Source: Streptomyces sp. NBC_00440 (GTDB taxonomy: Bacteria > Actinomycetota > Actinomycetes > Streptomycetales > Streptomycetaceae). From it: a stretch of 64,000 nucleotides of DNA. Every line of letters begins with the position of its first letter. Within the stretch, counting starts at the first letter, position 1. The position numbers and the translations under genes are program-made. The stretch lies in contig NZ_CP107921.1 of NCBI RefSeq assembly GCF_036014215.1, positions 4,588,501 through 4,652,500 on the forward strand, given 5' to 3'. The notes under the pieces were generated by a model. It made no database searches and was not told the origin of the DNA. It saw only the letters and a program-made list of their open reading frames with translations. Positions 1 through 64,000 of this stretch are shown in pieces.

Positions 1-498
1 GAGACCGAGGTCGACCCGATGACCGTCCTGGAGCGGCTGCGCGAGGCCGCCCAGTCCTTCGCGGGCAACCGTCCGGCCGACGAGGGCGACGGCGGCAGCT
101 CACTGGTCGAACTGGTCCAGACGCCCGCCCAGCGGGACATCCTCGGCCGGCTCACCGCGGTGATGTCGCTCCTCGAAGGGCACGCGGACTACGTGATGGA
201 CGGCGTCGGCCCCCAGGTGGTGCCGTCGGTCGACGACATCCGCGAGAAGTTCCAGAAGCGCAGGGCACAGGGTGCGGGCCGCCTCGACCAGGCCCTTCGC
301 AAGCTGCTCGGTCTTGACGCCAAACTCCGCCAGTACCGCGACGGCGAGCGCTTCGTACGGGCGGTGGTCGAAGAGGTCGGCATGGACGGCTTCAACCGCG
401 TCTGGACTTCGCCGAACACGCTGCCCACCAAGGCGGAGATCGCCAAACCGGCGGACTGGATCGCGCGGGTGCACGGTAAGGGCGACAAGGCGCTCTGA
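1..498 (+). CDS. C-terminal part of zinc-dependent metalloprotease-like protein (DUF2342 family), truncated by window edge
   Basis: The frame is open from base 1, so only the last 165 codons are present. The fragment contains the segment LEGHADYVMDG followed by a Lys/Arg-rich stretch and a conserved tail ending WIARVHGKGDKAL. This looks like the C-terminus of the actinobacterial DUF2342 family, annotated as zinc-dependent metalloprotease or coenzyme F420 biosynthesis-associated protein. Genes of this family commonly sit just upstream of tilS in Streptomyces, as here. The HExxH-type zinc motif would lie upstream of the window and cannot be checked. The physiological substrate is not known. Confidence 0.7.
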   Translation, partial: ETEVDPMTVLERLREAAQSFAGNRPADEGDGGSSLVELVQTPAQRDILGRLTAVMSLLEGHADYVMDGVGPQVVPSVDDIREKFQKRRAQGAGRLDQALRKLLGLDAKLRQYRDGERFVRAVVEEVGMDGFNRVWTSPNTLPTKAEIAKPADWIARVHGKGDKAL

Positions 499-668
499 CC
501 CGGCCCACGGCAGAAGTACGCCGTGGTAATCACCCATCCGAGGGACCGTCGGCGAGGAGTTGGCGTGCGATGCTCGGGTAACGGCCTGGTTCTGTCACCA
601 TCTATGCACTCTGTGTGACGCAGCCGTCCTCCGAGGCACCCCCCCAACTCCACCGAAGGGCACCGGAT

Positions 669-1793
669 ATGGGTCCCCATCCTGCGGTCGCAGCGATACG
701 CCTGGCGGTCCGCCGCGTACTCCACGACGTACTCAACGAACAGACGGCCATCGACCTCAGCGGTCGCACGGCCAGTGACGGAACCCCGGCCGGGCGCCCG
801 GCCCCCGGCGAAGGGCCCGGACACCCCGCGGCCCCGCACTCCCCGGGTGCGCGCCCCGGAGGCACCCCGTCCGAGCAGCACCGGCCACTGGTGCTGGTCG
901 CGTGCTCCGGTGGCGCCGACTCCATGGCGCTCGCATCGGCCCTGGCCTTCGAGGCCCGCAAACTCGACATCCGCGCAGGCGGCGTCACCATCGACCACGG
1001 TCTCCAGGACGGCTCGGACTCCCGCGCCGACGAAGTCGTCTCCCGGCTCAGGGGCCTCGGACTCGGCCCCGTGGAATCCGTCGCCGTGACGGTCGGCCGG
1101 GCCGGCGGGCCCGAGGCCGCCGCAAGGGACGCCCGGTACGCCGCGCTCGACGCCGTGGCGGAGCGCCACGGCGCCGCGGCCGTCCTCCTGGGCCACACCA
1201 GGGACGACCAGGCGGAGACCGTCCTCCTCGGCCTCGCACGGGGCTCCGGGATCCGCTCCCTGTCCGGTATGGCGGCCGTCTCGGGGGCGGCCGGCCGGTA
1301 CCGCAGGCCCTTCCTCCAGCTCGACCGCCAGACGGCCCGCAAGGCCTGTCTCGTCCAGCACCTCCCGGTCTGGGACGATCCGCACAACACGGACCCCTCG
1401 TACACCCGCTCCCGGCTGCGCCACGAAGGGCTGCCCGCCCTGGAGAAGTCACTCGGCAAAGGGGTCGTGGAGGCGCTGGCCCGCACCGCACGCCTCTCCC
1501 GCGACGACGCCGACGCCCTGGACGCCTGGGCGGCGAACGCCGAGGAGGCATCCAGGGACGAGGCAGGGCAGCTGGAGTGCGCCAAGCTCTACGCCCTGCC
1601 GCCCGCCGTCCGCAGCCGGGTGCTGCGCCGCTCCGCCATCGCCGCCGGCTCGCCCGCCGGATCCCTCTTCGCCCGCCACATCGAGGAGATCGACCGGCTG
1701 ATCACCGGCTGGCGCGGGCAGGGTGCCATCAACCTCCCGGGCCGCGTCGAGGCTCAGCGGCAGGGTGGCAGACTGGTTATCCGGCAAGGCTGA
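669..1793 (+). CDS. tilS: tRNA(Ile)-lysidine synthase TilS
   Basis: TilS attaches lysine to C34 of the CAU-anticodon tRNA-Ile using ATP, so the tRNA reads AUA and is charged with isoleucine. The PP-loop ATP-pyrophosphatase motif SGGADS is at residues 80-85, followed by [14 protein letters not shown], typical of TilS. The protein is 374 aa from this ATG. Residues about 31-70 form a Gly/Pro-rich linker between the N-terminal helix and the PP-loop domain that looks inserted. A GTG at 615 would add 18 residues without recognisable family sequence, so the ATG is preferred. It lies 40 nt upstream of hpt, the usual actinobacterial pairing. Confidence 0.93.
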
Positions 1794-1833
1794 CGCGAAG
1801 CTGCGCCGCAAGCCGAAGCACAAGCAACTGAAA

Positions 1834-2397
1834 GTGGCCCGGGTGAACGAGAAAGACATGGGCACCGACCTCGCGTCGGTGCTCATCACCAAGGAAGAGA
1901 TCGACGCCAAGCTCGCGGAGCTGGCCGCGAAGATCGACGCGGAGTACGCGGGCAAGGATCTGCTGCTCGTCGGTGTTCTCAAGGGCGCTGTGATGGTGAT
2001 GGCCGACCTGGCCCGTGCGCTGTCCACGTCGGTCACCATGGACTGGATGGCGGTGTCGTCGTACGGCGCCGGTACGCAGTCGTCGGGTGTCGTCCGGATC
2101 CTCAAGGACCTGGACACCGACATCAAGGGCAAGCACGTCCTGATCGTCGAGGACATCATCGACTCGGGTCTGACTCTCTCCTGGCTGCTGTCGAACCTCG
2201 GATCCCGCGAGCCCGCCTCGCTGGAGGTCTGCACGCTGCTCCGTAAGCCGGATGCCGCCAAGGTCTCCCTCGATGTGAAGTGGGCCGGGTTCGATATTCC
2301 GAATGAGTTCGTCGTCGGATACGGACTCGACTACGCGGAGAAGTACCGCAATCTCCCGTTTGTCGGCACGCTGGCTCCGCACGTGTACGGCGGCTGA
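1834..2397 (+). CDS. hpt: Hypoxanthine phosphoribosyltransferase
   Basis: The enzyme converts hypoxanthine or guanine plus PRPP to IMP or GMP in purine salvage. The PRPP-binding loop [14 protein letters not shown] is at about residues 102-115. The N-terminal core [16 protein letters not shown] and C-terminal [15 protein letters not shown] are typical of bacterial HPRT. The GTG chosen gives 187 aa, the usual length; GTG at 1843 or ATG at 1858 are alternatives because the ribosome-binding site is weak. It follows tilS closely and precedes ftsH, an arrangement also found in Firmicutes (tilS-hpt-ftsH). Confidence 0.95.
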
Positions 2398-2581
2398 CTC
2401 CCCGTCCGGCTCTGCCGGGCGACCCGCATTCAGCCGTGAGCCGAACGGGAACCCTCACCTATTTCCCGCCGTTGGAGCAGGGGAAGGCAGGTTCGTCGGC
2501 ACTCCCGTGAGGTCGCGGGCGGCAATGCTGGGGTACCGTCCGAAGAACACTCTTTACTCACAGCAGCATTTACCTACGGGC

Positions 2582-2614
2582 AGGAGGGACGGGGCGTAGT
2601 TCCGCCCCGTATGG
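2582..2614 (+). promoter_or_regulatory. ftsH ribosome-binding region with hairpin between Shine-Dalgarno and start codon
   Basis: A strong Shine-Dalgarno sequence AGGAGG (2582-2587) lies 27 nt before the ftsH ATG, too far for normal initiation. Between them is a perfect 8-bp inverted repeat, ACGGGGCG (2589-2596) and CGCCCCGT (2603-2610), with the 6-nt loop TAGTTC. If folded, only 5 unpaired nucleotides remain between AGGAGG and the ATG, which is a normal spacing. Hairpin-bridged sites of this sort are known from a few phage mRNAs. Its use here is inferred. Confidence 0.55.
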
Positions 2615-4657
2615 ATGGACGTGAAGCGATACTTCCGTGGGCCGGTCATGTGGATCGTGCTGGCCGTCCTCGCCGTGGTCGTGTTGATGCAGGTCGTCGG
2701 CTCGTCGGGCGGCTACAAGTCAGTGGACACCTCCAAGGTCGTCCAGGCGATCGACAAGAACCAGGTCGAGCAGGCCAAGGTCACGACTGGTGACGAGAAC
2801 GTCATCAAGATCGAGCTGAAGAACGGCCAGAAGCTGGGCGGCGAGTCGGGCGGCAAGTTCCAGGCGAACTACATCGGCGACGCACAGGGCACTGCCCTCG
2901 CCGCCAAGCTGCAGAGCAAGGTCGACAGCGGCGACATCGCGAAGGGCTACACGGTCTCGCCGTCGAAGCAGAACCCCTTCGTCGGGATCCTGCTCTCGCT
3001 GCTGCCCTTCGTACTCATCGTCGTGGTCTTCCTGTTTCTGATGAATCAGATGCAGGGCGGCGGCTCCAAGGTCATGCAGTTCGGCAAGTCAAAGGCCAAG
3101 CTGATCACCAAGGACACCCCCAAGACGACCTTCTCCGATGTGGCGGGGTCCGACGAGGCTGTCGAAGAGCTCCATGAGATCAAGGAGTTCCTGCAGGAGC
3201 CGGCGAAGTTCCAGGCCGTCGGCGCCAAGATCCCCAAGGGCGTCCTGCTGTACGGGCCGCCCGGAACGGGCAAGACGCTGCTCGCGCGCGCCGTCGCGGG
3301 CGAGGCCGGCGTGCCGTTCTACTCGATCTCAGGTTCCGACTTCGTCGAGATGTTCGTCGGTGTCGGTGCCTCCCGAGTGCGTGACCTCTTCGAGCAGGCC
3401 AAGGCGAACGCTCCGGCGATCGTCTTCGTCGACGAGATCGACGCCGTCGGCCGGCACCGCGGTGCGGGCCTCGGCGGTGGCCACGACGAGCGCGAGCAGA
3501 CGCTGAACCAGCTGCTCGTCGAGATGGACGGCTTCGACGTGAAGGGCGGGGTCATCCTGATCGCCGCCACCAACCGGCCGGACATCCTGGACCCGGCGCT
3601 GCTGCGTCCCGGCCGTTTCGACCGGCAGATCGCGGTCGACCGTCCGGACATGCAGGGCCGCCTTGAGATCCTCAAGGTTCACCAGAAGGGCAAGCCGGTC
3701 GCCCCGGACGTCGATCTGGGCGCCGTTGCCCGTCGTACGCCCGGCTTCACCGGTGCCGACCTGGCCAACGTGCTGAACGAAGCGGCGCTCCTCACGGCGC
3801 GCGGCAACCAGAAGCTCGTGGACAACGAGGCGCTGGACGAGGCGATCGACCGTGTCGTGGCGGGCCCGCAGAAGCGGACCCGGATCATGTCCGACAAGGA
3901 GAAGAAGATCACCGCGTACCACGAGGGCGGACACGCCCTGGTCGCGGCAGCTTCTCCCAACTCGGACCCGGTCCACAAGATCACGATCCTCTCCAGAGGC
4001 CGTGCTCTCGGCTACACGATGGTCCTGCCCGACGAGGACAAGTACTCGACCACGCGCAACGAAATGCTCGACCAGCTGGCTTACATGCTGGGCGGGCGCG
4101 CGGCCGAGGAGCTCGTTTTCCACGACCCGACCACGGGCGCGGCGAACGACATCGAGAAGGCCACGGCCACCGCTCGCGCGATGGTCACGCAGTACGGCAT
4201 GACCGAGCGCCTGGGCGCGATCAAGTTCGGTGGCGACAACACCGAGCCGTTCGTCGGCCGGGAGATGGGTCATCAGCGCGACTACTCGGAAGAGGTCGCG
4301 GCGCTGGTCGACGAAGAGGTCAAGAAGCTCATCGAGACCGCGCACAACGAGGCCTGGGAGATCCTCGTCGAGAACCGCGACGTTCTCGACAACCTGGTCC
4401 TCCAGCTCCTGGAGAAGGAGACGCTGAACAAGGAGCAGATCGCTGAGGTCTTCTCCGGCATTGTGAAGCGTCCGGCCCGCCCCGCGTGGACCGGCTCCAA
4501 CCGGCGTACGCCCTCGACGCGCCCGCCGGTGCTCTCCCCGAGGGAGCTGGCGCTCACCAACGGCGCCGTTGGTGCGGTCACCGCGGGTGCCAACGGCACG
4601 ACCCCCTCGGAAGGCGGCGGCATCGAGGCCGTCCCCGAGGACCGGCCGGAGAGCTGA
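2615..4657 (+). CDS. ftsH: ATP-dependent zinc metalloprotease FtsH
   Basis: FtsH is a hexameric inner-membrane AAA+ protease that degrades misfolded membrane proteins and some regulators. The 680-aa protein has a transmembrane segment at about residues 10-27, an extracytoplasmic stretch, a second segment at about 123-146, Walker A GPPGTGKT near 214-221, Walker B VFVDEID, the AAA second region of homology ([17 protein letters not shown]) and the zinc-binding HEGGH at 436-440. The start [13 protein letters not shown] matches the family. The C-terminal 60 residues are a low-complexity tail. It is followed by a strong terminator, separating it from folE. Confidence 0.97.
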
Positions 4658-4697
4658 CCCGGAGCCCTTCCCTACCGGGCAGGCCCCGGAATGTATG

Positions 4698-4737
4698 CCG
4701 CGTCCCCCAGGTTCTAGCCTGGGGGACGCGGCGTTTT
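4698..4737 (+). terminator. Rho-independent terminator after ftsH
   Basis: A perfect 14-bp stem (CCGCGTCCCCCAGG at 4698-4711 and its complement at 4718-4731) with loop TTCTAG is followed by CGTTTTT. It lies between ftsH and the folE ribosome-binding site. Confidence 0.9.
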
Positions 4738-4764
4738 TCTTGGAGAACGAGGAACGAGGAACAG

Positions 4765-5370
4765 ATGACCGACCCGATAACGCTGGACGGCGCGAGCCAG
4801 ATCCGCGAGTTCGACGAGAAGCGGGCCGAGGACGCCGTACGGGAGCTGCTCATCGCCGTCGGGGAGGACCCGGACCGAGAGGGGCTGCTGGAGACACCGG
4901 CCCGGGTGGCGCGCGCGTACAAGGAGATCTTCGCCGGTCTGCGGCAGAAGCCCGAGGACGTACTGACGACGACGTTCGACCTCGGCCACGACGAGATGGT
5001 CCTGGTCAAGGACATCGAGGTGCAGAGCCACTGCGAGCACCACCTCGTGCCGTTCACCGGGGTCGCCCACGTCGGCTACATCCCGTCATCCGACGGGAAG
5101 ATCACCGGCCTGTCGAAACTCGCCCGGCTCGTCGACGTCTTCGCCCGGCGCCCCCAGGTCCAGGAGCGGCTGACCACGCAGGTCGCGGAGTCGCTGATGG
5201 ACATACTGGAGCCGCGCGGGGTGATCGTGGTCATCGAGTGCGAGCACATGTGCATGACGATGCGCGGGGTCCGGAAGCCGGGGGCGAAGACGATCACATC
5301 GGCGGTCCGCGGCCAGCTGCGCGACGCGGCGACCCGCGCCGAAGCGATGAGCCTGATCATGGCCCGCTGA
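4765..5370 (+). CDS. folE: GTP cyclohydrolase I
   Basis: FolE converts GTP to 7,8-dihydroneopterin triphosphate, the first step of folate synthesis. The 201-aa protein carries the zinc-site motif CEHH (C90, H93) and the second cysteine cluster [11 protein letters not shown] (C159-C163), with the GTP-binding [21 protein letters not shown] block. The start is an ATG preceded by a purine-rich GAGGAACAG-type site. It runs toward the leftward folate operon and is separated from ftsH by a terminator, so it is probably transcribed alone. Confidence 0.96.
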
Positions 5371-5448
5371 GCCGTGGAGCCCGACGAGCGGTAAGGCCTG
5401 GTGAGCCGGAGCAGATCCCTGGTTCGGGCGGCTCGGCCGCGCCCCGGG

Positions 5449-5931
5449 TCAGACGGCTGCGTCCCGGCCGTTGTGGTCATCGTCGTCCGGGAGCTTGCAC
5501 ACCCGCTCCAGGAAGAACGCAGCCGCGACCACCGCGACCCCCGCCACCAGTGAGAAGCCGGCATAGATGGCCTGGTCCCGGCGGGCCGGGTCGTCAAGGT
5601 GGCTGAGCAGATAGACGCCCGTGCCGCCGTACATCCCGCAGACCAGCGACGCCACCAGCGCACTGGCCTGCGCGAAGACCACCGCGCGGGCCGCCATCAG
5701 CGGGTCCACGCCCTTCGCGCCGGGCCGGCGCTCCCGCTGGGCCCGCAGCCGGGCACGGAGCGAGAGCGCCGTGGCGAGCAGCACCACCGCGATGGCGCCC
5801 AGCACGATGGGCGCGGCGAGCGGCACGCTCGGCAGGGTGCCCACCGAGTTCCAGAGCCGCGCGCCCGCCCAGGAGAGCACTCCGGCGACGACGAACAGGC
5901 CGGCCAGTACCCCGAGCCGTAGTTGCTTCAC
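5449..5931 (-). CDS. DUF3180 family four-helix membrane protein
   Basis: The 160-aa protein has four hydrophobic segments (about residues 7-25, 38-58, 84-104 and 123-142) and a basic cytoplasmic loop rich in Arg after the second. Sequence and location match the actinobacterial DUF3180 family, which is found next to folK in many Streptomyces genomes. It is the last gene of the leftward fol operon, about 100 nt after folK. No function has been established; a link to folate or pterin handling is suggested only by position. Confidence 0.8.
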   Translation of the reverse strand: MKQLRLGVLAGLFVVAGVLSWAGARLWNSVGTLPSVPLAAPIVLGAIAVVLLATALSLRARLRAQRERRPGAKGVDPLMAARAVVFAQASALVASLVCGMYGGTGVYLLSHLDDPARRDQAIYAGFSLVAGVAVVAAAFFLERVCKLPDDDDHNGRDAAV

Positions 5932-6031
5932 GTGATTCTGCTCTTCACTCTGCTGTTCCTTGTCTGCCCTGCCCGTGGGCCCGTCCCTCTGCCGCGCCGG
6001 ACACCCGGAGCGATCCCCCAGAGGCTAACGG

Positions 6032-6643
6032 CTACTCGGGCAGGCAGAGTTCCAGATCGGCGCGGGGCAGCACACCTTCGCTGCCGACCGCCGCCAGCAG
6101 TTCGGCGACCGGACCGCGGCCCGGCACCTCGGCCGCCGGATCCACGTCGTGCCACGGCACCAGGACGAAGGCCCGCTGGTGCGCGCGGGGGTGCGGGAGC
6201 GTCAGCACCGGGTCGTCGGAGACCACGTCCGCGTACGACAGGATGTCCACGTCGATGGTGCGGGGGCCCCAGCGCTCGTCGCGCACCCGGTCGAAGGCCT
6301 CCTCGATGGCCTGGCCGCGCTCCAGGAGCGAGTCGGGGGGCAGCGTCGTCTTCACGACGACCACCGCGTTGAAGTACGAGGGCTGCGAGCCGGGGTCGAC
6401 GCCCCAGGGCTCCGTCTCGTACACCGGGGAGACAGCCTTGACCCGCAGACCCGGGGTGTCCTCCAGGGCGTCGATGGCGCCCTGGAGGGTCTCCAGGCGG
6501 TTGCCGAGGTTGGCGCCGAGGGAGATCACGGCCCGTTTCGGATTGGACAGCGTCACATCGGCCGCATCGACCTGGGCGACCACGGAGGCCGGTACCGGCT
6601 GTACGGTCGGGTCGCTCTGCGGCTCGCTGGGATACACGGTCAT
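6032..6643 (-). CDS. folK: 2-amino-4-hydroxy-6-hydroxymethyldihydropteridine diphosphokinase
   Basis: FolK transfers pyrophosphate from ATP to 6-hydroxymethyl-dihydropterin to give the substrate of FolP. Hallmarks in the 203-aa protein are SLGANLGNR, the VSPVYETEPWG segment and the HPPK signature RWGPRTIDVDIL followed by LPHPRAHQRAFVL. About 38 N-terminal residues precede the catalytic domain and look like a non-conserved extension. Its ATG overlaps the folB stop codon (ATGA), indicating translational coupling. Confidence 0.95.
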   Translation of the reverse strand: MTVYPSEPQSDPTVQPVPASVVAQVDAADVTLSNPKRAVISLGANLGNRLETLQGAIDALEDTPGLRVKAVSPVYETEPWGVDPGSQPSYFNAVVVVKTTLPPDSLLERGQAIEEAFDRVRDERWGPRTIDVDILSYADVVSDDPVLTLPHPRAHQRAFVLVPWHDVDPAAEVPGRGPVAELLAAVGSEGVLPRADLELCLPE

Positions 6644-6999
6644 ACTCGGCTCCGGATGATGGTGATGGTCACGTCGTCGAAGGGGACGGTGATCGGGGCA
6701 TCCGGCTTGTGCACGATCACCTCGACCTCCTCGACGCCTTCGTGCTTGAGGCACTGCTGGGCGATCCGCTCCGCCAGGGTCTCGATCAGATCGACCGGTT
6801 CACCCCGGACGACGTCGACGACCTCCTCCGCCACCACCCCGTAGTGCACGGTCTTCGTCAGGTCGTCGTCAGCCGCCGCGGGCCGGGTGTCGAGGCCGAG
6901 CACCAGATCCACGATGAAGGTCTGGCCCTCCGCGCGTTCCTTCGGGAAGACGCCATGGTTCCCACGGGCCTTGAGGCCGCGCAGCGCGACACGATCCAC
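6640..6999 (-). CDS. folB: Dihydroneopterin aldolase
   Basis: FolB cleaves 7,8-dihydroneopterin to 6-hydroxymethyl-dihydropterin and glycolaldehyde. The 119-aa protein starts VDRVALRGLKARGNHGVFPKE and contains the conserved TVHYGVVAEEV and LIETLAERIAQ segments of the family. The GTG start is chosen because AGGAGTGA lies at the right distance upstream; starts further upstream add non-family sequence. The stop overlaps the folK ATG. Confidence 0.94.
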   Translation of the reverse strand: MDRVALRGLKARGNHGVFPKERAEGQTFIVDLVLGLDTRPAAADDDLTKTVHYGVVAEEVVDVVRGEPVDLIETLAERIAQQCLKHEGVEEVEVIVHKPDAPITVPFDDVTITIIRSRV

Positions 7000-7188
7000 G
7001 CGAATCACTCCTGCTGTTCGTCGGTAGGCGGGCCGGCGCCGAATGCGGTCGGCGCGGCCCACATATTCGAATCTACCTGCGGCTACCGACAGCACCCCGC
7101 CACGGGGGCTGTGGTCATGGTTCCGGGTGGGTGATATTCGCCCCTACCCCCGACTGCGGGAATGAACCCTGCGGAGGGCACAACCCAC

Positions 7189-7659
7189 TCAGGCGGGTGC
7201 CTCGTCGCCCTCGGACGTACCCTCGCCACCTTCGCCCTCGCCCGTATCGGCGAGCACGGGCGAGCCGTGGTGGGACCAGAGCTTCCAGCCGTCGGGCGTC
7301 CTGCGAAAGGTGTTGGTGGCGACCACGAGCTGTCCGACCAGCGGGCCCAGCTCACCGGCCTCCTCGGCCGGACCGCCGCTGAGGATGTTCTCGGTGCAGG
7401 TGACCAGGGCGGTGTCGTCGGCGACGTTGACCACCACATCGGTCAGGAAGAACTGGATGTACTCGGTGTTCGCCATGATCAGCGCGTACGACCTGAGCAC
7501 GTCACCGCGCCCCGAGAGCACCGGCCAGCCCGGGTGGACGCAGGAGATCTCGTCCTCCAGCCAGAGCGTGGAAAGGACGTCGAAGTCGCCCCGCTCCATC
7601 GTCTCGTAGAAGGCCGTGTTGGCGAGCTCGACCTCTTCCACGTCGGTGGCCGCCGTCAT
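7189..7659 (-). CDS. Nuclear transport factor 2 (SnoaL-like) family protein
   Basis: The 156-aa protein has the NTF2-like pattern: N-terminal helix (VELANTAFYETMERGDFDVLSTLW), DEISCVHPGWPVLSGRGDVLRSY and a C-terminal beta sheet ending TFRRTPDGWKLWSHHGSPV. The last 20 residues are acidic and Gly-rich. Its ATG overlaps the stop codon of folP (ATGA), so it is co-translated with folate genes. NTF2-like domains form small-molecule pockets or act as enzymes; nothing in the sequence says which. A role linked to pterin chemistry is an inference from operon position only. Confidence 0.8.
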   Translation of the reverse strand: MTAATDVEEVELANTAFYETMERGDFDVLSTLWLEDEISCVHPGWPVLSGRGDVLRSYALIMANTEYIQFFLTDVVVNVADDTALVTCTENILSGGPAEEAGELGPLVGQLVVATNTFRRTPDGWKLWSHHGSPVLADTGEGEGGEGTSEGDEAPA

Positions 7660-8516
7660 GCGGCACCCTCGATGGCGCGGGCCACGCGGACCGCGTCGGC
7701 CGTGGCCCGTACCTCATGGACCCGGACGGCCCAGGCACCGGCGTGAGCGGCGAGCGCGGAGACCGCGGCGGTGGCGGCGTCCCGCTCGCGGGCGGGCGGC
7801 GGGGCCGCGCCCTCCCGGGCCAGTACCCGGCCGAGGAAACGTTTGCGGGAGGCGGCGACCAGCAGCGGGTGGCCGAGCGCGCGGAGCTCCGCCAGGTGGG
7901 CCACGAGCGCCAGGTCGTGCTCGGCGTCCTTGGCGAAGCCGAGGCCGGGGTCGACCACGATCCTCTCGGGTGCGATGCCTCCGGCGACCGCCGCGTCCAC
8001 CCGGGCGCGCACCTCGGCGACGACCTCGGCGACCACGTCCGCGTAGACGGCGCGTCCGGCCATCGACTCGCTGAACCCGCGCCAGTGCATCACCACGAAC
8101 GGCGCTCCGGCCGCGGCGACCACCGGGACCATGGCGGGGTCGGCGAGCCCGCCGCTGACGTCGTTGACCAGGACGGCACCGGCCTCGACCGCCTGCTCGG
8201 CGACGGCGGCGCGCATGGTGTCGACGGAGACGGTGACGCCCTCGGAGACCAGCCCCCGTACGACCGGGACGACCCGGCGCAGCTCTTCACCGGCGTCGAC
8301 ACGGCTGGCGCCCGGGCGGGTGGACTCACCGCCCACGTCGACCAGGTCGGCGCCCTGCGCCACCAGGTCGAGGCCGTGCTTGACGGCGGCGTTGGTGTCG
8401 AACCAGCGACCGCCGTCGGAGAAGGAGTCGGGCGTCACATTGACGACACCCATGACCGCGCAGCGGTCCCACTCCGGCAGCCCTGCCACCCGGCCCCGCC
8501 CGTGCAACGTACTCAT
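7656..8516 (-). CDS. folP: Dihydropteroate synthase
   Basis: FolP condenses 6-hydroxymethyl-dihydropterin pyrophosphate with p-aminobenzoate to dihydropteroate and is the sulfonamide target. The TIM-barrel signatures are present: GVVNVTPDSFSDGG (near residue 24) and DVGGESTRPGA, then ASRKRFLG near the end. Length is 286 aa, normal for the family. It is the first gene of the leftward fol operon. A -10-like TAGGCT lies 6 nt before the ATG, so the transcript may be leaderless, although the GGGGG in the gap could also act as a ribosome-binding site. Confidence 0.95.
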   Translation of the reverse strand: MSTLHGRGRVAGLPEWDRCAVMGVVNVTPDSFSDGGRWFDTNAAVKHGLDLVAQGADLVDVGGESTRPGASRVDAGEELRRVVPVVRGLVSEGVTVSVDTMRAAVAEQAVEAGAVLVNDVSGGLADPAMVPVVAAAGAPFVVMHWRGFSESMAGRAVYADVVAEVVAEVRARVDAAVAGGIAPERIVVDPGLGFAKDAEHDLALVAHLAELRALGHPLLVAASRKRFLGRVLAREGAAPPPARERDAATAAVSALAAHAGAWAVRVHEVRATADAVRVARAIEGAA

Positions 8517-8685
8517 ACCCCCAGCCTAGGGCCTTTTTTGCGGCTCAGATCTGGCCTGGACGCCGGATGCCGTACGGGCGGGGAGGCGGACTGCGGGACC
8601 GGGGCGGGGCCGGGGCGAGGCGGTGGGCCGGGCCGCGTGCCTCCGGGCGGGTGATCGCGGGGGTGGCCGCGGGCCCCGGGCCGCG

Positions 8686-10578
8686 TTACGCCGCCCGGGC
8701 CCCGCTCTCGCCGTTCGCGCCCTTGAGGTGGGTGCACGGACGGTCCGCCACCCGTCCGCGCCGTGCGAACGGCCACGGCAGGCCCAGATTGACGAAGCCC
8801 TCGGCCTGCATCGCCGCGAAACCGATGCGCGGCAGGTCGCCGGTGTTGCGGAAGACCACGAAGCGCGGCTCCCAGCGCGGCTGGAACTTCGCGTTGAACT
8901 TGTACAGCGACTCGATCTGGAACCAGCGGGAGAGGAAGACCAGCAGCCCCCGCCAGCCCCGCAGGACCGGACCCGCACCGATCTTCTCGCCGCGGGCCAG
9001 CGCAGAGCGGAACATCGCGAAGTTGAGCGAGACCCGCTCGACGCCGAGCCCGGGGGATGCCTCCAGGGCCGCGACGATCAGCAGCTCGTTCATGCCGGGG
9101 TCGGCGGCGCGGTCGCGGCGCATCAGCTCCAGAGACATGCCGTCCTTGCCCCACGGCACGAAGTGGATGATCGCCTTCAGGTCGCCGAACGGGGACTCGG
9201 GCCCGTCGGCCTTGTGGGCGGTCGCGATGACGCAGTCCCCGTCGCCGGGATCGCCGATCCGGCCGAGCGCCATCGAGAAGCCGCGTTCGGTGTCCGTACC
9301 GCGCCAGGCCGCCGCGGCCGCCCTGATCCGCTCCAGCTCGACCTCGCCCACGTCACGGACGCGCCGGACCCGCGTCTCGTAGCCACCGCGCTCGATGCGC
9401 TTCACCATCTGGCGTACGTTGCGCATCGCCCGCCCGGCGAGGGAGAAATCCACGACATCCACCACCGCCTCGTCCCCGAGTTCCAGCGCGTCAAGACCGG
9501 TCTCACGGGTCCAGACCTCACCGCCGGTCTCGCTGCACCCCATCACCGCGGGGGTCCAGGAGTGCAGCTTGGCCTCGTCCATGAAGCGTTCGATCGCACC
9601 GGGCCACGCCTCGACGTCGCCGATGGGGTCACCGCTGGCGAGCATCACCCCGGAGACGACCCGGTAGCAGACGGCCGCCTTGCCGCTCGGGGAGAAGACG
9701 ACGCCCTTGTCGCGGCGGAGCGCGAAGTGGCCGAGCGAGTCGCGTCCGCCGTGTTTCGCCAGCAGGGCCCGCAGCTGCTTCTCGTCCTCGTCGGTGAGGC
9801 GCGCCGCCGGGTGTTCGGGCCGGAAGGCCAGATAGATGGTGGTGACGGCGGTGAGCAGCCCCAGGGAGCCGAGCGAGTAGGCGACCGTCCAGGAGGTGTT
9901 GCCCTGGTACTCGACCGGGCCCTCGAAGCCGAACAGCCCGAACAGCACGTGCTGGAGGCGGTCGGCGATGCTGGGGCTGCCGACGACCCGGCCGGGGTGG
10001 ACGCTGACGATGACCAGGCCGAGGCCCAGCGATCCCGCGCCGAGCAGCACGAAGTTGGCGAGCGCCTTCCACCGGCTGCGCGGGTCGGGCAGCGCCTCGA
10101 ACTCGGAGCGGTGGCGTACGACCAGGGTCAGCAGCACCAGCGAGATCAGCACCCCGACGATCGAGTGCCGGTAGCCGAACTCCGCCACGGCGCCGATCGG
10201 AAGCAGCACCACGGCTGCCCGCCAGGCCCTGCGTTTACGGCGTTTGAGGCCATGGGCGAGGAGCAGCAGGAGCACCCCCACGCAGAGCGCGAGCGCCGCG
10301 GTGAACGGCCCCAGCGCACCGGGCAGCACCTCCGCGACGGTATGCATCCGGCTGTGCCGGAACCGGGGGAACGCCCCGCCGGCGATGTCGAGCAGGCCGA
10401 CGACCGCACAGGCCGTCCCGACCAGGGAGGGGACGGTCTCGGGGCGGGGGCCCCGGAAGATCCGTCGGACACTCTTCGGAACCATTACCGACTTTTCCCC
10501 ATCTACCGGCACAGACATCGCTTCCCACGGCTCCACAAGAGGTTCTGTGTCCGCCGATCGCCGAAGTCGGCGCAGCAT
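8686..10578 (-). CDS. Membrane protein with DUF2156 / MprF-like C-terminal aminoacyl-lipid synthase domain
   Basis: The first half of this 630-aa protein has about six to seven hydrophobic segments. The second half (from about residue 290) is the DUF2156 or phosphatidylglycerol lysyltransferase C-terminal domain, with GDPIGDVEAWPGAIERFMDEA, the FSLAGRAMRNVRQMVKRIER block and LELMRRDR plus GVERVSLNFAMFRS near the end. MprF/LysX relatives transfer an amino acid from aminoacyl-tRNA to membrane lipid, altering surface charge. The start is uncertain: ATGs 20 and 31 codons downstream are alternatives. It is divergent from the esterase gene. Confidence 0.8.
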   Translation of the reverse strand: MLRRLRRSADTEPLVEPWEAMSVPVDGEKSVMVPKSVRRIFRGPRPETVPSLVGTACAVVGLLDIAGGAFPRFRHSRMHTVAEVLPGALGPFTAALALCVGVLLLLLAHGLKRRKRRAWRAAVVLLPIGAVAEFGYRHSIVGVLISLVLLTLVVRHRSEFEALPDPRSRWKALANFVLLGAGSLGLGLVIVSVHPGRVVGSPSIADRLQHVLFGLFGFEGPVEYQGNTSWTVAYSLGSLGLLTAVTTIYLAFRPEHPAARLTDEDEKQLRALLAKHGGRDSLGHFALRRDKGVVFSPSGKAAVCYRVVSGVMLASGDPIGDVEAWPGAIERFMDEAKLHSWTPAVMGCSETGGEVWTRETGLDALELGDEAVVDVVDFSLAGRAMRNVRQMVKRIERGGYETRVRRVRDVGEVELERIRAAAAAWRGTDTERGFSMALGRIGDPGDGDCVIATAHKADGPESPFGDLKAIIHFVPWGKDGMSLELMRRDRAADPGMNELLIVAALEASPGLGVERVSLNFAMFRSALARGEKIGAGPVLRGWRGLLVFLSRWFQIESLYKFNAKFQPRWEPRFVVFRNTGDLPRIGFAAMQAEGFVNLGLPWPFARRGRVADRPCTHLKGANGESGARAA

Positions 10579-10669
10579 CCGGACATTTTGTGTCCTCTAG
10601 GACGGCAATTACGGGGCGCGGGTTCATCCGTCACCCGGAAAAATCTCTCCCCAGAAAGCTCGGCTCCTC

Positions 10670-11782
10670 ATGGGTCTCACCAGCCACAAGGTTCTGGCGC
10701 TCGCCGCACTGCTGGCCATCGCCCTGTTCGCCGCGACGATCTGGCTCTGGCCACGGCTCGCGCGGCGCAGCGGCCGCGCGGTGGCCGGACGGGTCGGCCT
10801 GTTCCTCGCCACCCAGCTGGCGGTCTTCGTCACGGTCGGGCTCATCGCCAACAACTCCTTCCTCTTCTACGGGTCGTGGGCCGACCTCTTCGGCCAGGAG
10901 CAGACGCCGGGCGTGGTCGTCGACCACGACGCGGGCAGCCGTGACGTCCGGGTCGTGGCGAGGAAGGGCCTGGACGTCCCCGGCGGCACCAAGCCGGAGC
11001 TCGCCGGGCAGATACAGAAGGTCGTGATCCAGGGCCGTACGTCGAAGATAGCCAGCTCCGCCTACGTCTATCTGCCGCCGCAGTATTTCCAGCGGGCGTA
11101 CATGAAGCGAACTTTCCCGGCGGCCGTGGTGCTCACCGGTTACCCGGGCACGGCGGAGAACCTGATCCACGGTCTGCACTACCCGAGGACGGAGTTCGAC
11201 CAGCTGAAGGCCGGGAAGATGCGGCCGATGGTGCTGGTGATGCTGCGGCCGACGGTCGCCCCGCCGCGGGACACCGAGTGCGTGGACATAAAGGGCGGAC
11301 CGCAGAGCGAGACGTTCTTCGCGAAGGACCTGCCGGGCGCCGTCAGGGCCGCGTACCGGGTCGGGCCCGGGCCCGGGAACTGGGGCTCCATAGGGGACTC
11401 GACGGGCGGTTACTGCGCCCTGAAACTGGCGGTCCACCACCCGGGTGTGTACGGGGCGGGGGCCGGGCTCTCCGCGTACTACCGCGCGGCCGAGGACCCG
11501 ACGACGGGCGACCTCTTCCAGGGCAACGGCCTTGAGCGGCGGCGCGCGGATCTGACGTGGAGCCTGGAGCACCGGCCTGCCCCGGCCACCTCGCTCCTGG
11601 TGACCACCAGCAAGAAGGGCGAGGGGAACTACCGCAGCACGATGCGGTTCATGGACAAGGTGAAGCCGCCCACCCGGCTCTCGTCGATCACCCTGACCAG
11701 CGGTGGGCACAACTTCAACACCTGGCGCCGCGAGATCCCCGCGGGCATGGTGTGGCTGAGCCAGCGGCTCACCGGCCGCTGA
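10670..11782 (+). CDS. Membrane-anchored alpha/beta-hydrolase (esterase D / antigen 85-like)
   Basis: The N-terminus of this 370-aa protein has two to three hydrophobic helices (residues about 5-25 and 42-65). The remainder is an extracytoplasmic alpha/beta-hydrolase with nucleophile elbow GDSTGG (Ser near residue 243) and a probable catalytic His in SGGHNF near residue 346. The fold resembles esterase D and mycolyltransferase antigen 85, which act on acyl esters outside the cell. The substrate is unknown. It diverges from the MprF-like gene and converges on the ABC transporter ATPase gene, overlapping it by 14 nt. Confidence 0.8.
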   Translation: MGLTSHKVLALAALLAIALFAATIWLWPRLARRSGRAVAGRVGLFLATQLAVFVTVGLIANNSFLFYGSWADLFGQEQTPGVVVDHDAGSRDVRVVARKGLDVPGGTKPELAGQIQKVVIQGRTSKIASSAYVYLPPQYFQRAYMKRTFPAAVVLTGYPGTAENLIHGLHYPRTEFDQLKAGKMRPMVLVMLRPTVAPPRDTECVDIKGGPQSETFFAKDLPGAVRAAYRVGPGPGNWGSIGDSTGGYCALKLAVHHPGVYGAGAGLSAYYRAAEDPTTGDLFQGNGLERRRADLTWSLEHRPAPATSLLVTTSKKGEGNYRSTMRFMDKVKPPTRLSSITLTSGGHNFNTWRREIPAGMVWLSQRLTGR

Positions 11783-12914
11783 CGGTGTCCAGCTCCACTT
11801 CGTCGCGCGGGATGTCCCGGGCGTCGGCCGCGGTGGAGCGGCGCAGCGCCTCGTGCAGCCGGGCCGGGGTCAGCACGCCCAGGAAGCGGCCGGCGCCGGC
11901 CTCGTCGATCACCGCGATCCACCCGGCGTCGTGCTGGAGCATCGTGGCGAACGCCTGCTTGAGCGAGGCCCCGACGGGCAGCCGGGCCTCCATGCGGCGG
12001 GCGTGTTCGCGCACCGTCCCCCTGGCGGTGGCGGCCTGCCCCGCGGAGATCCAGCCGTGCAGATTCTCGTCCCGGTCCAGGACGACCGCCCAGCCCGGGA
12101 GCGTGGCGGGCAGCGGATCGTCGAGGTGTACCACCGGGGGCTGTTCCAGGTCGCCGGGCTCGATCGGGGTGACGGAGAGCCGCTTGAGGCCGCGGTCGGC
12201 GCCGACGAAGTCCGCCACGTAGGGGGTGGCGGGGGCGCCGAGTACGGCGGCCGGGGCGTCGAACTGCTCGATCGTGCCCTGCCCGTACACCGCGATGCGG
12301 TCGCCGAGCCGGACCGCCTCCTCGATGTCATGGGTGACGAAGAGGACGGTCTTGCGGACGGACTTCTGGAGCGCGAGGAACTCGTTCTGGAGGTGTTCGC
12401 GCACGACCGGGTCGACCGCGCCGAACGGCTCGTCCATCAGCAGTACGGGCGGGTCGGCCGCCAGCGCCCTCGCCACGCCCACCCGCTGGCGCTGGCCGCC
12501 GGAGAGCTGCTCGGGGTAGCGGCCGCCGTGGACGGACGGGTCGAGACCCACCAGTTCGAGGAGTTCGGCGGCCCTGGCGCGGGCGGCGGAGCGCTTGATG
12601 CCCAGCAGGTGCGGGACCGTCGCGGTGTTGTCCAGCACCGTCTTGTGCGGGAAGAGGCCGACCTGCTGGATCACATAGCCGATACGGCGGCGGAGTTCGA
12701 CGGGGTTGGTGGCGGATATGTCGTCCCCGTCGACGAATATCCGGCCGCCGGTCGGCTCGATGAGCCGGTTGACCATCTTCATCGTGGTGGTCTTCCCGCA
12801 GCCGGACGGGCCGACGAGCGTGACCAGTTCACCTTCGGCGACCTCGAAGGAGAGGTTGTCGACGGCGGTCGTGCCGTCGGCGTACCGCTTGGTGACGTTT
12901 TCGAATCGGATCAT
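11769..12914 (-). CDS. Betaine/choline-type ABC importer, ATP-binding subunit with CBS domains
   Basis: The protein is 381 aa. Walker A GPSGCGKTT, signature LSGGQRQRVG, Walker B VLLMDEPFGAVDP and the H-loop TLFVTHD-type segment mark it as an ABC ATPase of the quaternary-amine (OpuA/OpuB/ProV) group. The last 120 residues contain a tandem CBS-like region, which in OpuA senses ionic strength. The ATG is preceded by GGGGAATC. It is divergent from the permease and binding-protein genes, together forming a complete importer probably for glycine betaine, carnitine or choline as osmoprotectant. Confidence 0.9.
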   Translation of the reverse strand: MIRFENVTKRYADGTTAVDNLSFEVAEGELVTLVGPSGCGKTTTMKMVNRLIEPTGGRIFVDGDDISATNPVELRRRIGYVIQQVGLFPHKTVLDNTATVPHLLGIKRSAARARAAELLELVGLDPSVHGGRYPEQLSGGQRQRVGVARALAADPPVLLMDEPFGAVDPVVREHLQNEFLALQKSVRKTVLFVTHDIEEAVRLGDRIAVYGQGTIEQFDAPAAVLGAPATPYVADFVGADRGLKRLSVTPIEPGDLEQPPVVHLDDPLPATLPGWAVVLDRDENLHGWISAGQAATARGTVREHARRMEARLPVGASLKQAFATMLQHDAGWIAVIDEAGAGRFLGVLTPARLHEALRRSTAADARDIPRDEVELDTVSGR

Positions 12915-12980
12915 GATTCCCCATTGTGACGGGCCGGTTGTGAAGGCCATGTTGCTGCAGTGCGACGGATCCCGGCATTG

Positions 12981-13009
12981 TCAGTGGCCGGGGATAGGGT
13001 CGCCACTGA
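12981..13009. promoter_or_regulatory. Inverted repeat in the divergent promoter region of the betaine/choline-type transporter
   Basis: An 8-bp perfect inverted repeat, TCAGTGGC (12981-12988) and GCCACTGA (13002-13009), flanks a -10-like GATAGGGT in the region between the ATPase gene and the permease genes. Its symmetry and placement suit a repressor binding site, but no regulator gene is adjacent. Confidence 0.4.
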
Positions 13010-13085
13010 GTTGAGGAAACCGATGGGGGCCGGACGACGGGTCCTGTCGGGCCGGAGCGCGGCGGGGGCCGGGAGGCGGGGCGCG

Positions 13086-13787
13086 ATGAGCGGGCAGAAC
13101 TGCATGGTGAGGAACGACTGGCTCTGCTGGGACTACGTCACATCCCGCAGCCAGGAGCTGACCGACGCGACCGTCCAGCACATCTGGATCACCGCGGTGT
13201 CGGTGGCGATAGGGCTGGTGGTGGCCCTGCCGCTGGCGTTGCTTGCGCGCCGCGGACGGGTGTTCGCGGGGCCGGTGCTCGGGCTGACGACCGTGCTCTA
13301 CACGGTGCCGTCGCTGGCGATGTTCTCGCTGCTGCTGCCGTGGTTCGGCCTGTCGGCCGCCCTGGTCGTCACCGGCCTGGTGCTCTACTCGCTGACCATC
13401 CTCGTACGGAACATCATGGCCGGTCTCGCCGCGGTCCCCGAGGACGCGCGGGAGGCGGCGCGGGGGATGGGGTACGGACCGGTCAGGCTGCTCTGGGAGG
13501 TCGAACTGCCGCTGGCGCTGCCCGCGTTGTTCGCCGGTCTGCGGATCGCCACGGTCTCCACGGTCGCGCTGACGACGGTCGGCTCGATCGTCGGCAAGGG
13601 CGGGCTCGGCAATCTCATCTCGGACGCGCTGCCGACCCTCTTCAAGGCGCAGGTGCTGACCGCGTCCGTGCTCTGCGTACTGCTGGCCGTCCTGGCCGAT
13701 CTGATGCTGCTCGGCGTGCAGCGGCTGCTCACGCCCTGGACCCGAATACGGACGCCGCGAGCGGTCCGTACGGCTGAGGCGGGCTGA
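13086..13787 (+). CDS. Betaine/choline-type ABC importer, permease subunit 1
   Basis: This 233-aa protein has a binding-protein-dependent transport inner-membrane domain with five to six hydrophobic segments. The EAA-loop region reads EDAREAARGMGYGPVRLLWEVELPLALPA, as in OpuBB/OpuBD and ProW relatives. The ATG is chosen because GGGAGG lies upstream and 42 further upstream codons show no family sequence. The second permease starts 2 nt after its stop, so the two are co-translated and probably form a heterodimer in the membrane. Confidence 0.9.
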   Translation: MSGQNCMVRNDWLCWDYVTSRSQELTDATVQHIWITAVSVAIGLVVALPLALLARRGRVFAGPVLGLTTVLYTVPSLAMFSLLLPWFGLSAALVVTGLVLYSLTILVRNIMAGLAAVPEDAREAARGMGYGPVRLLWEVELPLALPALFAGLRIATVSTVALTTVGSIVGKGGLGNLISDALPTLFKAQVLTASVLCVLLAVLADLMLLGVQRLLTPWTRIRTPRAVRTAEAG

Positions 13788-13789
13788 TC

Positions 13790-14458
13790 ATGGGTGAGTT
13801 GACCGATGCCTGGACCTGGCTGACGACGGGGTCCAACTGGTCGGGGGAGAGCGGTGCGGAGCACCGGCTCGCCGAGCATCTGACGGTCAGCGGGATCGCG
13901 TTCGCGCTGGCGTGCCTCATCGCGCTGCCGGTCGCGCTCCGGCTCGGGCACATCGGCCGGGGCGGCGCGCTGGCCGTGAACATCTCCAACGCCGGGCGCG
14001 CGATACCGACGTTCGCGGTGCTCGCGCTGCTGCTGCTGACCCCGCTGCGCTCGCACGGCGATCTGCCGACGGTGATCGCCCTGGTTCTGTTCGCGGTGCC
14101 GCCGTTGCTGACCAACGCGTACACCGGGATGCGTGAGGTGGACCGGTCGGTGGTGGAGGCGGCCCGGGGGATGGGGATGTCGGGGCGTCAGCTGTTCCTG
14201 CGGGTCGAGCTGCCGCTCGCCTATCCGCTGATCATGACCGGGCTCAGGTCGGCCGCGGTCCAGGTGATCGCCACGGCGACGCTGGCCGCGATGACCGGCG
14301 GCGGGGGCCTCGGCCGGATCATCACCGCCGGGTTCAACACGTACGACACCGCGCAGGTGGTGGCGGGCGCGCTGCTCGTCGCCGCGCTGGCGCTCGTCGT
14401 CGAGGGGCTGCTGGTGGTGGCGGACCGGCTGCTCGACCCGCGGCGCAGGGCGGCCTGA
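13790..14458 (+). CDS. Betaine/choline-type ABC importer, permease subunit 2
   Basis: A 222-aa membrane protein paralogous to the preceding permease, with its own EAA-loop (VEAARGMGMSGRQLFLRVELPLAYPL) and a GGGGLGRIITAGFNTYDTAQ segment typical of OpuBB/OpuBD. Two permeases plus one lipoprotein and one ATPase is the OpuB/OpuC arrangement. It begins 2 nt after permease 1 and is followed by the substrate-binding protein gene after about 150 nt of pyrimidine-rich sequence. Confidence 0.9.
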   Translation: MGELTDAWTWLTTGSNWSGESGAEHRLAEHLTVSGIAFALACLIALPVALRLGHIGRGGALAVNISNAGRAIPTFAVLALLLLTPLRSHGDLPTVIALVLFAVPPLLTNAYTGMREVDRSVVEAARGMGMSGRQLFLRVELPLAYPLIMTGLRSAAVQVIATATLAAMTGGGGLGRIITAGFNTYDTAQVVAGALLVAALALVVEGLLVVADRLLDPRRRAA

Positions 14459-14608
14459 GGGCGGCCCGCGTCCGCTGCGTTGCTGCTGCGTCTGCCGGCG
14501 CTGGTGCTTCTGCTCAAGCTGCTGCTTCTGCCTTCTCTGCTTCCTACGCTTTCCTACGCTGAATTTCTCGAAACGTTCTTCAATCACCTGTCACTTGGAG
14601 TGGACCTC

Positions 14609-15589
14609 ATGATCAAGACCTCGCGAATAGCGGGCGCGGTGCTCGGCGTGGTGGCTCTGACGGGCTCCCTCGCGGCGTGCGGCGGCGACAGCCTGGAGAA
14701 GGGCAAGGACGGCGGCGGGTCGAGTGCCGCGGCCGGTTCGGGCAAGAAGGGCTCGCTCGTCATCGGCGCGGCCGGCTTCACCGAGTCGAAGGTCCTCGCC
14801 GCGCTGTACAGCCAGGTGCTGGCCAACGCCGGATACAAGACCTCGGTCACCTCGGTGAACAACCGCGAACTGTACGAACCCTCGCTGGAGAAGGGGCAGA
14901 TCGACGTCGTACCGGAATACGCGGCCACCCTCGCCGAATTCCTCAACGCCAAGACGAACGGCGCCAAGCAGGCCGAGAAGAAGCCCGTCGCCTCCGGTGA
15001 TGCCGCGGCGACCGTGGCAGCCCTGAAGAAGCTCGCCGGGCCGCGCGGGCTGAAGGTGCTTCCGGCCGGCGCTGCGGTCGACCAGAACGCCTTCGCCGTG
15101 ACCAAGGAATTCGCCGCCAAGAACAAGCTCAAGACCCTTTCGGATCTGGGGAAGTCGAAGGTGAAGGTCAAGATCGCCGCGGGTGACGAATGCACGGTCC
15201 GGCCGTTCTGCGCACCGGGCCTGAAGTCGAAGTACGGCATTGATGTCACCGGCATCGACCCCAAGGGCGTCGGCACCCCGCAGTCCAAGCAGGCGGTCAA
15301 GGACGGCACCGACCAGCTGGTGCTGACCACCACGACCGACGCGACGCTGGACACCTACGGACTGGTGCTGCTCCAGGACGACAAGAAGCTCCAGAACGCG
15401 GACAATGTCCTGCCGGTCGTGAATGCCGAGCACGCGGGCAGCCCCGACATCGCGGCCGCTCTCGCCAAGCTCACGTCCGCGCTGACGACCGCCGATCTGG
15501 TCCAGCTGAACCGCAAGGTCGACTCCGAGCGTGCGAAGCCCGACGATGTCGCGAAGGACTATCTGAAGTCGAAGAGCTTGATCAACTAG
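14609..15589 (+). CDS. Betaine/choline-type ABC importer, substrate-binding lipoprotein
   Basis: The 326-aa protein begins with a lipoprotein signal peptide: KTSR, hydrophobic core AGAVLGVVALTG and lipobox LAAC (Cys near residue 22). The mature part starts with an acidic-Gly linker and then the OpuAC-like fold with IGAAGFTESKVLAALYSQVLANAGY and VPEYAATLAEFL. It would bind a quaternary amine outside the cell and deliver it to the permeases. The ATG has a TTGGAGTGG ribosome-binding site 9 nt upstream; 43 in-frame upstream codons are leucine-rich junk. Confidence 0.92.
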   Translation: MIKTSRIAGAVLGVVALTGSLAACGGDSLEKGKDGGGSSAAAGSGKKGSLVIGAAGFTESKVLAALYSQVLANAGYKTSVTSVNNRELYEPSLEKGQIDVVPEYAATLAEFLNAKTNGAKQAEKKPVASGDAAATVAALKKLAGPRGLKVLPAGAAVDQNAFAVTKEFAAKNKLKTLSDLGKSKVKVKIAAGDECTVRPFCAPGLKSKYGIDVTGIDPKGVGTPQSKQAVKDGTDQLVLTTTTDATLDTYGLVLLQDDKKLQNADNVLPVVNAEHAGSPDIAAALAKLTSALTTADLVQLNRKVDSERAKPDDVAKDYLKSKSLIN

Positions 15590-15702
15590 CGGGTTCCCGG
15601 GGGAATGGCGGGAGCACCGGGGTAACCGTTCGAGGTAACCGCTGGGGAACAAATCCCGGTGCGGTCATCCATTCGGCTCACCCGCACGGTAAATTTCGGG
15701 CC

Positions 15703-16821
15703 ATGCCACGTGGACGCCACCGCCATTCCCCACCCCTGCACCGGCTTCTCCAGCCTTCGGCCGTTGCCGGTGCTTCGCTTCTCTTCGCCGCCGGCGCCTG
15801 GCTGTTCGCGGATCCCCTGGTCCTCCGCTGTCTGGCAGCGGCAGCGGCCGCCGCCGCGGTGACCGGCGCGGTCCTGATGCGCAACTGGGACCGGGTGGCC
15901 GGTCGCAGGGTCGCCGAACTGACCCGTTCACGGGCCGCCGAGGAGTGGCGGGCCGAGGAGCGCACCGCCGAACTGGAAGGCGATCTGGAGGAGTCGCGCG
16001 CCCTGCGCGTCAAGCTGGAGACGAAGCTGCGGGCCAAGCGGGCCGAGCTGGCCGGGCTGCGCGGGGAGCACGCCGCGCTGCTGCGCCGGTACGCGACCGC
16101 CGAGACCGCGCGGGCCGGTGCGCTGGAGGGCCGCAGGCTCCTGGCGATCGAGGCCGCGGCCCCGGCCCCGGCCCCGACCCGGGCCGCGCTGCCGGCCGCG
16201 CGCTCCACCCCCACTCCGGCCGCGTACGCGAAGGCCGCCCAGGCACTCGGTGCGCTGAGCCGTAACGCGGCGGCCCAGCGCGAACAGCGCGAGGGCCGGG
16301 ACCACGGCGAGCACCGGGAGCAGCGGCAGCAGCGCGAACAGCGGGAGACGGCCGATCCGGAGGGGAAGCCGGCGGCGGCCGCCGCCGAGCACACGCGCCC
16401 GCCGTCGGCTCTCCCTGCTCCGCGTCGCGTTCCGGCGAGCGCCATCACCCCGTACACCCCGCAGCAGGGCCGCGCGCCCCGGCCCGTGGGCGGCTTCGAC
16501 TTCTTCGGTATGCAGAACACGCAGAACATGCAGAACACGCAGAAGGACAGGACGTCCGCCTCGGCCCTGGAGCCCGCGCAGCTGGCCTCGGTACAGAACG
16601 AGGACCTCGCGGACGTGGTGGGTGCGGAGGCCATCGCGGCACACAACGCCGCGGCGGCGGTCTCCGCGGCCGGGTCGGGCCCGGCGGACAGTGCGGACGA
16701 CAGCGCAGATGACAGCTTCGGGAACGAGACCGACCGCGGGGTGGGCCAGGTCATCGACCTGACCGAGCACGACGAGACGGAGCAGATCGACGTGGGCGTG
16801 CTGCGCACCGCGATCTCGTAG
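15703..16821 (+). CDS. Conserved hypothetical membrane protein with coiled coil
   Basis: I do not recognise a named family. The 372-aa protein has a short basic N-terminus, two hydrophobic segments (about residues 20-60), then a strongly charged Glu/Arg heptad-rich region (about 70-150) likely to be coiled coil. A low-complexity Ala/Pro/Gln/Glu region follows, with a small MQNTQN-type repeat near residues 270-280, and an acidic tail ends DETEQIDVGVLRTAIS. The C-terminal conservation-like segment VIDLTEHDETEQIDV suggests a binding peptide. It is convergent with the NuoD paralogue. The function is unknown; a structural or scaffolding role is only a guess. Confidence 0.7.
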   Translation: MPRGRHRHSPPLHRLLQPSAVAGASLLFAAGAWLFADPLVLRCLAAAAAAAAVTGAVLMRNWDRVAGRRVAELTRSRAAEEWRAEERTAELEGDLEESRALRVKLETKLRAKRAELAGLRGEHAALLRRYATAETARAGALEGRRLLAIEAAAPAPAPTRAALPAARSTPTPAAYAKAAQALGALSRNAAAQREQREGRDHGEHREQRQQREQRETADPEGKPAAAAAEHTRPPSALPAPRRVPASAITPYTPQQGRAPRPVGGFDFFGMQNTQNMQNTQKDRTSASALEPAQLASVQNEDLADVVGAEAIAAHNAAAAVSAAGSGPADSADDSADDSFGNETDRGVGQVIDLTEHDETEQIDVGVLRTAIS

Positions 16822-16915
16822 CGGCGGACCGATCGTGTGCGGCCCGGACCCCCGGCGGGGTCCGGGCCGCTCTGCGTCCGGACCGCTTGCGGTAGCTGTC
16901 CCGCCGGCAGCCGGC

Positions 16916-18058
16916 CTACTTGTCGATGTCGCCGACCACGAAGAAGAGCGAGCCCAGGATCGCCACCATGTCGGCGACCAGGGTGCCGGGCAGCAGCTCG
17001 GTCAGCGCCTGGATGTTGTTGAACGACGCCGAGCGGAGCTTGAGCCGGTACGGGGTCTTCTCGCCCTTGGACACCAGGTAGTAGCCGTTGATGCCGAGCG
17101 GGTTCTCGGTCCAGGCGTACGTCTCGCCCTCCGGGGCCTTCAGCACCTTCGGAAGCCGCTGGTTGACCGGTCCGGGAGCCAGCGCGGCCAGCCGGTCCAG
17201 ACAAGCGTCTGCCAGGTCCAGCGAGTTGTGCGTCTGGCCCAGCAGCACCTCGAAGCGCGCCAGGCAGTCGCCCTCCTCGCGGGTGACGACCTTCAGGGTG
17301 TCCTGGAGATCGCCGTACGCGAGATACGGCTCGTCGCGGCGCAGATCGAAGTCGACGCCCGAGCCGCGCGCGATCGGGCCGCTCACCCCGTACGCGTGCA
17401 CGGCGGCGGCGGAGAGGGCCCCCACGCCCCGGGTGCGGCCCCGGAAGATCTCGTTGCCGAGGACGAGGTCGTCGTACACGTCCATGCGCGACCGGACATC
17501 GGCGACGGCGTCCCGCGCCCGGCCGAGCCAGCCCGCCGGAAGGTCCTCCTTGAGGCCGCCGACCCGGTTGAACATGTAGTGCATCCGGCCGCCGGAGACC
17601 TCCTCCATGACCGCCTGGATCACCTCGCGTTCCCGGAAGGCGTGGAACACCGGGGTGATACCGCCGAGTTCGAGAGGGTACGAGCCGAGGAACATCAGGT
17701 GGTTGAGCACCCGGTTCAGCTCGGCGAGGAGCGTACGGGTCCAGACCGCGCGCTCGGGGACCTCCATGCCGAGCATCCGCTCGACGGCCATCACGACGCC
17801 CAGCTCGTTGGAGAAGGCGGAGAGCCAGTCGTGGCGGTTGGCGAGCATGATGATCTGGCGGTAGTCGCGGGCCTCGAAGAGCTTCTCGGCGCCCCGGTGC
17901 ATATAGCCGATGACCGGCTCGGCCTGCTGGATGCGTTCGCCGTCCAGGATCAGGCGGAGGCGGAGCACTCCGTGGGTGGAAGGGTGCTGGGGGCCGATGT
18001 TGAGCACCATGTCGGTGCTCTCCGCGGCACCGCCGATGCCGACCGTCGTCTCCGTCAT
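16916..18058 (-). CDS. Solitary NADH-quinone oxidoreductase subunit D paralogue (NuoD2-like)
   Basis: NuoD is the 49-kDa quinone-site subunit of complex I. This 380-aa protein keeps the family landmarks: the N-terminal [42 protein letters not shown] and the C-terminal [12 protein letters not shown]. No other nuo gene is present, so this is not part of a full operon. The upstream gene on the same strand encodes a MidA/NDUFAF7-family methyltransferase 184 nt away. The protein may replace or supplement the main NuoD or have an independent redox role; the sequence does not decide. Confidence 0.9.
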
Positions 18059-18242
18059 ACGGGCCAGTATCCCCGGCGGACGGCTGCGGCCTCACCGGGG
18101 CCCGCGCGCGGTGCCCTGCCGGTGCGCCGGTGCCGGCTCATGCGCGCGCCCCGGCTGCCGCCGGTGTCCGGTGCCCTGCCCGGCTGCCGCCCGTGTCCCG
18201 GCTTCTGCCCGCGTCTCCTGCCCGTGCCCCGGCCTCTCCGCG

Positions 18243-19199
18243 TCACCGCCCCTGGCCGGGCCCGCCCACCCGTTGCATCAGCCACCCGAAGTCCCCCAGC
18301 CCGCCCCGCGCCACCAGTTCCGCGGCTTCGCCCGCCGTCGCCAGGCGTCTGACGTATGCCGCCGGGTCCGTCGACGCCAGCGCCAGGGGTGGGCGTTCGC
18401 CGTTGATTCCCAGGGCGCGCAGGGCCTCCCGCTGGGTCCGCAGTTCCGCTCCCGGCAGCGCGCACGCGTCCAGCGCCACATGGGCGGTGATGTCGCAGCT
18501 CCCGTCCGGTACCGGCCGCACCTCGCGGCCCTCCCGGAAGCCGGTGAGCGTGCCGAAGGGCGGGCGGGCCGTGCGCGGGTGGGCGTAGTCGACGGCCACC
18601 GCGAGACCCGCCTCCAGCGTTCCGGCCGCCGCGGCCCACGCCTCGTCGCGCGGACGGCCGATCTCGGCGCGGGTGCCCGGGCCGTCCGGCGGCCACCAGC
18701 GGTCGAGCCACTCCGCGTCCGCCCCGGTCACCGGCTCGCCCAGCCGCTCGGCGCCGTCCTCCGTCCTGACCCGCACATAGCGCGGCGTCCCGGCCGGGTC
18801 CACCTCCGCGATGTCGACCGGCACATTGTCCAGCCACTCGTTCGCGAAGAGCAGCCCCCGCACCCCGGCCGGCGGTTCGGCACACCAGACGACGCGCTCG
18901 TCGAGCCCGGCCGGACGGGGCGCGCGCTCGACGGCGTACGCCCGTACCGGGAAGTCCGCGGGCAGCGCGGCCAGGACCCCCGTCACCAGCTCACCGCGGC
19001 CCGCCCCCATGTCGACCAGGGCCGGCTCCGCGATGTCCAGCCCCGTCAGCAGCCGGGCGACGGCCGCTGCGAACAGGGGGGAGGCGTGCACCGAGGTGCG
19101 GAAGTGGGCCGAGGGGCCCTCCGGCCGCAGATAGAAGCCGTCCGCCCCGTACAGAGCGGCCTCCGTCGCCTCACGCCACCCGCGCCACTCATCAGTCAC
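18243..19199 (-). CDS. SAM-dependent methyltransferase of the MidA/NDUFAF7 (Methyltransf_28) family
   Basis: The 318-aa protein carries the SAM-binding [11 protein letters not shown], then [14 protein letters not shown] (compare the NEFxDALP motif of MidA), [20 protein letters not shown] and [11 protein letters not shown], which together mark the MidA/DUF185 family. The mitochondrial member NDUFAF7 dimethylates an arginine in NDUFS2, the homologue of NuoD. The GTG start is preceded by GGTGGAGA; an ATG 11 codons upstream (19232) is an alternative. It lies upstream of the NuoD paralogue on the same strand, suggesting enzyme and substrate are co-expressed. Confidence 0.85.
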
Positions 19200-19295
19200 G
19201 GCGTCAAGTCTCCACCTTGGGGAGTACTCCATGGGCGACCGGATCGGTCCTCCGGTTGACCCTTGCACCTGTCCGGCTTCCCTACGCTGGGTTAC

Positions 19296-20495
19296 GTGCA
19301 GCGTCTCTACGCCTTCATCCGCAGACACCCGACTCTGGTCGACGGCTTCTGGGCCGTCATCCTCCTCGGGCTCTCCGCGATGCAGTGGGACGCGTCCCGG
19401 ATGGAGCACGGGTGGAACTACAAGGCCGTCCCGATCTTCCTGGGTCTCTGTACGGCTGTCGCCCTGCGCCGCCGGGCGCCCGAGAAGATGCTGCTGCTCG
19501 TGACGGTGCTGGGGGTGGCGCAGCTGGTCTTCGACGTCAGCACGGGGCCCGCCGACTTCGCCATGCTGGCGTTGATCTACACCGTCGCCGCCGACGGGGA
19601 GCGCTGGGCCTCCCGGCTCGGCCTGATCGGCGGCCTGTGCGCGGGGACGCTCGCGCAGCTGCGCTGGCACGAGGCGGGGGTCACCGGTTGGGTGCAGCAG
19701 GCGGTCTTCACGGTCGTGGCGACGGTTCCGTTCGTCCTGGCCTGGGTGCTGGGTGACTCGGTACGGACCCGCCGGGCCTACTTCGCGCAGCTGGAGGAGC
19801 GGGCCGCCCGTCTGGAGCGGGAGCGGGAGGCGCAGTCGAAGGTGGCGGTCGCCGGTGAGCGTGCCCGGATCGCCCGCGAGCTGCACGATGTCGTGGCGCA
19901 CAACGTCTCGGTGATGGTCGTCCAGGCGGACGGCGCCGCCTATGTCCTGGATGCCTCGCCCGACCAGGCCAAACAGGCGCTGGAGACGATCTCGTCCACC
20001 GGCCGCCAGGCGCTGGCCGAGATGCGCAGACTGCTGGGGGTGCTGCGGACCGGTGACGCGCCGGAGAGCGGTGAGTACGTGCCGCAGCCCGATGTGCAGC
20101 AGATCGAGGACCTGGTCGAGCAGGTCAGGGTCGCCGGGCTGACCGTGGACTTCCGTATCGAGGGGACGCCGCGGCCGCTGCCCAGTGGCGTGGAGCTGAC
20201 CGCGTACCGCATTGTGCAGGAAGCGCTCACCAACACCCGGAAGCACGGCGGACCGGACGTGGGCGCCAGCGTGCGTCTCGTCTACTTCGACGACGGGCTC
20301 GGCCTGCTGGTCGAGGACGACGGCCGGGGCGCGGCGCACGAGTTGTACCAGGACGGCGGGGCGGACGGTCAGGGGCACGGTCTGATCGGTATGCGGGAGC
20401 GCATCGGCATGGTCGGGGGCACGCTGGACGCGGGTCCGCGGCCGGGCGGCGGCTTCCGGATCAGCGCGCTGCTGCCGCTCAAACCGGCCCACTAG
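19296..20495 (+). CDS. Sensor histidine kinase, NarL/DesK-type (HisKA_3)
   Basis: The 399-aa kinase has about five N-terminal hydrophobic segments with very short loops, a linker coiled coil ([16 protein letters not shown]) and the HisKA_3 dimerisation helix with phospho-acceptor His in [24 protein letters not shown]. The HATPase domain has N-box [11 protein letters not shown] and G-boxes DDGRGA and [16 protein letters not shown]. The GTG start lacks a clear ribosome-binding site but TACGCT sits 7 nt before it, consistent with a leaderless mRNA. The cognate response regulator follows. The signal is unknown. Confidence 0.92.
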
Positions 20496-20520
20496 CCGGC
20501 CACTGGCCGGACCACAGGCA

Positions 20521-20573
20521 AGCCCACCACAGCCACTAGCCCACCACAGCCACAAGCCCGCCACCAGCCCACC
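20521..20573 (+). repeat. Short tandem repeat between kinase and response regulator
   Basis: Two nearly identical 17-bp units (AGCCCACCACAGCCACT and AGCCCACCACAGCCACA) are followed by degenerate AGCCCGCCACC-type units. The array occupies most of the gap between the kinase stop and the response-regulator ribosome-binding site. Confidence 0.75.
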
Positions 20574-20640
20574 AGCCTGCCGTTGTCCCGGGTGCCCATC
20601 GGCCCCGTTCCCCCGGCCCATGAGAAGGGATCCTTACGAG

Positions 20641-21318
20641 ATGGCGATCCGCGTGATGCTCGTCGACGACCAGGTGCTGCTGCGCACCGGCTTCCGGATG
20701 GTGCTTGCCGCCCAGCCGGACATGGAGGTCGTCGCGGAGGCGGGCGACGGCGCGGAGGCGATCGCCGTCCTCCGGTCGACGGCGGTCGACGTGGTGCTGA
20801 TGGACGTCCGTATGCCGAAGCTGGACGGTGTCGAGGCGACCCGGCAGATCTGTGCGCGGCCGGATGCGCCGAAGGTGCTGATCCTGACCACCTTCGACCT
20901 GGACGAGTACGCCTTCTCCGGGCTGAAGGCGGGCGCCAGCGGATTCATGCTCAAGGACGTGCCCCCCGCCGAACTGCTCGGCGCGATCCGGTCCGTGCAC
21001 AGCGGAGACGCGGTGGTCGCGCCGTCGACCACGCGGCGGCTGCTCGACCGCTTCTCACCGATGCTGCCGAGCACGGTCGCGGATCCGCAGCAGAAGGAGA
21101 TCGAGCGGCTCACGGACCGGGAGCGCGAGGTGATGCTGCTGGTCGCGCAGGGCCTGTCGAACGGCGAGATCGCGGCGCTGCTGGTGCTGTCGGAGGCCAC
21201 GGTGAAGACGCATGTGGGCCGCATCCTCACCAAGCTGGAACTGCGGGACCGGGTGCAGGTGGTCGTGATGGCGTACGAAACGGGTCTGGTGCGGGCAGGC
21301 GGCTCCGGGGCGCGCTGA
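20641..21318 (+). CDS. Response regulator, NarL/FixJ family
   Basis: This 225-aa protein has an N-terminal receiver domain with acidic pocket VDDQ (residues 8-10), phospho-acceptor Asp in VVLMDVRMPKLDG (about residue 54) and KDVPPAEL. A C-terminal LuxR-type helix-turn-helix follows (LTDREREVMLLVAQGLSNGEIA, then SEATVKTHVGRILTKL). It pairs with the upstream kinase. The ATG is preceded by GAAGGGA. Targets cannot be inferred from the neighbourhood. Confidence 0.95.
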   Translation: MAIRVMLVDDQVLLRTGFRMVLAAQPDMEVVAEAGDGAEAIAVLRSTAVDVVLMDVRMPKLDGVEATRQICARPDAPKVLILTTFDLDEYAFSGLKAGASGFMLKDVPPAELLGAIRSVHSGDAVVAPSTTRRLLDRFSPMLPSTVADPQQKEIERLTDREREVMLLVAQGLSNGEIAALLVLSEATVKTHVGRILTKLELRDRVQVVVMAYETGLVRAGGSGAR

Positions 21319-21410
21319 GACCGGCAGGGTGAGGCCGGGGCACTGAGACCGGGGTACTGAGACCGGCAGGGGAGGCAGGCGCGTTGCGCTGGGCACCGTT
21401 GAGGTGGCCG

Positions 21411-22529
21411 TCAGCGCAGCACCCCCTCCAGGAAGTCGCTGCCGAGCCTGGCCACCACGGTGAGGTCCAGCTGGTGCAGGACATACCGCCCGCGCCGTCT
21501 GGTGGTGATCAGGCCGGCCCGCTTCAGGACCGCCAGATGGCGGGAGATCTCCGGCGCGGATATGCCGTGCGTATCGGCCAGTTCGCCCGTGGTGCGCGGG
21601 GAGCGGGCCAGTCCCCGGCACATCCGCATCCGCATCGGGTGGGCCAGCGCCTCCAGCCGCAGCTTCAGCAGCTCGACCGACGCGGGGGACGGCAACTCGG
21701 GTGCGGCGACCGGGTACTGGATCGCCGGGCGCCAGTCCGGGCGGTGGAGCACCAGCAGATGGGGCCAGCCGAAACTGGTCGGTACGAAGGTGAGCCCGTC
21801 CCCGGCGGGCGCGCCCACCGCGGCCGAACGGCCCTCCGCGAGCTTGTCGGCGCTGATCCTGGTCCCGGTGCTGTCCAGCGACAGGGCGGCGGAGACCGCG
21901 GTCATCGCGTCGGCCAGGCCCTTGTGCCGCAGGATCTCGGTCTTGTGCCGGGCGTCGGCCGCCAGTTGGATCCGTACCCGGCGCCAGGTGTCGCCGAAGA
22001 ACGCCTGCTCGCAGTCCTCGAAGAGCCGCCGGATCCAGGCCCGCACGGTGACCGGGTCGTTCAGCAGATGTCCGGTGAAGTCGAGCTGCCGGGGCCCGCG
22101 GGCCGCCGCGAGATCCAGCGCGCGGTTGCGGACCCCCGCGTCCGTGAGCGGTGAGGGGCCGCCGAGGTCGTAGGTGACGGAGCAGGTGAACTCCAGCGCG
22201 ACATTCACGAACTCGTCGTCGGGCAGCAGGTCGAGCAGATCCAGATCCTCGGCGAGAGTCGCCCCGGGCCTGCCGCCGCCGTGCCGGGCGCCAGCGAACG
22301 GCAGGAAGATGTCCGAGAACGTGGAGCGCCACAGGAAGTCCGCTTCGTGCAGCCGGTCGGCGAGGTCCGGCTCCAGCCCGGCGGCCGTCGCCGTGGCCCA
22401 GCCGTGCAGCCCCGGATGGTGTCCCGGTTCGGACAGCACATGCAGGGCATTGCCGAGCTCCGCCAGGGGAGACAGTTCGAAAGTGATCCCCCCGGGTGGC
22501 AGCCCCGTGATGTCGATGTCCACGCTCAT
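21411..22529 (-). CDS. ArsR-type transcriptional regulator with N-terminal DUF5937-like domain
   Basis: The last 80 residues of this 372-aa protein form a winged helix-turn-helix of the ArsR/SmtB group (LAHPMRMRMCRGLARSPRTTGELADTHGISAPEISRHLAVLKRAGLI). The 280-residue N-terminal part matches the DUF5937 type seen fused to ArsR domains in actinomycetes and may bind a ligand. There are no clustered cysteines typical of metal-sensing ArsR members. It is convergent with the response regulator and divergent from a small gene, which could be its target. Confidence 0.82.
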   Translation of the reverse strand: MSVDIDITGLPPGGITFELSPLAELGNALHVLSEPGHHPGLHGWATATAAGLEPDLADRLHEADFLWRSTFSDIFLPFAGARHGGGRPGATLAEDLDLLDLLPDDEFVNVALEFTCSVTYDLGGPSPLTDAGVRNRALDLAAARGPRQLDFTGHLLNDPVTVRAWIRRLFEDCEQAFFGDTWRRVRIQLAADARHKTEILRHKGLADAMTAVSAALSLDSTGTRISADKLAEGRSAAVGAPAGDGLTFVPTSFGWPHLLVLHRPDWRPAIQYPVAAPELPSPASVELLKLRLEALAHPMRMRMCRGLARSPRTTGELADTHGISAPEISRHLAVLKRAGLITTRRRGRYVLHQLDLTVVARLGSDFLEGVLR

Positions 22530-22628
22530 GGATCCATCGTGCCTGCCCCCACCGACAGTCCGGCCGTCGATTGACTGCGCTCGTCAAATGGAGAGCCCTG
22601 GGCCCCGGCTGGTGCCCAGGGTGGGGCC

Positions 22629-22925
22629 ATGAACGCGAACCAGCAGCACATGCTCGACGCCTACCGTGCCGCCCAGCGGGGAGAGACGGCGCCGCCCCTG
22701 CCGGGCCGGCACGACTGGGAGGCCATCGGCGAGATCCGCGACCACCTGAGCACGGGGCGGCCGGGCGCGAGACGGACGGAGAAGAGGGCGACGGAGAAGA
22801 GGGCGACGGAGAAGAGAGCGAGGGGGAAGGCCCGGCCGCACTGGCTGTCGCGGAACGGCCGGCTGCGGAGGCTGCTGACCCCGGCGCGGACCACCAACGG
22901 ACAGCACACATCCGATCCCCGCTGA
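22629..22925 (+). CDS. Small basic hypothetical protein with TEKRA repeats
   Basis: A 98-aa protein, MNANQQHMLDAYRAAQRGE at the start, with the central peptide TEKRA repeated three times in tandem. This is encoded by a 15-bp DNA repeat at 22776-22820 (unit ACGGAGAAGAGGGCG). The N-terminal 40 residues look like ordinary conserved sequence and the C-terminus is Arg-rich. It is divergent from the ArsR-type regulator with a 99-bp shared promoter region. Function unknown; the strong positive charge would suit nucleic-acid or membrane binding, but this is a guess. Confidence 0.55.
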   Translation: MNANQQHMLDAYRAAQRGETAPPLPGRHDWEAIGEIRDHLSTGRPGARRTEKRATEKRATEKRARGKARPHWLSRNGRLRRLLTPARTTNGQHTSDPR

Positions 22926-22973
22926 GCCTCCGCACCTCCGTCCCTCAGCCCCTTCAGCCCCCTCGCCCCTGCG

Positions 22974-24251
22974 TCACCTCACCCGGCGTACGAACTCCAC
23001 GACCGCCCCCGTCACATCCGCCGCGCTCCACGACAGCCCCGGCGCCGACACCGTCACCTCGGCCAGCGACACCCCCGGCACCCCGCCCGGAGCCGGATGG
23101 AACCGCTGGAACAGCGCCACCCCCGTCTCCTCCGCCTGCACGACCGCCGCCTCCGACAGCACATCCGCCTCGTACGGCAGCCACACCTGGAACTGATGGG
23201 TGTGCGGCACCTCGGGATTGACCCGGAACCAGGGCACACCCGCCGCCCGGAACCCGTCCGTGAGCCCCGCGGCGACGACCTTCGCGTGCGCGACGTACGA
23301 GGGCAGCCGGGGCAGCTCCCGCTCCAGCCCCAGCAGGGCCGACAGCGCGGCCGGGTACTGCTGGAAGAGCGCGCCCCCGTACCGGTGGCGCCAGGTCCTG
23401 GCCTCGTCGATCAGCGAAGCCGGTCCCGCGAGCACGGCGCCCGAAAGGCCGTCGAGGGACTTGTAGAGGGAGACGTACACGCTGTCCGCGACCCCGGCGA
23501 TCTCCGCCAGCTCGCGGCCGAAGTGCGGGGCGCACTCCCAGAGTCGCGCGCCGTCGAGATGCACCACCGCATCACGTTCCCTGGCGGCCCCGGCGACGGC
23601 CACCAGCTCGTCCCATGTCGGGAGGACGAAACCGGCGTCGCGCAGGGGGAGTTCCAGCATCAGGGTGCCGAAGGGCTCCTCGAAGTCGCGTACTTCCGCG
23701 GCCGTGGGGAGGCGGGGCGCGGACGTCGGGTGGACGGTACGCAGCCCGCTCACGGCTCCGAAAGCGCCCCGCTCGTGCAGTTCGGGGTGGGCCATCGGAT
23801 GCAGCGCGACCACCGGATCGCCGGTACGTCCCGCCCAGCACCGCAGCGCGACCTGCTGCGCCATCGTGCCGGTGGGGAAGAAGGCGGCTGCCGGGAACCC
23901 GAGCAGCCCGGCGACCCGCTCCTCCAGCGCGGCGACGACCCCGCCGCCGTATATGTCCACCGGTTCGTCCAGGTCGTACACCGTGCCCGCGTCCGCCGCC
24001 AGTGCGGTCAGCTGCTCGCCCAGGGTGACGATCGCGTGCGGCCTCGACAGCACCCGCTTCGCGCCCCGCATCGCCGCGACCCTGCGCTGCGCAGCGTCCT
24101 GCGGGGGCTGTTCGGCCTGTTCGGCCTGCTCGTTCTGCTCGGCCCGCCGGGGCTGCTCGCCCCCGCCGGCCTGCTTCTTTCCACTGTCGTGCCCGGTCCT
24201 GCTGTGCTGCCCGGCGCCGTCGGTCCCGGTGATGTCCGCCTCGTTCGTCAT
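22974..24251 (-). CDS. Threonine aldolase-like PLP enzyme (beta-eliminating lyase family)
   Basis: The 425-aa protein has the fold-type I PLP pattern of low-specificity threonine aldolases: DIYGGGVVAALEERVAGLLGFPAAAFFPTGTMAQQVALR, HLDGARLWE and the PLP-lysine region VYVSLYKSLDGLSGAVL. Residues about 10-55 are a Gln/Glu/Ala-rich low-complexity extension not expected in the enzyme. The reaction would be retro-aldol cleavage of L-threonine or a related beta-hydroxy amino acid to glycine and an aldehyde. The ATG was chosen as the first in-frame start not overlapping the divergent gene. Confidence 0.85.
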   Translation of the reverse strand: MTNEADITGTDGAGQHSRTGHDSGKKQAGGGEQPRRAEQNEQAEQAEQPPQDAAQRRVAAMRGAKRVLSRPHAIVTLGEQLTALAADAGTVYDLDEPVDIYGGGVVAALEERVAGLLGFPAAAFFPTGTMAQQVALRCWAGRTGDPVVALHPMAHPELHERGAFGAVSGLRTVHPTSAPRLPTAAEVRDFEEPFGTLMLELPLRDAGFVLPTWDELVAVAGAARERDAVVHLDGARLWECAPHFGRELAEIAGVADSVYVSLYKSLDGLSGAVLAGPASLIDEARTWRHRYGGALFQQYPAALSALLGLERELPRLPSYVAHAKVVAAGLTDGFRAAGVPWFRVNPEVPHTHQFQVWLPYEADVLSEAAVVQAEETGVALFQRFHPAPGGVPGVSLAEVTVSAPGLSWSAADVTGAVVEFVRRVR

Positions 24252-24369
24252 GCGCCGATCCTCGTCCGCAGCCTGTGGACAGTCCAACGAGTTCCCCCGA
24301 ATCCTGGGCGTAGCATGACGGGGAAATCGTCCGGTACCCCTCGCGGACTGGAACGGAAGGCCGTCCCAC

Positions 24370-25269
24370 GTGAACGCATCAGCAGAATCCCGCCCCGCGC
24401 GGCTCACCGTCGGCGTGGTCGGAGCGGGCCGGGTGGGCCCCGCGCTCGCCGCCGCGCTCCAGCTCGCCGGGCACCGCCCGGTCGCCGCGTCCGGTGTCTC
24501 CGACGCATCCGTCCGCAGGGCCGCCGTCCTGCTCCCCGACGTCCCCCTGGTCACCCCGGCCGAGGTGCTGGCCCGCGCCGAGCTGGTCCTGCTGACGGTG
24601 CCGGACGACGCGCTTCCCGCGCTGGTGGAGGGCCTGGCCGAGACCGGCGCCGTCCGGCCCGGACAGCTCCTGGTCCATACGTCGGGCCGGTTCGGCACCG
24701 GCGTGCTCGACCCCGCCCTGCGCGCCGGAGCCCTGCCGCTCGCACTGCACCCGGCGATGACCTTCACCGGCACATCCGTGGACGTCCAGCGGCTGGCCGG
24801 CTGCTCCTTCGGCGTGACCGCACCCGATGAGCTGCGGCTCGCGGCCGAGGCGCTGGTCATCGAGATGGGCGGCGAACCCGAGTGGATCTCGGAGGAGTCC
24901 CGTCCGCTCTACCACGCGGCGCTCGCCCTCGGCGCGAATCACCTGGTCACCCTGGTCGCCCAGTCGATGGAGCTGCTGCGTAAGGCGGGGGTGGCGGCCC
25001 CCGACCGGATGCTCGGGCCGCTCCTCGGCGCCGCCCTCGACAACGCCCTCAGGTCCGGCGACGCCGCGCTGACCGGGCCGGTCGCCCGGGGCGACGCGGG
25101 TACGGTCGCGGCGCACGTCGAGGAGTTGCGCAAGCACGCCCCGCAGGCCGTCGCCGGCTATCTCGCGATGGCCCGTACGACGGCGGACCGCGCCCTCGCA
25201 CACGGGCTGCTCAAGCCGGAACTGGCCGAGGACCTGCTGGGAGTCCTCGCGGACGGAGAGACGCGATGA
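24370..25269 (+). CDS. Rossmann-like oxidoreductase with C-terminal DUF2520 domain
   Basis: The 299-aa protein begins with an NAD(P)-binding motif [17 protein letters not shown] (from about residue 14). It continues with [11 protein letters not shown], the HPAMTFTG motif and a helical DUF2520 domain ([18 protein letters not shown]). The overall shape resembles ketopantoate or pyrroline-carboxylate reductases. It overlaps panC by 4 nt (ATGA), so a reductase step in pantothenate synthesis (ketopantoate to pantoate) is an attractive but unproven assignment. It is the first gene of the cofactor operon. Confidence 0.85.
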
Positions 25270-26252
25270 CCACGACCGCGCTGCTGCACACGGCAGCCGA
25301 ACTGCACGCCCTGCCGCGCGGGCGCACCGGGACCGGGCTTGCCGAGACCGGGCGTACGCAGCCAGGCACCGGGCCCGGGACGGGGACCGAGCCCGGCACC
25401 GGCACACCCGGAGCCCACGGAGCCCGCACACCGCACCCCCCCGCCCCCCGCGCCGTCGTCATGACCATGGGCGCCCTGCACGAGGGCCACGCGACCCTCG
25501 TCCGGGCGGCCAGGGAGCAGGTGGGCGAGGCCGGGCAGGTCGTCGTGACGGTCTTCGTCAACCCGCTGCAGTTCGGCGCGGGTGAAGACCTCGACCGCTA
25601 CCCGCGCACCCTCGAAGCGGACCTCGCCATCGCCGAACTGGCGGGCGCGGACGCCGTCTTCGCTCCCTCGGCCGACGAGGTCTACCCGGGCGGCGAGCCG
25701 CAGGTCCGGGTCGCGGCGGGCCCGATGGGGGAGCGCTTCGAAGGCGCGGCGCGCCCGGGCCACTTCGACGGGATGCTCACCGTCGTCGCCAAACTCCTGC
25801 ACCTCACCCGCCCCGATGTCGCGCTGTTCGGGCAGAAGGACGCCCAACAGCTCGCCCTGGTACGGCGGATGGCGCGCGACCTCAACTTCCCGGTCGGGAT
25901 CGTCGGCGTGCCGACGGTCCGGGAGCCGGACGGGCTGGCGATGTCCAGCCGTAACCGCTTCCTCTCCACCGGGGACAGGGCCACCGCGCTGGCCCTGTCC
26001 CGCGCCCTGTTCGCGGGCCGGGGCGCCCTCACCGGCGCCGCCTCCGCCACCCCCGCGGCCGTGCGCGCCGCCGCGCAGGCCGTCCTCGACGGGGCGGCGC
26101 TCTCCCTGGACTACCTGTCCCTGATCGACCCGTCCGACTTCACCGAGGCCACCGACGGCCACCGGGGCGAAGCGATCCTCGCGGTCGCCGCCCGGGTCGG
26201 TACGACGCGTCTGATCGACAACATCCCGCTGACCTTCGGGGAACCACAGTGA
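25266..26252 (+). CDS. panC: Pantothenate synthetase
   Basis: PanC joins pantoate and beta-alanine with ATP to give pantothenate. Signatures in the 328-aa protein are [10 protein letters not shown] (about residues 66-75), [18 protein letters not shown] and MSSRNRFLS. Residues 20-60 are a Gly/Thr/Pro-rich insertion between the first helix and the first strand, not expected in the family and built from short GTG/PGT repeats. It is coupled by 4-nt overlaps to the gene before and to nadB after. Confidence 0.95.
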
Positions 26253-28144
26253 CCGGAACCGGAATACGCCTGCACGCACCCGCCCCCGGCTGGGAGATCG
26301 ACGCGGACGTCGTGATCGTCGGATCCGGAGTGGCCGGCCTGACCACCGCGCTGCGCTGCACCGCGGCGGGGCTGCGGACCGTCGTCGTGACCAAGGCCCG
26401 CCTCGACGACGGCTCGACCCGCTGGGCCCAGGGCGGTATCGCCGCCGCGCTCGGCGAGGGCGACACCCCCCAGCAGCACCTCGACGACACGCTGGTCGCG
26501 GGGGCCGGGCTCTGCGACGAGGCGGCGGTCCGCACCCTGGTGACGGAGGGCCCCGACGCCGTACGCAGGCTGATCGCGACCGGCGCGCAGTTCGACACCG
26601 ACGAGACCGGCGGGATCGCACTCACCCGGGAGGGCGGCCACCACCGGCGCCGCATCGCGCACGCGGGCGGCGACGCCACCGGCGCCGAGATCTCCCGCGC
26701 CCTGGTCGACGCGGTCCGCGCGGCCGCGCTGCGCACCGTGGAGAACGCCCTGGTCCTCGACCTCCTCACCGATACCGAAGGCCGTACGGCGGGTGTCACC
26801 CTGCATGTCATGGGGGAGGGCCAGCACGACGGCGTCGGCGCGGTCCGGGCACCCGCGGTGGTGCTCGCCACCGGCGGCATGGGCCAGATCTTCTCGGCGA
26901 CCACCAACCCCGCCGTCTCCACCGGCGACGGCGTGGCCCTGGCGCTCCGGGCGGGCGCGGAGGTCTCCGACCTGGAATTCGTCCAGTTCCACCCCACGGT
27001 GCTCTTCCTCGGCGCGGGCGCCGAGGGACAGCAGCCGCTGGTCTCCGAGGCGGTACGGGGCGAGGGCGCCCATCTCGTCGACGCCGACGGGGTCCGCTTC
27101 ATGACCGGGCAGCACGAGCTGGCCGAGCTGGCCCCCCGCGACATCGTGGCGAAGGCCATCACCCGCCGGATGCAGGAGCACGGCACCGAGCACATGTATC
27201 TCGACGCCCGGCACTTCGGCGCCGAGATGTGGGAGCAGCGCTTCCCGACGATCCTCGCCGCCTGCCGCAGCCACGGCATCGACCCGGTGACCGAGCCGGT
27301 CCCGGTCGCGCCGGCGGCGCACTACGCCTCCGGCGGTGTCCGCACCGACCTGCACGGCCGCACGACCGTCCCCGGTCTGTACGCCTGCGGTGAGGTCGCC
27401 TGCACCGGCGTGCACGGCGCGAACCGCCTGGCGTCCAACTCCCTCCTGGAAGGCCTGGTCTTCGCGGAGCGCATCGCCGACGACATCGTCACGGCCGGCT
27501 CAGGCGCGGCCGGTACGGGTGCGGGCGCCTCGGGCACGGCCGGTACGGGTGCGGGTGCCTCGGGCACGGCCGGTACGGGCGCGGGCGGCTCGGAGGCGGC
27601 CGGCTCGGGCGCGGGCGTGCGCGCCGGTGCGGCCGTCCTCCCGGCGGAGCCCGTTACGCTCCCGCTCCTGCCGCCCGAGGCCCGCCTCCGTATCCAGCGC
27701 ATCATGACGGCGGGCGCCGGAGTGCTCCGCTCCGGGGAGAGCCTCGCGGGTGCGGCGGACCGGCTGGAGGCGATCCGCGCCGAGGCGGAGGCGGAAGCCG
27801 CAGCCGAAGCAGTGGCGGAAGCGGCGGCGGGCGCCGCCATGGACGCGGCAGCGGCGGGAGCCCCCGAAGCGCTGCCCGCCGTCGCCCTGAAGCCCGCCGA
27901 ACCGGGCGTCGAGGCCTGGGAGGCGACCAACCTCCTCTGTGTCGCCCGCGTCCTCACCGCCGCAGCGCAGCGCCGCGAGGAGACCCGCGGCTGCCACTGG
28001 CGCGAGGACCACGCGGACCGCGACGACACCGCCTGGCGCCGCCACCTCGTCGTACGGCTGCGCCCCGACCGTTCGCTCGCCGTGCACACCACGGACAGCG
28101 CCGACTTCCCACCGACCCTCCCTCACCGTCCCCAGGAGCAGTGA
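26249..28144 (+). CDS. nadB: L-aspartate oxidase
   Basis: NadB is the FAD enzyme that oxidises aspartate to iminoaspartate for quinolinate and NAD synthesis. The 631-aa protein has the dinucleotide motif [14 protein letters not shown], the flavoprotein core [23 protein letters not shown], the [15 protein letters not shown] segment and [16 protein letters not shown], then the helical C-terminal domain. Two low-complexity insertions enlarge it: a 10-residue [10 protein letters not shown] repeat (about 420-455) and an Ala/Glu-rich stretch near 510-550. It overlaps panC by ATGA. nadA is not in this window. Confidence 0.95.
27511..27620 (+). repeat. In-frame 30-bp minisatellite inside nadB
   Basis: Three full 30-bp units and most of a fourth lie head to tail, each beginning CGGTACGGGTGCGGG (or a close variant) and coding for a 10-residue Ala/Gly/Thr/Ser unit. 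The unit length is a multiple of three, so changes in copy number would keep the frame open. Confidence 0.9.
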
Positions 28145-28146
28145 CC

Positions 28147-29169
28147 GTGACCACCCCCGACCTCCCCCTCCACCAGATCGGCGACGACGCCGTGAGCGCC
28201 GAGCCGGCGGGCGGCTGCGGCGACGCGTGCGCCTGCGGCGACGGCTTCGGCGACGCCGATGCCGATGCCGACCCGATGGAGTGCGGTCTCGACCCCGCCC
28301 TCGCCCAGCTCCTGGCCGCTTCGGGGCTCGACCCGGTGCTGGTCGAGGACATCGCGCACCTCGCCATCGACGAGGACCTCGACGGGGGCGTGGACGTGAC
28401 GAGCGTCGCGACCGTCCCCGCCGACGCCGTCGCCACCGGCGACTTCACCGCGCGCGAGGCCGGTACGGTCGCGGGCCTGCGCGTCGCCGAAGCGGTGCTC
28501 TCCATCGTCTGCACCGAGGCCTTCGAGGTCGAGCGGCACGTCGAGGACGGCGCGCGCGTCGCCGCCGGCCAGAAGCTGCTCTCGGTCACCACCCGCACCC
28601 GTGACCTGCTGACCGCCGAGCGCAGCGCGCTCAACCTGCTGTGCCGCCTCTCCGGCATCGCGACCGCGACCCGCGCCTGGGCCGACGTACTGGAAGGCAC
28701 CAAGGCCAAGGTCCGCGACACCCGCAAGACCACACCGGGGCTGCGCGCCCTGGAGAAGTACGCGGTGCGCTGCGGCGGCGGTGTCAACCACCGGATGTCG
28801 CTCTCCGACGCGGCTCTGGTCAAGGACAACCACGTGGTCGCGGCCGGTGGTGTCGCCGAGGCGTTCAAGCTCGTACGCGCCGAGTTCCCCGACCTCGCCA
28901 TCGAGGTCGAGGTGGACACCCTCGCCCAGGTCACCGAGGTCCTGGACGCGGGCGCCGACCTCATCCTGCTGGACAACTTCACCCCGGAGCAGACCGCGGA
29001 GGCCGTCGAACTCGTCGGCGGCCGCGCCCTCCTGGAGTCCTCGGGGCGGCTCACCCTGGAGTCGGCCCGCGCCTACGCGGAGACGGGCGTCGACCACCTC
29101 GCGGTCGGCGGGCTCACGCACTCCTCGCCGATCCTCGACATCGGTCTCGACCTGCGCGAGGCGGAGTAA
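28147..29169 (+). CDS. nadC: Nicotinate-nucleotide pyrophosphorylase (quinolinate phosphoribosyltransferase)
   Basis: NadC converts quinolinate and PRPP to nicotinate mononucleotide. The 340-aa protein shows the family core: DEDLDGGVDVTS, ERSALNLLCRLSGIAT, DTRKTTPGLRALEKYAV, GGGVNHRMSLSDAALVKDNH, EVEVDTLAQ and LDNFTPEQ. The first 45 residues are a Cys/Gly/Asp-rich extension (CGDACACGDG, DADADAD). The GTG at 28147 is preferred to the one overlapping the nadB stop at 28141, because AGGAG lies 8 nt before it. Confidence 0.95.
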   Translation: MTTPDLPLHQIGDDAVSAEPAGGCGDACACGDGFGDADADADPMECGLDPALAQLLAASGLDPVLVEDIAHLAIDEDLDGGVDVTSVATVPADAVATGDFTAREAGTVAGLRVAEAVLSIVCTEAFEVERHVEDGARVAAGQKLLSVTTRTRDLLTAERSALNLLCRLSGIATATRAWADVLEGTKAKVRDTRKTTPGLRALEKYAVRCGGGVNHRMSLSDAALVKDNHVVAAGGVAEAFKLVRAEFPDLAIEVEVDTLAQVTEVLDAGADLILLDNFTPEQTAEAVELVGGRALLESSGRLTLESARAYAETGVDHLAVGGLTHSSPILDIGLDLREAE

Positions 29170-29172
29170 TCC

Positions 29173-29970
29173 ATGCTGCTCACCATCGACGTCGGCAACA
29201 CCCACACCGTCCTCGGCCTGTTCGACGGCGACGAGATCGTGGAGCACTGGCGCATCTCCACCGACGCCCGCCGCACCGCCGACGAACTCGCCGTACTCCT
29301 CCAGGGCCTGATGGGTATGCACCCGCTGCTGGGCCGCGGACTCGGCGACGGCATCGAGGGGATCGCGGTCTGCTCGACCGTCCCCTCCGTCCTGCACGAA
29401 CTCCGCGAGGTGACCCGCCGCTACTACGGCGACGTCCCGGCCGTCCTGGTCGAGCCCGGCATCAGGACGGGCGTCCCGATCCTGGTGGACAACCCGAAGG
29501 AGGTCGGCGCGGACCGCATCATCAACGCGGTCGCCGCCGTCGAGCTCTACGGCGGCCCTGCCGTCGTCGTCGACTTCGGTACGGCGACGACCTTCGACGC
29601 GGTGTCGGCGCGCGGCGAGTACACCGGCGGTGTCATCGCCCCCGGCATCGAGATCTCGGTCGAGGCGCTCGGGGTGAAGGGCGCCCAGCTCCGCAAGATC
29701 GAGCTGGCCCGCCCGCGCAGCGTGATCGGCAAGAACACCGTGGAGGCGATGCAGTCCGGCATCATCTACGGCTTCGCCGGACAGGTCGACGGCGTGGTGA
29801 ACCGGATGGCCAGGGAACTCGCCGACGACCCGGCGGACGTCACGGTCATCGCCACCGGCGGTCTCGCCCCGATGGTGCTCAGCGAGGCCACGGTCATCGA
29901 CGAGCACGAGCCGTGGCTGACGCTGATCGGGCTGCGCCTGGTGTACGAGCGGAACGTCGCCCGGCTGTGA
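29173..29970 (+). CDS. coaX: Type III pantothenate kinase
   Basis: CoaX phosphorylates pantothenate to 4'-phosphopantothenate, starting CoA synthesis, and does not respond to CoA feedback like CoaA. The 265-aa protein starts LTIDVGNTHTVLG, the ASKHA-fold phosphate-binding loop, and contains VGADRIINAVAAVELY, VVVDFGTATTFDAV and GGVIAPGIEIS. It begins 3 nt after nadC, so pantothenate and NAD genes form one operon ending with this gene. Confidence 0.95.
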   Translation: MLLTIDVGNTHTVLGLFDGDEIVEHWRISTDARRTADELAVLLQGLMGMHPLLGRGLGDGIEGIAVCSTVPSVLHELREVTRRYYGDVPAVLVEPGIRTGVPILVDNPKEVGADRIINAVAAVELYGGPAVVVDFGTATTFDAVSARGEYTGGVIAPGIEISVEALGVKGAQLRKIELARPRSVIGKNTVEAMQSGIIYGFAGQVDGVVNRMARELADDPADVTVIATGGLAPMVLSEATVIDEHEPWLTLIGLRLVYERNVARL

Positions 29971-30134
29971 ACCGGTAGCCGGACGCAGCCGCCACCCCGG
30001 TCCATGACGCGGGTGGCGGCCGGGGCGGGCCGGGCCGGGGCGCGCGGGGCCGACCGTATCCCCGCCGTATCCCCCGCCGCGCCGCCACCAGTCCATTAAG
30101 CGGATATTGTCCCTTTAGTACGTATCGTCGTTCC

Positions 30135-30731
30135 ATGCCCACGCCCTACGGATCCCGAGGCGGCATGGCCTTCAGCGCGGATGAGCTGCGTGTGCTCCGA
30201 CGCGCCCTTGCCATCGCCCTCAACCCGACCCCCGTCGCAGAAGAGGACGTCCAGGACTGTCTGCGTCTCGCCGAGTCCGTGGACGAGACCATCGCCGAGA
30301 CGGGCAGACTGCGCGCCTTCCTCCTCGCCGACCTCGCCCGCTACCGCGACGCACTCCCCGGCACGGCGAGCAGCTACACGGAGCTGCTCCAGGACGCCCT
30401 GGCCGCCGGTTACGACCCCCGCCCCGAGGACCTCGCCGCACTGCGCGCCCTGCGCGGCGCACCGTCGGGCGAGGCCCTGCTGAGGCGCTGCCGGGCCCTG
30501 GCCGAGCAGTCGGTACGCGCCCGGCTCGCCGGCCGCGCCGTGACCCCCGGCCCGCGCACCCGGCTGCTCGCACTGCCCGGCGGCCGTACGTCGGACGACC
30601 CCGAACAGCCGAAGCGTCCGGCACCGGACAAGGCCCCGGTCAAGCCCCGCCCGGCCCCCAAGCCGTCCGAGGTCTTCCCGCCACGCCGCAAGCCGGCGGC
30701 GCCCCCGTCGCAACACTCACTGACCGGATAG
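30135..30731 (+). CDS. Conserved hypothetical helical protein with Pro/Lys-rich tail
   Basis: I do not recognise a named family. Residues 1-130 of this 198-aa protein are predicted all-helical from their pattern (FSADELRVLRRALAIALNPTPVAEEDVQDCLRLAESVDETI). The last 60 residues are rich in Pro, Lys and Arg. There is no signal peptide or membrane segment. It is preceded by AT-rich sequence (30095-30133) unusual for this genome and probably its promoter. It lies between coaX and a small membrane protein gene and may be co-transcribed with the latter (13 nt gap). Confidence 0.7.
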   Translation: MPTPYGSRGGMAFSADELRVLRRALAIALNPTPVAEEDVQDCLRLAESVDETIAETGRLRAFLLADLARYRDALPGTASSYTELLQDALAAGYDPRPEDLAALRALRGAPSGEALLRRCRALAEQSVRARLAGRAVTPGPRTRLLALPGGRTSDDPEQPKRPAPDKAPVKPRPAPKPSEVFPPRRKPAAPPSQHSLTG

Positions 30732-30744
30732 CTACTCTGTCCGT

Positions 30745-30924
30745 ATGGACTACGTTTCCGCGCTTGTGCCCCCCGTGGTGATGGCCGTGTTCTTCACGAT
30801 CGTCGTGAGAACGATCGTGAAGACCCAGGGCGGCCCGAACAAGGCCAAGGAAGACGCGGCCGTGGACGCGGCGATCGCTCGCGCCGAGGCCGCGGTCCAG
30901 CCGACAGGCGGCAGCACCGCCTGA
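30745..30924 (+). CDS. Small (59 aa) single-pass membrane protein
   Basis: A short gene, MDYVSALVPPVVMAVFFTI at the start, with one hydrophobic helix (residues 5-25), a basic stop-transfer RTIVKTQGG and a charged Lys/Glu/Ala helix. Codon use is typical of the genome. TACTCT lies 6 nt before the ATG and no ribosome-binding site is visible, suggesting leaderless expression or coupling to the upstream gene. It is followed directly by a strong terminator, which supports it being a real gene. Function unknown. Confidence 0.75.
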   Translation: MDYVSALVPPVVMAVFFTIVVRTIVKTQGGPNKAKEDAAVDAAIARAEAAVQPTGGSTA

Positions 30925-30941
30925 CCGCGTCTGTGCTCGAA

Positions 30942-30975
30942 GGGCGTACGGCATTTCATGCCGTACGCCCTTTTC
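30942..30975 (+). terminator. Rho-independent terminator
   Basis: A perfect 13-bp stem (GGGCGTACGGCAT at 30942-30954 and its complement at 30958-30970) with a TTC loop is followed by TTTTC. It closes the unit containing the two small genes upstream. Confidence 0.9.
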
Positions 30976-31008
30976 TGTGTTTTCTGCGCTAATAACCAGC
31001 TATTCGTG

Positions 31009-31033
31009 ACATCTCGCACTATGGTGCAGATGT
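31009..31033. promoter_or_regulatory. Palindromic operator overlapping the start of the BlaI-family gene
   Basis: Arms ACATCT (31009-31014) and AGATGT (31028-31033) with inner GCAC/GTGC form a near-perfect dyad over the -10-like CACTAT and the GTG start codon. A protein bound here would block both transcription and a leaderless start. Autorepression by the encoded BlaI-type protein is the simplest reading. Confidence 0.6.
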
Positions 31034-31430
31034 GCCCCGTCAATTGGGAGAGCTGGAAGACGCCGTGATGTCACGGGTCTGGGAGTGGAACCGTCCGGTC
31101 ACTGTCAGGGAAGTCCTGGAAGACCTCGAACGCGACCGGACCATCGCCTACACCACCGTGATGACCGTATTGGACAATCTCCATCAGAAGGGCTGGGTAC
31201 GCCGGGAAGTGGACGGCCGTGCCTATCGATATACGGCGGTCTCCACCCGAGCCGCCTACTCGGCCGCACTGATGAACGAAGCCTGGTCCACGAGTGACAA
31301 CTCCGCGGCCGCGCTTGTCGCCTTCTTCGGCATGATGTCCTCCGAGCAGCGCGATGCACTCCGTGATGCTTTGCGCATCGTTCAGGGGGATGCGGACCGC
31401 GATGACCGTGAGGGAGACGCAGGGCGATAA
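31032..31430 (+). CDS. BlaI/MecI/CopY-family transcriptional repressor
   Basis: The 132-aa protein matches the penicillinase-repressor family: LGELEDAVMSRVWEWNRPVTVREVLEDL, then the recognition helix region IAYTTVMTVLDNLHQKGWVRREVDGRAYRYTA, and a helical C-terminal dimerisation part. Classical members are cleaved by a BlaR/MecR membrane protease; no such gene is adjacent. The GTG start lies within a palindrome and 9 nt after a -10-like CACTAT, so the mRNA is probably leaderless. It overlaps or abuts the acetyltransferase gene downstream. Confidence 0.9.
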   Translation: MPRQLGELEDAVMSRVWEWNRPVTVREVLEDLERDRTIAYTTVMTVLDNLHQKGWVRREVDGRAYRYTAVSTRAAYSAALMNEAWSTSDNSAAALVAFFGMMSSEQRDALRDALRIVQGDADRDDREGDAGR

Positions 31431-31440
31431 CGTCTTGCAC

Positions 31441-31962
31441 ATGCCAGGTACGCGAGCAAAAGCCCTCACCGTCCGCAGAGCCAGGACCAGCGATGTCCCG
31501 GCGGTGCGCGGACTCCTGGACGCGTACGTGCGCGAGCGGATCCTGCTCGACAAAGCGACGGTGACGCTTTACGAGTCCATCCAGGAGTTCTGGGTCGCGG
31601 AACGCGACGACGACGCGAGGGTCGTCGGCTGCGGCGCACTCCATGTGATGTGGGAAGACCTCGCAGAAGTGCGCACTCTCGCGGTGGACCGCGAGTTCAA
31701 GGGTGCCGGAGTGGGCCACCAGGTCCTCGACAAGCTGTTGCAGACAGCGCGGTGGATCGGGGTGCGCCGGGTATTCTGCCTCACCTTCGAAGTCGACTTC
31801 TTCGCGAAGCACGGCTTCACCGAGATCGGTGAGACTCCTGTCGACGGAGATGTCTACAGCGAGCTGCTGCGTTCCTATGACGAGGGAGTCGCCGAGTTCC
31901 TCGGTCTCGAACGGGTGAAGCCGAACACCTTGGGCAACAGCCGGATGCTTCTGCACCTGTGA
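31441..31962 (+). CDS. GNAT acetyltransferase of the ArgA (N-acetylglutamate synthase) type
   Basis: The 173-aa protein has the GNAT acetyl-CoA loop FKGAGVGHQVLDKLLQ and strong family features VTLYESIQEFWVAE, VVGCGALHVMWEDLAEVRTLAVD, FEVDFFAKHGFTEI and a tail VKPNTLGNSRMLL. These match the short stand-alone ArgA of mycobacteria (Rv2747 type), which acetylates glutamate for arginine synthesis. The ATG gives the same length as that enzyme; ATG 31402, inside the regulator gene, is an alternative with a better GGGGGA site. Other arg genes are not nearby. Confidence 0.82.
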   Translation: MPGTRAKALTVRRARTSDVPAVRGLLDAYVRERILLDKATVTLYESIQEFWVAERDDDARVVGCGALHVMWEDLAEVRTLAVDREFKGAGVGHQVLDKLLQTARWIGVRRVFCLTFEVDFFAKHGFTEIGETPVDGDVYSELLRSYDEGVAEFLGLERVKPNTLGNSRMLLHL

Positions 31963-32107
31963 GGGGCACTTCGCATCGGAACCCTATGTCCGAATCGCGC
32001 ATGTTTCCCGTGTTCTTGCACTCCTGAACCTCTGCCGGGGGTTTGTGTTTTCCAGGGAAAAGCGGTTTCCTTTCCGCGTACTGAATTTTTCGATGAAAGG
32101 AAATCCA

Positions 32108-32443
32108 GTGGCACAGAAGGTTCAGGTCCTTCTTGTCGATGACCTCGACGGCGGCGAGGCGGACGAGACCGTGACGTTCGCTCTGGATGGCAAGACTTAC
32201 GAGATCGACCTCACCACGGCGAACGCGGACAAGCTCCGCACGCTGCTTGAGCCGTACGCCAAGGGTGGCCGGCGCACCGGTGGCCGTGGCGCGGGCGGCC
32301 GCGGCAAGGCCCGTATCGCGGTCGGCGGCAACAAGGACACCGCCGAGATCCGTAAGTGGGCCAAGGAGAACGGTTACAACGTGAATGACCGCGGCCGTGT
32401 GCCCGCGGACATCCGTGAGGCCTACGAGAAGGCCAACGGCTGA
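32108..32443 (+). CDS. lsr2: Lsr2 nucleoid-associated protein
   Basis: Lsr2 is the actinobacterial H-NS analogue that bridges DNA and silences AT-rich, often horizontally acquired genes. The 111-aa protein has the N-terminal dimerisation domain (AQKVQVLLVDDLDGGEADETVTFALDGKTYEIDL), a Gly/Arg linker with RTGGRGAGGRGKAR and the C-terminal DNA-binding domain with the minor-groove RGR in NVNDRGRVPADIREAY. The GTG start has AAAGGAAA upstream. A long GC hairpin follows as terminator. Confidence 0.96.
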   Translation: MAQKVQVLLVDDLDGGEADETVTFALDGKTYEIDLTTANADKLRTLLEPYAKGGRRTGGRGAGGRGKARIAVGGNKDTAEIRKWAKENGYNVNDRGRVPADIREAYEKANG

Positions 32444-33090
32444 TTTCCGGGAGGTCCGGGGTTCGCACCCCGGACAACCGCAGTCCGGGCTCCGGGGGGC
32501 GCCCCCCGGAAAGCCGCAGCGATACGCACCATCCGGGCCCGGTGGCATTCCGTCGCCGCCGCTTCCACGAGCCGTACCAGGTCGGGAGCGCCGCCCCGCT
32601 CCCCGAACCGGCTGAACACGGGCAGGGCCGGCTCCACATCGCGCCCCGGCCCGGGGGGTCGCAACCAGCGGGCGGCCCCCTGTGCGCCGCGCAGTCCGGG
32701 AGGCACGGGAGCCCCGATCAGGCCGCCCGCGCCCATGGCGGTCAGATCCAGTGCGATCCCGCCCCACTCCAGCCAGTCGAGCAGCCCCGGCAGCTCGTCG
32801 GCGCTGCCCGCCGCCACCAGCAGCCGCACCCGGGAGCCCTCCAGCGCCACCGGTCCCGTGACGGGCGTCCTGCGCAACAGCGCGAACCCGGCGTCGGACG
32901 GCAGGTCGAGTACGTCGAAACGCAGCCCGGTCAGCAGCCGGACCGGCGGTCCGGCCACCGCGGCCCAGCCCAGCCGGGACTCGTACCAGTGCAGGGTGCT
33001 GTCGGCACTGCCGCTTCCGGTTCTGGCGCTTCCGGTGATGGTGCGCGTGCTGTCGGCCGGTTCGCGGGGGGACGGAACGGTACAGGCCAT
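32422..33090 (-). CDS. Hypothetical protein resembling a degenerate Prim-Pol N-terminal domain
   Basis: This 222-aa protein is not from a family I can name firmly. The block WYESRLGWAAVAGPPVRLL followed by LTGLRFDVLDLP resembles the opening of bifunctional primase/polymerase domains (GW, then TG and a vlDvD metal site), but the second metal Asp is replaced. The N-terminus is Ser/Thr/Arg-rich. The last 30 residues are encoded by a GC-rich repeat and by the reverse strand of lsr2, overlapping it by 22 nt, so the original stop may have been lost. GGGAG precedes the ATG. Confidence 0.6.
   Translation of the reverse strand: MACTVPSPREPADSTRTITGSARTGSGSADSTLHWYESRLGWAAVAGPPVRLLTGLRFDVLDLPSDAGFALLRRTPVTGPVALEGSRVRLLVAAGSADELPGLLDWLEWGGIALDLTAMGAGGLIGAPVPPGLRGAQGAARWLRPPGPGRDVEPALPVFSRFGERGGAPDLVRLVEAAATECHRARMVRIAAAFRGAPPGARTAVVRGANPGPPGNQPLAFS
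32492..32511. terminator. Perfect GC palindrome downstream of lsr2
   Basis: Twenty bases are exactly self-complementary (TCCGGGGGGC and its complement GCCCCCCGGA). The site is 48 nt past the lsr2 stop, within a REP-like GC-rich stretch (32461-32515), and also lies inside the end of the convergent gene. There is no T-run; it may act as a bidirectional terminator or as a repeat relic. Confidence 0.55.
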
Positions 33091-33301
33091 GACTGAGCAA
33101 CTCCCGGAATGCGCCAGGGTTACGGAGTGCTTCCGTTTGATTGCGTTCTGTTGATGAACAAGAGGCGCGCGGATGTGTTCAGGAGCGCCCGGATGTTCGC
33201 CCGTAGCTGAGGGGAACCGTCGCGCGCCGCATGGACTGTCAGTGTCTGCGGGTAAGACATACCTAGTGGGGAGGGGCGACACGCGGTTCAGGCGGTCTCA
33301 C

Positions 33302-33374
33302 GTTCGCCATCGGCGTACTGGAGACAGGGGTATCTGCCTGGCCTGCGGGAACATCGTCTCGCACCATCGGGTTG
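33302..33374 (+). promoter_or_regulatory. clpC promoter: ClgR-type box and sigma-R-type promoter
   Basis: The 430-nt gap before clpC holds two known-type signals. A dyad CGCCATCGGCG at 33305-33315 fits the actinobacterial ClgR consensus WNNWCGCYNANRGCGWWS fully on the minus strand (33302-33319). Twenty-seven nt further on is GGGAAC (33347-33352), exactly 18 nt, then GTTG (33371-33374), the pattern of SigR-dependent promoters (GGAAT-N18-GTT). Both ClgR and SigR are known activators of clp genes in Streptomyces. The implied 5' leader is about 140 nt. I see nothing else in 33091-33300. Confidence 0.7.
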
Positions 33375-33519
33375 GAGCAGTTGTCGGCTGTTCGGGCCGG
33401 AGGCCATGGACGGGTGTCGGCAGTTGGAATGAGCTGTCCCGCCCCGCGGGACTAGCATGCGGAAGGACTGGGAGGGGACCGACCCCTCGCTGCCCGACCG
33501 CTCTGAGGAGCGATTAACG

Positions 33520-36045
<2,526 letters not shown>

Positions 36046-36074
36046 CGCCGATGCGTTGAACGGCCCGAGCAGCG

Positions 36075-36119
36075 AAAGGGCGGCCCCGGAACCGGTCATC
36101 GGTTCCGGGGCCGCCCTTT
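36075..36119 (+). terminator. Terminator after clpC
   Basis: A perfect 20-bp stem from AAAGGGCGGCCCCGGAACCG to its complement, loop GTCAT, ends in CCCTTTCC. With A on one side and T on the other, it can act for both strands and also serves the convergent hydrolase gene. Confidence 0.9.
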
Positions 36120-36168
36120 CCGCGTCACCGGCAGCCCTGCCCTCGCCCGGGCCGGTGCCGTCCGCAGC

Positions 36169-37038
36169 TCACGCCTTCGCGAACTCCCGCAGATCCGCGG
36201 TGAGCCGGTCCCCGTGAGTGGCGAACAGGCCGTGCCCGGCGTTCTCGTATATCCGCAGCTCGGACTCCGGGATCAGCGCGGCCGAGCGGCGCCCGGTGAG
36301 GTCGAGGGGCGTCGAGGCGTCGTGCGTCCCGTGGACCACCAGCGCCGGGACATCGATCGCGGACATCTCCGGGGCGAGGTCCAGCGTGACGACCAGGTCG
36401 CACATGGCAGCCGTGGCACGCAGGGTCGCTCCGGTGCAGCGAGCTGCCAGATGGCTCATGTACGCGTCGGAGAGGCGGTTCTCCGGATGCCGGCCATCGG
36501 GGAGCCGGCGCTGGTTCTCGGGGAGCTGCAGAGCGAAGAAGGCATCGACCCCGTCCGCGAAGAACGCGTACCGGTCCCGGCGGATCGCCTCATTGCCTCT
36601 TTCCACGGCCGCCGGGTCCAGCCCGCCGGGATGGTCGGCGGTACGGACGAGCCCGGGCACCAGTCCCGCAACCAGTGCCAGCCGTGCCACCCGCGCGCTG
36701 CCGTGCCGGGTCAGATACCGGACGGCCTCCGCCGCGCCGAGCGAGTGCCCGACGAGCGTGACGTCCGTCAGGCCGAGATGGTCCAGGAGCGCCCCGATGT
36801 CGTCGGCGAGCGTGTCGAGATCGAACCCGCCCCACACGTCGTCGGACCGGCCGTGGCCGCGCCGGTCCAGGCCGACGCAGCGGTAGCCGTCGGCGGCCAG
36901 CGGAAGCATCTGGCGCTCCCACATCTCCGTACCGAAGTACGCGCTGTTGATGAAGACGAGGGTCCGGTCCGCCTCGCGGTCCCCGTAGTCGATGTAGTGC
37001 AGCCGGGTGCCATCGGTGGTGGTGGTGAAGTACGGCAT
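36169..37038 (-). CDS. Alpha/beta-hydrolase (haloperoxidase/esterase-like)
   Basis: The 289-aa protein has the complete catalytic set: oxyanion region FINSAYFGTEMWERQM, GLDRRGHGRSD, nucleophile elbow VGHSLGAAE, acid in VVHGTHDASTP and histidine in ENAGHGLFAT. These match non-heme haloperoxidase-like hydrolases. There is no signal peptide, so it is probably cytoplasmic. The ATG is preceded by GGGGAGG. It is convergent with clpC and divergent from the peptidase gene. The substrate is not predictable. Confidence 0.85.
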   Translation of the reverse strand: MPYFTTTTDGTRLHYIDYGDREADRTLVFINSAYFGTEMWERQMLPLAADGYRCVGLDRRGHGRSDDVWGGFDLDTLADDIGALLDHLGLTDVTLVGHSLGAAEAVRYLTRHGSARVARLALVAGLVPGLVRTADHPGGLDPAAVERGNEAIRRDRYAFFADGVDAFFALQLPENQRRLPDGRHPENRLSDAYMSHLAARCTGATLRATAAMCDLVVTLDLAPEMSAIDVPALVVHGTHDASTPLDLTGRRSAALIPESELRIYENAGHGLFATHGDRLTADLREFAKA

Positions 37039-37544
37039 CGGGGCCTCCCCTGTCGGTCCGGGCTTCGGTGCTTGCAAGCCAAGAGCCTGCTGCAGACGCC
37101 GCCGCGGGTCGATTACGCCGGAGGTAATGGCACCAGGACCGACAGGGAAGGCCCCGCCGAAGGTCCCGAAACGGACAGGCGTTGGTCCCTCGCCGGTGAC
37201 ATGGGCCACAGGGGTGTTATGGCCTACTACCCGGCCTAGGGGGTGCGGTGCCGACGGCTGCCGGGCCTTCCGGACCGGGCCGCCCGGGACTTTCGGCCCT
37301 CGGCGGGCACGGACCGCGCGGGGCCGATCCTTGCCCGGGCGATCTGTGCTTAAACGTCCCCGTGCGGATCGGTGTCCATGGATGCGGGGCGGTCCGGGCC
37401 CGTGATCCGAGGGGACTTCTTCCGCGCTTGCCCTACGACGCAATGTCGTAGATGGGCGTTTTGGGTGCTACGCGGAATGGGTTACCAATGAGTGGTCCGC
37501 CCGACCTGTTCGGTTGGGTCCACTTACGTACGGAGATCCCACGT
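37039..37544. other. Long intergenic region between hydrolase and M23 peptidase
   Basis: About 500 nt without a gene. It contains the leftward hydrolase start region and, on the right, a 7-bp perfect inverted repeat CTACGAC (37433-37439) and GTCGTAG (37445-37451) about 95 nt before the peptidase start. Because actinobacterial cell-wall hydrolase genes are often controlled by c-di-AMP (ydaO-type) riboswitches, I looked for that conserved core but did not find it by eye. The remainder is GC-rich sequence without clear structure. Confidence 0.6.
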
Positions 37545-38237
37545 ATGCAGAAGCACACCACGTCCCACGTGTCCCGCCGGTCCCCGCTTCGCACCCGCGC
37601 TGCGGTCGTAGCCGCCGGGCTCGGAGTGTCGGTCGCGCTGGGAGCCGGGGTCGCGGTCGCTGCCGACGCACACCCGGCCACCGCAGCCGCAGGAACCCCG
37701 AACGTCGCCACCGCGCTCGCCCACCAGGCCAGCGCCCAGGCGAAGGCCGCCCAGCACACCGCCAAGACGGCGAAGGAGACCAAGGCCGCCAAGGCCGCCC
37801 AGGCGAAGAAGGCCGCCAACGAGTGGATCTCGCCCGTCGCGCACCCCGTGATCGGTGAGCCCTTCGGCGAGGCCGGCCACATGTGGTCCCACAAGCACTC
37901 GGGTCAGGACTTCGTCGTCCCGACCGGCACCGCGGTCATGGCCGCGCACGGCGGCACCGTCGTGAAGGCCGGCCCCAACGGCGGCGGCGACGGCCCGGCG
38001 TACGGCAACGCGATCGAGATCAAGCACAGCGACAACACGTACTCGCAGTACGCGCACCTGTCGGAGATCGACGTCCACATAGGCCAGACCGTGAAGACCG
38101 GTGAGGTCATCGCCAAGTCCGGTGCGACCGGCAACGTGACCGGCCCGCACCTGCACTTCGAGGTCCGCACGGGACCGAACTACGGCTCGGGCTTCAACCC
38201 GATGCCGTTCCTGAAGGCCCACGGCGTGAAGTTCTGA
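37545..38237 (+). CDS. Secreted M23-family peptidoglycan endopeptidase
   Basis: The 230-aa protein has a signal peptide (RRSPLRTRAAVV, then a hydrophobic core ending VAVAADA), an Ala/Lys-rich spacer (residues about 60-90) and a C-terminal LytM domain. Zinc-ligand motifs are HSGQDF and GPHLHFEVR. Such enzymes cut peptide cross-bridges in peptidoglycan during growth or spore germination. GGAG lies 9 nt before the ATG. It is convergent with the TetR gene and their ends overlap by 44 nt. Confidence 0.92.
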   Translation: MQKHTTSHVSRRSPLRTRAAVVAAGLGVSVALGAGVAVAADAHPATAAAGTPNVATALAHQASAQAKAAQHTAKTAKETKAAKAAQAKKAANEWISPVAHPVIGEPFGEAGHMWSHKHSGQDFVVPTGTAVMAAHGGTVVKAGPNGGGDGPAYGNAIEIKHSDNTYSQYAHLSEIDVHIGQTVKTGEVIAKSGATGNVTGPHLHFEVRTGPNYGSGFNPMPFLKAHGVKF

Positions 38238-38826
38238 CCTGCTCGGTCGGATCCTGACGCCCCGCGCCCGCCTCCAGATGGGCCTGGGTCATGAGATCGA
38301 TGGCGACTTCGAGGACAGCCTTGCGCTTGTCCTCGGGGTCGCCTTCGGCGTCTTTCAGGGCGAACGATCCCGCGTGCATGGTGAACAGCGCGGAGAAGCA
38401 GCGGACCTGGTCGGTCAGTGACGCGTCGGGCGCTCTGACCAGGTCGAGCAGGAGCAGCATCCGGTTCTTGAAGTTCTCGCCAACGCTCAACTCCCGTACC
38501 GTCCCCTGGTTCTCCTGCATGAAGCGGAAGAGCGGCGCCGCGCCTCTGAGCGCTTCGCTGTAGCGCCGCAGGACCTCCGTCTTCGTCTCCAGGCTGCGCG
38601 GCCGGCCCTGGCCCCACGCGATGACCTCGTCGATGGGTGCCGAGAGGTCGTGGAAGAGGCTGATGAGGATGTCTTCCTTGGTCTTGAAGTGGTAGTACAG
38701 CGCCGCCTTGGTGACATCGAGCTTCTCGGCGATCTCCCGGAGCGAGGTCTTCTCGTATCCCTGCTCGACGAAGAGGTCCAGCGCGACGTCCTGGATCCGC
38801 TGGCGGGTGTTTCCTCTGCTGCCCAT
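38194..38826 (-). CDS. TetR-family repressor (efflux type)
   Basis: In this 210-aa protein the N-terminal helix-turn-helix is typical: RQRIQDVALDLFVEQGYEKTSLREIAEKLDVTKAALYYHFKTKEDI. The C-terminal ligand domain is unassigned. It is divergent from an MFS efflux pump gene, and a long inverted repeat fills the space between them, so it very likely represses both the pump and itself until a drug-like ligand binds. Confidence 0.92.
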   Translation of the reverse strand: MGSRGNTRQRIQDVALDLFVEQGYEKTSLREIAEKLDVTKAALYYHFKTKEDILISLFHDLSAPIDEVIAWGQGRPRSLETKTEVLRRYSEALRGAAPLFRFMQENQGTVRELSVGENFKNRMLLLLDLVRAPDASLTDQVRCFSALFTMHAGSFALKDAEGDPEDKRKAVLEVAIDLMTQAHLEAGAGRQDPTEQVRTSRRGPSGTASG

Positions 38827-38842
38827 TGGTGCTCTCCCGCGA

Positions 38843-38917
38843 TACTTACTTGACGCCCGGCTAGTACAAGGCTACCTTCTCTCGGTGTAATCAAACTAGC
38901 CGGGCGGCAAGTAAGTA
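38843..38917. promoter_or_regulatory. Long inverted repeat operator between TetR and MFS genes
   Basis: Two 23-bp arms (38843-38865 starting TACTTACTTGACGCCC, and 38895-38917 starting ACTAGCCGGGCGGCAA) are inverted copies with one mismatch, separated by 29 bp that hold the divergent promoter elements. Each arm has the size of a TetR-dimer operator and also has internal partial symmetry (TACT...AGTA). Confidence 0.75.
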
Positions 38918-38959
38918 AACAGACCGAGGCCCGGCAGGTTCAGGGGAGTGGTGGGGTAC

Positions 38960-40510
38960 GTGTCGGAAACCGCAGAACTGGCGAGATCGGAAGCGGGGGG
39001 CAAGACCGAGCCACAGCCGCGCAGCGTCCGGGTGGTGCTGTTCGCGCTGATGATCGCGATGTTGCTCGCGATGCTCGACAACATGATCGTGAACACCGCG
39101 ATGCCGACCATCGTCGGCGAGTTGGGCGGGCTGGCACACCTGTCCTGGGTGGTGACCGCGTACACACTGGCGACGGCGGCCTCCACGCCCATCTGGGGCA
39201 AGGTCGGCGACATGTACGGGCGCAAGGGCGCCTTCCTCGCCTCCATCGTGATCTTCCTGATCGGCTCCGCGCTGAGCGGGATGGCGCAGGACATGAGCCA
39301 GCTCATCGGTTTCCGGGCCATCCAGGGCCTCGGCGCCGGCGGCCTGATGGTCGGCGTCATGGCGATCATCGGCGACCTGATTCCGCCGCGTGAGCGCGGC
39401 AAGTACCAGGGCATGATGGCCGGCGTCATGGCGGTCGCGATGATCGGCGGGCCGCTCGTCGGCGGTGCCATCACCGACCACCTCGGCTGGCGCTGGACCT
39501 TCTACATCAACCTGCCGCTGGGCGCGGTCGCGCTCGCCATGGTCACGACCGTGCTGCACCTGCCCAAGAAGCGGTCCCGGGGGCGGATCGACTATCTCGG
39601 TACGGCGCTGCTCACCATCGGCATCGTCTCGATCGTGCTGGTCACCACCTGGGGCGGTACGCAGTACGCCTGGGGCTCGGCCATCGTCATGGAGCTCATC
39701 TTCATCGGCGTCGCCGCGCTGATCGGCTTCGTCTTCTGGGAGACCAAGGCCGCCGAACCGATCGTGCCGCTGCACATCTTCCGCAGCCGCAACTTCACAC
39801 TGATGTCGGTCATCGGCTTCCTGACCGGATTCGTGATGTTCGGCGCGATGCTCTTCCTGCCGCTGTTCCAGCAGTCGGTGCAGGGCGCGTCCGCGACCAA
39901 CTCCGGTCTGCTGCTGATGCCCATGCTGCTGGCGATGATGGCCGTCTCGCTCGTCGCGGGCCGGATCACCACCAACACCGGCAAGTACAAGGTCTTCCCG
40001 ATCGCGGGCGGCGCCCTGATGATCGTCGGGCTGTATCTGCTGTCCACGATGGACGTCCACACCACCCGGCTGACGACCGGTGTCTACATGGCCGTGGTCG
40101 GCGCCGGTATGGGCTTCCTGATGCAGATCACCATGCTGGTCGCGCAGAACAGCGTCGAGATGAAGGACATGGGCGTCGCCTCGTCCTCGACCACCCTCTT
40201 CCGTACGCTCGGCTCCTCCTTCGGCGTCTCGATCATGGGTGCGCTCTTCACCAGCAAGGTGCAGGACGAGATGACCGCGCGGATGGGCAAGGGCGTCTCG
40301 CTCCCCTCGGCGCAGCTGGACGCGGCGAGCCTGGCGAAGCTGCCGGAGAAGGCCCGGGACGCGTACCAGTACGCGGTCGCCGCGGGAACCCACGGCGGAT
40401 TCCTGCTGGGTGCCGTCGCCGGACTCGCGGTCATCGCGGCCGCCGTCTTCGTCAAGGAAGTCGCCCTGCGCGGCGGGCCTGACGCCCCCGCACCGGTGCA
40501 GGAGCCGTAG
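38960..40510 (+). CDS. MFS multidrug efflux transporter, DHA2 (EmrB/QacA) family
   Basis: The 516-aa protein has about 14 hydrophobic segments, motif C-like sequences and DHA2 hallmarks LDNMIVNTAMPTIVGEL, WVVTAYTLATAAS and GKVGDMYGRKGAFL with AIQGLGAGGLMVGVMAII. It would export toxic compounds in exchange for protons. GTG 38960 is chosen with GGGGAG 11 nt upstream; GTGs at 38948 and 38951 are alternatives. It is under probable control of the divergent TetR gene. Confidence 0.92.
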   Translation: MSETAELARSEAGGKTEPQPRSVRVVLFALMIAMLLAMLDNMIVNTAMPTIVGELGGLAHLSWVVTAYTLATAASTPIWGKVGDMYGRKGAFLASIVIFLIGSALSGMAQDMSQLIGFRAIQGLGAGGLMVGVMAIIGDLIPPRERGKYQGMMAGVMAVAMIGGPLVGGAITDHLGWRWTFYINLPLGAVALAMVTTVLHLPKKRSRGRIDYLGTALLTIGIVSIVLVTTWGGTQYAWGSAIVMELIFIGVAALIGFVFWETKAAEPIVPLHIFRSRNFTLMSVIGFLTGFVMFGAMLFLPLFQQSVQGASATNSGLLLMPMLLAMMAVSLVAGRITTNTGKYKVFPIAGGALMIVGLYLLSTMDVHTTRLTTGVYMAVVGAGMGFLMQITMLVAQNSVEMKDMGVASSSTTLFRTLGSSFGVSIMGALFTSKVQDEMTARMGKGVSLPSAQLDAASLAKLPEKARDAYQYAVAAGTHGGFLLGAVAGLAVIAAAVFVKEVALRGGPDAPAPVQEP

Positions 40511-40528
40511 GCCGCAGTACGTGTACGA

Positions 40529-40567
40529 GAGCGGGCCCCGGATGCGCGATGCATCCGGGGCCCGCTC
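40529..40567 (+). terminator. Bidirectional hairpin between MFS gene and cseC
   Basis: A 17-bp perfect stem (GAGCGGGCCCCGGATGC and its complement) with GCGAT loop lies between the convergent MFS and cseC genes. No T-run follows on either side; hairpin termination of this kind is common in high-GC actinobacteria. Confidence 0.7.
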
Positions 40568-40609
40568 CGTACGCGTACATATACCGGCGCCGTCGCCGCC
40601 GTTATGTGG

Positions 40610-41923
40610 TCACGAGGGCCGGGTCAGGGCGCGGAAGCTTCCCGTGACGGTCGGCGCGTGTTCCGGGAGCCAGAGCACCGCGATGGCGCCGCCCGTCTCC
40701 TTCGCCCCCTCCGGTGCCGCGTTGCGGAACGTCAGCCGCGCCCCGAGCACCTTGGCCTGCCCGGCCGCGATCGTCAGCCCCAGACCGTGCCCGACACCCG
40801 CCCGGTCGCTGCTGCCCGTACGGAAGCGGCTCGGCCCGTCCCGCAGCAGCGTGTCGGGGAAGCCGGGCCCGTGGTCGCGCACCCGCACCACCCGTCCCTC
40901 GACCGTGACCTCCACCGGCGTCCCGCCGTGCTTGGCCGCGTTGCCGAGGAGATTGCCGAGGATCCGCTCCAGGCGCCGCGGATCGGTGTTGACCCAGGAC
41001 TCGTGCACCACCCGGACCTGCGCGTCCGGCGCCACTATCGACACCCGGCGGCTGACGAACTCGCCCAGCGCGATCTCCTGGAGCTCGGCCCGCTCGGACG
41101 CGCTGTCCAGCCTGGCCACCTCCAGTACGTCCTCGACCAGGGTCCGCAGCGCCTGCGCCCGGTTGCGTACCAGCTCGGTCGGCCTGCCGGGCGGCAGCAG
41201 CTCCGCGGCCGTCAGCAGCCCGGTCACCGGCGTACGCAGCTCGTGCGCGATATCGGCCGTGACCCGGCGCTCGGCCTCCACCCGCTCCTGCAGGGTGTCG
41301 GTCATCGCGTCCACGGCGCGGGCCAGCTCATCCGTCTCGTCCCGTACGAAACCGCCGATGGCGGCCCGCACCCGGACGTCCGTGCCGCCCTGTGCCACCT
41401 TGGTCGCGGCCGCGGCCGCCTTGCGCAGCCGCCGCGAGAGCTGGCCGCCGATCAGCACGCCCAGCGCGCTGCCCCCGAGCACCACCGAGACCGAGCCGAT
41501 GATCAGCGCCCGGTCGAGGTCCTGCAGGACGGAGGCGCTGCTGCCGTAACGGCTGTGCAGTGAGAGCACGTCGCCGTCGGAGAGCGGGGCGGCCGCCCAG
41601 ACGTCGGGGATCCCGTTGGAGTGCTCGACGACCAGGGTGGAGATCCGGTTCTCGGCGGCCCGGCGCCGCAGCTCCCTGGGCAGGCTGGGGTCATTGACCT
41701 TGGAGCCGAGCTGCGGCTGCTGCTGTTGTTGCTTCTTCGCCTCGAAGAGCCGCAGGGCGAACTGGAGCCGGACGACCTGAGTGTCCCGTGCGTTGTCGAG
41801 CATGGAGACGCGGGCCGCGTTGTGGACGACGAGGCTGAGCGCGACAGCGATGAGCGCGCCGACCCCGGCGATGGCGATGCTGATCTTCCACCGGACGCCG
41901 GTGCGCAGGGCGAGGTGCTTCAT
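40610..41923 (-). CDS. cseC: Sensor histidine kinase CseC of the SigE envelope-stress system
   Basis: The 437-aa protein has two membrane segments (about residues 12-34 and 140-165) around an extracytoplasmic domain with a poly-Gln stretch, then a HAMP domain. The phospho-acceptor segment is VTADIAHELRTPVTGLL, and the HATPase has ERILGNLLGNAAKHGG, VRDHGPGFPD and GHGLGLTIA. In Streptomyces, CseC senses cell-wall stress and phosphorylates CseB to switch on sigE. Its first 12 residues are duplicated in a leader frame upstream, and its ATG overlaps the leader stop (ATGA). Confidence 0.93.
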   Translation of the reverse strand: MKHLALRTGVRWKISIAIAGVGALIAVALSLVVHNAARVSMLDNARDTQVVRLQFALRLFEAKKQQQQQPQLGSKVNDPSLPRELRRRAAENRISTLVVEHSNGIPDVWAAAPLSDGDVLSLHSRYGSSASVLQDLDRALIIGSVSVVLGGSALGVLIGGQLSRRLRKAAAAATKVAQGGTDVRVRAAIGGFVRDETDELARAVDAMTDTLQERVEAERRVTADIAHELRTPVTGLLTAAELLPPGRPTELVRNRAQALRTLVEDVLEVARLDSASERAELQEIALGEFVSRRVSIVAPDAQVRVVHESWVNTDPRRLERILGNLLGNAAKHGGTPVEVTVEGRVVRVRDHGPGFPDTLLRDGPSRFRTGSSDRAGVGHGLGLTIAAGQAKVLGARLTFRNAAPEGAKETGGAIAVLWLPEHAPTVTGSFRALTRPS

Positions 41924-42040
41924 GTCGGCGTTCCTGTTCGACGCGGGCCGACCACGGGGCTTCTCCGGCCGGGGGTCCGGGGGTTGTCCCCCGGTGGACG
42001 CAGCCACCGGACGCCGGTGCGCAGGGCGAGGTGCTTCATG
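41888..42040. repeat. 37-bp direct repeat flanking a 79-bp insertion at the cseB-cseC junction
   Basis: The 37 bases at 41888-41924 and 42004-42040 are identical. They cover codons 1-12 of cseC plus the overlapping end of cseB. The 79 bp between them contain a perfect GC hairpin (CCGGGGG at 41977-41983 and CCCCCGG at 41988-41994) resembling other REP-like elements in this window. Confidence 0.95.
41920..42039 (-). CDS. 39-codon leader peptide gene derived from duplicated cseC start
   Basis: Reading from the ATG that overlaps the cseB stop (ATGA), the frame gives MKHLALRTGVRW, identical to CseC residues 1-12, then 27 unrelated Pro/Arg/Gly-rich residues and a TGA. That TGA overlaps the real cseC ATG, again as ATGA. 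The ancestral cseB-cseC coupling therefore seems split into two couplings by the duplication. The peptide itself probably has no function; translating it may keep ribosomes feeding into cseC. Confidence 0.65.
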   Translation of the reverse strand: MKHLALRTGVRWLRPPGDNPRTPGRRSPVVGPRRTGTPT

Positions 42041-42734
42041 CCTTCAGCTTGTATCCGAAGCCGCGGACCGTTTCGATCCGGTCCTGTCCGATCTTTGTCC
42101 GCAGCCGCTGCACATGGACGTCCACGACCCGGGTGTCACCGCCCCAGCCGTAGTCCCAGACCCGCTCCAGGAGCTTGTCGCGGGAGAGCACCGTGCCCGG
42201 CGCCGAAGAGAACTCCAGGAGCAGCCGCATCTCGGTCGGGGTCAGCGCCACATGGGTGCCGCTCCTGCGCACCTCCATGCCCTCCGTGTCGACCTCGATG
42301 TCGCCGAAGGCCAGCACGCCGCGCTCGTCCGGCTCGGCGTCACTGTCCGTACCTGTGCCGCTCGCATGTCCGAACCGGCGGAGAACGGCCCGGATGCGGG
42401 CCACCAGGACCGCGCCGTCGAACGGCTTGGTCACGTAGTCGTCGGCTCCGGCCTCCAGCCCCAGCACCACGTCGATCGAGTCGGCGCGGGCCGACAGCAT
42501 GATCACCGGGACGGTCGACTGGTCACGGATCCGGCGGCACAGGGAGACCCCGTCAAGCCCCGGCAGCATGACGTCGAGCAGGGCGATGTCGGGCTGGTTG
42601 GTGCGGAACGCGTCGAGTCCGGAGAGCCCGTCGGGCATCGCGGTGACGCGGAAACCGTCCCGTTCCAGGGCGAGCTGTGTCGCCTCGCGGATCACATCGT
42701 CGTCCTCGACGAAGAGGACATGGGTCTCGGCCAT
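42036..42734 (-). CDS. cseB: Response regulator CseB
   Basis: This 232-aa OmpR-family regulator has receiver-domain acidic residues FVEDDD, phospho-acceptor Asp in DIALLDVMLPGLDG (about residue 54) and a C-terminal winged helix with LTPTEMRLLLEFSSAPGTVLSRDKLLERVW and VDVHVQRLRTKI. Position after sigE and cseA and before cseC identifies it as CseB, which activates the sigE promoter. Its stop overlaps the ATG of the leader peptide gene. Confidence 0.95.
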   Translation of the reverse strand: MAETHVLFVEDDDVIREATQLALERDGFRVTAMPDGLSGLDAFRTNQPDIALLDVMLPGLDGVSLCRRIRDQSTVPVIMLSARADSIDVVLGLEAGADDYVTKPFDGAVLVARIRAVLRRFGHASGTGTDSDAEPDERGVLAFGDIEVDTEGMEVRRSGTHVALTPTEMRLLLEFSSAPGTVLSRDKLLERVWDYGWGGDTRVVDVHVQRLRTKIGQDRIETVRGFGYKLKA

Positions 42735-42746
42735 CCCGCTGCTCTC

Positions 42747-43427
42747 TCAGTTGCTGGGGCTGGTGGTGGCGGTGTCCCCGCCGGTGTCTCCGTCGGTGTC
42801 CCCATCACCGACCGCCCGGCTGAAGTCGGTGTGCACGGCGTCGGTCTGCGCGAACTTGTTGTTCGTCCAGTGGTACGTGATGACGTCCTCGCTCGACGCG
42901 TACGACATCGAGTCGCCCTTCGCGTACTGCTGCTTCGTCACCACGAGATCGCCCCGGTCGATCTCGGAGTAGACGGGCGCGGCCTCCGAGCCGAAGACGT
43001 TCTTGTACGAGCCGCCGTGCGCGCGGTAGACGTACGTGGCGACCCCCACCGCACTGCGGCACGTCATCACGTTCACCACGACATCGGCGACGTCGCCGCC
43101 GGTCAGCCGCGCGTACGAGACGTCGACCGGGTAGTCGCTGCCCGAGCACGGCTTGAGGTCGCGCTTGACCGCCGGGCTGACCATCGGGTCCTGCTTCAGG
43201 AGACCCACCGGGTTCACCCGCTCGCCGGGCTTGGTCGCGGCCGCCGACCCCGGATCCTTGGTGGGCGCGACCGCGGGGACCGAATGGGCCGCTCCCTCGT
43301 CGCGTGTCCCCGTACCACCCGAGTCGCAGCCCGCCACGAACAGGCCGACGACGGCGAGCCCGGCCACCGCCGTGACGCTCGCCGCCAGAGTGCCTCTTCT
43401 GGTTCTGGCCACCCTGGACCCGGCCAC
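42747..43427 (-). CDS. cseA: Lipoprotein CseA, negative modulator of the SigE system
   Basis: The protein is 226 aa from the chosen GTG. The signal peptide has TRRG, a hydrophobic core and lipobox FVAGC, so it is a lipoprotein on the outer face of the membrane. The mature domain includes SDYPVDVSYARLTGGDVADVVVNVMTCRS and YVYRAHGG and ends in an Asp/Gly/Thr tail. CseA is reported to dampen the sigE response. The start is uncertain: GTG 43412 gives a more compact signal peptide and GTG 43496 would overlap sigE. Confidence 0.85.
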   Translation of the reverse strand: MAGSRVARTRRGTLAASVTAVAGLAVVGLFVAGCDSGGTGTRDEGAAHSVPAVAPTKDPGSAAATKPGERVNPVGLLKQDPMVSPAVKRDLKPCSGSDYPVDVSYARLTGGDVADVVVNVMTCRSAVGVATYVYRAHGGSYKNVFGSEAAPVYSEIDRGDLVVTKQQYAKGDSMSYASSEDVITYHWTNNKFAQTDAVHTDFSRAVGDGDTDGDTGGDTATTSPSN

Positions 43428-43483
43428 TGCACCCCGGCCGTCGTCGTCTCCGGGGCCGCCCGGACCGTCCTCCGGGCCCTCTG

Positions 43484-44035
43484 TCAGGCCGCGCACCGCT
43501 CCCGCCCCATCTCTTGTTCCCCACGGATCAGCGCACGCGCGTCGATGTCGCGGCTCTCCAGCTCCTGCCTGAGCCGTGCAAGGGCCCGGTGCAGTGTGCT
43601 CTTCACCGTACCGGCCGACATGCCCAGTGCGGCAGCCGTCTCCTCGGTGCTCATCTGCTCCCAGTGTCGCAGGACGACCACACTGCGCTGCTTGGGAGCG
43701 AGCACCTTCAGGATGTCCATCAGCAGCGCGCGGTCCGCGTGCTGCTCCGTGCCGTCCTCGACGCTCGCGTCGGGCAGCTGCTCGGTGGGGACCTCCTCCA
43801 GCCTGCGGGCGCGCCACCACTCCGTACGGGTGTTGATCATGACGCGGCGGAGGTAGGCGTCGGCCAGCGACTTGTCGGCGATGCCCTCCCAGCGGCGGTA
43901 GGTGCGCGCCAGCGCGGTCTGCAGCAGGTCCTGGGCGTCGACGGGGTCGGGCACCAGCCGGCGGGCGCTCCGCAGCAGGGCGTCCTGCCTGGTGCGTACA
44001 TACTCCTCGAATTCGAGCACCTCACCGTGCGCCAT
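43484..44035 (-). CDS. sigE: RNA polymerase ECF sigma factor SigE
   Basis: The 183-aa ECF sigma factor has region 2 (RTRQDALLRSARRLVPDPVDAQDLLQTALARTYRRW) and region 4 (LAPKQRSVVVLRHWEQMSTEETAAALGMSAGTVKSTLHRALARL). Sequence and the cseA-cseB-cseC neighbours identify SigE, which maintains cell-envelope integrity and lacks an anti-sigma partner, being controlled by CseB-CseC at transcription. GGAGG lies 9 nt before the ATG. A 175-nt gap to mutY upstream holds its promoter. Confidence 0.95.
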   Translation of the reverse strand: MAHGEVLEFEEYVRTRQDALLRSARRLVPDPVDAQDLLQTALARTYRRWEGIADKSLADAYLRRVMINTRTEWWRARRLEEVPTEQLPDASVEDGTEQHADRALLMDILKVLAPKQRSVVVLRHWEQMSTEETAAALGMSAGTVKSTLHRALARLRQELESRDIDARALIRGEQEMGRERCAA

Positions 44036-44210
44036 ACCCAACCGCCTCCGTCGTTCCCCGTGTTCAAACTGCTCTGTGGTCTGTCCACGAAGCTACGGAG
44101 GCGTTGTCACGGAGCTGTGCGTACCAGCCGTCGGCAGACGCACGGCTGCCCATCGATTGTGTAACGGCGATCAGGTTTAAAACGGGAACGGGCAGATCCG
44201 GATGATCGGT

Positions 44211-45227
44211 TCAGGTCAGCGGCAGCCGGTAGACCCCGCCCGCCAGCGGCTCGACCAGCCCGTCGGAGACCAGCCCGTCCAGCGCCCTGGCCCGCTGCAC
44301 CGGCTCGTGCCACACCGCGTCGAGCTGCGACTGCGGTACGGGACCCGGCGTGTCCCGCAGCACCGCGAGCAGCTTGCCGCGCACCTGGCGGTCCGTACCG
44401 GCGTACGTCTGTCCGCGCCGCGCCGCCCCCGCGTGTGCCGGTTTGCCGGCCAGCCGCCAGGCGCACTGCCCGGCGATGGGGCAGCGCCCGCACTCGGGGT
44501 TCTTGGCCGTGCAGACCAGCGCGCCCAGCTCCATGGAGGCCGCGGCCCAGCGCGCCGCGGTGGTCTCGTCGTCGGGGAGCAGGGTGCGGGCCAGCCTGCG
44601 TTCGGCGGCCGTGGTGGCGTTCGGCGGGTACTCGACGCCGCTGACCGCACGGGCGAAGACCCGCCGCACATTGGTGTCCAGGACCGCATGGCGCCGGCCG
44701 TACGCGAAGGAGGCGACCGCCGCAGCCGTGTACTCGCCGATACCGGGCAGCGAGATCAGCTGCCCGTGCTCGGACGGCACCTCGCCGCCGTGCCGCTCCG
44801 TGATGGCCTGGGCCGCTCCGTGCAGGCGCAGGGCGCGGCGCGGATATCCGAGCCTGCCCCAGGCCCGGACCGCCTCACCCGGGGCCTCGGCCGCCAGATC
44901 GGCCGGGCGCGGCCAGCGGGCCAGCCACTGTTCGTAGACCGGCAGCACCCGTACGACAGGGGTCTGCTGGAGCATGAACTCGCTGACCATGACCCCCCAG
45001 GCGCCCGCCTCGGGGCGGCGCCAGGGCAGATCGCGGGCGTTGGCGCCGAACCAGGTGATGACGGAGGAGTGCAGGCCGGCGGCGTCGGGAGCGGACGCCG
45101 GAGTCGCCGAGGGCGTCTGAGGCGTCGGCGTCTGAGGCGTCGGAGTCATCTGAGGCGTCGGGGTCATCTGAGTCGGCGGATTCGGGGGATTAGTCGGATT
45201 CGTCGAAGGTTCAGTGGTTGTAGTCAT
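44211..45227 (-). CDS. mutY: A/G-specific adenine glycosylase MutY
   Basis: MutY removes adenine mispaired with 8-oxoguanine. The 338-aa protein has the catalytic Glu in MVSEFMLQQTP (E83), helix-hairpin-helix SLPGIGEYTAAA, catalytic Asp in VLDTNVRR (D184) and the [4Fe-4S] ligands C239, C246, C249, C255 in the C-x6-C-x2-C-x5-C pattern. The C-terminal NUDIX-like domain is short. Residues 1-48 are a Thr/Pro repeat tail encoded by tandem DNA repeats. It follows the PAP2 gene by 16 nt and GAGAGG precedes the ATG. Confidence 0.95.
   Translation of the reverse strand: MTTTTEPSTNPTNPPNPPTQMTPTPQMTPTPQTPTPQTPSATPASAPDAAGLHSSVITWFGANARDLPWRRPEAGAWGVMVSEFMLQQTPVVRVLPVYEQWLARWPRPADLAAEAPGEAVRAWGRLGYPRRALRLHGAAQAITERHGGEVPSEHGQLISLPGIGEYTAAAVASFAYGRRHAVLDTNVRRVFARAVSGVEYPPNATTAAERRLARTLLPDDETTAARWAAASMELGALVCTAKNPECGRCPIAGQCAWRLAGKPAHAGAARRGQTYAGTDRQVRGKLLAVLRDTPGPVPQSQLDAVWHEPVQRARALDGLVSDGLVEPLAGGVYRLPLT
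45112..45173. repeat. Short tandem repeat encoding the MutY N-terminal tail
   Basis: Two identical 15-bp units (GGCGTCTGAGGCGTC) are followed by an 18-bp variant and a partial unit. All stay in frame with mutY and code for Thr/Pro/Gln residues. Confidence 0.85.
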
Positions 45228-45243
45228 GGCACATCCGATCCTC

Positions 45244-45852
45244 TCAGTTCGGGGCCCCCGGCCCCACGAACCAGGCCGCCGCGCTGATGTCGCTCGACCG
45301 CACCGTCTCCACCAGCGACCGTACGGGCCGGGTCAGCCCCTCGATGACGAGCAGCCCGATCAGCGCGCCGAGGAGCAGCCCGACGATCACGTCATGCGGA
45401 TAGTGCACACCGACGAAGACCCGCGAGAAGGCCATCAGCACCGCGACCGGCACGGTCAGCCAGACCAGCCGCACCATGGCGACGGAGAGTCCGACCGCCG
45501 CGGCGGCCGCGATGATCGAGTGATTGCTGGGGAAGGACCAGTCGCCGGGCGCCGGGCAGTCGATCAGCGGTTTCATCGCCCCGGCCACGGCCCGGCACGG
45601 GCGCTCCTCGTGGATCACCGACTTGAGCACTTCGCTGAGGACGTACGCGATGGCGGTCCCCAGCGGAGCGATCAGCGCCAGAGCCATCGCCTGCGCGGAC
45701 GCCGTACGCGCCCGCCACCACACGAAGACGAACAGCACGGCGAAGAGCAGCAGTCCGCCCTCGGTCCACAGCTCCATGAGCTGCTGCACCCAGGAGGGCG
45801 TGGAGTGCGCGAATTCGACGATATTTCGGTAGAGCTCGGAAGAACTGTCCAT
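45244..45852 (-). CDS. PAP2-family membrane phosphatase
   Basis: The 202-aa protein has five to six membrane segments and the three PAP2 motifs: KSVIHEERP, SFPSNHS and SRVFVGVHYPHD. Such enzymes remove phosphate from undecaprenyl pyrophosphate or phosphatidate at the membrane, helping to recycle the cell-wall lipid carrier. It lies between the SigE envelope-stress genes and disA and is the first gene of a leftward unit with mutY. Confidence 0.9.
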   Translation of the reverse strand: MDSSSELYRNIVEFAHSTPSWVQQLMELWTEGGLLLFAVLFVFVWWRARTASAQAMALALIAPLGTAIAYVLSEVLKSVIHEERPCRAVAGAMKPLIDCPAPGDWSFPSNHSIIAAAAAVGLSVAMVRLVWLTVPVAVLMAFSRVFVGVHYPHDVIVGLLLGALIGLLVIEGLTRPVRSLVETVRSSDISAAAWFVGPGAPN

Positions 45853-46026
45853 GGTGACGGACAGTATGGATCATCCCGAAGCGGTGACCACGAGCGATCC
45901 TGCTCACGCTGTGCGGCCCGTGACGGGGGCACCGGGCACGGTCTGCGGAATGATGATCCGTAAAAGTTGTACGGACGGCGGCGGGTGGGGCCTGAGTTGG
46001 GTCTGATCTCTCGTACAGTTTGCGCC

Positions 46027-46890
46027 GTGGGATCTATGCGCAATCCGGTCGGGCCGCTTCCCTCCTCCATCTACTGGCGACGGAGGGCAGTAGCGGCGAC
46101 TCTGGTTGCGCTGCTCGCCCTGCTGGTCGTATGGATGGTGACATCGGGCGGCGGCGGAAAGCAGGGCAGTTCGGGCGCGAAGGGGGCCAATCCCGCCCCT
46201 TCCATCACCCCGGGCCCCTCCGGAACGGGCCCCGCGATCAGTCAAGCGCCCGGCGGGAGCGGTGGTTCGGGCAGCTCCGGCGGATCGGGCTCGTCCTCCG
46301 GTTCGGATACGGGTTCCGGCTCGGGCTCGGGCTCTGGCTCGGGCGGTTCCGGCGGGGCGGGCAGCGGCTCCGGCGGTACGGGCCCGGGCAGCGGTGACGG
46401 TGCCAACGGCACAGCCGGAAGCGGCGGTTCGGGCGCGGACGCCGCAGGCGCCGTCGACGGCCGGCGAGTCTCCGCGGGCTCCAGCCTCCCCGACTGCACT
46501 GCGGGAGCGGTCCAGTTGACGCTGCACAACCCCAAGAACAGCTATCCCCCCGGTGAGAAGCTGAAGTTCGACCTGATCGCCAAGAACACCTCGGGGACGG
46601 CCTGCAAGGTCGACTTCGGCCCGAAGGCCACCGTGCTCACGATCACCTCGACCACGGACGACCATGCCGTCTGGTCGTCCAAGGACTGCCCGAAGGACGG
46701 CGGTTCCGTGCTCCTCCAGGTCCCGGCCAACAGCACCATCAAGCACACGGTGGAATGGGACCGTAAGAAGTCGGCCCCGAAGTGCACGAAGCCGGGCCCG
46801 CAGACGGCGGGGGCCGGCACCTATCTGGTCGAGGCGAAGGCCCCGGGAATGCCGGTGAAGCAGACATCGGTGGTCCTGACGAAGGACTGA
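46027..46890 (+). CDS. Membrane-anchored secreted protein with Ser/Gly linker
   Basis: The 287-aa protein has a short cytoplasmic N-terminus (MRNPVGPLPSSIYWRRRAV), one hydrophobic segment (about residues 20-38), a roughly 110-residue Ser/Gly linker and a C-terminal domain with four cysteines (SLPDCTAG, GTACKVDFG, SKDCPKDG, APKCTKPG) likely paired as disulfides. That domain has an Ig-like strand pattern (KLKFDLIAKNTSG). Function unknown. TACAGT lies 7 nt before the GTG, suggesting a leaderless start; ATG 46036 is an alternative. Confidence 0.75.
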   Translation: MGSMRNPVGPLPSSIYWRRRAVAATLVALLALLVVWMVTSGGGGKQGSSGAKGANPAPSITPGPSGTGPAISQAPGGSGGSGSSGGSGSSSGSDTGSGSGSGSGSGGSGGAGSGSGGTGPGSGDGANGTAGSGGSGADAAGAVDGRRVSAGSSLPDCTAGAVQLTLHNPKNSYPPGEKLKFDLIAKNTSGTACKVDFGPKATVLTITSTTDDHAVWSSKDCPKDGGSVLLQVPANSTIKHTVEWDRKKSAPKCTKPGPQTAGAGTYLVEAKAPGMPVKQTSVVLTKD

Positions 46891-46923
46891 CCAGCCGGAA
46901 ACATCAAGTCCTGGCGGGCGAAT

Positions 46924-46977
46924 TCAAGCCCCCCTCCTGGGGGAGCTTGAGGAGCGGGGTCCGGGGGCGGAGCCCCG
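46924..46977. repeat. Two GC-rich hairpins between convergent genes (REP-like)
   Basis: The first has arms TCAAGC (46924-46929) and GCTTGA (46945-46950). The second has CGGGGTCCG (46955-46963) pairing with CGGAGCCCCG (46968-46977) with one bulge. They sit between the convergent secreted-protein and disA genes, may terminate both, and resemble GC hairpins elsewhere in the window. Confidence 0.65.
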
Positions 46978-47012
46978 AAAAGGCCCGCACCCCACCCACC
47001 CCGGGCCACTGC

Positions 47013-48164
47013 CTAGACGTACCGCTCCAGAATCGACGACTCCGCGAGCCGCGAAAGGCCTTCCCGGACGCTACGGGCCCGCGCCTCCCCGACGCCGTCC
47101 ACCGCCTGCAGATCATCCACGCTGGCGGCGAGCAGCTTCTGCAGCCCGCCGAAGTGCTCCACCAGCCGTTCGATGATCGCCCCCGGCAGCCTCGGCACCT
47201 TGGCCAGCAGCCGGAACCCGCGCGGCGACACCGCCGAGTCGAGCGTCTCCGGGGAGCCGCTGTACCCCAGCGCCCTTGCCACCACGGGCAGTTCGAGCAG
47301 CTCCGTGTGGCTGAGCGTGTTGAGGTCGACCAGCGCCTCGGCGACCGTACGCGAACGCTGGGGGCCCCTCCCGGAGGCAGCTCTGGGGGAGGTGGGCTCC
47401 GGCACGTAGTCCCTGACCACCAGCTCCCGCTCCGGCTCGACCCCCGCGATCAGCTCGTCCAGCTGGAGGGAGAGCAGTCGGCCGTCGGTGCCCAGCTCCA
47501 CCACGTACTCGGCGATCTCGGTGGCGATCCGCCGGACCATCTCAAGACGCTGCGCGACAGCCGTCACGTCCCGGACCGTCACCAGGTCCTCGATCTCCAG
47601 GGCGGAGAGCGTGCCCGCCACCTCGTCCAGCCGGAGCTTGTACCGCTCCAGCGTGGCCAGGGCCTGGTTGGCGCGGGACAGGATCGCCGCCGACTCCTCC
47701 AGGACCCGGCGCTCCCCGTCCACGTACAGCGCGATCAGGTGCATCGACTGCGATACGGAGACGACGGGGAAGCCGCACTGCTTGGAGACCCGGTCCGCCG
47801 TGCGATGGCGGGTGCCGGTCTCCTCGGTGGGGATCGACGCGTCCGGGACGAGCTGGACGCCGGCCCGGAGAATCTTGGTCAGATCCTTGTCGAGGATCAG
47901 CGCGCCGTCGAGCTTGCACAGCTCCCGCAGGCGGGTCGCGGCGAACTCCACGTCCATGACGAAACCGCCGGTGCACATCGCTTCGACGCTCTTGTCCATG
48001 CCCAGGACGATCAGGCCGCCGGTGTTCCCGCGGAGGATCCGCTCCAGGCCGTCGCGCAGAGCGGTACCGGGCGCGACAGCGCTCAGCGTGGCACGCATCA
48101 GCGCTTCATTGCCGGACGAGCTCCCGCCGGATCTCCCGGGTGCTGCTCGGTCATTGGCTGCCAC
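47013..48164 (-). CDS. disA: Diadenylate cyclase DisA (c-di-AMP synthase)
   Basis: DisA makes cyclic di-AMP from two ATP and scans DNA for branched structures. The 383-aa protein has catalytic DGA (residues 86-88) and RHR (119-121), the central helical spine and the C-terminal helix-hairpin-helix domain ([22 protein letters not shown]). Residues 259-270 ([12 protein letters not shown]) form an unexpected insertion in the linker, encoded by a palindromic repeat. GGAGG precedes the GTG. It follows radA by 56 nt on the same strand; RadA and DisA are known partners in Bacillus. Confidence 0.95.
47355..47396. repeat. REP-like palindromic element inserted in frame in disA
   Basis: A GC-rich imperfect palindrome (CCTCCC at 47367-47372, GGGAGG at 47387-47392) resembles the intergenic repeats of Streptomyces. 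It supplies about 11-12 extra codons in the linker between the DisA spine and DNA-binding domain. Confidence 0.6.
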
Positions 48165-48220
48165 TGCACTCCTCCGGCTCGTACGGACAGGCGAGACCAG
48201 GGCAAAGTCTACCGGCGCAC

Positions 48221-49618
48221 TCACTCGTCCTGGGGCGCGCGGGCCCTTGAACGGCGCGGAAGGGCCCGCAGCGCGTCCCCCATGTCCGCCACTTCGATGA
48301 CCTTCATCCCTGCGGGGACCTTCCCCGGATCGGTCGGTACGAGGGCGTGGGTGAAGCCGAGACGGTGGGCCTCGGCAAGCCTGCGCTGGACGCCGGTGAC
48401 CCTCCTGACCTCGCCCGCGAGACCCACTTCGCCGATCGCCACCAGGTTCTTCGGGAGCGGGACGTCGCTGGCGGCGGAGGCCAGGGCGAGCGCGACGGCC
48501 AGGTCGGCGGCCGGTTCGGTGAGCTTCACGCCGCCGACCGTCGCCGTGTAGATGTCGCGCTTGCCGAGCGCGCTGATCCTGCCGCGCTGTTCGAGGACGG
48601 CGAGCATCATCGAGACCCGGGAGGTCTCAAGACCGGAGGTGGTGCGCCGGGGTGAGGGGATCTGTGAGTCGACCGTGAGCGCCTGGACCTCGGCGACCAG
48701 GGGGCGCTTGCCCTCCAGGGTGACCGTCAGACAGGTCCCGGGCACCGGTTCGTCACGGCGCGTCAGGAACAGCCCGCTCGGGTCGGCGAGCCCGGTGATG
48801 CCCTCGTCGTGCAGCTCGAAGCAGCCGACCTCGTCGGTGGCCCCGTATCTGTTCTTGACGCCGCGGACCAGCCGCAGCCGGGCGTGCCGGTCGCCCTCGA
48901 AGGACAGCACGACGTCCACCAGGTGCTCAAGGAGCCGGGGCCCGGCGATGGCGCCGTCCTTCGTGACGTGCCCGACGAGCAGCGTGGACATCCCGCGCTC
49001 CTTGGATGCGCGGATCAGCGCGCCCGCCACCTCGCGCACCTGCGCCATACCGCCCGGCGCACCGTCCAGTTCGGATGAGGCCACCGTCTGTACGGAGTCC
49101 AGGACCAGCAGGGACGGCTTCACCGCGTCGAGGTGGCCGAGCACCGCGGCGAGGTCGGTCTCGGCGGCCAGATAGAGGTGGTCATTGATCGCGTGGATCC
49201 GGTCGGCGCGCAGCCTGACCTGGCTCGCGGACTCCTCGGCCGTCACATAGAGCGTGCGGTGGTCGGAGCCGGCGGCCTTCGCCGCGACGTCGAGCAGCAG
49301 CGTGGACTTGCCGACGCCCGGCTCGCCCGCGAGCAGCACGACCGCGCCGGGCACCAGACCGCCGCCGAGCACCCGGTCCAGCTCGTTGACCCCGGTCGAA
49401 CGGGCCGTCGCCGTCCGGCTGTCGACCTGGCCGATGGGGACGGCGGCGCTGCTGACCGGACCGGCCGCGGTCGTCCGCACGGCGGGCCCGCCGCCCTGCT
49501 CCTCGACCGTCCCCCACGTCTGGCACTCGGGGCAGCGGCCCAGCCACTTGGCCGTCGTGTACCCGCATTCGGTGCAGCGGTAGGACGGCCGTTCTCTGGT
49601 CTTCGCACGGGTGGCCAT
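48221..49618 (-). CDS. radA: DNA repair protein RadA (Sms)
   Basis: RadA is a RecA-like ATPase that promotes branch migration during recombination. The 465-aa protein has the zinc finger C15-x2-C18...C29-x2-C32, Walker [10 protein letters not shown], the RadA-specific [11 protein letters not shown] motif and a C-terminal Lon-like domain ([15 protein letters not shown]). The ATG starts [19 protein letters not shown], as expected. It is transcribed leftward ahead of disA. Confidence 0.96.
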
Positions 49619-49801
49619 GGCGCCACCGTAACCGGCCGCACCGACAGTGGCCGTACGCCTCATGGGCACCGGGCGAGGGGCCGGGAGCCAGCTGCCGGAA
49701 TCCGGGATTCCTGTCCCCTTTTGAGGGATACGTTCACCCGTAAGGATTAAATGCCCTCAAGAGGTGCTAGGAGGCGGCTATTACCGGCCTACCGTCGCCG
49801 G

Positions 49802-51514
49802 GTGACGAGCAGCAGGCTGGAGAACCCCACACACACCACCGGCGCACACCGGGCGCACCGGCGCGCCCCCCACCCGGCGGAACAGCGGCCGCCGGTCCGT
49901 TACGAGGCATATCTGGACGGTCTTTTCACCTACTGCCTCTCCGTTCTGTGCGACCACACGGAGGCCACCGCCGTACTCGGCGAGGTGCTCGCCGTCTCGG
50001 AACGCCAGTTCAGCCGCTGCCCCTCGGGCGAACAGAGCCGCCGGGCCTGGCTGTACGCCCTCGCGCGCTGGGCCTGTCTGCGCAAGCTCGCCGAGCGGAA
50101 GCGGCTGCGTCCCGGCGCACACACCGGGCGCACGCCGGAGCCCAAGCCCGCGCCCGCGCCCGAGCAGCCAGGAGCTGCCGAGGCCGCCGAGCGGCAGCGC
50201 CGCGATCTCGCCACTCTTGCCTGGCCCGAGGCCGCCGGCACCACCCCCGAGCAGCGCGAGGCGCTGGAACTCGCGGTACGCCACGGCCTCGGCCCGCGCG
50301 AAGTCGCCGCCGTGCTCGGCCTGGAGCACGCGGCTGCCCGCGAGCTGCTGGCCGCCGGAGCCTGCGAGGTGGAGCGGACCCGCGCGGCACTCGCCGTCGT
50401 CGAGACCGGCAACTGCCCGAGCGTCGCCCGGCTCACCGGCGACAACCGGGTCCTGCTCTCCACGGCGCTCCGCCGCGAACTCGTCCGGCACGTGGACGAC
50501 TGCCCGCGCTGCCGCCGGGTCGCCGAGCGGGCCGGAGCGACGGGCCCCTGGCCCGGCTCCACCGTCACACCGGCCACCCCGGCGGCCCTGCCGCTCGTCG
50601 TGGCGGAACGATCCGCCGCGTACACGGCGATGCTGCACGCCCCCCGTGGCCACGCCCCGCGCTTCGGCCGCACGGGCTTCCCGCTGGACCCGAAGGACCG
50701 GGCCGCCCGCCGCGACCGGCTGCGCTCGCGCGCCGTGACGACCACCGTCGTCGCGACGGTCGTCGCCGCCCCGGTGCTGGCCCTGTGGGTGGCGTACCGC
50801 CACGCTCCCTCCACCGGCGAGGGGCACGGCGGTTCGGTGACATCGAGCGAGGCCGACGGGCCGGGCGGCAACGGCGCGAGCCCGTACGACCACTACGAGA
50901 ACGCGGGCAACGCCCGCACCCAGCACACCCCGTTCGCCGACGACGGCAGTTCGCCGGACGTGTCCGTCGAGGTCATCAGCCCGGACGCGGCGGACCAGAA
51001 GGCGGGTGACGGCTCACTGGCCGCCGGCGGCCTCACCGTCGCGGCCCGCGCGTCCGGCGGACGCACCTCGATCACCCTGACCAACGGCGGCGACCGCCCC
51101 CTCTCCTGGTCGGCCACCAGGAGCGCGCCGTGGCTCTACCTCAGCAGCTCGTCGGGCGTCCTGTCGCCGGGCGGCTCGATCACGATCCGGGTGTACGTGG
51201 ACCACCGCAGCGAACCGTCGGGCGCCTGGTCGGCCCGGATCGCCCTGGACCCGTCGGGCGCCGTCGTGTCGATCCACGGGTACGGCCGGGGCGACGGAAA
51301 CCACGGCCGGGGCCACGGCCATGGGCACGGTCACCACGGCCACGGCAGCCCGACCCCGTCGAACGGTCCGTCCTCGGGACCGGCCCCTTCGGGCCGCCCG
51401 ACGCCCACGCCGACACCGACCTCTTCGGCCCCGACGCCCAGCCCCACCCCGACCGTCTCGGACTCCCCGACGACAGCACCGCCGTCGACCCCGGGCACAC
51501 CTTCAGCGTCGTAA
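49802..51514 (+). CDS. Membrane protein fusing ECF-sigma-like, zinc-finger anti-sigma-like and BACON domains
   Basis: The order of parts in this 570-aa protein is unusual. Residues about 33-100 resemble ECF sigma region 2 (YLDGLFTYCLSVLCDHTEA, RAWLYALARWACLRKL). Residues about 150-196 resemble region 4 (QREALELAVRHGLGPREVAAVLGL). H230, C234 and C237 (RHVDDCPRC) look like a zinc-finger anti-sigma site. A membrane helix is at about 311-331. Residues 405-495 form a BACON-like beta domain, followed by a His/Gly and a Pro/Thr tail outside the cell. It may be a one-piece signalling protein with a degenerate sigma part. Function unproven. Confidence 0.75.
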   Translation: MTSSRLENPTHTTGAHRAHRRAPHPAEQRPPVRYEAYLDGLFTYCLSVLCDHTEATAVLGEVLAVSERQFSRCPSGEQSRRAWLYALARWACLRKLAERKRLRPGAHTGRTPEPKPAPAPEQPGAAEAAERQRRDLATLAWPEAAGTTPEQREALELAVRHGLGPREVAAVLGLEHAAARELLAAGACEVERTRAALAVVETGNCPSVARLTGDNRVLLSTALRRELVRHVDDCPRCRRVAERAGATGPWPGSTVTPATPAALPLVVAERSAAYTAMLHAPRGHAPRFGRTGFPLDPKDRAARRDRLRSRAVTTTVVATVVAAPVLALWVAYRHAPSTGEGHGGSVTSSEADGPGGNGASPYDHYENAGNARTQHTPFADDGSSPDVSVEVISPDAADQKAGDGSLAAGGLTVAARASGGRTSITLTNGGDRPLSWSATRSAPWLYLSSSSGVLSPGGSITIRVYVDHRSEPSGAWSARIALDPSGAVVSIHGYGRGDGNHGRGHGHGHGHHGHGSPTPSNGPSSGPAPSGRPTPTPTPTSSAPTPSPTPTVSDSPTTAPPSTPGTPSAS

Positions 51515-51527
51515 CGGGAAAGCCGCC

Positions 51528-51660
51528 ACGAGAGACCCGTAACGAGAGACCCGTAACGAGAAAGCCGTACCCGGAAACCAGCGGTCCGGCCGCTCTGGAA
51601 ACCAGGACCGGCCGGAAACCAGGACCGGCCGCGAACCAGGGCCGGCCCGCGAACCAGCCC
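51528..51660 (+). repeat. Two adjacent tandem repeats in an intergenic gap
   Basis: Three 14-bp units ACGAGAGACCCGTA (51528-51569, last unit diverged) are followed by four 17-bp units GGAAACCAGGACCGGCC (51597-51660, two identical and two diverged). They fill the gap between the BACON protein gene and the convergent cysteine-cluster gene. Confidence 0.9.
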
Positions 51661-51680
51661 TGGCTCGGACGCTGCCGGTC

Positions 51681-52526
51681 CTACCGAGGGTCGGCCGGGT
51701 GCGGGGCCATCGGGAGCAGCGCCGCGACCCGCTCCTCGCACAGCTCCACCAGGCGGTCGTACGCCGGTGCGCCCATCAGCTCGATCAGCTCCGGCCGGTA
51801 CGTCACATAGACCGGGTCACCCGCGCCGTGCGCGGACGTCGCCGACGTGCACCACCAGTGCAGGTCGTGGCCGCCGGGACCCCAGCCGCGCCGGTCGTAC
51901 TCGCCGATGGAGATCTGCAGCACCCGCGAATCGTCGGGCCGCTCGATCCAGTCGTACGTCCGGCGGACCGGCAGCTGCCAGCAGACGTCCGGCTTCGTCT
52001 CCAGCGGTTCCTTGCCCTCCCGCAGCGCCAGGATGTGCAGCGAGCACCCCGCGCCGCCCGCGAACCCGGGCCGGTTCTGGAAGATGCAGGAACCCTCCCA
52101 GCGCCGTGTCTGGCGCTCCCCGTCCTCGTCGAGCTGGACCCACCCCGTCTCCGTACCGACGTCGTGGAACTGCCAGAGGTCCGGCGTGAGCCGTTCCACA
52201 TGACCGGCCACCCGCTGCTCGTCCTCCTCGTCCGAGAAGTGCGCCCCCAGCGTGCAGCAGCCGTCGTCGGCGCGGCCCGCCTCGATGCCCTGGCAGCCGC
52301 TGCCGAAAATGCAGGTCCACCGCGAGGTGAGCCAGGTCAGGTCGCAGCGGAAGACCTGTTCGTCATCGGCGGGGTCCGGGAATTCGACCCAGGCCCGGGC
52401 GAAGTCCAGACCCTGCTCGTCATTGACGCGCTCGTCACTATTGCGCTCGTCGCTACTCTTCTGGGCACTCTTCGGCTTCGGCTGCTTGGTGGCTTTGCCC
52501 GGCTTCGCCTTTTTCGTCTTTGGCAC
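51681..52526 (-). CDS. Hypothetical cysteine-cluster protein
   Basis: The 281-aa protein has a Lys/Pro/Ser-rich N-terminus, then a cysteine cluster reading [11 protein letters not shown]...[16 protein letters not shown] and further Cys in [20 protein letters not shown] and DVCWQLPV. The CC-x2-GA-x-(F/L)-xxEE pattern resembles DUF3109 or YkgJ-type metal or Fe-S cysteine clusters, an identification I hold loosely. The GTG start has TACGCT 6 nt upstream and no ribosome-binding site, suggesting leaderless expression from a promoter divergent with the phosphatase gene. Confidence 0.7.
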
Positions 52527-52614
52527 GCACCCAGCGTACGGGGACAGTGCGGGGACACCGCCCCCATCAGCCCGGACAGCCACCCGCTTGCCCGCGCCCA
52601 GTAGCGTTCCGTCC

Positions 52615-53547
52615 ATGAGACTCGGAGTCCTCGACGTCGGTTCGAACACGGTCCACCTGCTGGTGGTCGACGCCCACCCCGGCGCCCGACCGCTGCCCGC
52701 GCACTCGCACAAGGTGGGGCTGCGCCTGGCCGAACTGCTCGACAGCGAGGGAGCGATCGGCCCCGAGGGCATAGACCGGCTGGTCGCCACCGTCAACGAC
52801 GCGCTCCAGGCCGCCGAGGACAAGGGCGCCGAGAGCGTCCTGTCGTTCGCGACCTCCGCCGTGCGCGAGGCGACCAACGCCGACCACGTCCTCACCCGGG
52901 TGCGCGACGAGACCGGCGTCGACCTCCAGGTCCTCACCGGCGCCGACGAGGCCCGGCTCACCTTCCTCGCGGCCCGCCGCTGGTTCGGCTGGTCCGCTGG
53001 CCGGCTGCTGCTGCTCGACATCGGCGGCGGCTCCCTCGAAATCGCGTACGGCATCGACGAGGACCCCGACGCGGCCGTCTCGCTGCCGCTCGGCGCCGGC
53101 CGGCTGACCCACGCCTGGCTGCCGGACGACTCACCCGACCCGCAGGACGTCAGGGCGCTGCGCCGCCATGTCCGCGCGGAGATCGCCAGGACCGTCGGGG
53201 AGTTCACCCGCTTCGGCAGGCCGGACCGGGTGGTCGCGACCTCCAAGACCTTCAAGCAGCTGTCGCGCATCGCGGGCGCCGCGCGCTCCGGCGACGGCCC
53301 GTACGTGCCGCGCGGACTGAGTCGTAAGTCACTTGAGGACTGGGTCCCCAAGCTCGCCGCGATGACCTCGGCGGAGCGCGCCCGGCTGCCCGGGGTCTCC
53401 GCCGACCGCGCCCCCCAGCTCCTCGCCGGAGCGCTGGTCGCGGAGGGTGCGATGGACCTGCTCGGGGTCGAGGAGCTGGAGGTCTGCCCCTGGGCGCTGC
53501 GCGAGGGCGTCATCCTGCGCCGCCTCGACCACCTGCCGGTCAGGTAG
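52615..53547 (+). CDS. Ppx/GppA-family exopolyphosphatase
   Basis: The 310-aa ASKHA-fold protein has the phosphate-1 loop [17 protein letters not shown], the [10 protein letters not shown] segment, [14 protein letters not shown] and the C-terminal region with [15 protein letters not shown]. It would hydrolyse polyphosphate or pppGpp. It is shorter than E. coli Ppx because the HD-like C-terminal domain is absent, as in the short actinobacterial enzymes. TAGCGT lies 7 nt before the ATG. It is followed by a sugar-isomerase gene. Confidence 0.9.
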
Positions 53548-53613
53548 GACCTCGTCCCGATCCGCCCGGGATCCGGACGAAGGTCCCCGGGCGCGGCCCG
53601 TACGCTGTCTTCC

Positions 53614-54432
53614 GTGGCAGAACCAGTGGTGCGCATCCCGGATGCGAAGGTCGCGCTGTCCACGGCATCCGTGTATCCGGAGTCGACGGCGACGGCCTTC
53701 GAGATCGCCGCGCGCCTCGGCTACGACGGCGTCGAGGTCATGGTGTGGACGGACCCCGTCAGCCAGGACATCGAGGCGCTGCGCAGACTCTCCGACCACT
53801 ACCGGATGCCGGTCCTCGCCGTACACGCGCCGTGTCTGCTGATCACCCAGCGGGTCTGGTCCACCGACCCCTGGACCAAACTCCAGCGCGCCAGGTCGGC
53901 CGCCGAGCGGCTCGGGGCCTCCACCGTCGTCGTCCACCCGCCCTTCCGCTGGCAGCGCTCGTACGCCCGTGACTTCGTCGACGGGATCTGGCGGATGGCG
54001 GACGAGACCGATGTGCGGTTCGCCGTGGAGAACATGTACCCGTGGCGCTACCGGGACCGCGAGATGCTCGCGTACGCCCCCGACTGGGACGTCACCAGCG
54101 ACGACTACCGCCACTTCACGGCCGACCTCTCGCACACGGCGACCGCCCGTACCGACGCGATGGCGATGATCGGCCGGATGGGCCCGCGGCTGGCCCATGT
54201 GCACCTCGCGGACGGCCGGGGCTCCGGCAAGGACGAGCACCTGGTGCCGGGCCGCGGCACACAGCCCTGCGCCGAGCTGCTCGAAGGGCTCGCGGGCAGC
54301 GGCTTCGACGGCCATGTCGTCATCGAGGTCAACACCCGCCGCGCGATGTCCACGGCGGAGCGCGAGGCCGACCTGGCGGAGGCCCTCGCCTTCACCCGCC
54401 TCCACCTGGCGACCCGGGTCCGCCACCCATGA
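53614..54432 (+). CDS. Sugar phosphate isomerase/epimerase (AP endonuclease 2-like TIM barrel)
   Basis: The 272-aa protein has the xylose-isomerase-like barrel pattern: [71 protein letters not shown] and [11 protein letters not shown]. His, Glu and Asp residues along these strands would bind a metal. The substrate is not predictable. TACGCT lies 7 nt before the GTG, suggesting a leaderless mRNA. Its stop overlaps the TetR ATG by ATGA, so the two are co-expressed. Confidence 0.88.
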
Positions 54433-55106
54433 CACCCCGGCCCGGCCCGGCCGGCGGCGACAGCGGCGCCCCCACCGGCGCCGAGTCCGCCCCCGCGCCC
54501 GGTCCCGCCCCCGCGCGTCGCAGGGGCCGCCCGCCGCGTGACCGGGCGGCCGAGGGCGGCGGTGCGCGGGAACGCATCCTGGAGTCGGCCCGCAGGGAGT
54601 TCTCCGAGCGGGGGTACGACAAGACCTCCGTACGCGCCATCGCGAAGGCGGCGGGGGTCGACCCGGCGCTCGTCCACCACTACTTCGGTACGAAGGACGA
54701 GGTCTTCGAGGCGGCGATCGAGGTCACCATGGAGCCCGTCCAGCTCGTGACCTCGCTGCTCGAAGCGGGCCCCGACGGCATCGGTGAGCGGCTGGCCCGC
54801 TCCTTCCTCGGCGCCTGGGAGAACCCGGCGACCCGCACCCCGCTGCTGGCGATCATCCGCTCGGCACTGACGCACGAGGCGGCGGGGAAGGTACTGCGCG
54901 GCTTCGTGTTCCAGCGCGTACTCGGCCGGGTGGCGGCGGACCTCGACGTACCGGACCCGCAGTTCCGGGCGGAGCTGGCGGCCTCGCACATGATCGGCAT
55001 CGCGATGATGCGGTACGTGATCGAGGTGGAGCCGATGGCGTCGGCCGAGGTGGACGACATCGTGGCGATGGTCGCCCCGACGCTGCAGAGGTACCTGACG
55101 GAGTGA
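54429..55106 (+). CDS. TetR-family regulator with Pro/Arg-rich N-terminal extension
   Basis: Residues 1-48 of this 225-aa protein are low-complexity Pro/Ala/Gly with the basic stretch [10 protein letters not shown], similar to an AT-hook. The helix-turn-helix follows ([47 protein letters not shown]). The C-terminal domain is of the type seen in many Streptomyces TetR proteins ([30 protein letters not shown]). It overlaps the isomerase gene by 4 nt. Confidence 0.9.
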
Positions 55107-55247
55107 GGCCGCGGGCGGCCCGTGGCAGGCTCCTCCCGCCCCGTGAACCGTCCCCCCGTCCGTCCCGTAATCCGGACGAGGCGTCCGGATCTTGGAGGGC
55201 AGGCGTACGCTCGACGGCAGTCACATCTGCCTAAGGAGCGAGCCACG

Positions 55248-57098
55248 ATGCCCGAGCTGAGGTCCCGCACAGTCACCCACGGCCGCAACATGGCGGGCGC
55301 CCGTGCCCTCATGCGAGCCTCGGGCGTAGCGAGCGAGGACATCGGCAAGCCGATCATCGCGGTCGCCAACTCGTTCACCGAGTTCGTCCCGGGCCACACC
55401 CACCTCCAGCCGGTCGGCCGGATCGTCTCCGAGGCGATCAAGGCGGCGGGCGCGGTGCCCCGCGAGTTCAACACGATCGCCGTGGACGACGGCATCGCGA
55501 TGGGCCACGGCGGGATGCTCTACAGCCTGCCCTCGCGCGACCTGATCGCGGACAGCGTCGAGTACATGGTCGAGGCACACTGCGCGGACGCCCTGATCTG
55601 CATCTCCAACTGCGACAAGATCACCCCGGGCATGCTGATGGCCGCCATGCGCCTCAACATCCCCACGGTCTTCGTCTCCGGCGGCCCGATGGAGGCCGGC
55701 AAGGCGACCCTGGTCGACGGCACGGTCCGCAAGCTCGACCTGATCAACGCCATCAGCGACGCGGTCGACGAGAACGTCTCGGACGAGGACATCCTCCGTA
55801 TCGAGGAGAACGCCTGCCCCACCTGCGGCAGCTGCTCGGGCATGTTCACGGCCAACTCGATGAACTGCCTGACCGAGGCCCTCGGCCTGGCGCTCCCCGG
55901 CAACGGCTCGGTGCTCGCCACCCACACCGCCCGCAAGGCGCTGTACGAGAACGCGGGCCGCACGGTCGTGGAGATCGCCAAGCGCTACTACGAGCAGGAC
56001 GACGAGACCGTCCTGCCGCGCGCCATCGGCACCCGCGCCGCCTTCGACAACGCGATGGCGCTCGACATCTCCATGGGCGGCTCGACCAACACGATCCTGC
56101 ACCTCCTCGCCGCCGCACAGGAGGCCGAACTGCCGTACGGCCTGGCCGAGATGGACGAGGTCTCGCGCCGCGTCCCGTGTCTGTCCAAGGTCGCGCCGAA
56201 CGTCGCCCCCGGCGGCACGTACTACATGGAGGACGTGCACCGCGCCGGCGGCATCCCCGCCATCCTCGGTGAGCTGTACCGGGGCGGGATGCTCAACGAG
56301 GACGTGCACTCGGTCCACTCGCCGTCGCTGGCCGACTGGCTGAAGACCTGGGACGTGCGCGGCGGCTCCCCGTCGGCCGAGGCGGTCGAGCTGTGGCACG
56401 CGGCCCCCGGCTGTGTCCGCTCCGCCGAGGCCTTCTCGCAGTCCGAGCGCTGGGACACCCTCGACACGGACGCGGCCGGCGGCTGCATCCGTGACGTCGA
56501 GCATGCGTACTCCAAGGACGGCGGCCTCGCGGTCCTCAAGGGCAACCTGGCCGTGGACGGCTGCGTCGTGAAGACGGCCGGCGTCGACGAGTCGATCTGG
56601 ACCTTCGAGGGCCCGGCCGTGGTCTGCGAGTCCCAGGAGGAGGCCGTCGACAAGATCCTCCGCAAGGAGATCACCGCGGGCGACGTCGTCGTCATCCGCT
56701 ACGAGGGCCCCAGGGGCGGCCCCGGTATGCAGGAGATGCTCTACCCGACGTCCTTCCTGAAGGGCCGCGGCCTCGGCAAGGTCTGCGCCCTGGTCACCGA
56801 CGGCCGCTTCTCCGGCGGTACATCGGGCCTGTCGATCGGACACGCCTCGCCCGAGGCGGCAGCGGGCGGCACCATCGCGCTCGTCGAGGACGGCGACCGC
56901 ATCCGCATCGCCATCCCGGACCGCTCCATCGAGCTGCTGGTCTCCGACGAGGAGCTGGCGACCCGCCGCGCCGCACTGAACGGCGTGTACGCCCCGAAGA
57001 ACCGCGAACGCAAGGTCTCGCAGGCGCTGAAGGCGTACGCGGCGATGGCGACCAGCGCCGACCGCGGCGCCGTGAGGGACGTCTCGAAGCTCGGCTGA
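55248..57098 (+). CDS. ilvD: Dihydroxy-acid dehydratase
   Basis: IlvD dehydrates 2,3-dihydroxy-isovalerate and -methylvalerate in valine, isoleucine and leucine synthesis, and feeds pantothenate. The 616-aa protein has the iron-sulfur cysteines in [12 protein letters not shown] (C122) and [19 protein letters not shown] (C190-C196), and the C-terminal [20 protein letters not shown]. Length equals the E. coli enzyme. The ATG has AAGGAG upstream. A long hairpin follows the gene. Confidence 0.97.
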
Positions 57099-57119
57099 CC
57101 CGCCGCACCGACCCGCCTG

Positions 57120-57165
57120 CCGGCCCGGACCCACACCTTTTCGTCACTGTGTGTGTCCGGGCCGG
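57120..57165 (+). terminator. Hairpin after ilvD
   Basis: CCGGCCCGGAC (57120-57130) pairs with GTCCGGGCCGG (57155-57165), extended by CACAC/GTGTG. There is no T-run outside the stem. It lies between ilvD and the secreted-protein gene. Confidence 0.6.
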
Positions 57166-57212
57166 TGCGTTACGCTGCCCCCTTCCCTGCCTTGGTCACC
57201 ATTGGGGGCACC

Positions 57213-57788
57213 ATGCGTCAGCCCATCTGCCGGCCCACCCGTCAGCCCACGCTTCAGCCCACCCACCAGTCCACCGCCCGGTCCGTCCGCCGGTCCGTCC
57301 CCCGGCTCATCCGCCGGTTCATCCAGAGGCCGGCCGTCATCGCGGCAGCCGTCGGAGGCCTCGCGGCGCTCGGGATCGTCCCGGCGACCGCGGCACCCGC
57401 TGCCGCGCCCGCCGCAGTGCCCGCCGTGGCACCCGCCGCCACACCGGCGAGCATCTGCGGCTCCGGCTACCGGGAGATCGATTCCCACACCTTCACCAAC
57501 GGGCGGGTCGAATTCGCCCGCGTCCATCTCCTCTACAACGCGACGACCGGCTACAACTGCGTCGTCACCGACCACAGCCGCGCCACCGCGGGCATGGCCC
57601 TGCCCACCGGGGCCTGGATCGACGTCCAGGGCGACGGCAAGGGCCAGGCCAAGGACCAGGGCACGTTCTCCTCGTACGCGGGCCCGGTGCGGCTCAAGGC
57701 CGTCCACTCCTGCGTGCAGTGGGGCGGCATGATCGAGGCCGGTGTCGGTACGTACACGTACACCAGCCCATGGACCCACTGCGGCTGA
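57213..57788 (+). CDS. Secreted protein similar to spore-associated protein A
   Basis: The mature domain of this 191-aa protein (from about residue 85) has four cysteines and the pattern CGSGYREIDSHTF, LLYNATTGYNCVVT, TFSSYAGPVRLKA, SCVQWGGMI and a Cys-Gly C-terminus. It resembles SapA-type spore-associated proteins of Streptomyces. The N-terminal region is odd: about 40 residues rich in Pro/Arg/Gln/Thr before the hydrophobic signal core (PAVIAAAVGGLAALGIVP), then an Ala/Pro spacer. ATG with TGGGGGCACC upstream. Role in spores is inferred from the family. Confidence 0.75.
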   Translation: MRQPICRPTRQPTLQPTHQSTARSVRRSVPRLIRRFIQRPAVIAAAVGGLAALGIVPATAAPAAAPAAVPAVAPAATPASICGSGYREIDSHTFTNGRVEFARVHLLYNATTGYNCVVTDHSRATAGMALPTGAWIDVQGDGKGQAKDQGTFSSYAGPVRLKAVHSCVQWGGMIEAGVGTYTYTSPWTHCG

Positions 57789-57894
57789 ACAACCGCACCG
57801 GGCCCGCGTGGACTCCACCGGCTCGAACCACACCCGCTGGACCCCGGCGGCCGTCCGCCGCCCGGCAGCGAGGGATAGAGGGATAATCGGGCCC

Positions 57895-58470
57895 GTGAGC
57901 GACAACGGCGAGAACGGCGACAACGGCGACGGCACCGCGAAGACCGCCGCTCCGGGCGGCAGGGCCGGCCGGACCGGCCAGGACCGCACGCCCGGCGGGC
58001 CGCAGCCCGAGACCATCCGCTTCTTCGGTACGACCTGGGTCGGCCGCGACAGCGGATACGGGCTGCGGCGCGCCGCGGTCGCGGCCGGCGCGCTGGTCAC
58101 GACGGTCGCCGCGTGCTTCGTGACGCGGCTCGCCTACCAGGGTGTGCAGACCGCCGACATCGGCAGCTTCGCCTCCGCCCTCTTCGTGGCCGTCTTCGCC
58201 GTCTGCAGCGCGGTCGCCTTCGCCCGCACCTGGGACGGCTTCCGCCGCCGCCCCGCCGATCCGGCCCGCGAGGAATCCCTGCGCAGCCTGAAGGCGATCG
58301 GCTTCATCGGCTCGCTCCTGGCGTACTTCATCCGTTCCCTGACCGAGGCCCCCGGCGAGAAACTGCGCCGCACCGAGTACGAGACGGCCGCCGCGGCGTA
58401 CGAGAAGCGCCGGGGAGCCCGCGCCGGAAACCCGGCAGCCCGCAGGAAGCCGAAGTCCAAGCGCGGCTGA
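57895..58470 (+). CDS. Hypothetical two-helix membrane protein
   Basis: The 191-aa protein has a Gly/Asn/Asp-rich N-terminus, the segment ETIRFFGTTWVGRDSGYGLRRA, two hydrophobic segments (about residues 65-85 and 93-112), a basic loop and a second weakly hydrophobic stretch (LKAIGFIGSLLAYFIRSL), then a basic tail. I do not recognise the family. GATAAT lies 7 nt before the GTG and there is no ribosome-binding site, pointing to a leaderless mRNA. Confidence 0.75.
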   Translation: MSDNGENGDNGDGTAKTAAPGGRAGRTGQDRTPGGPQPETIRFFGTTWVGRDSGYGLRRAAVAAGALVTTVAACFVTRLAYQGVQTADIGSFASALFVAVFAVCSAVAFARTWDGFRRRPADPAREESLRSLKAIGFIGSLLAYFIRSLTEAPGEKLRRTEYETAAAAYEKRRGARAGNPAARRKPKSKRG

Positions 58471-58636
58471 GGACGCACGCACCCGGCCCGCCCTCCGGGG
58501 ACCCCGCCATCCAGGAACCCCGGGGCGTGAGCCCATCTGTGCCCCATTGCCCCATGCCCTGCTGCCTGGCCGGCCCCCTGTCTCCCCCCGCCCCTGCCTC
58601 TGTTCCCTGCGGCCGTCCGCCACGAAGATGTCAGAT

Positions 58637-59395
58637 ATGACGGAACTCGCACTGTCCTCGGACCCGGTCGCCGCCCAGTACGCCGCAGCGCGCCCCGGAT
58701 ACCCGCCCGAGCTCTTCGACGCCGTGGAAGCGATGGCGCACCGCCCGCTCAAGGGCGCGTACGTGGTCGACGTCGGCGCGGGCACGGGCATCGCCACCGG
58801 ACTGCTGCGGGACCGCGGCGCCGAGGTGGTGGCGGTCGAACCGGGCCCCGGCATGGCCGCACAGCTGCGCTCCGCCCTCCCCGGTGTGCCGCTGGTGCAG
58901 GGCGTGGGCGACGCGCTCCCGCTCGCCTCGGGCTGCGCCGACTTCGTCACATACGCGCAGGCCTGGCACTGGACGGAACCGACCCGCTCGGTCCCCGAAG
59001 CCCTGCGGGTCCTGAAGCCGCGCGGGGTACTGGCCCTCTGGTGGAACGTCCCGGACCCGTCCGTCCGCTGGGCCGCCGACCAGGAGGCGCGGCTGAAGAA
59101 GCGGCTCCCCGAGTACTACCGCTACGGGACGGCGCCGAAGGCCCCCGTGATCATCAAGACCCTGTACGACGGCCTGACCCCGGCCTTCCGACGCCTGCAA
59201 TGGTCGCGCGAGGTGGACATCGACACCCACATCGCCCAGCTGAGCAGCCGCTCGTACGTGGCAGCCGCACCCGAGGAGAAGGCGGCCCGGGCCCTGGCGG
59301 ACGAGCGGGCGGAACTGCTGCGGATCTTCCCGGAGGGCAGAGTGCGGGAGGAGTACGTCATCAACCTCACGGCCGTACGGAAACCGGCGAACTGA
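58637..59395 (+). CDS. Class I SAM-dependent methyltransferase, copy 1
   Basis: The 252-aa protein has SAM motif I VVDVGAGTGIATGLL, an acidic motif II VAVEPGPGMAAQL, the UbiE/YcgJ-like QAWHWTEPTRSVPEALRVLKPRGVLALWW and a C-terminal part ending REEYVINLTAVRK. It is clearly paralogous to the methyltransferase about 1.4 kb downstream. The substrate is unknown. ATG 58628, three codons upstream, is an alternative start. Confidence 0.88.
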   Translation: MTELALSSDPVAAQYAAARPGYPPELFDAVEAMAHRPLKGAYVVDVGAGTGIATGLLRDRGAEVVAVEPGPGMAAQLRSALPGVPLVQGVGDALPLASGCADFVTYAQAWHWTEPTRSVPEALRVLKPRGVLALWWNVPDPSVRWAADQEARLKKRLPEYYRYGTAPKAPVIIKTLYDGLTPAFRRLQWSREVDIDTHIAQLSSRSYVAAAPEEKAARALADERAELLRIFPEGRVREEYVINLTAVRKPAN

Positions 59396-59469
59396 CCTCC
59401 CCCGAAGCCGGAGCAGCCACCGGAACCGGACCGGCAACCAGCGCAGTCACCCGTACCCCGGACCGGCTC

Positions 59470-59940
59470 TCACCCCCGCCGCCCCCCGAACCTCCCCACA
59501 AGCCCCACGACTCCACCGACGACAACACCGCGCCACACCGCGTCCCCCAAACTGCTGAAAAAGCTTTCCGATCCGAGCAGTTGGCGCACCACAACGTCAC
59601 TGACAGCCATCAGCACAGCGGGCACGGCCGCGACCCGCCAGGGATGCGCGGCGGACCACCGCCTGATCCGCTGGTCGACCCGCGCCGCCTGCCGCCCGCC
59701 GAGCGCGGCCCCCGCGCCGCCCACGATGAAGAACAGCGTGAGCGCGACCGAGACCGCGGTGGTCACGGCGTGCGCCCCCACCCCCTCGGCGAGCGCCGCG
59801 ATCCCGAACGAGACCGCGCCACCCATCGCGCCGACGGCCGCGGCGGACCGCCACGGCCCGAGCGTCGCGGAGGCGACGGCCAGGCTGCGCTGCTCGGATC
59901 CGGACATCTCCGACCCGGACTTTCCAAGGTTCTGCGTCAT
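59470..59940 (-). CDS. Hypothetical four-helix membrane protein
   Basis: The 156-aa protein has a short polar N-terminus and four hydrophobic segments (about residues 30-50, 58-82, 102-118 and 132-150) with basic loops such as GRQAARVDQRIRRWSAAHPWR. No family recognised. It lies on the opposite strand between two paralogous methyltransferase genes, so the arrangement probably arose by duplication around it or by insertion. Confidence 0.7.
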   Translation of the reverse strand: MTQNLGKSGSEMSGSEQRSLAVASATLGPWRSAAAVGAMGGAVSFGIAALAEGVGAHAVTTAVSVALTLFFIVGGAGAALGGRQAARVDQRIRRWSAAHPWRVAAVPAVLMAVSDVVVRQLLGSESFFSSLGDAVWRGVVVGGVVGLVGRFGGRRG

Positions 59941-60042
59941 GCCTCAACGGTCCGCCGCGAACCTGCCGAAGGCTATGGGGGATGCCCCTGACGCACCCCC
60001 GACGTGGGAGCCAAAACCCTGAGGTGCGCGCAGAATTGGCGT

Positions 60043-60795
60043 ATGACAACCACCTCACGCGCCCACTCCTTCAACGCGGCAGCAGCCGCCTACGCGGCGA
60101 ACCGCCCGTCCTATCCGCCCGCCCTCCTCGACGCCGTCGAAGAACTCGCGGGGCGCCCGCTGGCCGGCGCCCGGGTCGCCGACGTCGGCGCGGGCACGGG
60201 TATAGCCAGCGCCCTCCTCCATGAGCGCGGCGCCCGGATCGTCGCGGTCGAGCCGGGCGACGGCATGGCGGAACAGTTCCGCCGCACGCTGCCCGGCGTA
60301 CCGGTGGTGCGCGGCGACGGGAACAACCTCCCGCTCGCCGACGCGTCGGCGGACTTCATCACGTACGCCCAGGCCTGGCACTGGACGGACCCGGCCCGTT
60401 CGGCACCCGAGGCGATGCGCGTCCTGCGTCCCGGTGGCGCGCTCGCCCTCTGGTGGAACATCGCGGACCACGGGGTGCAGTGGATCGCCGACCAGAAGAA
60501 CAGGATCGAGCGCTTCTTCGGCGGCTCCGACATCGTGCTCGGCGCGCACGGCACGGCCGCGCGGACACTCCAGACCGGCGGCCTGGACTTCGCCGACCGC
60601 ACCGTCCACTGGACCCGCGAGGTCTCCATCGACACCCACCTCGCCAATCTGGCCAGCCACTCCGTGTTCCTGGTCGCGGGGGAGGAGGCCACCAGGGAGT
60701 TCGCCGACCAGGAGCGCACCGTCCTGAGGGACCTCTTCCCGCAGGGCATGGTGAGCGAGGCGTACGCGGTCGACCTCTGCGTGGCGATCCGCTGA
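60043..60795 (+). CDS. Class I SAM-dependent methyltransferase, copy 2
   Basis: The 250-aa protein is a paralogue of copy 1: VADVGAGTGIASALL, VAVEPGDGMAEQFRRTLPGVPVV, QAWHWTDPARSAPEAMRVLRPGGALALWWN and EVSIDTHLANLASHS can be lined up directly with it. The upstream ATG-containing frame adds 13 unrelated codons and is not used. Substrate unknown. Confidence 0.88.
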   Translation: MTTTSRAHSFNAAAAAYAANRPSYPPALLDAVEELAGRPLAGARVADVGAGTGIASALLHERGARIVAVEPGDGMAEQFRRTLPGVPVVRGDGNNLPLADASADFITYAQAWHWTDPARSAPEAMRVLRPGGALALWWNIADHGVQWIADQKNRIERFFGGSDIVLGAHGTAARTLQTGGLDFADRTVHWTREVSIDTHLANLASHSVFLVAGEEATREFADQERTVLRDLFPQGMVSEAYAVDLCVAIR

Positions 60796-60842
60796 CGGCG
60801 ACAGCGCACCCGGCGGACGCGCACCCCGGCAGGCGACGTCCC

Positions 60843-60890
60843 TTGACGGAACCAACCCGGCGGGAGAATTATTCACCACGTGATGAATAA
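60843..60890 (+). promoter_or_regulatory. Promoter and palindromic operator of the ABC-2 exporter
   Basis: A good -35 TTGACG (60843-60848), 17-nt spacer and AT-rich -10 GAATTA (60866-60871) run into a 22-bp dyad with arms TTATTCA (60869-60875) and TGAATAA (60884-60890) around a CACGTG core; only one symmetric pair mismatches. The dyad covers the -10, start point and start codon. It is strikingly AT-rich for this genome and suits a MarR- or TetR-type repressor, but no regulator gene is adjacent. Confidence 0.7.
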
Positions 60891-61644
60891 ATCTCCGAGC
60901 TGCGCACCGGACCACCCGGCGGCACCGCCACCCCCCATCGACGCCCGGGGCCTGTCCGTGGTCCGAGGCTCGCGAACCGTCCTGCGCGACCTGGACTTCA
61001 CCGTCCCCCGCGGCCGGATCACCGGTCTGCTCGGCCCGTCCGGCTGCGGGAAGTCCACCCTGATGCGGGCGGTGGTCGGCACCCAGGCCAAGGTCACCGG
61101 CACCCTCACGGTGCTGGACCACCCGGCGGGCGCCGCCCCGCTGCGAAGTCGTATCGGCTATGTGACCCAGGCCCCGTCCGTCTACGACGACCTCACCGTC
61201 GAGCAGAACCTGGACTACTTCGCATCGATCCTCGGCGCCCGCGCCAACGTCCCGCGCGTCATCGAACAGGTCGACCTGACCACGCACACGACCGCCCTGG
61301 CGGGCAGCCTCTCCGGCGGCCAGCGCAGCCGAGTCTCCCTGGCCGTGGCCCTGCTCGGCAGTCCGGAACTCCTGGTCCTGGACGAACCGACCGTAGGACT
61401 GGACCCGGTGCTGCGCAGAGACCTCTGGGCCCTGTTCCACCGCCTGGCCGACGACGGCACCACCCTGCTCGTGTCCTCCCACGTCATGGACGAGGCGGAG
61501 CGCTGCCACCGCCTGCTCCTCATGCGCGAGGGCGAGATCCTGGCCGAAGGCACCCCGGACGAACTGCGCACCCGCACCCAGGCCCCGACGGTCGAGGCGG
61601 CCTTCCTCCACCTGGTCGACGCGGCACGGAAGAGGGCCCGGTGA
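60880..61644 (+). CDS. ABC-2 exporter ATP-binding subunit
   Basis: This 254-aa ABC ATPase of the drug-export (DrrA/NodI) type has Walker A GPSGCGKST, signature SLSGGQRSRVSLAVAL, Walker B LLVLDEPTVGLDP and the H-loop VSSHVMDEAERC. The start codon (GTG 60880 or ATG 60883) has no ribosome-binding site and lies inside the operator, so translation is probably leaderless. The permease gene overlaps its stop by 4 nt. Confidence 0.92.
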   Translation: MMNKSPSCAPDHPAAPPPPIDARGLSVVRGSRTVLRDLDFTVPRGRITGLLGPSGCGKSTLMRAVVGTQAKVTGTLTVLDHPAGAAPLRSRIGYVTQAPSVYDDLTVEQNLDYFASILGARANVPRVIEQVDLTTHTTALAGSLSGGQRSRVSLAVALLGSPELLVLDEPTVGLDPVLRRDLWALFHRLADDGTTLLVSSHVMDEAERCHRLLLMREGEILAEGTPDELRTRTQAPTVEAAFLHLVDAARKRAR

Positions 61645-62378
61645 ACGTCACCCACACCCTCGCCACCACCAGCCGGGTCCTGCGCCAACTGCGCCACGAC
61701 CCCCGCACGATCGCGCTCCTGCTGCTGATCCCCGCCGTCATGATCACGCTGCTGCGGTACGTGTTCGACGCGTCCCCGCAGACGTTCAACTCGATCGGCG
61801 CGTCGCTGCTGGGCATCTTCCCGCTGATCACGATGTTCCTGGTGACCTCCATCGCGACCTTGCGCGAACGCACGTCCGGCACCCTGGAGCGCCTGCTGTC
61901 CCTGCCGATCGGCAAGGCCGACATCATCGCCGGGTACGCACTGGCCTTCGGCCTCCTGGCCATCGTCCAGTCCGCCCTGGCCACGGCCCTCTCGGTCTGG
62001 CTCCTGGACCTGAACGTCACGGGCTCCCCCTGGCTCCTGCTCCTGGTCGCCCTCCTGGACGCACTGCTGGGCACGGCGCTGGGCCTGTTCGTCTCGGCGT
62101 TCGCGGCCTCGGAGTTCCAGGCAGTCCAGTTCATGCCGGCGGTGATCTTCCCCCAGCTGCTGCTCTGCGGCCTGTTCACCCCACGGAACCAGATGCAGCC
62201 GCTCCTGGAGGGCCTCTCCAACGTGCTGCCGATGTCGTACGCGGTGGACGCGATGAACCAGGTCATGCACCACAGCGCGGTAACGACGACGTTCGTACGC
62301 GACATCGGGATCGTAGGAGGCTGCGCACTCCTGGTCCTGACCCTGGGCGCGGCAACACTGCGCCGCCGGACGACGTAA
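61641..62378 (+). CDS. ABC-2 exporter permease subunit
   Basis: The 245-aa membrane protein has six hydrophobic segments and the ABC-2 pattern MFLVTSIATLRERTSGTLERLLSLPIGKADIIAGYALAF and FMPAVIFPQLLLCGLFTPRNQM. With the ATPase it forms an exporter, probably of a hydrophobic drug or lipid. It starts with GTG overlapping the ATPase stop (GTGA). Confidence 0.92.
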   Translation: MNVTHTLATTSRVLRQLRHDPRTIALLLLIPAVMITLLRYVFDASPQTFNSIGASLLGIFPLITMFLVTSIATLRERTSGTLERLLSLPIGKADIIAGYALAFGLLAIVQSALATALSVWLLDLNVTGSPWLLLLVALLDALLGTALGLFVSAFAASEFQAVQFMPAVIFPQLLLCGLFTPRNQMQPLLEGLSNVLPMSYAVDAMNQVMHHSAVTTTFVRDIGIVGGCALLVLTLGAATLRRRTT

Positions 62379-62530
62379 CAGGGGGAGTCCGAGGGGAGAC
62401 CGCCCCCCCACGTACCACCCGTCGGACACCCCCGCGCCCACCCACCACCCCGATGCAAGGATGACCCGGGAACGGAAGAGACAGACAGACGGACAGGCAG
62501 AAAGCCCCAACCGGCGAGGTGAACAGAGCC

Positions 62531-63340
62531 ATGGCCCAGACAGTCGCAGTCCTAGGCACCGGCAAGATCGGCGAAGCCCTCCTGAGCGGAATGCTCCGCG
62601 CGGGCTGGCCCCCCGCCAACCTCCTCGTCACCACCCGCCGCCCTGCCCGAGCGGAAGAACTCCGTACCCGCTACGGCGTGGAACCGGTCACCAACCAGGA
62701 AGCGGCCGAGCGAGCCGACATCCTCATCCTCACGGTGAAGCCGCAGGACATGGGCAAGCTCCTGGACGAGCTCGCCCCCCACGTCCCCGCGGACCGCCTG
62801 GTCATCAGTGGCGCCGCCGGCATCCCCACCTCCTTCTTCGAGGAGCGCCTCGCCGCCGGCACCCCGGTCGTCCGGGTCATGACGAACACCCCCGCCCTGG
62901 TGGACGAGGCGATGTCCGTCATCTCGCCCGGCAGCCACGCGACGGAGGCACACCTGGTCCACGCCGATGAGATCTTCGGCGGTGTGGGCAAGACCCTCCG
63001 CGTCCCGGAGACGCAGCAGGACGCGGCCACCGCACTCTCCGGCTCCGGCCCGGCGTACTTCTACTACCTGGTCGAGGCGATGACCGACGCAGGAATCCTC
63101 CTCGGCCTGCCGCGCGCCCAGGCGCACGACCTGATCGTGCAGGCTGCCATCGGCGCTGCCGTGATGCTCAGGGACAGTGGCGAACACCCGGTGAAACTGC
63201 GCGAGGCGGTCACCAGCCCGGCGGGCACCACGATCAACGCGATCCGCGAGCTGGAGAACCACGGCGTACGGGCCGCTCTCATCGCCGCCCTGGAGGCAGC
63301 CCGCGACCGCAGCCGCGAACTGGCCTCCGGCAACGGCTGA
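62531..63340 (+). CDS. proC: Pyrroline-5-carboxylate reductase
   Basis: ProC reduces pyrroline-5-carboxylate to proline with NAD(P)H. The 269-aa protein has the Rossmann motif VAVLGTGKIGEALLSGM, RVMTNTPALVDEAM and the signature region LSGSGPAYFYYLVEAMTDAGILLGLPR and VTSPAGTTINAIRELE. The ATG is preceded by GCGAGGTGA; a GTG four codons upstream is possible. It is convergent with trpS, with 24 nt between stops. Confidence 0.96.
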   Translation: MAQTVAVLGTGKIGEALLSGMLRAGWPPANLLVTTRRPARAEELRTRYGVEPVTNQEAAERADILILTVKPQDMGKLLDELAPHVPADRLVISGAAGIPTSFFEERLAAGTPVVRVMTNTPALVDEAMSVISPGSHATEAHLVHADEIFGGVGKTLRVPETQQDAATALSGSGPAYFYYLVEAMTDAGILLGLPRAQAHDLIVQAAIGAAVMLRDSGEHPVKLREAVTSPAGTTINAIRELENHGVRAALIAALEAARDRSRELASGNG

Positions 63341-63364
63341 CCCGCCACCCCCAGCCGGCGACGG

Positions 63365-64000
63365 CTACGGCTCCAGCAGCCCGATGGCCCGGTACGCGGC
63401 ATCGACCGTGGGCCGGGCCATCGCCCGTGCCCGCGCGGCGCCCCGCCTGAGGACCTCCTCCAGATACCCGGGATCGGCGACCAGTGCCGTATGCCTCTTC
63501 TGGAGCGGCCGCAGCAGCTCGACCACCGCGTCGGCCGCGTCCTTCTTCAGCGCCCCGTACGACGCGTACGTCCCGGCGAGCGCTCCGGGCTCCTCCCCCG
63601 TACAGGCGCCCAGCACCTCCAGCAGATTGGCGACCCCGGGACTCGCGGCCCGGTCGTAGACGACCTCCGAACCGCTGTCGGTCACGGCCCGCATGACCTT
63701 CTTGTGCACCACAGCGGGTTCGTCCAGGAGATAGACGATCCCCGCACCCGAGGCGTGCGACTTCCCCATCTTCGACGTGGGGTCCTGAAGGTCCATGACC
63801 CGCGCGGCCACCGCGGGCTCAATGGCCTTCGGTACCACAAAGGTGTGCCCGTACCGCTGGTTGAACCGCACGGCCAGATCCCGGGTCAGCTCGACATGCT
63901 GCGTCTGGTCCTCACCGACCGGAACCTCGTCGGCCGAGTACGCCAGGATGTCCGCGGCCATCAGCGCCGGATAGGTGAGAAGGGAGAGCCGCACACTGTC
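63365..64000 (-). CDS. trpS: Tryptophanyl-tRNA synthetase, C-terminal part (cut by window edge)
   Basis: The frame is open to the end of the window, giving the last 211 residues. They contain YPALMAADILAYSADEVPVGEDQTQHVELTRDLA, the class I KMSKS-type loop PTSKMGKSHAS and the C-terminal anticodon-binding helices of TrpS. The N-terminal HIGH motif lies beyond the window. TrpS charges tRNA-Trp with tryptophan. Confidence 0.95.
   Translation of the reverse strand, partial: DSVRLSLLTYPALMAADILAYSADEVPVGEDQTQHVELTRDLAVRFNQRYGHTFVVPKAIEPAVAARVMDLQDPTSKMGKSHASGAGIVYLLDEPAVVHKKVMRAVTDSGSEVVYDRAASPGVANLLEVLGACTGEEPGALAGTYASYGALKKDAADAVVELLRPLQKRHTALVADPGYLEEVLRRGAARARAMARPTVDAAYRAIGLLEP

Follow-up and report, generated by a model that had tools for sequence, protein, structure and literature searches.

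The junction between the response regulator gene cseB and the sensor kinase gene cseC carries a small hairpin element set between two copies of the cseC start, in an arrangement that leaves both genes whole and linked by overlapping stop and start codons. Judging from comparisons of sequence, we lean toward the view that a mobile hairpin element inserted here with a long target duplication and that the upstream duplicate acts as a carrier cistron coupling cseC to cseB. Below, we describe this junction in the stretch of DNA that we analyzed (64,000 nucleotides, called the window), its counterparts in related genomes, and the family to which the hairpin belongs.

A duplicated cseC start between cseB and cseC

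All features of the locus described here are on the minus strand, with a sigma-factor gene upstream of cseB and cseC in an order like that of sigE-cseA-cseB-cseC, which the available part of a published account gives as the known operon order (PMC6767563). cseB (positions 42036 to 42734 of the window) encodes a 232-amino-acid response regulator with Pfam Response_reg and Trans_reg_C domains, and cseC (40610 to 41923) encodes a 437-amino-acid sensor kinase with HAMP, HisKA, and HATPase_c domains. As an earlier note on this DNA had claimed, the cseC start is duplicated: a repeat search found a 37-bp sequence, spanning the end of cseB and codons 1 to 12 of cseC, at 42004 to 42040, where it holds the cseB end and a copied cseC start, and again at 41888 to 41924, where it holds the working cseC start. 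The two copies are identical, without a mismatch, and lie 116 bp apart from start to start with 79 bp between them; the insert thus sits at codon 12 of cseC, with 37 bp of target on both sides. The list of open reading frames (ORFs) bears out the note's 39-codon leader as well (41920 to 42039), with an ATGA overlap at either end: the leader ATG overlaps the TGA of cseB, and the leader TGA overlaps the cseC ATG at 41923. The leader is intact in Streptomyces sp. NBC_01306 and in a second genome, G023.

The 79 bp between the repeats consist of a 39-bp copy of the hairpin element (41965 to 42003) and 40 bp of filler (41925 to 41964). The perfect GC hairpin that the note had placed here is present as a 7-bp stem with a 4-nucleotide (nt) loop (41977 to 41994; CCGGGGG-ACAA-CCCCCGG), and G023 keeps the stem with a changed loop. 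The insert does not surpass shuffled sequences in fold energy (z of -0.03 for 79 nt as DNA and 0.14 for 121 nt as RNA), so it is the conservation of the hairpin within a family, not its stability, that makes it notable. No promoter or terminator was found in the insert. Elsewhere at the locus, one terminator-like site lies inside cseC on the opposite strand, and a perfect 17-bp inverted repeat directly past cseC (40529 to 40567), between convergent genes, is a plausible terminator.

Insert-bearing and empty junctions in relatives

We found an insert of equal length in NBC_01306, whose CseC is 100% identical to that of the window (among the best 80 of at least 565 stretches), and in G023, which is 94% identical to the window over 541 bases. 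In Streptomyces sp. A 4/2, the next nearest to the window group and G023 on a cseB-cseC tree, the junction is a plain ATGA that lacks exactly the 116 bp. An assembly artifact is thus ruled out, since NBC_01306 and G023 also carry the insert and the A 4/2 site is empty. The duplicated piece of G023 differs from that of the window by one C-to-T change, which is present in both copies. This shared change indicates that the copies evolve together, so their identity says little about age and is no sign of a recent duplication.

Inspection by eye also placed the element at the cseB-cseC junctions of NBC_00083, TRM49041, and, in a more degraded form, MUM 203J. NBC_00083 has a duplicated cseC start as well, with the break at the same codon. 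All three genomes branch elsewhere on the tree, apart from the window group. Such scattered junctions could reflect either repeated insertions or one old insertion followed by frequent loss through recombination between its flanking repeats.

A dispersed family of hairpin elements

The first 39 bp of the insert match the element consensus CTGYRTYY-CCCGGGGG-N4-CCCCCGGACCCCCGGC. Three copies in the genome of the window match this long pattern at one mismatch or fewer, each set between long direct repeats: one at the end of dnaJ (flanking repeat of 56 nt, 91% identity), one at the end of a GntR-family gene (34 nt), and one at cseB-cseC (37 nt). A shorter pattern, at up to three mismatches, is found in 18 places in this genome, with long repeats only at those three. 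The strict pattern is present in 74 of 150 Streptomyces genomes, in which a reversed control pattern had no match. In an order-wide draw, 110 of 197 genomes carried the pattern; it was found in 0 of 15 genomes of other families, and one genome of another genus in the same family had three copies. The note had likened the hairpin to other REP-like elements nearby, and a dispersed family does exist, but the likeness is weak within the window, where the 20-base element core has a single match at up to three mismatches, its own site. A weaker relative of the longer pattern (three mismatches, no flanking repeat) lies at 32485 to 32510 of the window.

We found no enzyme for movement of the element. 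The genome's only match to a Y1 (IS200-like) transposase lies in its outer part (L341, G000:C1:8301480-8301731), and a link to a RAYT transposase gained no support, the stretch around this gene holding only chance-like three-mismatch element matches. A larger autonomous copy was rejected: among 57 loci, those without a near repeat had no distant repeat (160 to 1,400 bp) above the control, with a best score of 12 versus 14. Of two blastn searches of plasmids, both weakened by low-complexity filtering and the first made with a partial query, one gave an irrelevant short match in Bosea and the second was empty. Twelve element loci compared with Rfam yielded three matches, each under its gathering score. 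The literature searched, to which subscription papers contributed little, gave no account of the element or its long repeats, which is weak evidence that none exists.

Long direct repeats flank about half of the element copies

We scored flanking direct repeats (score of at least 20 within 160 bp, one element per locus) at 110 loci from the listed matches and at the 3 copies of the genome itself. Such repeats, 22 to 118 nt long, flank 51 of these 113 copies among the matches listed, and they flank 13 of 27 newly drawn loci that were the first listed matches of the order-wide search. Only 1 of 220 controls shifted by 330 bp and 1 of 766 positions chosen at random in other loci had such a repeat, and the rate at cseC 3' ends, 4 of 320 positions (four overlapping positions per locus) at a score of at least 20, was above that of random positions. 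With about half of the examined copies between long direct repeats, the duplication is not private to cseC, and the earlier picture of a peculiarity of its start needs correcting. The 62 copies without such a repeat may be older or otherwise formed.

In 41 of the 51 repeat-flanked copies, the left repeat stops 7 to 9 nt short of the core pattern, which gives the element one fixed end. On the right side, 0 to 109 bases of filler follow. This filler does not resemble the sequence beyond the repeat (similarity of 0.297 versus 0.298 in 37 loci), which speaks against a decayed duplication as its origin and leaves the element with only one clear end. Two or more element copies form tandem arrays at 7 of the 113 loci. 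The same 39-bp core is present at 20 or more different targets, counted as clusters that over-merge loci whose tandem arrays contain the element.

The targets are mostly gene ends. In 32 of the 51 copies, the gene-side repeat contains the stop codon of a long ORF to which the element is antisense. The automatic labels, some of them wrong (at L283, for example, the target is a tRNA), divide the rest into 10 unassigned copies, 4 at sense starts, 2 at antisense starts, 2 of other kinds, and 1 at a sense 3' end; the sole sense 3' end is the cseB-cseC locus, labeled by cseB. Because the end of the target gene is duplicated, the gene stays whole despite the element. Pfam matches for ten target proteins include DnaJ, citrate synthase, an EngA-type GTPase, proline dehydrogenase, chlorite dismutase, and a response regulator, and a tRNA-Lys gene accompanies the element and its long repeats at two loci, L244 and L283.

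Two targets were compared across genomes. For the GntR gene, at least five of the 23 relatives displayed (L343, L345, L346, L347, and L353) have an end that lacks both the element and a second copy in the 90 bases viewed, G023 has three repeats and two elements, and lineage-specific bases are common to the repeat copies inside each genome. The second target, the end of an ABC-transporter gene, has a 92-bp unit in nine loci, of which two have weak repeats, and mean repeat identity is 0.933 within a genome versus 0.88 between genomes. These loci fit a mobile mini-element that would duplicate long target stretches, with repeat-driven gain, loss, and conversion afterward.

Our proposed sequence of events is that the element would arrive as a mobile mini-element, that insertion or a step linked to it would duplicate a long stretch of target, and that the gene would survive wherever the duplicate includes its end. 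On this basis we advance, tentatively and with somewhat less than even confidence, a new kind of bacterial mini-element. It would be a roughly 39-bp hairpin that lacks a known transposase, has a single fixed end, and sits mainly at the ends of genes, where one orientation predominates. It would duplicate a variable length of target, from about 30 to more than 100 bp, and thereby leave genes such as dnaJ intact; where genes overlap, the duplicate would be a carrier cistron that hands on ribosomes. A competing explanation, which we rate as a real but lesser possibility, is that the long repeats are ordinary tandem duplications aided by the hairpin through replication slippage or template switching, with the element as passenger or trigger. 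The wide variation in repeat length, the tandem arrays (including that at the G023 GntR gene), and the failure to find an enzyme are all consistent with slippage, but the same core occurs at unrelated targets and is missing where orthologous sites are empty, which requires some route of arrival, and the fixed left end also speaks for an element that inserts.

Stop-start chains at the cseB-cseC junction

We compared 176 cseB-cseC junctions, 171 of them with distinct cseB after removal of 5 with identical cseB, taken from 96 of 101 genomes (weaker best matches in G037, G047, G050, G073, and G088 were left out) and from a second junction search of which the best 80 of at least 565 stretches were kept; the cseC start of each genome was the one reached in frame, not the annotated start. 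A direct overlap of the cseB stop with the cseC start, which the note had expected of relatives that lack the insert and which A 4/2 has, is found in 53 of the 171 distinct junctions. Another 43 combine an insert with a start codon that overlaps the cseB stop, and 75 have no overlapping start codon at all, so the overlap at the cseB stop is dispensable in the genus.

Of the 43 insert junctions, 29 are chained to cseC by one to four mini-ORFs, 10 lengthen CseC by an in-frame extension, and 4 are uncoupled; that is, 29 of the 33 overlapping starts that are out of frame reach cseC through mini-ORFs laid end to end. When the insert letters were resampled and the length was shortened by 0 to 2 bases, the expected shares of chained, in-frame, and uncoupled junctions were 21, 26, and 53%, a test with survivorship bias because uncoupled junctions may decay into the no-overlap class. 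On a tree of cseB alone, one parsimony reconstruction gave 12 gains of the chained state, 6 of the in-frame state, and 4 of the uncoupled state (P of about 7e-4 for chained), and the chained state taken alone requires a minimum of 17 changes. The four distinct junctions whose overlapping-start leader misses cseC are L053, L104, L178, and L202.

Chains of several links are also seen. In Streptomyces lateritius (L207), four chained mini-ORFs of 20, 6, 6, and 6 codons lie between cseB and cseC, the last three being 17-bp tandem repeats that are each a complete stop-start mini-gene. The repeat-rich leaders of three junctions from S. rubiginosohelvolus and S. globisporus (L150, L152, and L153), of 36, 60, and 28 codons, respectively, all end exactly at the overlapping cseC start.

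The leader frame is kept while its peptide changes. In the one comparison made, window versus G023 over 40 codons, the leader shows no indel and differs by 2 synonymous and 7 replacement codon changes, and the ratios of synonymous to replacement changes are 30:5 in cseB and 56:7 in cseC (Fisher P of 6e-4 and 7e-5, respectively, against the leader). By this measure the leader peptide is not conserved and its frame is kept, as would be expected of a carrier cistron; the peptide probably has no role of its own, and the frame is probably what matters.

Stop and start codons overlap at the leader ends, as termination-reinitiation calls for. A ribosome terminating at the cseB TGA would restart on the overlapping leader ATG, pass through the hairpin, stop at the leader TGA, and restart on the overlapping cseC ATG. 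The insert also supplies a Shine-Dalgarno-like AGGA in the filler (41932 to 41935), 8 nt upstream of the cseC ATG, which probably adds some direct initiation at cseC. One could suppose that the insert acts mainly as this ribosome-binding site for cseC and that the leader is a by-product that is hardly translated. We consider this unlikely, even though ACAGGA-like motifs precede cseC in several further inserts (for example, L040, L154, L169, L170, L175, and L176, by eye), the leader peptide varies, and many junctions have no overlapping start, because it does not account for the frame bias of the inserts, of which 4 of 43 are uncoupled against the 53% expected. Coupling kept through the leader, as the note proposed, is thus the reading that the frame comparison favors, although its strict form is opposed by the AGGA and by the 75 junctions without an overlap; direct initiation through the AGGA may share the work with the leader. 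The shift in CseB:CseC ratio and in response gain that the note suggested is a possible further effect.

The cseC frame is open upstream to an in-frame GTG (42005 to 42007), also in NBC_01306 and G023, and a start there would give a 465-amino-acid protein, lengthened by 28 residues through the insert. The 10 in-frame extensions among the 171 junctions provide a parallel, but we regard this start as improbable because the duplicated ATG start retains the form found in plain-junction relatives, which start at ATG.

Relation to known repeat elements

Mycobacterial interspersed repetitive units (MIRUs), which reportedly were first described between the two-component system genes senX3 and regX3, are the closest precedent. 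In the part of a recent account available to us, they are described as seemingly mobile, inserted at start codons, with an internal ORF coupled to the gene at -4 nt (PMC12548453, citing Supply et al. 1997). The likeness lies in a mobile-looking repeat at a start codon and a small ORF coupled by a 4-nt overlap. In MIRUs, however, the coupled ORF is inside the repeat, whereas the leader described here starts in the copy of the target gene, ahead of the element; here, too, the hairpin lies between long direct repeats and is antisense at gene 3' ends in most repeat-flanked copies. Because the coupled ORF begins in the target duplicate, we do not class the cseC insert as a MIRU, a separation made by description.

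REP elements and REPINs are short GC-rich hairpins dispersed through genomes, with RAYT transposases. The element resembles them as a short GC-rich dispersed palindrome but differs in its long flanking direct repeats and in having only poor matches near the genome's one Y1 transposase. Prokaryotic miniature inverted-repeat transposable elements (MITEs) are described, in the available part of one source, as small and noncoding, with direct repeats that wane with time (PMC10969869). Within the limits of that description, our element is likewise small, noncoding, and between direct repeats, and for repeats arising from insertion we have the 51 repeat-flanked copies and empty sites at two loci, cseB-cseC and GntR, although a separate step of duplication may have made the repeats. 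It is unlike MITEs in the length of its repeats and in being GC rich rather than AT rich. The same source, as far as available, cites Rickettsia palindromic elements of about 150 bp under in-frame gene fusions (PMC10969869); these too are palindromic repeats that enter protein-coding genes, but here the gene would be kept by its duplicated end and not by in-frame fusion. Scars of integrated elements, with a tyrosine integrase restoring gene ends between attL and attR, are a highly improbable source of the element and its repeats, since the restoration of gene 3' ends, including that of tRNA-Lys, by direct repeats of fitting length is outweighed by the presence of one 39-bp core at so many different targets and by the lack of a larger version with a distant repeat in 57 loci.

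Implications

These findings join two things that are usually apart: a dispersed repeat that copies a gene end and so spares its target, and a chain of translation that would withstand insertion because what is inserted is a stop-start mini-gene in its own right. We know of no bacterial transposition mechanism with target duplications of such length, which makes the enzyme or repair route a testable question. The cseB-cseC junction, with lineages that have zero to four mini-cistrons, would offer a natural series for asking how reinitiation sets the regulator-to-kinase ratio in an envelope stress system.
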